Virus record (IMG/VR): IMGVR_UViG_3300028840_001417
Span: 1 to 20,173 of that record
From: a virus
Length of the DNA stretch: 20,173 nt
Direction: 5' to 3' (one strand)
Shown: positions 1-20,173 of the stretch, one piece after another
Layout: the number at the start of each line of letters is the position of its first letter
Position numbering within the stretch: the first letter of the stretch is position 1
Program-made: the position numbers and the translations under genes
The notes under the pieces: model-generated
What the model saw: only the letters and a program-made list of their open reading frames with translations
The model's database searches: none
What the model was told of the DNA's origin: nothing

Positions 1-2609
1 TCCCATGCTTCAATTTTGACCATTTCGGCTGTGATCGTATCACCACCGTTTCCTGATGTGATCTGAACCTTAATCGGGATTGTTCCAGCAGCCGCAGAAT
101 CAGTATTGTCAGTCGCGTAATCAACAATCAATTCCGCTCCGCCCTCAGCTCTAAGCATACCTTGAATTCTCTGAGTATTAGAAGCTGTGCCAACGATCTC
201 AAAGGTTGCCACATAGTCACCGGCCGCTCCGTTCGCAGTATCCAGAGCCATAACGCTTCCATCCTCAAAATACAGATCGACTCCAATGGCAGCGTTAGCA
301 CCAACTACTGTTCCGACCACCGTATATCTGATGGTTTTTCCCTCAGTAAACCATCCATCGGCTATTGTCAGCGAAGATCCAGTTACATCAGATGTGCCGG
401 CACCAGCCTGAGACGTTTGGGTGTATCCTTGAGCAATAACAATAGGAATAGCACCACTTGAAGAACCGGACCCACCATAGTCAGCAAATTGGGCCGTAAA
501 ATCGGTTGATGGATCAGTAACACCAAAAGTCAATTCACTCGCATCGTCTGTTGAACCGTCTAAGACTATAGGCGTGGCGCCCTGAACGGCGGCAGTAATT
601 GTTAGGCCGTCAGTTACGGCGTCACCTAGAGTGGAGCTACCATTATCAGTGATACCAGAGGTGAACGTTGTCGTTTCGGCGAATATTGAAGTACCCTTAC
701 TTACATTCAGAGCCTCATTAGCATTCGCGTCGATCTTGACAGCGTAGACGCTCGGAGTATCAGCGACCGTAGTATCGTCGTCAACATATAACATATAGCC
801 ATCGCTCGCGTCCTCGGCCTTCGCTGTGTCTGCGTCGATTCTGATCATAGAGCCCCCGGCTGCAATTTGACCTGTCGTATGAAGATCAATCAGACCCTGA
901 GCGGAAACTCCAGTCCATGCACCAGAAACAACCATAGCTCTCTCAGCGAGCATGTTCGCCATTGCGATGTCAATCACGTCACCGGTTCTTGCAGCGCCAG
1001 CGTCTATGTCAATGACAGGATAATCACCGTCATGAGAGATTTTGATACCGGTTGAGTTCCCGGTACAATCTTGATTGATTTCAAGGGCGGGTTTCGCAGT
1101 CGTTCCAGCCGGATTCGTGTCATCAATCAACACACAAGCGGATGTTGCAGCTGTAGCGAGGTCTCTCGTGAAGCTAGTCGTGTGATCTTCGTCTGTATTT
1201 ACAGCGATGTAACCATCATCAACGTCGATATACCCATCCGTCATCTGAAAATCACCTGCAGTGATCGTAATCATATCAGAATTAGCCAGACCGCCAACGG
1301 TGACTTCCCCGTATCTTTCAACCGTGAAGTCTTCAGCGCTTCCGTCATAGCAGCGAATATAGTCGCCAGTAAAGCCACCACCGTCAGTCACACTCAGATT
1401 AATAGCTGCACCAGTGAGACCAGCGCCAGTGTTTCCGTATGAAAAACCGTAACCGCTTGTCATCGCATTCGCTGTGATTCCGATAGTGCTTGCAGTCGTA
1501 GCAGCGTCAGTGATAGCCAGCATATAGTTTGAGGTTCTAGTCGCGCTTGACGCTAAACTAAGAAGATCAGAGGTCGTGGCCGTGTTATTCGTAAACGTAA
1601 CCATATCAGATGACGCTGTATCAGTTACAGATAAAGTACCGCCGCTTAGAGTCATATCAACAGTAGCGGGGAGAGTGACAGCGGTTGCACCAGAGCCGTT
1701 TGCGCCTAAAGTGATAGCGCCCGTTGAAGTTCCACCGATTGTCACACCGCCGGCGCCGGTGCCGTCAAGTGTAATAGTCGTCGATGCCGTGGAGGCAACT
1801 AAGGCATCTTGTTTTATAGTTCCAGTGACTGAAACATCGCCGCTAAAAGTACCGTCAGTCGCGCTTATAGCACCGCTGAAAGTCCCGGTTGTAGCGCTTA
1901 TCGAGCTTGAGCATGTCAAGGCGGGTGTAATTGTCACACCAGAAGCTCCGCTCTCTGCGATCTGCACGACTTCGCTTGAGTCAACGCTCAGAGCTACAAT
2001 ATCAGTACCGGCCGGAGCGGCTTCAAAAGCGATATTGACATCATTATCAAGTCGGATGTCGCCGGCGTCAGCAGGATCGGCCCCTATAGACAGATAATAA
2101 TCACCAATAGTGAGAGCAGCCGCGCTAATCTGATCCGCGCTCATGCTCGCGTTGGTGATTGTTCCAGTGGTCGAAATATCCCAATCAGCTGAATCAATTT
2201 CAAAAGTACCATCTGACGTTATAGAAAGAACACCGTCGGAGCTACCGTCAATGATAAGATTAGCGTCATAGAATTCAAGAGTCGCGATAGATTTAATGTC
2301 ATAATCTCCAGCATCACCGTCAGCGGCGAGCGCCAGCCCGGTAGCCGTGGCTGCAGAGTCCATCAGATTAGTGACAGTTCCACCGTCGTCCTCAAAGTAA
2401 ATATTTGTAGTACCGCTATTTTCCTTGACGTACAGCCAACCGTAGCCGTCGCTCGGATTAGAACTTGGAGCGGATATCGCAGGAAATCTCTCGTAATTCG
2501 TAGGGTGCGGCATAAGCTCGATCTTAGAAAAACGATCCTGAAAACCAGCGAATGCTGTACCTGCACAAAGAATAAGAGCAGTAATTAAAACAGAAAGTTT
2601 TTTAAACAT
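1..2609 (-). CDS. Long Ser/Thr/Gly/Ala-rich exported or virion-appendage protein, C-terminus cut by window edge
   Basis: The frame is open from the ATG at 2609 to the left edge, so at least 869 residues are present and the C-terminus is missing. An AAGGGAG ribosome binding site lies 8-9 bases upstream. Residues 1-21 look like a Sec signal peptide: basic MFKK, a hydrophobic core, and an AFA-G cleavage site for signal peptidase I. After a short conserved-looking head (DGYGWLYVKENSG, about residues 50-62) the protein is mostly short beta-prone segments rich in T, S, G, A and D, with recurring pieces such as TGTFSGAIS/DGTFSGDVS, ITLDGTGAG and DGYIDVDDGYIAV. This composition is typical of phage fibres and beta-solenoid adhesins, but no family was recognised. 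It follows the coat gene, where head-decoration or fibre genes often lie. A signal peptide is odd for a cytoplasmically assembled virion protein. It may be a fibre with a hydrophobic N-terminal anchor or a truly exported protein. The reading frame is certain; the role is inferred. Confidence 0.8.
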   Translation of the reverse strand, partial: MFKKLSVLITALILCAGTAFAGFQDRFSKIELMPHPTNYERFPAISAPSSNPSDGYGWLYVKENSGTTNIYFEDDGGTVTNLMDSAATATGLALAADGDAGDYDIKSIATLEFYDANLIIDGSSDGVLSITSDGTFEIDSADWDISTTGTITNASMSADQISAAALTIGDYYLSIGADPADAGDIRLDNDVNIAFEAAPAGTDIVALSVDSSEVVQIAESGASGVTITPALTCSSSISATTGTFSGAISATDGTFSGDVSVTGTIKQDALVASTASTTITLDGTGAGGVTIGGTSTGAITLGANGSGATAVTLPATVDMTLSGGTLSVTDTASSDMVTFTNNTATTSDLLSLASSATRTSNYMLAITDAATTASTIGITANAMTSGYGFSYGNTGAGLTGAAINLSVTDGGGFTGDYIRCYDGSAEDFTVERYGEVTVGGLANSDMITITAGDFQMTDGYIDVDDGYIAVNTDEDHTTSFTRDLATAATSACVLIDDTNPAGTTAKPALEINQDCTGNSTGIKISHDGDYPVIDIDAGAARTGDVIDIAMANMLAERAMVVSGAWTGVSAQGLIDLHTTGQIAAGGSMIRIDADTAKAEDASDGYMLYVDDDTTVADTPSVYAVKIDANANEALNVSKGTSIFAETTTFTSGITDNGSSTLGDAVTDGLTITAAVQGATPIVLDGSTDDASELTFGVTDPSTDFTAQFADYGGSGSSSGAIPIVIAQGYTQTSQAGAGTSDVTGSSLTIADGWFTEGKTIRYTVVGTVVGANAAIGVDLYFEDGSVMALDTANGAAGDYVATFEIVGTASNTQRIQGMLRAEGGAELIVDYATDNTDSAAAGTIPIKVQITSGNGGDTITAEMVKIEAW

Positions 2610-2647
2610 TTTTTATACTCCCTTCGTAAAAATTTTCCCATATATGG

Positions 2648-2707
2648 GTCCGAGAGAGGATCTTCTCTCTCGGACTTGTGAATCGTTTCAGGGTTTTTGA
2701 AACGATT
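2648..2707 (-). terminator. Two tandem hairpins after the coat gene
   Basis: Just after the coat stop codon the minus-strand transcript meets a 10-bp perfect stem (2681-2690 with 2698-2707) and then a second 10-bp perfect stem (2648-2657 with 2666-2675), which can be lengthened by G-U pairing. Neither is followed directly by a T run; the nearest T5 lies about 20 bases on. They could be a weak terminator, a processing site or a 3'-end stabiliser that favours coat mRNA over the appendage gene. Confidence 0.45.
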
Positions 2708-2709
2708 GA

Positions 2710-3954
2710 TTAACCGGTTATACGGCATCCCAACTCAGGGTAGATGGTGTCCCAACCATAGAGAATGTCGAGTCGGGTGATTTCCTTGAAGTTGGTGATG
2801 TCATAGTCAGACGAAATGGATACGCTCAGACCTAAGTCTGGATCCGTAGCGGTCGCCCACTGAAAAGCACTCTCAGGTTTCTGAAACGGAACTACTGTTA
2901 GTGCAAAACAGTTGGGATGAAACGCCAGATTCTGAGCCCTTACTTCACCAGACGTGGTTCCTGAAATACCCGTGACGGCTGCGCCGCTCGTGGGAATTCC
3001 GTTAACAGTCTGATACGGAAGGTATTTGCTATCTGCGCTCTCGCTGTAAATCGTGGGATACACGGCTATGTCGCCAGTTCCACCGCTCAAGGTAACATCG
3101 GCGGTTACGACGAATTTGCGAAGCTGGTTTCCCTCAAACTTCACACCGGAGACCGGGTTGACTGCGTAAACACTACCGATCGTGATAACGGTGCCGGCGG
3201 TTACTGTACCACCAGAAGTGGCACCGGTGACTGAAATCGTAGTGGCACCTTCTGAAGCTGTGCCGCTCAGGGTACCGAGGCTTGTCGCGGTACCATGGGT
3301 GTGCGCCCTTACGTTCTGGTCCTCGAAGACCATGAAGCCCTGCCACGGACCACCAGCAAAGCCGGTCTTTACGACTTTTTCAGTAATCATAGACGAAAAC
3401 AGGGCCTTCATCTCACCAGTAGACATGGCGGCGATGGCTTTCGGAGACATCACACAAATTCTCGGTGACTGAGGTACCGCCTCATTCGTCAAAATCTCTT
3501 TAGCGTCTGCCAGGACCTGAAGCGTGGCCGGGGTTGTTCCCTTTGTGCCCACCCAGTTGTAAACATTCGCGTATTCACCAAGACCGTCATAGTCAACGTC
3601 ATTGGCGATAGGGATCATAGCGGGATTGATGAACCTCTCGCTCAGTCTGTCAATGGAATAGGTCATATCCGAGACCAAGAAATCAAGCGGCACCACTTTA
3701 TGAGTATCAACAGTTACCGTAGTGTTGCGCTCTACGATGTCAACGTGAGAAATAGACGGACCACTCTGTGTTCTGTATTTGTTGGGCTTTCGGATTCGGA
3801 CGGAGTTACCTTTTTTGTAACCGTTCGGAGAATCGGCAAGCTCAGAATCATAGCCCATGTAAACGTTTCCGGGTTTGGCCATAACGAGATTGTTCTTGAG
3901 GTCAAAAAGTGCCCTCTCGGCAATCATGTCATGGGTTAAAAAAGAATCAGCCAT
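2710..3954 (-). CDS. Major capsid (coat) protein, P22 gp5-like
   Basis: At 414 aa this is close to the length of the P22 coat protein (430 aa), and it has that family's features. These are an N-terminal arm starting MADSFLTHDMIAERALFDLK, a segment GDSVRIRKP-like (here GNSVRIRKP, about residue 50), a VTVDTHKVVPLDFLVSDMT segment, and a C-terminal region ending with FKEITRLDILYGWDTIYPEL, which is very typical of P22-type coats. A Gly/Thr-rich, Ig-like or inserted segment lies around residues 225-300. The gene forms the icosahedral shell with the scaffold gene 27 bases upstream. An AAAGGAG site 6-7 bases before the ATG supports the start. The family call rests on recalled sequence similarity, not on a search. 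Confidence 0.9.
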   Translation of the reverse strand: MADSFLTHDMIAERALFDLKNNLVMAKPGNVYMGYDSELADSPNGYKKGNSVRIRKPNKYRTQSGPSISHVDIVERNTTVTVDTHKVVPLDFLVSDMTYSIDRLSERFINPAMIPIANDVDYDGLGEYANVYNWVGTKGTTPATLQVLADAKEILTNEAVPQSPRICVMSPKAIAAMSTGEMKALFSSMITEKVVKTGFAGGPWQGFMVFEDQNVRAHTHGTATSLGTLSGTASEGATTISVTGATSGGTVTAGTVITIGSVYAVNPVSGVKFEGNQLRKFVVTADVTLSGGTGDIAVYPTIYSESADSKYLPYQTVNGIPTSGAAVTGISGTTSGEVRAQNLAFHPNCFALTVVPFQKPESAFQWATATDPDLGLSVSISSDYDITNFKEITRLDILYGWDTIYPELGCRITG

Positions 3955-3981
3955 TTTGTTACTCCTTTCATATAGAGAAGA

Positions 3982-4842
3982 TCACGCCAGGCCGTGTTTT
4001 GCTTTCAGCTTTGCTTCTCTGTCAGCATCCCATTTCGCAAAACGCTCTTTCTGAGACATTTGTGATATGTCCTTAACGGGTGTAACTGTTCCGCTCGCGT
4101 TCAGCGTCGGCACTGGTGTTTCTTCTGGAATTTTCTTTTTGGGTTTTGTTCCTTTTACCTTCTCAATTCGAGCCTCGATTTTCCCAATCTCTTTGATCTG
4201 TTGACTCTTTGACAGCGAAGCGATCCTATTTGATGCCGCTGGGTTCTTGCCCAGCACATAGAGGATGTCCTCGAGGTGTTCGCCTTTCGCGGCGTCAAAC
4301 ATTTCCTGTGTGACATTGTGAGTTTGAGACAGCGCAACCTCGTCGAAGTCTTCATATTTTTCGCGACCAGTGTCGAGCTGCTCATTTATGGCTTTAAGTT
4401 CCTGCTCCTTCTGCGTCTCCTGTTGCTTTTTTGTCTCGCCTTCTCGCTCTTGCCTGAGAATTTCGAGATTCTGAGCGTTCAGGGCCTTCAGGTAAGCCTC
4501 GTCACTTTCAAAGTCATCCCTGGAAAGTTGAGCCGGAGTGTCGTCAGTCTTTTGACCGGACTTTTCGACTTGGCTCAGCCGACCGCGCAAATAGATATTA
4601 TCTCTTTCGAGATCTCTCATTTTCTTGGTCAGCGTGTCGATCCGTTTTTGAACCTTGTTTGTCTTTGGTTTAGGATCTGCGTCAGGATCTTCCGCGTCTT
4701 CTTTTCCGCTGGGGTCTTCGCCCTCAGTATCTTTGCCCGCTGGGTCGTCAACGGTACCGTCTTCATGTTTTTCGTTATCCTCGGGTTCTTCTTCCAAGGC
4801 GCCTTCAATGAAATCCATCTTGATTTCGTCTTCTTTTGGCAT
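3982..4842 (-). CDS. Probable capsid scaffolding protein
   Basis: The 286-aa product is very hydrophilic. The first 60 residues are strongly acidic (runs of E and D), the middle (about 65-150) is a predicted long coiled coil rich in K, E, R and Q, and the last 30 residues form a basic amphipathic helix ending KLKAKHGLA. This layout, and the place between portal and coat, match scaffolding proteins of P22-type and other tailed phages. In those, a C-terminal basic helix binds the coat protein and the rest is elongated and exits the procapsid. GAAGGGAG lies upstream of the ATG at 4842. It is probably the first gene after the terminator at 4911-4952 and shares a transcript with the coat gene. No protease domain was seen. 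Confidence 0.75.
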   Translation of the reverse strand: MPKEDEIKMDFIEGALEEEPEDNEKHEDGTVDDPAGKDTEGEDPSGKEDAEDPDADPKPKTNKVQKRIDTLTKKMRDLERDNIYLRGRLSQVEKSGQKTDDTPAQLSRDDFESDEAYLKALNAQNLEILRQEREGETKKQQETQKEQELKAINEQLDTGREKYEDFDEVALSQTHNVTQEMFDAAKGEHLEDILYVLGKNPAASNRIASLSKSQQIKEIGKIEARIEKVKGTKPKKKIPEETPVPTLNASGTVTPVKDISQMSQKERFAKWDADREAKLKAKHGLA

Positions 4843-4910
4843 GATGCTCTCCCTTCATGTATTTATTGCCTGGTGTAGCGCACCAGTACGCTTAAACTGA
4901 AAGCGGGCAC

Positions 4911-4952
4911 AAAAAAGGGCACACAGGGGTGGAGGCAGCCCCCGCGTGCCCT
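4911..4952 (-). terminator. Rho-independent terminator, minus strand
   Basis: Read on the minus strand, a GC-rich hairpin (AGGGCAC paired with GTGCCCT, plus an inner GGGG/CCCC stem) is followed at once by TTTTTT (4916-4911). It stands between the metallopeptidase-like gene and the scaffold, so it should end most transcripts from the portal side. The rest of 4843-5003 holds no gene: I see only this structure and a small 5-bp stem (TGGTG/CACCA, 4871-4885). Confidence 0.85.
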
Positions 4953-5003
4953 GTCTGTCTTGCGTCCCTGGGATGTACAGTCCCGTGAGAACCCGCTAAA
5001 TTT

Positions 5004-5354
5004 TTATTTTATTAATTTCTCAAGTGAGTGAACCAGTCCCTCCGCAGCTTCAGAGAGTTCGCTGTCAGTGACGTACCTGCAATTTGCAATCTCTACTAAT
5101 CGGCCGATGAGCAAGTGAACCATTTCGTGCTTTGCCGTTCGCTCTATCCAGTCTTTTTCAATGTCAGACTCGTCAAGAACTGTGTTAAACTTGATTGTCA
5201 CTGTCTTTTCAGTAAGATCAATGTCTATAGTAGCGTAAGCATCGCTCAGGCGTTCACGTCTATAGTAAATGTTCCAGTCTAATAGACCGAACTTATCTCG
5301 AAAACGCTCACAATGCTTGATAAAACTATAAAATTGAGCCTTTGTAGTCTTTAT
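5004..5354 (-). CDS. Small HExxH metallopeptidase-like phage protein with an apparent AUA start
   Basis: The frame can be read as 116 aa from ATA at 5354. A GGAG site (5365-5362) sits 7 bases before it, inside the end of the portal gene. The only standard start in frame is GTG at 5201, which would remove 51 residues and has no evident ribosome binding site. The removed part (KTTKAQFYSFIKHCERFRDK, then a W-I-YY segment) looks like the normal N-terminus of small phage proteins of this type. HEMVH at residues 76-80 fits a zinc-binding HExxH helix, followed by a second helix ending LVHSLEKL. Similar small HExxH proteins occur beside phage head genes, but their substrate is unknown. The gene is 2 bases from the portal stop, so it is probably translationally coupled. 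The frame is confident, the AUA start is an inference. Confidence 0.7.
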   Translation of the reverse strand: MKTTKAQFYSFIKHCERFRDKFGLLDWNIYYRRERLSDAYATIDIDLTEKTVTIKFNTVLDESDIEKDWIERTAKHEMVHLLIGRLVEIANCRYVTDSELSEAAEGLVHSLEKLIK

Positions 5355-5356
5355 GG

Positions 5357-7399
5357 TTATTCTCCGTTAAGCATCTGAAGCGCAGCCTGGACACCCATTT
5401 CAACGGCGGCGCGAACTTTTTGATTCCCCTGCTCGCCCTTTTCCGCGATATCTAACTGCTTTTCTTGTAGATCAAGCTGTTTCCCGGCGTTCATCAGCTT
5501 TTTGTTTTCAACGTCGAGCTGGTCCTTTATCTGATCGGCACTCGGTGGCTCCTGCTCGATTTCCTCTCCTTCTTCTGCGGTAATGTGTGGCGGCATCGCC
5601 CTGCGAATTCTCTCAGAGAGCTTATCGGAATCGTGGATACCAAAGCTATTGACAATCAGGTCAGCCCCAACTTGCCCCACGAGCGGGACAAATCTGGCGA
5701 GTTGTATGCTCTTATCAGCGAATTCCATCCTCTGGGTCTCATAATAAGGACCCACACTAACGACGACACCGTATTGACCGAGCGTAATGTCATTCACTAT
5801 GACTTCTTCCCCGGTCTTGATGTCAGTCTCGACCTGGTTGATCGTGACGAGCTTATCAACGCCATCAGCGCCAAGTATTACCTCTTGGCGCTCCTTTGTG
5901 TAAGTGCGCGGTATCATGTCGAGCAGTATTTCATACATATATCTAGCAGATCTCACCCTGTTGTCAGTATACGCAAAATTAGCTATATTACTCTGTGACT
6001 TTCGGGCATTTATCGCAAGGCCGCTCGTTTCGTTGCTGCGGGCCCCACGTGTTGCGTCGAAAATGGAAGTTGTACTTTTGATGTCGTCAACGGCCGCAAG
6101 TGCTTGTTGGATGTTACCGCTCGAAGCCTGGGGAGGCGCAGGAAATTGTGGGGCAGCCTGCCCTTGTACGTGATTATAAACACCAACACGACTGTTAGAC
6201 TCAATCGACCAGCTGTCCTCATGGTCTTCGAGCTGTTCTGGGGTCATCACAACAGTTGGAACTTTCGCCATTGCAACGCGCTCGATCTCTGCATTGCGCT
6301 CATAATTGTAGAGCCTCTGGGGACCCTTTGCATTTCTGATCTGGCCACGAATGAAGTCCCTGCCTTCGATATGAGTTTGCTTTCCGTACATTGGAACTAT
6401 GGGAATATAGCGACCCTTCCACTTATTTGGGCCGCTCAGCACTTGACCGCCATCCACAATATACTGTATGACATCGTGACCAGGAACTGTGTGCTCACTC
6501 TTGATAGTCGGGCATTCATTGATCACGACCATGGTTTCCTGAAACTCCGCAGGAACGTCTTCCTCTTTATCCGCGTATTGAATCATTTCCTCACTATCTT
6601 TGTAGACGATCTTTTCTTTGGCTTTCAGCTCATCTTTGATTTTGTCCCAATCCTCCTTGAGCACGACTCGCAGATCGCTTAGAAGATAATACGTCTTATT
6701 TTTCGGAACCTTAACCCAATACTCCGCAACGCGAATAGTCTTCTCACCGTACCACCAGCGCTTTAGCTTGTCGCCAACGCCGCTGATTGGCCAGTTGACC
6801 GGAGTATGCCCTGGGTATCGCTTTTTGTATTCAGTTTCGCTGATGTCTTCAACGACAAAAGCGAACCGACCATCACGCTTATCCCATTCCTCGGCTGACG
6901 GGTCGAAATACGCAGCAAATTGATTCTTCATTCGCTTGATTCTGAGCCGCTTATTGAATACGTCCCCGTCACAGTATTCCTCGACTATGCGAAGACAACC
7001 GTAACCGCAATCAACCATCTGCTCTGTTGCTGTGTCAATCGCTATATCAGCTGCGGACTGAACTTCTATGTTTCTGATCAGACCTTCAATGATGTCCGCG
7101 AGTTTCTTAGTGGCCGGTTTATTGGTGGGGAGTATTTTGGCGCTGATCTTGTTCTGCTTCAGCTCACCCATAGTGAGGTCGATCTGGCCCGGGACCAAGT
7201 TGATGATCTCGCATGGCCTACCGGCTCTCTCGCGCCTCTTTTTTAACTTGGCGGGCCAGTGGCCGAGGCCTACCTTGAATCGAAGATCATCGACCATCTC
7301 AGATCTATTCAGACTCTCAGTCGTGGCGCACCAGTTTAATCTCTCGCGGGCCTCTTGCAATAGCTCTCGATCTTTTTCGCTCGGAAAGTTATTTTTCAC
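5357..7399 (-). CDS. Portal protein, P22 gp1-like
   Basis: This 680-aa protein forms the dodecameric ring at one capsid vertex through which DNA passes and to which the terminase docks. Its length is near that of the P22 portal (725 aa). The N-terminal half contains the conserved type of segment LVPGQIDLTMGELKQNKI followed by IDTATEQMVDCGYGCLRI (about residues 70-140). The middle carries RNAKGPQRLYNYERNAEIE and, further on, SGLAINARKSQSN, all usual in P22-type portals. The C-terminus (from about 615) is a long coiled-coil-like helix, comparable to the P22 barrel. I place the start at GTG 7399 because AGAGGA lies 8 bases before it; a TTG two codons upstream is too near the site. The start overlaps the end of the preceding small gene by 11 bases. 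Confidence 0.9.
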   Translation of the reverse strand: MKNNFPSEKDRELLQEARERLNWCATTESLNRSEMVDDLRFKVGLGHWPAKLKKRRERAGRPCEIINLVPGQIDLTMGELKQNKISAKILPTNKPATKKLADIIEGLIRNIEVQSAADIAIDTATEQMVDCGYGCLRIVEEYCDGDVFNKRLRIKRMKNQFAAYFDPSAEEWDKRDGRFAFVVEDISETEYKKRYPGHTPVNWPISGVGDKLKRWWYGEKTIRVAEYWVKVPKNKTYYLLSDLRVVLKEDWDKIKDELKAKEKIVYKDSEEMIQYADKEEDVPAEFQETMVVINECPTIKSEHTVPGHDVIQYIVDGGQVLSGPNKWKGRYIPIVPMYGKQTHIEGRDFIRGQIRNAKGPQRLYNYERNAEIERVAMAKVPTVVMTPEQLEDHEDSWSIESNSRVGVYNHVQGQAAPQFPAPPQASSGNIQQALAAVDDIKSTTSIFDATRGARSNETSGLAINARKSQSNIANFAYTDNRVRSARYMYEILLDMIPRTYTKERQEVILGADGVDKLVTINQVETDIKTGEEVIVNDITLGQYGVVVSVGPYYETQRMEFADKSIQLARFVPLVGQVGADLIVNSFGIHDSDKLSERIRRAMPPHITAEEGEEIEQEPPSADQIKDQLDVENKKLMNAGKQLDLQEKQLDIAEKGEQGNQKVRAAVEMGVQAALQMLNGE
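5362..5365 (-). promoter_or_regulatory. Shine-Dalgarno site that points to the AUA start at 5354
   Basis: GGAG lies within the last codons of the portal gene, 7 bases before ATA. The same frame meets a TAA stop 15 bases upstream of this ATA, so no ATG, GTG or TTG is available near the site. Confidence 0.55.
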
Positions 7400-7544
7400 T
7401 GGCAAAATCCTCTAACTGCTCTTTGGTCATTGACTTCCACATTGATTTAGCTGCACCTTTCAGTTTCTTGACGCTGATCTTTCCTTTGATGGCCGCCAGG
7501 GCCATAGATGCTGCTTTTCTTTGCGCTTCGCTCTTTGCTGGCAT
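7389..7544 (-). CDS. 51-aa DUF3008-like small phage protein
   Basis: The ORF begins MPAKSEAQRKAASMALAAIK and continues with KLKGAAKSMWKSMT...LEDFASEK. This matches my memory of the DUF3008 family (MPAKS..QR.AA..ALAAK.G, then LKGA.KSM..SM...LEEFA). The family is of unknown function and often sits beside phage portal or terminase genes. It starts 2 bases after the stop of the 69-aa gene and overlaps the portal start, so the three are probably translated in coupled fashion. There is no strong ribosome binding site of its own. It is Lys/Ala-rich and probably helical. Confidence 0.8.
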   Translation of the reverse strand: MPAKSEAQRKAASMALAAIKGKISVKKLKGAAKSMWKSMTKEQLEDFASEK

Positions 7545-7546
7545 AA

Positions 7547-7756
7547 TTATTTAGATTCTTTCAGCTTTTTTGCAGTTTCATCGCGGAATTTCTTCAGCTC
7601 ATCGGGCTTCATCTTCTGCCACATACGCATAGCGGTACCGCGTAGACCAATATCTCCGCCCTCTCGCGCATATGGGGATTTTCCGCTTCGTTGAAAGTAC
7701 GCTGCCCGATTTGCAGCCTCTAAATTCGCCTTTGTCATCGCTGGTTTGTAGGGCAT
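7547..7756 (-). CDS. 69-aa basic small protein, distant relative of its neighbour
   Basis: Function unknown. AAAGGAG 7 bases before the ATG gives a secure start; the gene follows the propeller gene by 1 base. The protein is basic and without Cys. Its C-terminal part (RGTAMRMWQKMKPDELKKF) has the same spacing of G, A, M, W, M, L and F as the next gene's KGAAKSMWKSMTKEQLEDF, so both appear to carry the same small helical motif. The N-terminal part (MTKANLEAANRAAYF...GKSPYAREGG) is different. It may be a structural or packaging accessory encoded with the portal. Confidence 0.75.
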   Translation of the reverse strand: MPYKPAMTKANLEAANRAAYFQRSGKSPYAREGGDIGLRGTAMRMWQKMKPDELKKFRDETAKKLKESK

Positions 7757-7757
7757 G

Positions 7758-8969
7758 TTATACTCCTTTATGTCTTCCAGGCTCAGACCTGGATTTTAAT
7801 TTGATAACAACCGAGTGACCGGTTGAAAGTGTGCTTTCGTTATAACTGATAAAAGGTTTCACTCTCGCGTCGATATTCTCGATATGAGCTTTACCTTGCG
7901 TTGGCATAGCATTAGTTGGAAATAAAAATGAACTAATATTTCCGAAATTAACATTTCTTAAAACTTTACCGCTTGCTCCGGTGCCAGCGAGACAGATACC
8001 GCTTTCGATATACTCTAAACTCCATATATCTGACTCGCTATAAAGCGTGCCTAAACTAGACCACGTTGCACCATAGTCAATGCTGCGTAAGATCTTACCG
8101 TCTGGTGATGTACCAGCAAATACAATACCGCTGCCAACATGAGTAAAGCATCTTATATAATCTTGAGCAAACTGTCTTCCAAGATCAGACCACGTTGCAC
8201 CATAGTCAATGCTGCGTAAGATCTTACCGCTTGTTCCGGTGCCGGCGAGACAGATACCGTTTCCAAGATAGATAAGCGACAATATTCTTGTCTCACTAGC
8301 CTGTTGACCGAGATCGGACCAGTTTGCACCAGCGTCTGTGCTTCTGAATATTTTGCCGGTGCTGCTAGTTCCAGCTATTGCGATATTGCTTTCCAGATAT
8401 TCTATCGAGTAAACATAAGTTTCGGTAGCAAGTCTTTGAACCCCCCCCCACGTTTCACCATAATCAGTGCTGCGAATTATCTCTCCATTATTATACAATC
8501 CAGCTAAGACAACACCGCTACCGCAATACGCAAGTGAATATACATATAAATCACTTCTTTGTCTTCCTAGGTCAATCCAGTTTGCTCCATAATCAGTGCT
8601 GCGAATTATATGAGCTTGCGAGCCAAGACCTGCAAGACAGATACCGTTTTCAAGATAAAGAACACAATTTATAAATGCCTGAGATGCTTGTTGACCAAGA
8701 TCAAGCCACGTTTTTCCATAGTCAGTGCTGCGAATTATTTTACCACCAGCCGCTGTTCCCGCAATTATTACACCGCTATCGCAATTTGCAAACGATAATA
8801 TTCTTGTCTCACTTGCTTGCTGCCCTAAATCTGACCATATATCAATTCCATTTCTCATTACGAGCTTATCGCCGTCAGTGTCACCGCAAGAGAAAGAGAT
8901 CCAGTCAACGTCTATACCGTTTTCGCTTCCGGGAAACGTGTCTAGCCAGCTCCAGTCTGCGTCAATAAT
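7758..8969 (-). CDS. Seven-bladed Asp-box beta-propeller inserted in a small virion-type domain
   Basis: The frame is open from 8969 to a TAA at 7758 (about 404 codons). Seven repeats of 43 residues follow one another; six end in an Asp-box (S-T/I-D-Y/A-G-x-T/N-W) and the seventh is decayed. Seven such blades would close a sialidase/BNR-type propeller. The flanks match the preceding small gene: DADWSWLDTFPG...DTDGDKLV before the propeller and FLFPTNAMPTQGKAHIENID..VKPFISY after it, against DSDWTWIDLFPG...DADGDICV and ALFPKQAQKTQGPAQIVYYD..IKPVIDY. The propeller therefore sits inside a second copy of that domain. The first ATG (8858) lies within the domain and has no ribosome binding site; upstream only ATT codons occur before a stop. 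Translation may use a +1 shift or re-initiation. A virion-surface or receptor-binding role is inferred. No catalytic sialidase residues were identified. Confidence 0.8.
   Translation of the reverse strand: MIDADWSWLDTFPGSENGIDVDWISFSCGDTDGDKLVMRNGIDIWSDLGQQASETRILSFANCDSGVIIAGTAAGGKIIRSTDYGKTWLDLGQQASQAFINCVLYLENGICLAGLGSQAHIIRSTDYGANWIDLGRQRSDLYVYSLAYCGSGVVLAGLYNNGEIIRSTDYGETWGGVQRLATETYVYSIEYLESNIAIAGTSSTGKIFRSTDAGANWSDLGQQASETRILSLIYLGNGICLAGTGTSGKILRSIDYGATWSDLGRQFAQDYIRCFTHVGSGIVFAGTSPDGKILRSIDYGATWSSLGTLYSESDIWSLEYIESGICLAGTGASGKVLRNVNFGNISSFLFPTNAMPTQGKAHIENIDARVKPFISYNESTLSTGHSVVIKLKSRSEPGRHKGV
8441..8449 (-). repeat. G9 homopolymer inside the propeller gene
   Basis: Nine C on the plus strand (nine G in the mRNA) encode W-G-G at the start of blade 4, where the other blades have W-S/L/I-D-L-G. 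The frame is intact as given; a change of one base would truncate the protein. Confidence 0.9.
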
Positions 8970-9234
8970 CGATCACGGGTTTAATCGGTGCATCGTAATA
9001 GACGATCTGAGCTGGTCCCTGGGTTTTCTGTGCTTGCTTCGGGAATAGCGCAGGCCCAGTGTCAGAAGCTTCTTTGATAACGCAGATATCACCGTCAGCG
9101 TCACCGCTTGAATACGCTATAAAATCAACCATGATCCCGTTGATCGCGCCCGGAAACAGATCAATCCACGTCCAGTCGCTATCCATTGCAGTGATCTCGA
9201 TGGTTTTATCGTCATGATTCACATTATTAGCCAT
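8962..9234 (-). CDS. 90-aa small beta-domain protein, undecorated copy of the propeller-bearing domain
   Basis: Function unknown. GAAAAGGAG precedes the ATG at 9234, which overlaps the stop of the preceding gene (TAATG). From residue 17 the protein matches the two flanks of the downstream propeller gene: MDSDWTWIDLFPGAINGI, then SGDADGD, then LFPKQAQKTQGPAQI and a C-terminal KPVIDY. It is the simple form of the domain, with no insertion between DICV and ALFP. It has no Cys and no signal peptide. Its TGA stop is followed by C (TGAC) and overlaps the propeller frame. Small domains of this kind before the portal could be head-fibre or decoration proteins, but that is only inferred from position. 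Confidence 0.8.
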   Translation of the reverse strand: MANNVNHDDKTIEITAMDSDWTWIDLFPGAINGIMVDFIAYSSGDADGDICVIKEASDTGPALFPKQAQKTQGPAQIVYYDAPIKPVIDY

Positions 9235-9407
9235 TAGTTCTTACTCCTTTTCTTTTGTGACAGGCGACGCTTCAGCTCGTCACAATATGAAATTATAGTT
9301 TCAAAATTCGCTTTCACTGGATCTTTTCCATTGATAGCGTCATTGATCGCTTGAGCAAGCTGCTTAACTCGATCTTCTTTGTACACCTTTTCGCTTGGTA
9401 TTCCCAT
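9234..9407 (-). CDS. 57-aa small hypothetical protein
   Basis: Not recognised. I choose ATG 9407 because GAGGA lies 5 bases upstream; a TTG in frame at 9434 has no such site. The product starts MGIPSEKVYKEDRVKQLAQA and is charged and helical, ending in a basic KRRLSQKKRSKN tail. Its start overlaps the stop of the 36-aa membrane peptide and its stop overlaps the start of the 90-aa gene, so it lies in a tightly coupled string. Confidence 0.7.
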   Translation of the reverse strand: MGIPSEKVYKEDRVKQLAQAINDAINGKDPVKANFETIISYCDELKRRLSQKKRSKN

Positions 9408-9517
9408 TATTTTCCTCGATTGCATATTAAACAATATAGATCAGCGTAAATAAACTTGATATAAAGCTCAAGAATGCTGACGATAATCGAGACAACAGCG
9501 ATCTTAATCTGGATCAC
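9407..9517 (-). CDS. 36-aa single-span membrane peptide
   Basis: A short frame from GTG 9517 fills the gap between two larger genes exactly: it overlaps the end of the 114-aa gene by 14 bases and its TAA shares bases with the next ATG (TAATG). The peptide (IKIAVVSIIVSILELYIKF and a Cys-containing tail YCLICNRGK) has one hydrophobic span of about 20 residues. The overlap pattern and clean membrane span argue that it is real. The ribosome binding site is weak, so translation is probably coupled to the upstream gene. Its role is unknown; a small holin-like or accessory membrane peptide is possible. Confidence 0.5.
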   Translation of the reverse strand: MIQIKIAVVSIIVSILELYIKFIYADLYCLICNRGK

Positions 9518-9848
9518 TAGTCTTGAGCTCTCTGGCAATCTTCTCAACTTTTTCTTTGTCGCTGGGAGCGTAACCCCACATAAGCATACCGTCTTCCCGG
9601 AAGCCGATTACGACCGGCCGATCTTTTTTGAAGACTTTAGCGTCCTTCAAATAGATGCCGTTCCAGTCAATGCGAAGTTTTTGAACGCCGGCGTCACTTG
9701 CAACCCTTTCTGTATTTTGCTTGTTGATTGCTTGGTCGACGCTGCCGGCGCTCAAGCTGTCTAAGAAATAATGATTAAACGCAGATCCAGCGATAAAAAA
9801 AACACCCGCCAGAACTATCACGTCAAGAATATTAATTTTCTTTTTCAT
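9504..9848 (-). CDS. 114-aa membrane-anchored hypothetical protein
   Basis: Not recognised. AGGAGG lies 7 bases before the ATG at 9848. Residues 1-6 are basic, 8-27 form a single hydrophobic span (LDVIVLAGVFFIAGSAF), and the rest is a soluble domain containing LRIDWNGIYLKDAKVF, RPVVIGFREDGMLMWGY and a short helix (EKVEKIARELK). The span could be an uncleaved signal anchor, which would put the domain in the periplasm or outside. The next gene is another small membrane peptide, so the pair could act at the host envelope, for example in lysis or exclusion; this is inferred from topology only. The start region has been duplicated upstream (9920-9954). Confidence 0.75.
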   Translation of the reverse strand: MKKKINILDVIVLAGVFFIAGSAFNHYFLDSLSAGSVDQAINKQNTERVASDAGVQKLRIDWNGIYLKDAKVFKKDRPVVIGFREDGMLMWGYAPSDKEKVEKIARELKTSDPD

Positions 9849-9954
9849 GCCCCAGCCTCCTATAAGAAAAGTAAGAAAAGTTTGTAAATTTTTTCATAAA
9901 TTTGGCAAATCATTAAAAAAATTTTCTTTTTCATGCCCCAGCCTCCTATAAGAA
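9834..9954 (-). repeat. 86-bp offset tandem duplication carrying a ribosome binding site and start codon
   Basis: A 35-bp block (AGGAGG site, spacer, ATG and first four codons of the 114-aa gene) occurs without change at 9834-9868 and again at 9920-9954. The sequence just upstream of each block is also related: both encode a C-terminus of the type C-K/Q-I-Y-E-K/R-x-Y-K-L-F-L before TAG. The left copy of that part has drifted and gained CTTTTCTTA. Confidence 0.9.
9860..9934 (-). CDS. 24-aa chimeric mini-ORF created by the duplication
   Basis: The second ATG with AGGAGG (9934) opens a 24-codon frame. It begins like the 114-aa protein (MKKKI) and ends like the upstream 49-aa protein (ICQIYEKIYKLFLLFL). 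It is probably a by-product of the duplication rather than a functional gene, but its translation signals are complete. Translation would end 12 bases before the ATG of the 114-aa gene and could couple to it. Confidence 0.35.
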   Translation of the reverse strand: MKKKIFLMICQIYEKIYKLFLLFL

Positions 9955-10095
9955 TAATTTATAACATCTTTCATATATTTTGCACAGCACCAGTGCGATA
10001 TTCTTCGAGATCCCCATATCGCGCAGTCTGCAAAAAATGTGTAGTGGATTGAATCTATGCCTCAATCCGTTTCTGTAAGTGAGCTTAGTAGACAT
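9946..10095 (-). CDS. 49-aa small Cys/Arg-containing protein
   Basis: Starting at ATG 10095 behind GGGAG, the product MSTKLTYRNGLRHRFNPLHI continues with FCRLRDMGISKNIALVLCKI and YERCYKLFL. The phrase RFNPLH-x-x-CRLRD-x-G resembles short uncharacterised proteins that I recall from proteobacterial phages, but I cannot name a family. An in-frame ATG at 10113 stands 7 bases after the -10 box and would add six residues on a leaderless mRNA. It is the first gene after the promoter at 10121-10149, so it may be expressed strongly. The TAG stop overlaps the duplicated AGGAGG site that serves the next start. Confidence 0.6.
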   Translation of the reverse strand: MSTKLTYRNGLRHRFNPLHIFCRLRDMGISKNIALVLCKIYERCYKLFL

Positions 10096-10120
10096 AAAAC
10101 ATAGCTCCCGCATTTCCTAT

Positions 10121-10149
10121 ATTATAACACAAATTTTTAGAAAAGTCAA
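10121..10149 (-). promoter_or_regulatory. Promoter copy 1 (TTGACT-N17-TATAAT), minus strand
   Basis: The -35 box is 10149-10144, the spacer is 17 bases and the -10 box is 10126-10121. All 29 bases are identical to the copies at 13728-13756 and 17062-17090. It heads the small-gene, propeller and portal module. The expected transcription start (about 10114) falls beside an ATG at 10113. Confidence 0.85.
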
Positions 10150-10427
10150 GCGTTCATTCCCCTACCGCCAAGTTGTTGAAATATCGTTAATATCCCCGAT
10201 AGATGGCAATTTTACCGAGACCGATGCTTAAATTTGGCCCACGGCCCCGATGCCAAATCGGGACCCAACAGTGGATCCAGAATTGGCACGGCCAGACGCT
10301 TCGATACTGATACGTCCAGCGCGGTGACGGCTCACAATACGGTCGCTTCAGCGCTCGCAGACCCCTATAAATGCCCCCGAAGTCGATCCAAATGTCGGGT
10401 TTTATTATTCTCATTGTATCGTTGCCA
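10150..10427. other. Gap between terminase and promoter copy 1, no confident gene
   Basis: The only long frame is a 75-codon one on the minus strand (10187-10414). It has no ribosome binding site and an unlikely Trp/Arg/Cys-rich composition, so I do not call it. A strong 9-bp hairpin with one G-U pair lies at about 10243-10265 (CCCGAT/ATCGGG core) without a T run. The GC content is higher than in the flanking promoter. It could act as the 3' untranslated region or terminator zone of the terminase transcript. Confidence 0.5.
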
Positions 10428-11870
10428 CTATCGCATCCAGGCCTGCGGGTGCCTGTAGATCTTTTTCTTCTTCGGCTTTATCTTCTTCTGCGTGAGCTGC
10501 CTTCCCTCCCCCTCGCCCAAGAGGGCGTACTCTGCCGCATCGATGACGTCAGAGTATTTGTTCTTTGAAGGCATCGGCTTCTCATTGTCTTTGACCTTCT
10601 TCATGAAGTAGCCACCCATGAGGCCACGCCTACCAACCTTCACCCTTGGGCAGATCACGAGCCCTGGCTTACCGTCTATCATGCGAGTGAGCGGGGCCGA
10701 CATGCTCTCTCTACGCAGCTGCGGGTCCTGTGATGGGGCTGCCTTCGCGGGAATATCCATAGCGTTGAGAATCGCAAAGCAAGTGCTCTTATCTGTCTGA
10801 GCTTCAGACGAGCCAGATGGGTCTCCCCAGATCTTACTCATAATCTCGACTTGATGACCCTGCGCGAGCAAATTGTTGATATATGGAGCGAGCTTGTTCT
10901 CGCCAAACTCTTTGACGCTGTAGTGTTCAGTCGTGATTTCGTCAAACCAGATCCACTGACCGTCCGGTTGCTTCTGCAAGAACGCTGCAGCGGGAGTAAG
11001 ACCAAAGTCAAGTCCCACAGCGATTGGCATCGTCTTTATCGGATCCACATTTTCTTCGAGACAATGAACGCTGTCAATGTACTCGGGATGCACCGGGTCG
11101 CCGTCTCTGACAAACCCGTACTGAGCGCAGTAGTACACCCGTACATAGTCTTTAGCTTTACCGGAAGCTCGCTTGATATAATAGTCAATGCCCTCGGCGA
11201 GGTTTCTAATATTCTCAGCTTCCGGATTTGGATAAAATTTCCCATCAATCTCAATTAGGCCTCCGGGTTGTCTGAAGAATTGCCAATATCTTGGGTCGAC
11301 AGGCTCGCCGTTAAACTCCCCAAGCGCTTCCATTTGATACATCCACGAGTCTTCGTCATCGTCGGGCATATTCGAGTCAATCATCACGCCAGACCAGGTG
11401 CAACCGCCGTCACGCTTTGGTGGAAACTGCCCGACACGATCACCGAGCGCGTCGATCAGTGATTTTGGAGTATTTCTCCCCTCGTTCACCCACGCAAAAG
11501 TCAGCTCAAGCGATAACAGGTTGTCAATGTGATCCGGTCGCTCAAGCGGACAGAAGATTACCTCCATATCAAGGTTATCTATCTTGATTTGGTGAATCAA
11601 ATCCCCCCATTTGAAGCCGCCGAGCTTTACCCAGTCTAGCCAAGTTTTTATCGTAGTACTCTTGAGCTGTCTGTACGTATCACGAACGATAGCGATCCTG
11701 GTGCGCCTCAGACCGGCAGTGTCTACGATCTGCTCGTTGGCCCTGCGCCATATCTCGTTTGTGCAGGCAACAGACTTACCGCTCCTGACTGGCCCCAGCA
11801 ATATTCGGTAAAAAGCATCGCTGAGGTGAAATAATCTTGGGGTCGGCTCAACCCGGTAGTCCAGTATCAT
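10428..11870 (-). CDS. terL: Terminase large subunit (packaging ATPase-nuclease)
   Basis: The 480-aa protein drives DNA into the procapsid with its ATPase and cuts the concatemer with its nuclease. A Walker A-type P-loop GPVRSGKS is at residues 26-33. A Walker B-like strand ending FAWVNEG is near 130. The RNase H-like nuclease domain begins at AVGLDFGLTP (about 287), continues with IWGDPSG and closes with SDVIDAAEYALLG (about 441), giving the expected acidic residues. Length and order fit P22 gp2-like terminases. The ATG overlaps the stop of the 45-aa Zn protein (ATGA), and a GAAGAA site is the only weak ribosome binding site. The small terminase lies just upstream in the same module. Confidence 0.92.
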   Translation of the reverse strand: MILDYRVEPTPRLFHLSDAFYRILLGPVRSGKSVACTNEIWRRANEQIVDTAGLRRTRIAIVRDTYRQLKSTTIKTWLDWVKLGGFKWGDLIHQIKIDNLDMEVIFCPLERPDHIDNLLSLELTFAWVNEGRNTPKSLIDALGDRVGQFPPKRDGGCTWSGVMIDSNMPDDDEDSWMYQMEALGEFNGEPVDPRYWQFFRQPGGLIEIDGKFYPNPEAENIRNLAEGIDYYIKRASGKAKDYVRVYYCAQYGFVRDGDPVHPEYIDSVHCLEENVDPIKTMPIAVGLDFGLTPAAAFLQKQPDGQWIWFDEITTEHYSVKEFGENKLAPYINNLLAQGHQVEIMSKIWGDPSGSSEAQTDKSTCFAILNAMDIPAKAAPSQDPQLRRESMSAPLTRMIDGKPGLVICPRVKVGRRGLMGGYFMKKVKDNEKPMPSKNKYSDVIDAAEYALLGEGEGRQLTQKKIKPKKKKIYRHPQAWMR

Positions 11871-12004
11871 TTTGGATTCTTCTTTATGTGATCAACGGCA
11901 CAGTCGAGACAGACAGGCTTTTGAAGCGTGATGACTTGGCCGTCTGGATACGTGAGTTTCGTCGCGGCACCTTTACGACCACACTTGACACATATCGCGT
12001 CCAT
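11867..12004 (-). CDS. 45-aa zinc-ribbon-like protein between the terminase genes
   Basis: The frame from ATG 12004 gives CVKCGRKGAATKLTYPDGQV and then VCLDCAVDHIKKNPK. Two CxxC pairs 25-30 residues apart form a likely zinc knuckle or ribbon. The stop codon overlaps the start of the large terminase (AAATGA), which is strong evidence that the gene is real and coupled. The ribosome binding site is weak (TTGAG). Small Zn proteins of this size beside terminases are common in phages; their role is not known to me. Confidence 0.75.
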   Translation of the reverse strand: MDAICVKCGRKGAATKLTYPDGQVITLQKPVCLDCAVDHIKKNPK

Positions 12005-12048
12005 ATTGATCTCAATTTTCAATGATTTTCTCGCTGTTTGACTTATTT

Positions 12049-12543
12049 CTACTTTTTATCGTCCTCCGGCTTCTCCATGATCCAGTTGATACCAAAATTT
12101 CCAGTAGGGGTAATATCAACATTTTTAGAGTCTTTCCAGTTCTCAGAGTCTCTATTAAGCGTCCAGAACTTAATAGCTGAGACATCTGCTGGCATTTTCT
12201 TTGACACGACCTTTGTTACTACGATATCCTCTTGCCCGGTCTCTTTGTCAACTATCCTCTCCTTGGTGGTCTCCGTATAACGATAGCCGGTAGCCCTCTT
12301 AGCCAGTGATGCCTTGATCTTTCGGTTGAGATATATATCTCTCCCGCGTTCAATACTGTCTAGAAATTCTTTATGATCTCGCATCCACTGATAAATAGTC
12401 TCCCTTGACTTAACTTTAAATAATTTACATAACTTAGCAATAGATAAGTTACTTTCACTTACTATAAGTTCAGCTTGCCGAGCGAAATCTGGGTCGTATT
12501 TTGTTTTTCTTCCTCTCTTTGGTTTTGTCTGTTTTTTAGTCAT
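12049..12543 (-). CDS. terS: Terminase small subunit
   Basis: The 164-aa product starts at ATG 12543, 11 bases after the SSB stop and behind AGGG; longer frames would run into the SSB gene. A basic N-terminus (KPKRGRKTKYDPDFARQ) leads to a helix-turn-helix (about residues 28-55: LSIAKLCKLFKVKSRETIYQW). A helical oligomerisation part with GRD...ATGYRY follows, then a beta part (TKERIVDKETGQEDIVVTKV). It ends in the typical ADVSAIKFWTLNRDSENWKD segment. This order matches small terminases that recognise viral DNA and hand it to the large subunit. Its place before the large terminase agrees. Confidence 0.85.
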   Translation of the reverse strand: MTKKQTKPKRGRKTKYDPDFARQAELIVSESNLSIAKLCKLFKVKSRETIYQWMRDHKEFLDSIERGRDIYLNRKIKASLAKRATGYRYTETTKERIVDKETGQEDIVVTKVVSKKMPADVSAIKFWTLNRDSENWKDSKNVDITPTGNFGINWIMEKPEDDKK

Positions 12544-12556
12544 TTGAAACGCCCTA

Positions 12557-12955
12557 TCAAAATGGTACATCCTCATCTGGAATCTGCGGCGCTTGCTTTG
12601 CCTGGCGCTCTGGCTCAGTCGCAGTGTCGCCTTTTTTCCGATTCCCAAGCATCTGCATAGAAGACGCAATTATTTCTGTGATGTAGCGCTTAATTCCGTC
12701 TTTGTCTTCCCAGTCACGAGTTTGTAGTCTGCCCTCTATGTAAACGAGAGAGCCCTTGTTAAGATATTCACCACAGACTTCAGCGAGTCTACCCCATGCG
12801 ACACATTTTATCCACTCAACCCCTTCTTTTTCTTTTGTTTTCCAGCCACATGCAAGACTAATACTTGCCACCGCTGTGCCATTCGGGGTATATTTAATCT
12901 CCGGGTCTTTTCCAAGTCTGCCTATGAACTGACACCGATTTAAATCATTAGCCAT
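12557..12955 (-). CDS. ssb: Single-stranded DNA-binding protein
   Basis: This is a 132-aa SSB of the bacterial/phage OB-fold family. NRCQFIGRLGKDPEIKYTPN, then VASISLAC, WIKCVAWGRLAEVCGEYLNK and VYIEGRLQTRDWEDKDG cover the OB fold (residues 1-105). A short linker then leads to the acidic tip DEDVPF, the conserved C-terminal peptide that recruits replication partners. AGGAGG is 6 bases before the ATG. It binds ssDNA during phage replication, although here it is encoded with the packaging genes rather than with the primase and helicase. Confidence 0.96.
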   Translation of the reverse strand: MANDLNRCQFIGRLGKDPEIKYTPNGTAVASISLACGWKTKEKEGVEWIKCVAWGRLAEVCGEYLNKGSLVYIEGRLQTRDWEDKDGIKRYITEIIASSMQMLGNRKKGDTATEPERQAKQAPQIPDEDVPF

Positions 12956-12964
12956 TTTCGCCTC

Positions 12965-13138
12965 CTATTCCGAAAATGTAGTATATCCGGTTATTTTATC
13001 CTGTGTGAATTTCAATTCATTGAGTGCAGCAATTTCCTCTGCCTCAAATTCAGTTAGAGGGCTCCCGACATGTGCTTCCCCGTGAATCCCAAGAATATTC
13101 AACACATCGCGCTCAATTTCCTTCAGTTTGTCTCCCAT
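12965..13138 (-). CDS. 57-aa acidic hypothetical protein
   Basis: Not recognised. GGAGG 8 bases before ATG 13138 decides the start over an in-frame GTG at 13153, which lies inside the site. The product begins MGDKLKEIERDVLNILGIHG and includes LTEFEAEEIAALNELK; it is acidic and mostly helical, without Cys. It overlaps nothing but lies 9 bases from SSB and 1 base from the preceding stop, so it belongs to the same operon. Confidence 0.75.
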   Translation of the reverse strand: MGDKLKEIERDVLNILGIHGEAHVGSPLTEFEAEEIAALNELKFTQDKITGYTTFSE

Positions 13139-13139
13139 T

Positions 13140-13307
13140 TTATTGTCCTCCACTTGAATGATGTTTTTTCACTTTCTGGTACAGCATGCGAAGCCGATCA
13201 GTGAATATCTGGCCCGATGGCGCCATGTGATAAGGTCTGCCGCTGGCGTTTGTGACCCGATCCCCGTAGATCATGCGTCTTATTGCTTTGGCCTTTTCAC
13301 CTCTCAT
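13140..13307 (-). CDS. 55-aa basic hypothetical protein
   Basis: The ATG at 13307 overlaps the stop of the Zn-ribbon gene (GAATGA), and the TAA is 1 base before the next ATG. The product MRGEKAKAIRRMIYGDRVTN continues with GRPYHMAPSGQIFTDRLRML and ends in KKHHSSGGQ. It is basic and may bind nucleic acid. The phrase RP-Y-x-M-x-x-S-G-Q-I-F-x-D-RLR is distinctive but I cannot assign it. The coupling on both sides supports a real gene. Confidence 0.65.
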   Translation of the reverse strand: MRGEKAKAIRRMIYGDRVTNASGRPYHMAPSGQIFTDRLRMLYQKVKKHHSSGGQ

Positions 13308-13615
13308 TCGTTATCACTCTCGAATTTAGCCTCGCCCCTGCTTGAGTTTCGCTGTCTGTCTAGTCTGGTTTGTCCGGGCCTCATCCTGCTTTGCTCCATG
13401 ACTCGCTTTCCATCCGAACCCTTCAAAACAACGTTTTTGTTTGTGTAGCCTCTGCGAGTATAGGAGTTTCTTCTGCCAAAGTATACAAGACATGCTCCAA
13501 GCTGTTTTTTCATCTCAGTAAGGCAGTGGATACACCCAGGCGCCGGCTCGTCCACACCCTGAATAAGCTCGATTTCTCTGCCACATTTTTGACATTTCCA
13601 TTGGTAAATTGGAAT
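13304..13615 (-). CDS. FmdB-type zinc-ribbon protein with an apparent AUU start
   Basis: Read from ATT 13615 the protein begins (M)PIYQWKCQKCG, nearly the standard N-terminus of the FmdB/regulatory zinc-ribbon family (MPIYEYxCxxCG). GGAGG (13628-13624) lies 8 bases before this ATT. The nearest standard codon, GTG 13622-13624, overlaps the GGAGG itself and cannot be served by it. A second cysteine pair (GCIHC) about 18 residues on completes the ribbon. The rest (TEMKKQLGACLVYFGRRNSY and a basic tail) is disordered and basic, ending in FESDNE; total 103 aa. It is the first gene after promoter copy 2 and its attenuator-like leader. A regulatory or nucleic-acid-binding role is inferred from the fold. 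Confidence 0.75.
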   Translation of the reverse strand: MPIYQWKCQKCGREIELIQGVDEPAPGCIHCLTEMKKQLGACLVYFGRRNSYTRRGYTNKNVVLKGSDGKRVMEQSRMRPGQTRLDRQRNSSRGEAKFESDNE

Positions 13616-13623
13616 GTTAGCCA

Positions 13624-13628
13624 CCTCC
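13624..13628 (-). promoter_or_regulatory. Shine-Dalgarno site that points to the AUU start at 13615
   Basis: GGAGG inside a GGGGAGG run lies 8 bases before ATT. It overlaps the GTG that a standard gene caller would choose. Confidence 0.6.
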
Positions 13629-13644
13629 CCAATAAGGAATTTTT

Positions 13645-13678
13645 AAAAAGTGGGGGGTTTAACCTGTGGCCCCCCCCC
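13645..13678 (-). terminator. Attenuator-like G9/C6 hairpin with T5 in the leader of the Zn-ribbon gene
   Basis: On the minus strand nine G (13678-13670) can pair with six C (13657-13652), followed after AC by TTTTT (13649-13645). It lies between promoter copy 2 and the first gene of its operon, so transcription would be ended early unless the hairpin is relieved. Further upstream in the leader, two near-direct repeats (AGGCTGGGC) occur. Confidence 0.55.
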
Positions 13679-13727
13679 GAAGGGACCTTGCCTCGCCCAG
13701 CCTGGCCTTGCCCAGCCTAACAACCTT

Positions 13728-13756
13728 ATTATAACACAAATTTTTAGAAAAGTCAA
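13728..13756 (-). promoter_or_regulatory. Promoter copy 2 (TTGACT-N17-TATAAT), minus strand
   Basis: The -35 box is 13756-13751 and the -10 box is 13733-13728, with all 29 bases identical to copies 1 and 3. The TGA stop of the nuclease-like gene lies inside the -35 box. It heads the Zn-ribbon, SSB and terminase module. Confidence 0.85.
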
Positions 13757-14112
13757 GTTTTTTGTGTCCTCGCAACTAATATGTTGTTTTTTATACAAAA
13801 ATTGATAATCCTAGGTTCCCACCGTCCCGTCTTAGCGAGTTTCCGCCAACCCCAGGCTTGCAAAACAGTATTCGGGACGCTCAACCACACCCTCGAATTT
13901 TCATGCCCCATCAACTTTTTCACACGCTTTGACATATTCGATCCGTCAGTCGTTTGGATACCGCAGATTTTACCGCGACCAACCGAAATGATGTCCAGTA
14001 TCCCCAAAAAGTCTTTTCTTACTCTGGCCCTGGGAATCCAGCGCTCAACCACGTCAGCCGTATATCCCTGCTCTCTCAGGCGCTTCAACGTTCTTGAAGT
14101 TGGTGAACTCAT
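13753..14112 (-). CDS. 119-aa PD-(D/E)XK nuclease-like protein
   Basis: The product contains TLKRLREQGYTADVVERW at the N-terminus, then ARVRKDFLGILDIISVG, KICGIQTTDGSN and a C-terminal RRK/WEPRII strand. This order (helix, arginine-rich loop, L-D-I strand with D40, then a strand with Q53-x-T55, then SNMSKRVKKL) is that of a small phage family with a restriction-endonuclease-like fold. The usual E/Q-x-K position is Q-T-T here, so activity is uncertain. It could serve in recombination or genome processing. The ATG overlaps the stop of the 60-aa Zn gene (ATGA) and the stop lies in promoter copy 2. A fold-level relative may exist without catalysis. Confidence 0.7.
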   Translation of the reverse strand: MSSPTSRTLKRLREQGYTADVVERWIPRARVRKDFLGILDIISVGRGKICGIQTTDGSNMSKRVKKLMGHENSRVWLSVPNTVLQAWGWRKLAKTGRWEPRIINFCIKNNILVARTQKT

Positions 14113-14291
14113 AGAGTGCTCTCAAGAACCCGGGTTATCCATCGGGCTTCGCGACCAAGCGCCCTGATACACTTCACACAATTAACCTCTCTAGAGAATT
14201 CTGTGCGTTTTAGCTTTTCGTGTAGTACGCGATTACACATGGTCGTGTTGCCGCTGCCTTTATAGTAATGAATTTTTTTCGGCTCAGACAT
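14109..14291 (-). CDS. 60-aa small cysteine/histidine (zinc-finger-like) protein
   Basis: AAAGGAAAG precedes the ATG at 14291. The product has IHYYKGSGNTTMCNR and then REVNCVKCIRAL. The spacing of H, C and CxxC is that of small phage zinc proteins in which IHY..... TLCG and VTCKRC motifs bind one metal. The C-terminal helix (REARWITRVLE) is basic. It overlaps the next gene by 4 bases and lies 12 bases after methyltransferase 1, so all three share a transcript. Confidence 0.7.
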   Translation of the reverse strand: MSEPKKIHYYKGSGNTTMCNRVLHEKLKRTEFSREVNCVKCIRALGREARWITRVLESTL

Positions 14292-14303
14292 TTTTCTTTC
14301 CTT

Positions 14304-15062
14304 TCATTGAAACATTTTTATCTGTCTTGCCTCTGGCTCTATCCGGGCCTTGGCAATCTCGCAGTATTCCTCTGAAATTTCTATGCCTATCCAGCGGCGG
14401 TTAAGGCGTTCACAGGCTACTGCAGTTGTGCCTGAGCCGAGGAAAGGGTCTAAAACTATGTCTCCCCGATTAGAATGTATCTCTATAATTTTATTCATCA
14501 ACTTAATTGGTTTTACTGTTGGATGCTGGTCTTTTCTAGGAATGATTTTCCCTATTTGCCATACATTTGGAGTATTGTTACCTCCATTCCATCTATGGGC
14601 AGGTTGACCATTTTGAGCAATCAAGATAAATTCGTAATTCCTTCGGTAATGCATCCCCATTCCAAGACCGCCTTTATCCCAAACTACCGCTTGTTTAAAT
14701 CCAATTATTTCATCCATCCATAAAGTCCATTTAGCAAATAACGGTTTGGGGCCACCACCACCACAACAACAACAACAACATGCTCCCCCTTTTAGGAGTT
14801 TATGTTTCGCTATTTTTAACATTTGCTTAAATTGTTCATGTGCTTCCTCTCCGTCATTACAGATCGGCCTAACTCCTAAATTCTCAATTTTACCCCCAAA
14901 GATGGCCTCCCACCGGGAGGCCAAGTCACCATCATTGTAATTCAAACCATAAGGAGGATCGGTCACTATTAAATCAAATTTTTTATTCAGCTGTGGCATA
15001 ATCTCCAAACAGTCCCCACAATAGAGCTTACCTAGATTTGTCTCGTAGTATGGCTTTATCAT
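14304..15062 (-). CDS. DNA methyltransferase 1 (DPPY type, N6-adenine or N4-cytosine)
   Basis: The 252-aa enzyme should transfer a methyl group from S-adenosylmethionine to an exocyclic amino group in DNA. The catalytic DPPY motif is at residues 35-38 and the SAM-binding motif DPFLGSGTTAVACERL near 211, so the order is that of the beta class. A run of six Cys and four Gly (residues 95-104) stands between the motifs, before PKPLFAKWTLWMDEI. The rest is complete and the size is normal. AAGGGGAG lies before the ATG, which overlaps the Toprim gene's stop (ATGA). There is no partner endonuclease nearby, so it probably protects or marks phage DNA. The target site cannot be read from sequence. Confidence 0.9.
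   Translation of the reverse strand: MIKPYYETNLGKLYCGDCLEIMPQLNKKFDLIVTDPPYGLNYNDGDLASRWEAIFGGKIENLGVRPICNDGEEAHEQFKQMLKIAKHKLLKGGACCCCCCGGGGPKPLFAKWTLWMDEIIGFKQAVVWDKGGLGMGMHYRRNYEFILIAQNGQPAHRWNGGNNTPNVWQIGKIIPRKDQHPTVKPIKLMNKIIEIHSNRGDIVLDPFLGSGTTAVACERLNRRWIGIEISEEYCEIAKARIEPEARQIKMFQ
14751..14780 (-). repeat. Trinucleotide repeat encoding Cys6-Gly4 in methyltransferase 1
   Basis: On the coding strand there are six TGT codons, three GGT codons and one GGC in a row. The use of one codon for all six cysteines suggests slippage growth. I have an uncertain memory of similar Cys-Gly runs at this place in other phage methyltransferases. Confidence 0.9.
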
Positions 15063-15724
15063 GATATTCTCCCCTTAATTTTTCCGTTTTTCACGTCCAG
15101 CCAATCGCCGTATCCGAGCGGCATCCTTATTCTAACATTAAATCCGGCCAATGTCAAGCGATGCGCAAGCACACATGCCGATTTCTGTCCGCAATAATTT
15201 TCGTCTTTGTCGGCAAAAATTATAATATTGCTCACTTTCGGCTCAGCCGGGGGCATCCAGGACTCAAGCATCGTAGCGTTTACCGCCGACCAGGTCGGAA
15301 TTTTGGATAACTCAAACGCCGCGATCGCACTTTCTATTCCCTCTGCCACGGCCAATGTATCTGGAAATGACGGCACCAGTCTAATGCCGCACCCGCCTAG
15401 AGTGCGCGTTCCCTTCATCAACTTCCTTGGGGCGTCTATATCGGCCTTCTTTCCATCGGGTGTTAAATATGTTCGATGAATCGTCACAGGTTTTCCGTCG
15501 CTTCCATCAACCCTCGCGACCATAGCCGGCATCTCGGTTTTCGTCTCAGATTCGTATAATTTTTGATGAAATCTTATATTAGTGGGAAGAAAATCCAGGG
15601 ACAGCCCCCTGCTTCGTAAATATTTGCATACAATATCATCCCCGGTTAAAATCTCTGATTCCTGCCAAATTTTATTGAGAAGTTTGCGGTGATCGTAGTT
15701 GTTAGATTTTCTCAATAGCTTCAA
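15059..15724 (-). CDS. Toprim half of a phage primase
   Basis: The 221-aa product has the linker type seen in P4/T7-like primases (KIWQES..LTGDDIVCKYLRSRGL, residues 18-41). A Toprim domain follows, with LAVAEGIESAIAA (catalytic Glu, about 127) and IIIFADKDENYCGQKSA (DxD-type acidic pair, about 170). It makes RNA primers together with the Zn-ribbon half encoded just upstream. The frame opens at TTG 15724, which overlaps the Zn half by 23 bases; no ATG lies near and there is only a poor ribosome binding site. It may be made by re-initiation or by a shift at a T6 run in the overlap. No helicase domain is fused. Confidence 0.82.
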   Translation of the reverse strand: MKLLRKSNNYDHRKLLNKIWQESEILTGDDIVCKYLRSRGLSLDFLPTNIRFHQKLYESETKTEMPAMVARVDGSDGKPVTIHRTYLTPDGKKADIDAPRKLMKGTRTLGGCGIRLVPSFPDTLAVAEGIESAIAAFELSKIPTWSAVNATMLESWMPPAEPKVSNIIIFADKDENYCGQKSACVLAHRLTLAGFNVRIRMPLGYGDWLDVKNGKIKGRIS

Positions 15725-15977
15725 AAAATCCGGAGGCCTTGCCGGTTTTAATTAAGAGGCTAAAGCCATCCCCTGCACCGCATTGTTGACAATACCATCC
15801 CCCGTGGCCGTCCTTGTTGTCAAAACGAAAACGGTGATTGTTTCTTCCTGGCCCACAAATCGGGCAGCCAGAAGTTTCTTTCGGGTTATCGGAAACCTCA
15901 ATTCCATAGTGCGCCAAGATTTGCCGCCAGCGCCCCTGGGCTTTTGCTTTCAGTAGCTCAAGATCCTTCCCTGCCAT
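15702..15977 (-). CDS. Zinc-ribbon half of a phage primase
   Basis: The 91-aa product begins at ATG 15977 with GGGAGG 9 bases upstream. An in-frame ATG at 16046 has no such site. CPICGPGRNNHRFRFDNKDG followed by GGWYCQQCGAGDGFSLL is the four-cysteine zinc ribbon of P4/T7-type primases, which recognises the priming trinucleotide. The protein stops soon after this domain (GFFEAIEKI), where one-piece primases continue into a linker and Toprim domain. The Toprim half follows in the +1 frame. It overlaps the preceding HTH gene by 20 bases. Confidence 0.85.
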   Translation of the reverse strand: MAGKDLELLKAKAQGRWRQILAHYGIEVSDNPKETSGCPICGPGRNNHRFRFDNKDGHGGWYCQQCGAGDGFSLLIKTGKASGFFEAIEKI

Positions 15978-16407
15978 ATGCTCGCACCTCCCGTCCACAG
16001 CCCTCGCGTGGTGGATATTCATATTTTTCGTTATAATGTTGTCCAAGACACCATTTGTAAATTACACTCGCGCTAACTCCGTGAGCCCTCGCGGCTTCCC
16101 TGAGGGTATCGTAATCTATCCCGTCAATCACCCAGACCATTTTTAATTTTTTGGTTAGCAGAATCCCCTTGGTTCTCTCAGCATCCAGTCCTACTGTATC
16201 ACAGACACCAATAAACGAGTTAATGCCGTAGTTTCTGGGATTTGCTATCCATCGTTCAGCATCCAAATAGTCAGCACTTAAACCAGCGGCCAAGTCGAGA
16301 ACAGCTTGACACAACACACTGTTCCACAATCGTATATTTGGATCGCCTTCGATTTGCTTAATCTCGAAAATTGATGACAATCCGTGCCTTATCTCACTTA
16401 ATTTCAT
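15958..16407 (-). CDS. 149-aa phage protein with a C-terminal helix-turn-helix
   Basis: I start it at ATG 16407, because the longer frame from 16443 would begin on the -35 box of its own promoter. Residues about 25-75 carry RLWNSVLCQAVLDLAAG, DAERWIANP, FIGVCDTVGLDAERTKGIL, a pattern I know from small phage proteins of unknown function encoded near replication genes. Residues about 95-125 (YDTLREAARAHGVSASVIYKW) form a helix-turn-helix of the homeodomain-like kind. A basic tail ends it. It is the first gene of the primase and methyltransferase 1 operon and may be a DNA-binding regulator or replication factor. The mRNA seems leaderless. Confidence 0.75.
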   Translation of the reverse strand: MKLSEIRHGLSSIFEIKQIEGDPNIRLWNSVLCQAVLDLAAGLSADYLDAERWIANPRNYGINSFIGVCDTVGLDAERTKGILLTKKLKMVWVIDGIDYDTLREAARAHGVSASVIYKWCLGQHYNEKYEYPPREGCGREVRAYGREGS

Positions 16408-16414
16408 GATCCCG

Positions 16415-16443
16415 AGTATACCAAATCCAGTTTTTCTTGTCAA
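16415..16443 (-). promoter_or_regulatory. Promoter TTGACA-N17-TATACT, minus strand
   Basis: The -35 box is 16443-16438 and the -10 box is 16420-16415. The ATG of the HTH gene begins 8 bases after the -10 box (7 bases between), so the transcript should start at or next to the start codon. Confidence 0.85.
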
Positions 16444-16580
16444 GTGTTTTTTTGGTTGGCGGCCATTTTCCCTATATGCGTTACTTATATATTACATTAG
16501 TTACCTTATGGGTGTATAACAAGAGAACATAGAACTAGAAGAAGAAGTAGAAGTAGAAGTAGAGAAAAAAAGCATGTTTT
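16444..16580. other. AT-rich gap with a (GAAGTA) microsatellite
   Basis: No gene is called here. About 16536-16564 is a short purine-rich repeat, with GAAGTA repeated after GAA units; on the minus strand it is TACTTC repeats. It lies downstream of the replication-initiator-like gene and its terminator and upstream of the next promoter. On the minus strand a 24-codon frame (Ser/Thr-rich) crosses it, without a ribosome binding site. Confidence 0.6.
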
Positions 16581-16615
16581 AAAAAAGTAACTTCGTACTC
16601 ACTTCGAAGTTACTT
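16581..16615 (-). terminator. Rho-independent terminator, minus strand
   Basis: An 11-bp perfect stem (AAGTAACTTCG at 16585-16595 on the plus strand with its complement at 16605-16615), 9-base loop and T run (16586-16581 on the minus strand). The TAA of the replication-initiator-like gene is inside the stem. Confidence 0.9.
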
Positions 16616-16954
16616 CGTACTTTTACTTAAGCTTTTTCTCGTAAAGTTATCGCATATATCTTTGAATTTCGGGCAATTAATGAAATACATGCCATTGCAA
16701 TACTCAACAAAAAATTTCCCTTTTTTCGTAATAAAATTAAAAATTTTTCTCAGTTTTTTGTTGGAAATCTGAAAGTTTTTTGCCAAAAACTTGACAGAAA
16801 ACTGAGATTTTCCTGGAAAATTTATGTCAAATTCTGCCGCCATTAACGATAGCGTTCCGAAGAAAACAAGGTATCCGTCGCCCCCGAAATTTTCGATTAG
16901 TTCAAAAATAAATGGGTCGCTCAATGAGTCCGACATATGCTTAAACCATTTCAT
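16610..16954 (-). CDS. Short replication-initiator-like protein (MKWFKHMSD family)
   Basis: The 114-aa product begins MKWFKHMSDSLSDPFIFELI and continues with FGGDGYLVFFGTLSLMA and a winged-helix-like part (LAKNFQISNKKLRKIFNF). This is the N-terminal domain of many phage replication-initiation or DnaD-like proteins, which are usually 200-300 aa. Here the protein ends soon after the first domain, at KSLSKSTK, within a terminator stem. It may be a natural one-domain form or a truncated gene. GGGGGA lies 6 bases before the ATG. It has its own promoter (copy 3), an attenuator-like leader and its own terminator, so it is expressed alone. Confidence 0.78.
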   Translation of the reverse strand: MKWFKHMSDSLSDPFIFELIENFGGDGYLVFFGTLSLMAAEFDINFPGKSQFSVKFLAKNFQISNKKLRKIFNFITKKGKFFVEYCNGMYFINCPKFKDICDNFTRKSLSKSTK

Positions 16955-16974
16955 ACTCGGTCCCCCAATAGGAT

Positions 16975-17040
16975 AAAAAAACGCGGTAGTAACCAGCCCA
17001 TAAACAGGCCGTGGGTCGTTGCCGGATCCCGCCTACCGCG
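16975..17040 (-). terminator. Attenuator-like hairpin in the leader of the replication-initiator-like gene
   Basis: On the minus strand CGCGGTAG (17040-17033) pairs with CTACCGCG (16989-16982) and is followed directly by TTTTTTT (16981-16975). The 43-base interior can fold further (for example CCCA with TGGG). It begins about 15 bases after the expected start of transcription from promoter copy 3 and ends about 20 bases before the ATG. It is either an attenuator or riboswitch-like switch, or the end of a small RNA of about 80 nt. Confidence 0.75.
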
Positions 17041-17046
17041 CGTTTA

Positions 17047-18597
17047 TTAATTATTTCTTCCATTATAACACAAATTTTTAGAAAAGTCAATGAAATATGT
17101 GCCTTTTTTTCTGGCGTGTGCTTGTTTTATATTTAAATGCGTGATAAAACTAATAAATTTATGGTCCGGTTCCTCCTTTCTATCAGACATTCCTCGTGGC
17201 CACACGCCAAAACGTTTTCGGTATGTGTGGGCGATCCATCCGCGTTTATATCCCTTACGTTTAGCGTATACCCGGGCCATCGCGTAGAAATTTTGTTTTT
17301 CCTCTTTGGTCGCTTTCTTTTTTTGTTTCTCTTTTCCCTTTACCCTGACAAGGTCGTCGTCAGTCGTTTCGATCAGTTTACCATAATTTCTGACTTCAGC
17401 TCCGCAGCGAGGACATTTGGACCCCTCAAAGACGAACATGCAGTTTTTACAAGTCATGAGCTTTTTCTCTTTTTCACGTTTTTTCTTCTTTGACCACGCC
17501 AGCTCTTTGTCGTCGAGAGTCCACTCGACCGGATCATCAACAAACCCGTGGGCATCTACGCAGCCCGAGTGATCAATCAAAATACAATCTTCTTTGTACG
17601 GGTATGGTCTCAGACCACGACCAGCCATTTGAAAGTAAAAAGCGAAAGATCGGGTCGGGCGAGCAATCACGATACATGACACCCATGGGAAGTCCGTTCC
17701 CTCTGTTGCAATCCCCACGTTGGTCATGACCTGCACGTCACCGTCCCTGAATCTTCGATAAATATCCTGGCGAACATCAGTCGGGGTTCGTGCGTCAACA
17801 TGCTCGATAGAAACTCCGCAGCGCTCGAATTCTTGTTTGATTGCTAGACTATGCTTGACGTTGACACAGAATATCAGCGTCGGTCGCTCTGGCGCGATTC
17901 TAAACCATTGAGTGTAAACATCACCAACAAGTTTTGGTTTATTCATCGCCTCACCGAGTTCCTTTTTTGCATAGTCATTCATTTTAATGGGGATCTTGGA
18001 TAGGTCTGGCGCGTCAGGCGCATAGTAGACCATTGGAACTAAATATCCTTGCTCTGTCAGTTCTCTCACGTCTGCGCTCGATACTATTCTATCGTAGACA
18101 CGACCGAGTCCACGACCATCAGCCCTACATGGAGTTGCAGTTAGACCGAGAATGACAGCCTTCTTTTTGTAGATTTCGAGCACACTCATATAGGTCGAAC
18201 ATACACTTGAATGGGCTTCGTCTACGATCACGATCTGAGCGTTATGAACCCAAAAATTAGACTCAGGGTCGTCGAGCTTTGCGCGTCTGTGATAGGTCTG
18301 AATCGTCGCGATCATGATTCGCCTTGAGAAGTCTGTCTCTTCTCCGGCCATAATAAGGCCAACTTCGTCACCGATACCGAAGCTGATGAAGCGATCTCGA
18401 CATTGATAAACTAGATCACGCTTATTAACAAGAAACAGAACATTGTTTCCTTTATTGATCGCGGCGCGAGCTACCTCGGCAGCCTCAATTGTTTTTCCTG
18501 CCCCCGTTGGAGCTTGCAGAATGATTTTTCGATTTCCTGTCTTGATAGCGTGTCGAGCTGCGCCTAAATGATCATTTTGATATTTTCTCAATTCCAT
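17047..18597 (-). CDS. SF2 DEAH-type helicase with zinc ribbon
   Basis: The 516-aa enzyme has the motifs of a superfamily 2 helicase/translocase: Q-type RKYQ near the N-terminus, Walker A APTGAGKT (29-36), TIQTYHRR, DEAH (126-129), LTATPCR (about 153), and motif VI QMAGRGLRPY (about 330). After it come a coiled, lysine-rich part and a CxxC...CPRCG zinc ribbon (about 380-400), then a basic C-terminal domain (KRGWIAHTYRKRFGVWP). It probably unwinds or remodels DNA in phage replication or recombination. The ATG overlaps the end of methyltransferase 2 by 10 bases and no close ribosome binding site is seen. Its last 15 codons contain promoter copy 3, so the C-terminus is partly shaped by the promoter. 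Confidence 0.92.
   Translation of the reverse strand: MELRKYQNDHLGAARHAIKTGNRKIILQAPTGAGKTIEAAEVARAAINKGNNVLFLVNKRDLVYQCRDRFISFGIGDEVGLIMAGEETDFSRRIMIATIQTYHRRAKLDDPESNFWVHNAQIVIVDEAHSSVCSTYMSVLEIYKKKAVILGLTATPCRADGRGLGRVYDRIVSSADVRELTEQGYLVPMVYYAPDAPDLSKIPIKMNDYAKKELGEAMNKPKLVGDVYTQWFRIAPERPTLIFCVNVKHSLAIKQEFERCGVSIEHVDARTPTDVRQDIYRRFRDGDVQVMTNVGIATEGTDFPWVSCIVIARPTRSFAFYFQMAGRGLRPYPYKEDCILIDHSGCVDAHGFVDDPVEWTLDDKELAWSKKKKREKEKKLMTCKNCMFVFEGSKCPRCGAEVRNYGKLIETTDDDLVRVKGKEKQKKKATKEEKQNFYAMARVYAKRKGYKRGWIAHTYRKRFGVWPRGMSDRKEEPDHKFISFITHLNIKQAHARKKGTYFIDFSKNLCYNGRNN
17062..17090 (-). promoter_or_regulatory. Promoter copy 3 (TTGACT-N17-TATAAT), minus strand
   Basis: The -35 box is 17090-17085 and the -10 box is 17067-17062, identical over 29 bases to copies 1 and 2. 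It lies inside the 3' end of the helicase gene. Confidence 0.85.
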
Positions 18598-19247
18598 TTA
18601 AATATACATTGCCTCAACCTATCTATTATTATATCACAATTTTCCTTTTCGTATTCGATGCCAATGGCATGTCTGCCAGATTCGGCAGCCTCTATTAATG
18701 TTGTTCCAGTTCCAGCATATGGATCAAGTACGATATTTCCCTGTTTAGTCATATATTTTATTGCCCTGTGTGCGATTGGCCTCGGAGTGTATCCAAAATG
18801 ACCGAATGTTTTTTCTCTGAAAAAATATCCCTCACCCTTTAACCTTATATTTTCCCAAAGATTCGGGGGTGCGTGAAAAGGGTGACCATGTGAGTACAAA
18901 ATATCAAATTTGTCAGTCCAATGAAATTTGTTGCACAATGGGCCCTGCACACCACGTTTTACAATAACTAATTGCCCTTTTGGTAGAAAATTCAGAAATT
19001 CTATTAAATATTTTTTTGGTATATGTGTTATCCATTTATCGCATAAATCAGTTATAATTTCATATGTTTTAGAAATCCTTTCGATATATTCTTGTTTTGG
19101 TAAATTATCTTTACCTGGGCCATATTTTTTATTCGCGTTATATGGTGGATCAGTATATACAAAATCTACTGAATCTATTTCTTTGAGTATTTTTAAGTTG
19201 TCACCATGATAAAGTGTGACAAAATCCGTTTGGTAATATGGTTTCAT
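18588..19247 (-). CDS. DNA methyltransferase 2 (DPPY type)
   Basis: The 219-aa product begins MKPYYQTDFVTLYHGDN, matching the start of methyltransferase 1 (MIKPYYETNLGKLYCGDC), so ATG 19247 is the right start; the longer frame from 19283 begins on the -35 box. DPPY is at residues 33-36 and the SAM motif DPYAGTGTTLIEAAESGR is near the C-terminus, giving the beta order. Between them are KRGVQGPLCNKFHWTDKFDI and HAPPNLWENI, unlike methyltransferase 1, so the target site probably differs. The two enzymes share ends and motif order but have different middles. The mRNA is predicted leaderless. The helicase gene overlaps its end by 10 bases. Confidence 0.88.
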   Translation of the reverse strand: MKPYYQTDFVTLYHGDNLKILKEIDSVDFVYTDPPYNANKKYGPGKDNLPKQEYIERISKTYEIITDLCDKWITHIPKKYLIEFLNFLPKGQLVIVKRGVQGPLCNKFHWTDKFDILYSHGHPFHAPPNLWENIRLKGEGYFFREKTFGHFGYTPRPIAHRAIKYMTKQGNIVLDPYAGTGTTLIEAAESGRHAIGIEYEKENCDIIIDRLRQCIFKWN

Positions 19248-19254
19248 AAAAATC

Positions 19255-19283
19255 ATTATACACAATCCAAACCCAAAAGTCAA
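19255..19283 (-). promoter_or_regulatory. Promoter TTGACT-N17-TATAAT, minus strand
   Basis: The -35 box is 19283-19278 and the -10 box is 19260-19255. It shares TTGACTTTT and a TTGTG before the -10 with copies 1-3, but the spacer differs. The ATG of methyltransferase 2 follows with 7 bases between. Confidence 0.85.
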
Positions 19284-19446
19284 GCAAAATGTTCAAAATC
19301 ACAAAATTGTGTTCAAAAATACTATTATTGTGATTTTTATTGCACACTTTTACCATGTTCATTTTTCGTGAACGATTAAATAAAATGTACGTATTGGTAC
19401 AAACATATTGTAATTGTTGATACAATTAAATAAAAATATATTTTTC
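19284..19446. promoter_or_regulatory. AT-rich divergent control region with repeats
   Basis: No gene is called between the two facing promoters. TGTTCAAAA occurs at 19290 and 19310, exactly 20 bases apart. An inverted repeat AAAATCACAA (19295-19304) / TTGTGATTTT (19328-19337) spans part of this. GTTCA/TGAAC forms a palindrome at 19357-19373, and ATTGTA/TACAAT another at 19407-19426. ATTAAATAAAA occurs twice (about 19375 and 19425). These are candidate operator sites for a repressor or activator controlling both directions. No regulator gene was found next to them. Confidence 0.6.
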
Positions 19447-19475
19447 TTGATTTCGGCATAGATCTCGCATATACT
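19447..19475 (+). promoter_or_regulatory. Promoter TTGATT-N17-TATACT, plus strand
   Basis: The -35 box is 19447-19452, the spacer 17 bases and the -10 box 19470-19475. An ATG (19483) follows with 7 bases between. It drives the plus-strand small-gene operon. Confidence 0.8.
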
Positions 19476-19479
19476 AACA

Positions 19480-19515
19480 ATCATGATCAACACGAACACA
19501 AGGAGATGTAAAATG
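19480..19515 (+). repeat. Leader repeat unit 1 (ribosome binding site cassette)
   Basis: ATCATGATCAACAC, then GAACACAAGGAG, a 7-base spacer and ATG (19513). Closely similar units precede the next two genes. Confidence 0.85.
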
Positions 19516-19698
19516 ACAGCAAAAGAAATGAGCAATATAATTGGCAAAACAGGAATGTTTCATGAAAATGGTTTAAAGTTCAGGGTTAAGATTAATGACG
19601 TAAGAACTTCATACGGAAGGATTCATTATCTGATTAGCCCCGTTTGTGGCGACGGCGAAAAGTGGGTTGATTTTAGCAGGGTAATGACAATATCATGA
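19513..19698 (+). CDS. 61-aa hypothetical protein, first gene of the plus-strand operon
   Basis: Not recognised. AAGGAG is 7 bases before ATG 19513. An in-frame ATG at 19483, ten codons earlier, falls where a leaderless mRNA would begin, so a second form with MINTNTRRCK in front is possible. The product MTAKEMSNIIGKTGMFHENG contains GLKFRVKINDVRTSYGRIHY and WVDFSRVMTIS, which looks like a small beta-rich domain. It is AT-rich, unlike the genes to the left. Small genes of this type near phage control regions are often early host-takeover proteins, but nothing specific can be said. Confidence 0.75.
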   Translation: MTAKEMSNIIGKTGMFHENGLKFRVKINDVRTSYGRIHYLISPVCGDGEKWVDFSRVMTIS

Positions 19699-19727
19699 TC
19701 AACACAAACACAAGGAGAAGGGAAATA
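19692..19727 (+). repeat. Leader repeat unit 2, ending in ATA instead of ATG
   Basis: ATCATGATCAACAC, ACACAAGGAG with a 7-base spacer AAGGGAA, then ATA (19725). The equivalent place in units 1 and 3 is ATG. Confidence 0.85.
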
Positions 19728-19964
19728 AAAACATATAAGTTATCACTATATGGAAGAAAATTAACCTGGGAGACATGGAAAACAATTGGCGGCTGCGGGA
19801 TCCCAAACTGTACAAGTGCTTATCATTCATTAGGGCCGCAATCAAAATGGGAAAATATTATGCTCGGAGACATAGAAGATGCTTGTCCTTTTACCGGGAG
19901 ATCATTAGCGAGGTTTGCAATAGAGCGTTTAAAATTGAATGAATTAGTTGATATTATAGGATAA
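19725..19964 (+). CDS. 79-aa hypothetical protein, AUA or upstream AUG start
   Basis: Not recognised. Alignment of its leader with those of its neighbours places the start at ATA 19725, 7 bases after AAGGAG, giving (M)KTYKLSLYGRKLTWETWKTI. The alternative is ATG 19695, which overlaps the stop of the first gene (ATGA) and would translate the ribosome binding site into an INTNTRRRE extension. Residues about 26-35 (GGCGIPNCTS) and a later C (DACPFTG) could bind metal. The C-terminal SLARFAIERLKLNELVDII is helical. It belongs to the plus-strand operon. The frame is confident and the start is open. Confidence 0.72.
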   Translation: MKTYKLSLYGRKLTWETWKTIGGCGIPNCTSAYHSLGPQSKWENIMLGDIEDACPFTGRSLARFAIERLKLNELVDIIG

Positions 19965-19990
19965 ACACAAACACAAGGAGAAGGGAAATG
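19963..19990 (+). repeat. Leader repeat unit 3
   Basis: AAACACAAACACAAGGAG, spacer AAGGGAA and ATG (19988). It matches unit 2 over the ribosome binding site but lacks the ATCATGATC part. Confidence 0.85.
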
Positions 19991-20173
19991 GAAAATTTGT
20001 TTATACCTGGACTTTTAATGATAGTTATAGGCGTTATAACGGTCATATATCAAATCATCAATTACGTGGCCACCGGATATTGGATGACAATTAAACTTGC
20101 TGATGGAGTTTATAGGTGTCTTCAGTGGATCGACAGTACGTTGGCCCGCGACCTTGTACTCTGGATAATAAAT
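19988..20173 (+). CDS. Membrane protein, C-terminus cut by window edge
   Basis: The frame is open from ATG 19988 to the right edge (62 codons). It starts MENLFIPGLLMIVIGVITVI and continues YQIINYVATGYW, giving one clear membrane span (about residues 6-25), then an amphipathic part (LADGVYRCLQWIDSTLARD). AAGGAG is 7 bases before the ATG. It is unrecognised and is the third gene in the repeated-leader operon. A small inner-membrane phage protein is the most that can be said. Confidence 0.75.
   Translation, partial: MENLFIPGLLMIVIGVITVIYQIINYVATGYWMTIKLADGVYRCLQWIDSTLARDLVLWIIN

Follow-up and report, generated by a model that had tools for sequence, protein, structure and literature searches.

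A seven-bladed Asp-box propeller nested in one copy of a partly duplicated small domain beside the portal gene of a P22-like phage

Introduction

According to PMC5009743, which cites Fraser et al., Ig-like domains roam among the head and tail proteins of phages, in some cases in a frame different from that of the carrier. These display domains are the nearest analogy to the locus described here, which has in common with them a roving binding-type module on unrelated structural proteins. It differs from them in that the module has a propeller fold and is inserted within a duplicated domain, in one of its loops, whereas theirs is appended at the C-terminus. The original prediction for this DNA stated that no description of such an arrangement was known. 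Within the literature searched this stands for the nesting itself, but roving display modules on phage structural proteins are well described for Ig-like domains (PMC5009743 and references there). The Asp-box beta-propellers (Pfam BNR and Sortilin-Vps10; PHROG 8700; PMC2716378) form a second related group, for which a maximum of n-1 canonical Asp-boxes has been reported. They share with the propeller of our locus the repeated Asp-box, seven blades, n-1 canonical Asp-boxes and, by sequence, a Velcro-like order, with the last blade to be closed by an N-terminal Trp strand. In contrast to them, our propeller has no (F/Y)RIP, its 43-residue blades are unusually regular, and it is nested in another domain whereas they make up a whole protein or a chain end. 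Two other likenesses are analogies. The seven-bladed propeller lectins of the PLL family (PMC6943638), which are not phage proteins, also have seven similar blades and a possibly multivalent glycan binding. Phage capsid decoration proteins such as Dec of phage L (PMC6449081) likewise offer a small beta domain encoded in a P22-like head gene cluster.

Results and discussion

The locus and its two copies of a small domain

The window, i.e. the whole stretch of DNA that was analysed, is the complete IMG/VR virus record IMGVR_UViG_3300028840_001417 (20,173 bases), a bacterial virus known from environmental DNA alone. A P22-like head gene cluster occupies its - strand, with genes for a P22-like portal (Pfam P22_portal, 2.8e-140), coat (P22_CoatProtein, 3.1e-37), scaffold and large terminase. 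Two open frames, P0002 and P0001, are positioned between the large terminase and portal genes. Their features are as follows.

8962..9234, - strand: P0002 (90 aa), first copy of the small domain, covering 1-89 of the 107 profile positions (independent profile E 2.7e-24)
7758-8969, - strand: P0001, open frame of 403 residues comprising N flank, propeller and C flank
8838..8966, - strand: P0001 N flank, first half of copy 2, profile positions 16-57 (BLASTP to P0002 E 2e-15; independent profile i-E 9e-6)
7935..8837, - strand: propeller, seven-bladed Asp-box beta-propeller, 7 x 43, P0001 residues 45-345
7761..7934, - strand: P0001 C flank, second half of copy 2, profile positions 59-106 (BLASTP E 1e-6)
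8962..8972, - strand: P0002/P0001 junction, where the P0002 stop TGA (8962-8964) overlaps the P0001 frame TCG ATT ATT GAC
8856..8858, - strand: first ATG of the P0001 frame, just ahead of the propeller, MRNGIDIWSDLG
8441..8449, - strand: nine-G run (C on the + strand) in blade 4, with the frame intact

All the piece-by-piece matches that had been quoted between P0002 and the flanks of the propeller ORF were found on the - strand at 7758-9234, and the seven 43-residue Asp-box repeats between these flanks are exact, as judged from the conserved Trp spacing in P0001. By BLASTP, P0001 residues 2-56 match P0002 with 46% identity (E 2e-15) and residues 349-376, collinear with the former, with 54% identity (E 1e-6). 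Local scores were 133 for the N flank (maximum of 61 in 2000 shuffles) and 70 for the C flank (maximum of 40 in 2000 shuffles). The two copies of the small domain are ~52% identical. P0002 spans positions 1-89 of the 107-position family profile and is therefore without the last (C-terminal) strand. P0001 spans positions 16-57 and 59-106 of 107, edges obtained with a profile that contained the joined flanks and to be read alongside the window-free profile described below, and is therefore without the N-terminal hairpin. By these profile coordinates the complete fold, from N-terminal hairpin to last strand, is absent from both P0002 and P0001, and the final strand missing from copy 1 is present in the P0001 C flank. 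The small domain is partly duplicated, copy 1 being without its last strand and copy 2 without its first hairpin. The proposal of a duplicated domain with the propeller in one copy thus holds for the duplication and for the placement in one loop of copy 2, but not for two whole domains, both copies being partial. The insertion lies at profile position 57/58, and the two matched stretches of P0001 are separated by no more than one position of the profile.

Relatives and predicted fold of the small domain

Five standalone relatives (L009-L013) were found in IMG/VR, with a mature part of ~110 aa and no significant Pfam or PHROG match. They have the whole fold and the DSDW(T/S)W and KPFLD motifs, and they are single complete copies with no insertion. 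The family profile used here was built without window sequences, from the five relatives only, to avoid the partial circularity of one containing the joined flanks. With this profile P0002 scored E 2.7e-24 and P0001 a full-sequence E of 2e-10 in two ordered parts, i.e. the N flank (i-E 9e-6) and the C flank, which on its own reached 0.07 (positions 99-125). P0002 and P0001 thus belong with this family, the motifs of which can be written DSDW(T/S)W and KPF(L/I)(D/S). The family, which has no Pfam or PHROG match, is newly set out here. L011 is a standalone copy in the same position as our locus, between terminase and portal, and L009 is near a head-closure (Hc3) gene. Relatives of P0002 were not detected by tblastn in 50,697 phage records or by single-sequence scans, the small-domain scan of bacterial and archaeal genomes gave nothing, and a wider motif scan of viral contigs gave no further member. 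A portal-based search for close kin yielded one weak match and nothing else. It had also been suggested to search for the small domain with other insertions; standalone relatives were found, but no other insertion was seen among the small-domain loci.

The model of L009 (pLDDT 90.2, pTM 0.84) is an all-beta sandwich with strands at residues 4-8, 11-15, 36-44, 51-56, 63-68, 76-85, 87-89 and 101-106. The insertion point of the propeller corresponds to the loop between strands E51-56 and E63-68, which places the propeller, in copy 2 of the small domain, within a single beta-hairpin loop. In alignments mixing small-domain and propeller rows, the domain rows were misplaced across the insert, and flank rows only were therefore used in the structure job. 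In the resulting AlphaFold model of P0001 the flanks (pLDDT 64-81) are better than the propeller part (mostly <50), which is poor because the alignment had no propeller rows. The flank strands E19-27, E35-40, E360-364, E372-374 and E386-391 match by position E36-44, E51-56, E76-85, E87-89 and E101-106 of L009. The expectation that structure prediction would recover the fold of the 90-aa protein from the flanks is borne out to the extent that strands lie at places equivalent to those of L009, compared by position, but the propeller part is of low confidence. The best structural matches of this low-confidence part are mostly propellers (Z 8-10). Compared with known jelly-rolls (CBM, cupin, nucleoplasmin-like), the L009-type domain matches many chains, none strongly (best Z 6.4, rmsd 3.1 over 83 residues), with Foldseek E of 5e-3 or worse. 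Since these matches are weak, the fold is tentatively called jelly-roll-like. The absence of a strong fold relative does not make it a new fold.

The propeller module

Conserved Trp residues are found at positions 45, 88, 131, 174, 217, 260 and 303 of P0001. The Asp-boxes (S-x-D-x-G-x-x-W) follow the same 43-residue spacing, with six canonical blades and a degenerate blade 7, in agreement with the n-1 maximum (PMC2716378), and blade-to-blade identity averages 47%. The module matches Pfam Sortilin-Vps10 (4.5e-14), BNR_6 (7e-10) and BNR, all three above their cut-offs, as well as PHROG 8700 (3e-18). The order is Velcro-like by sequence, with a first W-strand preceding blade 1 and none after blade 7, in a region where the model is of low confidence. 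Two other identities were considered for the module. Sialidase (GH33) activity was set aside, as there is no RIP of the (F/Y)RIP sialidase arginine motif anywhere in the propeller. An Ig-like display domain was also discarded, the inserted module matching Asp-box propeller families and not the Ig fold.

An alignment-based search of IMG/VR gave 78 propeller loci. Close relatives of the propeller are found within long fibre-like ORFs (L003 and L004; at differing points in L020, L024, L025 and L033), at the end of a baseplate-wedge-like protein (L021/L002), ahead of a collagen-like repeat (L022), and in a gene of their own flanked by those for portal and head protease (L018/L001). By these gene contexts, the propeller is a roving module that occurs in tail fibres, a baseplate protein and a head gene cluster. 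If this is real, host-recognition parts of uncultured phages may be recognisable by it. None of the propeller relatives carries the small domain, and the nesting is not repeated in the 78 propeller loci or in the other small-domain loci; the arrangement is known from one contig. At the L018 place, the propeller gene (L001, 5058-6369) overlaps the end of an unnamed 92-aa gene, which could be a parallel to the window. The nine-C runs of the + strand at 8441-8449 and 13670-13678 are the only C/G runs of at least 7 in the window. Slippage in the blade-4 run would turn the propeller off, making it a candidate for phase variation or an artefact.

The frame break between P0002 and P0001

P0002 and P0001 are in different frames, one base apart, and if TGAC is read as one step at the junction a fused protein of 491 residues (P0003) is obtained. 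The explanation that we prefer, to which we give about an even chance, is that this part of a P22-like phage genome codes for an anchor-plus-adhesin protein, with a jelly-roll-like anchor and a glycan-binding propeller in one chain of ~491 residues. A small jelly-roll-like domain would have been partly duplicated and a seven-bladed Asp-box propeller put into the hairpin loop of copy 2. The chain would start with P0002, the ATG of which is preceded by a good Shine-Dalgarno (AAAAGGAG), and would run from the N-terminal hairpin and copy 1 to copy 2 with its projecting propeller, and then to the sole C-terminal strand. The frame break would be a one-base sequence error, or would be bridged via frameshifting or reinitiation. 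A single chain is the most likely product. Against it counts that the N flank, as sequenced, is without a standard start codon or Shine-Dalgarno: no ATG, GTG or TTG start precedes the domain in the P0001 N flank, no Shine-Dalgarno is clear before 8858, and there is none at the junction.

Another one-base break is found elsewhere on the contig, in the primase gene (15059-16046, - strand). It is located at ~15705-15710 beside an AAAA run and separates the Zn-ribbon (Zn_Ribbon_Prim) part from the DUF7146/Toprim part. The joined primase is covered to at least 80% in one place by 26 phage records, and it is unbroken in all among the matches listed. A sequence error at the P0002/P0001 junction is therefore a real possibility, and either of the two breaks may be such an error. 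A search of viral and genome contigs for near-identical copies of the junction, either keeping or lacking the extra base, found none.

The 403-residue P0001 frame is free of accumulated stop codons. Differences between the copies in the N flank number 11, 11 and 24 at codon positions 1, 2 and 3, respectively, a third-position excess as expected if the N flank has been coding for most of its history. We consider it distinctly improbable that the locus makes two proteins, the 90-aa protein and a propeller protein from the ATG at 8858, with a vestigial N flank and only the propeller plus the C-terminal half-domain produced from P0001. This ATG is the first of the frame and directly ahead of blade 1, and free-standing propeller genes exist (e.g. 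L018/L001). However, it has no clear Shine-Dalgarno, and the N flank shows the coding-constraint signature and supplies the counterpart of the half-domain at the C-terminal end.

Third-position G+C in the N flank (0.52) and P0002 (0.51) is near that of the portal gene (0.55), but the propeller stands at 0.33 and the C flank at 0.31. Compared with the portal gene, the p values are 9e-11 for the propeller, 5e-4 for the C flank and 0.75 for the N flank; the contrast between N and C flanks is modest (p 0.04). Along the locus, the value falls sharply from 8838-9234, on the N flank side, to 7758-8837, with propeller and C flank. The low values suggest a joint origin of propeller and C flank from an AT-richer phage, from which both may have been imported together. 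They would also fit a recent illegitimate recombination, deletion or assembly chimera that put together the first part of one small-domain gene and the last part of another, related gene with a propeller, out of frame, so that neither half would now be a working protein of this form. With copies ~52% identical, a local duplication is not required, and the junction ATTATTGAC is out of frame. We nevertheless regard such a chimera as unlikely, as the two parts of copy 2 meet with no more than one profile position between them and look like one interrupted domain, the 403-residue frame has no accumulated stop, and the copies differ above all at third codon positions.

Programmed +1 frameshifting at the P0002 stop, or reinitiation at ATT, would give an abundant 90-aa form and a minor propeller-extended form. 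UGA C is the context of the RF2 frameshift site; it is also the context of the P0002 stop, where the needed shift is +1. In several cases, Ig-like extensions of phage proteins, coat and tail proteins among them, depend on a -1 or +1 frameshift (PMC5009743). This mechanism is nonetheless very unlikely here: there is no Shine-Dalgarno-like stimulator upstream, the P-site codon UAU re-pairs poorly on AUU, and the unextended 90-aa product would be without the last strand of the fold, unlike the complete domains that precede Ig-like extensions. A still less probable variant, which we would call highly speculative, is that each copy is without the edge strand kept by the other, the two complementing one another within one chain or between two chains, and that frameshifting at the junction sets the amount of propeller. 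This would be a previously undescribed type of regulated display device, with the propeller displayed from one of two mutually completing copies.

Predicted role of the proposed anchor-plus-adhesin protein

In the anchor-plus-adhesin explanation the small domain would fix the protein at or close to the particle's head or neck, from which the propeller would project as a multivalent ring and bind a glycan on the surface of the host or its matrix, or another receptor there. The gene neighbourhood points to a virion location, and analogy with the seven-bladed lectins (PMC6943638) suggests glycan or receptor binding. The propeller insertion probably serves display by the virus particle. If this is true, phage display modules can nest in a loop of a small structural domain and not only at chain ends, and such nesting would keep the anchor while projecting a large binding ring.

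Signal-peptide-like leaders begin three of the five small-domain relatives, L010 (4917-5318), L012 (4905-5336) and L013 (4911-5312), with the sequences MTKYLFIIIAFLTFAIPCQAG, MKKILSTITALALALCLLTAPAMAA and MKKRILFSELITCLLMAIWAAPAPA, respectively. This is unusual for a head protein and counts against the virion reading. These leaders could mean that the protein is exported and acts at the cell envelope, where the propeller would add binding, and is not part of the virion. We give this little credence, since such a leader is absent from P0002, L009 and L011, each of which has portal, terminase or head-closure genes nearby.

Two further observations concern the surroundings of these relatives. Large neighbouring proteins in L010 and L013 also carry signal-peptide-like leaders. 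In L012, the region directly upstream of the small-domain gene (2299-4932) is likely a diversity-generating retroelement, comprising an Lcl_C-domain protein with a candidate variable end, bAvd, an A-rich candidate template and a reverse transcriptase.

Follow-up and report, generated by a model that had tools for sequence, protein, structure and literature searches.

Does a phage gene of the FmdB zinc-ribbon type begin at AUU and, if so, what brought such a codon to its start and what keeps it there? The gene in question lies on the minus strand of an IMG/VR record of 20173 bases, the whole of which we call the window and which represents a tailed phage: portal, scaffold, major head protein and terminase are all present. 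At the FmdB-type start the minus strand reads TTATTGGGGAGGTGGCTAAC-ATT-CCAATTTACCAATGG, and the reading frame from ATT gives (M)PIYQWKCQKCGREIEL... up to a stop at 13304 (Table 1). We put the probability that translation of this gene begins at AUU 13615, with a promoter, an extended Shine-Dalgarno sequence (SD) and the initiator tRNA leading to a normal zinc ribbon, at roughly 0.88.

Table 1. Features of the window discussed in the text, with start assignments as judged from sequence
Feature	Position	Strand	Remarks
SprT-like gene, probable ATA start (5354-5352)	5004..5354	minus	GGAG-7 nt-ATA
FmdB-type zinc-ribbon gene	13304..13615	minus	103 aa counted from AUU
Putative ATT (AUU) start codon	13613..13615	minus	occupies the Met position of the FmdB family
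Predicted 5' leader of the FmdB-type mRNA	13616..13720	minus	GC-rich
GTG, rejected alternative start (MANIPIY...)	13622..13624	minus	overlaps SD
SD core GGAGG	13624..13628	minus	inside GGGGAGGTGG; anti-SD duplex -16.2 kcal/mol
Sigma70-type promoter TTGACT-N17-TATAAT	13728..13756	minus	11/12 consensus bases; 1 of 3 copies in the window
Small gene, ambiguous ATA start	19725..19964	plus	ATA 19725 aligns with ATG in two sister copies of the leader

Anatomy and family register of the FmdB-type start

A preliminary description of this DNA had pointed to a GGAGG 8 bases (8 nt) before ATT and to an FmdB-type frame running from ATT, and both were recovered when we re-read the minus strand. A duplex as strong as the one ahead of this ATT is equalled at only ~0.02% of window positions, and an in-frame stop lies 9 codons upstream. 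The sole in-frame NTG is a GTG that begins on the last G of GGAGG; it had been described as the only standard start nearby, situated within GGAGG, and it does share one base with the SD. Initiation at this GTG, a common start codon in the right frame, would yield MANIPIYQW..., a product longer by three residues, and a comparable GTG stands three codons upstream of the ATT in one other locus (L167). However, this overlap leaves no SD free at a usable spacing: the duplex available to it (-7.3 kcal/mol, versus -16.2 for ATT) is reached solely with bases that abut the GTG itself. FmdB relatives, moreover, begin directly before Pro-Ile-Tyr, and six relatives with ATT have no NTG available at all. 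We consider a start at GTG improbable.

The register of the protein points the same way. Pfam PF09723 (Zn_ribbon_8) matches the window protein with E=1.1e-7 and 32.2 bits, just missing the curated cut-off of 34.4, and since profile position 2 aligns to residue 2 of the protein, ATT stands at the family's Met. The N-terminal (M)P-I-Y and the first C-x2-C-G knuckle are present (PIYQWKCQKCG), as is the second C-x2-C knuckle (PGCIHCL). Aligning FmdB-like proteins of phages had been suggested as a check, and the result agrees with the proposed start: relatives start immediately before Pro-Ile-Tyr, with NTG or ATH (ATT, ATC or ATA), and T4-like phages, which are weak matches (E about 0.05), have ATG at the aligned position. 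No direct relatives of the window's FmdB were found in the viral contigs searched, terminase relatives (39-43% identity) carry no FmdB, a search with portal returned one weak locus, and a literature search on phage FmdB found no paper. The assignment of ATT in the window appears well supported by family register and anatomy, rather than by a direct ATG/ATT pair or a close relative with an NTG start.

Folding of the predicted leader (z 0.75) gave nothing beyond shuffled expectation, and a leader hairpin controlling the SD was rejected, as the fold is no better than that of shuffles. As a separate observation, a 38-nt element occurs three times on the minus strand (10112-10149, 13719-13756 and 17053-17090), once before the FmdB gene; each contains an almost perfect sigma70 promoter, TTGACTTTTCTAAAAATTTGTGTTATAAT or a sequence much like it.

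AUH starts across FmdB-type genes

If AUU initiation at this locus were an isolated oddity, one might suspect the base itself. The window record is metagenomic and damage commonly turns G into T, so an original ATG might have become ATT through damage, or the ATT might be an error of sequencing or assembly. Yet ATT is found at the same position, with an SD, in 10 other records from several unrelated phages, and in three groups it is carried by two different records each (L137/L146, L142/L164 and L085/L086). We regard an artefact or a damaged start as even less probable than a start at GTG.

Our census covered the codons preceding the Pro of FmdB-type N-termini, identified by pattern scans of IMG/VR. 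When GGAGG was required 4-9 nt upstream of the codon, viral NNG matches comprised 33 loci, all of them NTG (24 ATG, 5 GTG, 4 CTG), and viral NNH matches comprised three, all of them ATH (ATT, ATT and ATC). Among 84,980 genomes of bacteria and archaea, the same NNH scan returned a single match, an ATA in a Gemmatimonadetes MAG; a strict pattern in 395 Gemmatimonadota genomes gave two ATG and one ATA, numbers too small for a firm rate. Without the SD requirement, ATT starts were found at ten loci (L085, L086, L137, L142, L144, L146, L153, L164, L167, L175), ATC at two (L087, L149) and ATA at L138 alone, the weakest case, which has an ATG upstream and a poor SD. The remaining non-NNG matches were set aside: either the codon just upstream is NTG (as in proteins starting MS-PIY, MC-PIY or similar), or the match is due to chance or is not FmdB. 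Note that the patterns demand P-I-Y and certain residues, so that census counts are not population rates, and that the NTG set is partly GGAGG-selected, except in the comparison of SD strength below.

In six of the ATT loci (L085, L137, L142, L146, L153 and L164) the frame is closed by a stop 3-6 codons upstream, none of the intervening codons is NTG, and the start must therefore be ATT or another non-NTG codon. In L085, taking the first NTG as the start would delete the first zinc knuckle. BLASTP places the viral ATH genes in eight clusters, the window being among the singletons. Comparison across loci shows that an apparent AUH start with the same anatomy recurs in unrelated phages, across six or more further groups of related genes, and so lends strong support to the earlier proposal that the window's FmdB-type gene starts at AUU. 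Duplexes between SD and anti-SD are stronger before ATH (median -11.7 kcal/mol) than before NTG (-6.6 kcal/mol; p=7.6e-4, with the NTG set unselected for SD). Gene callers that admit only ATG, GTG and TTG will mis-start or truncate AUH genes, so the trait is likely undercounted.

One FmdB subfamily comprises starts at ATC (L087, L149), ATT (L175), CTG (L104) and GTG (L183), with ATG in L130 alone, a pattern that would fit a preference for weak starts. Several members of this subfamily immediately precede a tail gene. Across the FmdB loci more widely, the base at -1 of the start is C in 10 of 15 ATH loci versus 4 of 40 NTG loci (p=6.6e-5, the loci being partly related).

Homing endonuclease genes at FmdB starts

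How might such codons arise? In 6 of the 14 viral ATH loci, a count that includes the window, a homing endonuclease gene (HEG) lies immediately upstream of FmdB, of the HNH type in L085 and L086 and of the GIY-YIG type in L137, L146, L149 and L175; Pfam confirms HNH and, at other loci, GIY-YIG and NUMOD-like domains. The 36 upstream neighbours of NTG loci include no HEG domain (0/36; Fisher p=1.9e-4, or about 0.009 at the level of lineages using rounded group counts), keeping in mind that the effective sample is smaller than the number of loci because loci within a group are related. Five of the six cassettes open with NTGCCNATH, that is, the FmdB start, and close with SD-ATHCCNATHTAY. L137 and L146 retain ATGCCCATCTACGAT before the endonuclease; at L086, L149 and L175 it is the endonuclease's own frame that starts at NTGCCNATH; and the two start copies of L086 and L149 differ, over their first three codons, at the start codon alone. 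The GIY-YIG proteins ahead of two distinct FmdB subfamilies share 41-53% identity.

A natural ATG/ATT pair captures the arrangement. L088, which is the same record as L085, is 99.5-99.7% identical to L089 apart from one insertion, and the FmdB proteins of L085/L088 (ATT) and L089 (ATG) are 100% identical over 157 aa. L089 starts AAATA-ATG-CCAATC; L088 reads AAATA-ATG-[HNH gene]-AAGGAGGTGTAAC-ATT-CCTATC. The insertion, 484 bp and almost all ORF, sits exactly at the FmdB start codon, with the HNH gene capturing the original ATG and its tail supplying a new SD and ATT. At the six HEG loci an endonuclease gene occupies the start that FmdB once had, and FmdB, thus displaced, would restart at AUH using an SD from the endonuclease tail.

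Free-standing GIY-YIG (seg) and HNH (mob) genes are likewise inserted between phage genes in T4-type phages (PMC2988022), as in the six ATH FmdB loci. The FmdB cases differ in that the insertion falls on the start codon of the next gene, with an AUH restart, an arrangement not described in the literature searched and one that the window does not have. Displacement by an HEG may explain the origin of 6 of the 14 AUH loci, the window not being one of them: upstream of its FmdB gene there is no HEG, only promoter and leader, and the gene preceding it (13753-14112) has no Pfam match. A HEG scar in the window was rejected, there being no upstream copy of NTGCCNATH. We likewise rejected an intron, such as a group I intron carrying an endonuclease, as the cause of ATT, since the window, L085, L086, L137, L146, L149 and L175 have no Rfam match and the 484-nt insert of L088 is almost all ORF. 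That HEGs generally cause ATH was rejected as well: in cultured phages the genes behind six GIY-YIG relatives start with ATG (5) or TTG (1).

A different link between HEGs and AUU would be selection on the homing site. Suppose that GIY-YIG or HNH endonucleases recognise the conserved FmdB start, ATGCCNATHTAY: a change from ATG to ATT would spoil the site while keeping the protein, and ATT loci free of HEGs, including the window, would be escaped or HEG-cured alleles. The excess of HEGs directly upstream of ATH starts, the cassettes that begin at NTGCCNATH with copies differing at the start codon, and the insertion in L088/L089 exactly on that codon are what one might expect under this scenario, which is compatible with initiation at AUU. 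However, free-standing T4 endonucleases usually cut at a distance of hundreds of bases or more, far from the gene that encodes them (PMC2988022), and neither the window nor seven other ATH loci hold any HEG remnant. We consider it unlikely, although if it were true, the FmdB start codon would be a homing site, and AUH would escape cutting and still be translated at the price of a stronger SD. Whatever its cause, recurrent AUH together with a natural ATG/ATT pair that differs by an HEG insertion makes for a clean system in which to ask why such codons persist.

Probable initiation at AUU and other unusual starts in the window

In E. coli, infC and pcnB have AUU behind a good SD and give low output, and the infC product, IF3, autoregulates its own gene. 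The window's FmdB resembles both genes in having AUU behind a good SD; they are cellular genes, however, and FmdB differs from infC, which is regulated by its own product, in that to our knowledge it has no known link to initiation. The preliminary description took infC to be the main natural case of AUU, which is too narrow a view: AUU is also the start of pcnB, for which PMC13009471 lists a reference, and of cvfC1 in S. aureus, where ccpN, citZ and infC have AUA (PMC13009471). These S. aureus starts have extended SDs, and reporters for cvfC1, ccpN and citZ gave ~10% of AUG output (PMC13009471). The product of cvfC1 is, like FmdB, a small putative zinc-finger protein; the S. aureus starts are chromosomal and were mapped by Ribo-Ret and reporters (PMC13009471), whereas the phage FmdB starts are known from sequence alone. 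Streptomyces sigR, a regulatory gene, also has a rare start codon, GTC rather than AUU, and is repressed by IF3 (PMC5472188). Only a few cellular genes are known to start at AUU; the phage FmdB family returns to AUU, AUC or AUA in several separate groups.

By analogy with these systems, AUU might be kept for regulation, with discrimination by IF3 holding the product low or letting it vary with IF3 or the state of the ribosome during infection. Both the low output of AUU and AUA starts in S. aureus and the repression of sigR fit this idea, as does the subfamily in which all members but L130 have weak starts. On the other hand, we noticed no IF3-like gene in the window, and a strong SD and a strong promoter oppose low output. 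Regulation would concern the reason for AUU and is compatible with its use; as such it strikes us as plausible but tentative, and more likely than selection on a homing site.

As to how AUU itself would be used, initiation in the window is probably weak and compensated by the SD. A strong copy of the sigma70-type promoter would drive the FmdB-type transcript; the extended SD (GGGGAGGUGG) would retain the 30S subunit 8 nt from AUU; and the initiator tRNA would begin with formyl-Met despite the mismatch at the third position, giving the MPIYQW... zinc ribbon at a reduced rate. We infer AUU use in vivo, Met as the first residue and reduced output from these features.

The AUU had earlier been grouped with two AUA starts, at 5354 and 19725, only the first of which stands as probable. 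Its context is GGAG-AATAACC-ATA, directly after the portal stop; the frame from ATA has no NTG for 51 codons, the first coming at residue 52. A SprT-like match, weak at E=0.024, already begins at residue 32, ahead of this only NTG. No relatives of the gene were found in the phage records searched. The start at 19725 is ambiguous: an in-frame ATG at 19695, 30 nt upstream, overlaps the preceding stop, while the ATA sits in the second of three leader copies, the other two of which have ATG there. These copies (AACACAAACACAAGGAG..., plus strand, 19480-19521, 19692-19733 and 19955-19996) each end at a start position (ATG, ATA and ATG, respectively), like a repeated ribosome-binding-site cassette. 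A perfect 35-nt duplication on the minus strand (9834-9868 and 9920-9954, 86 nt apart) likewise comprises a ribosome-binding site and a gene start (TTCTTATAGGAGGCTGGGGCATGAAAAAGAAAATT). Finally, 7758-8858 on the minus strand encodes a protein with 43-aa repeats (a DNA period of 129 nt), each with S-x-D-x-G-x-x-W.
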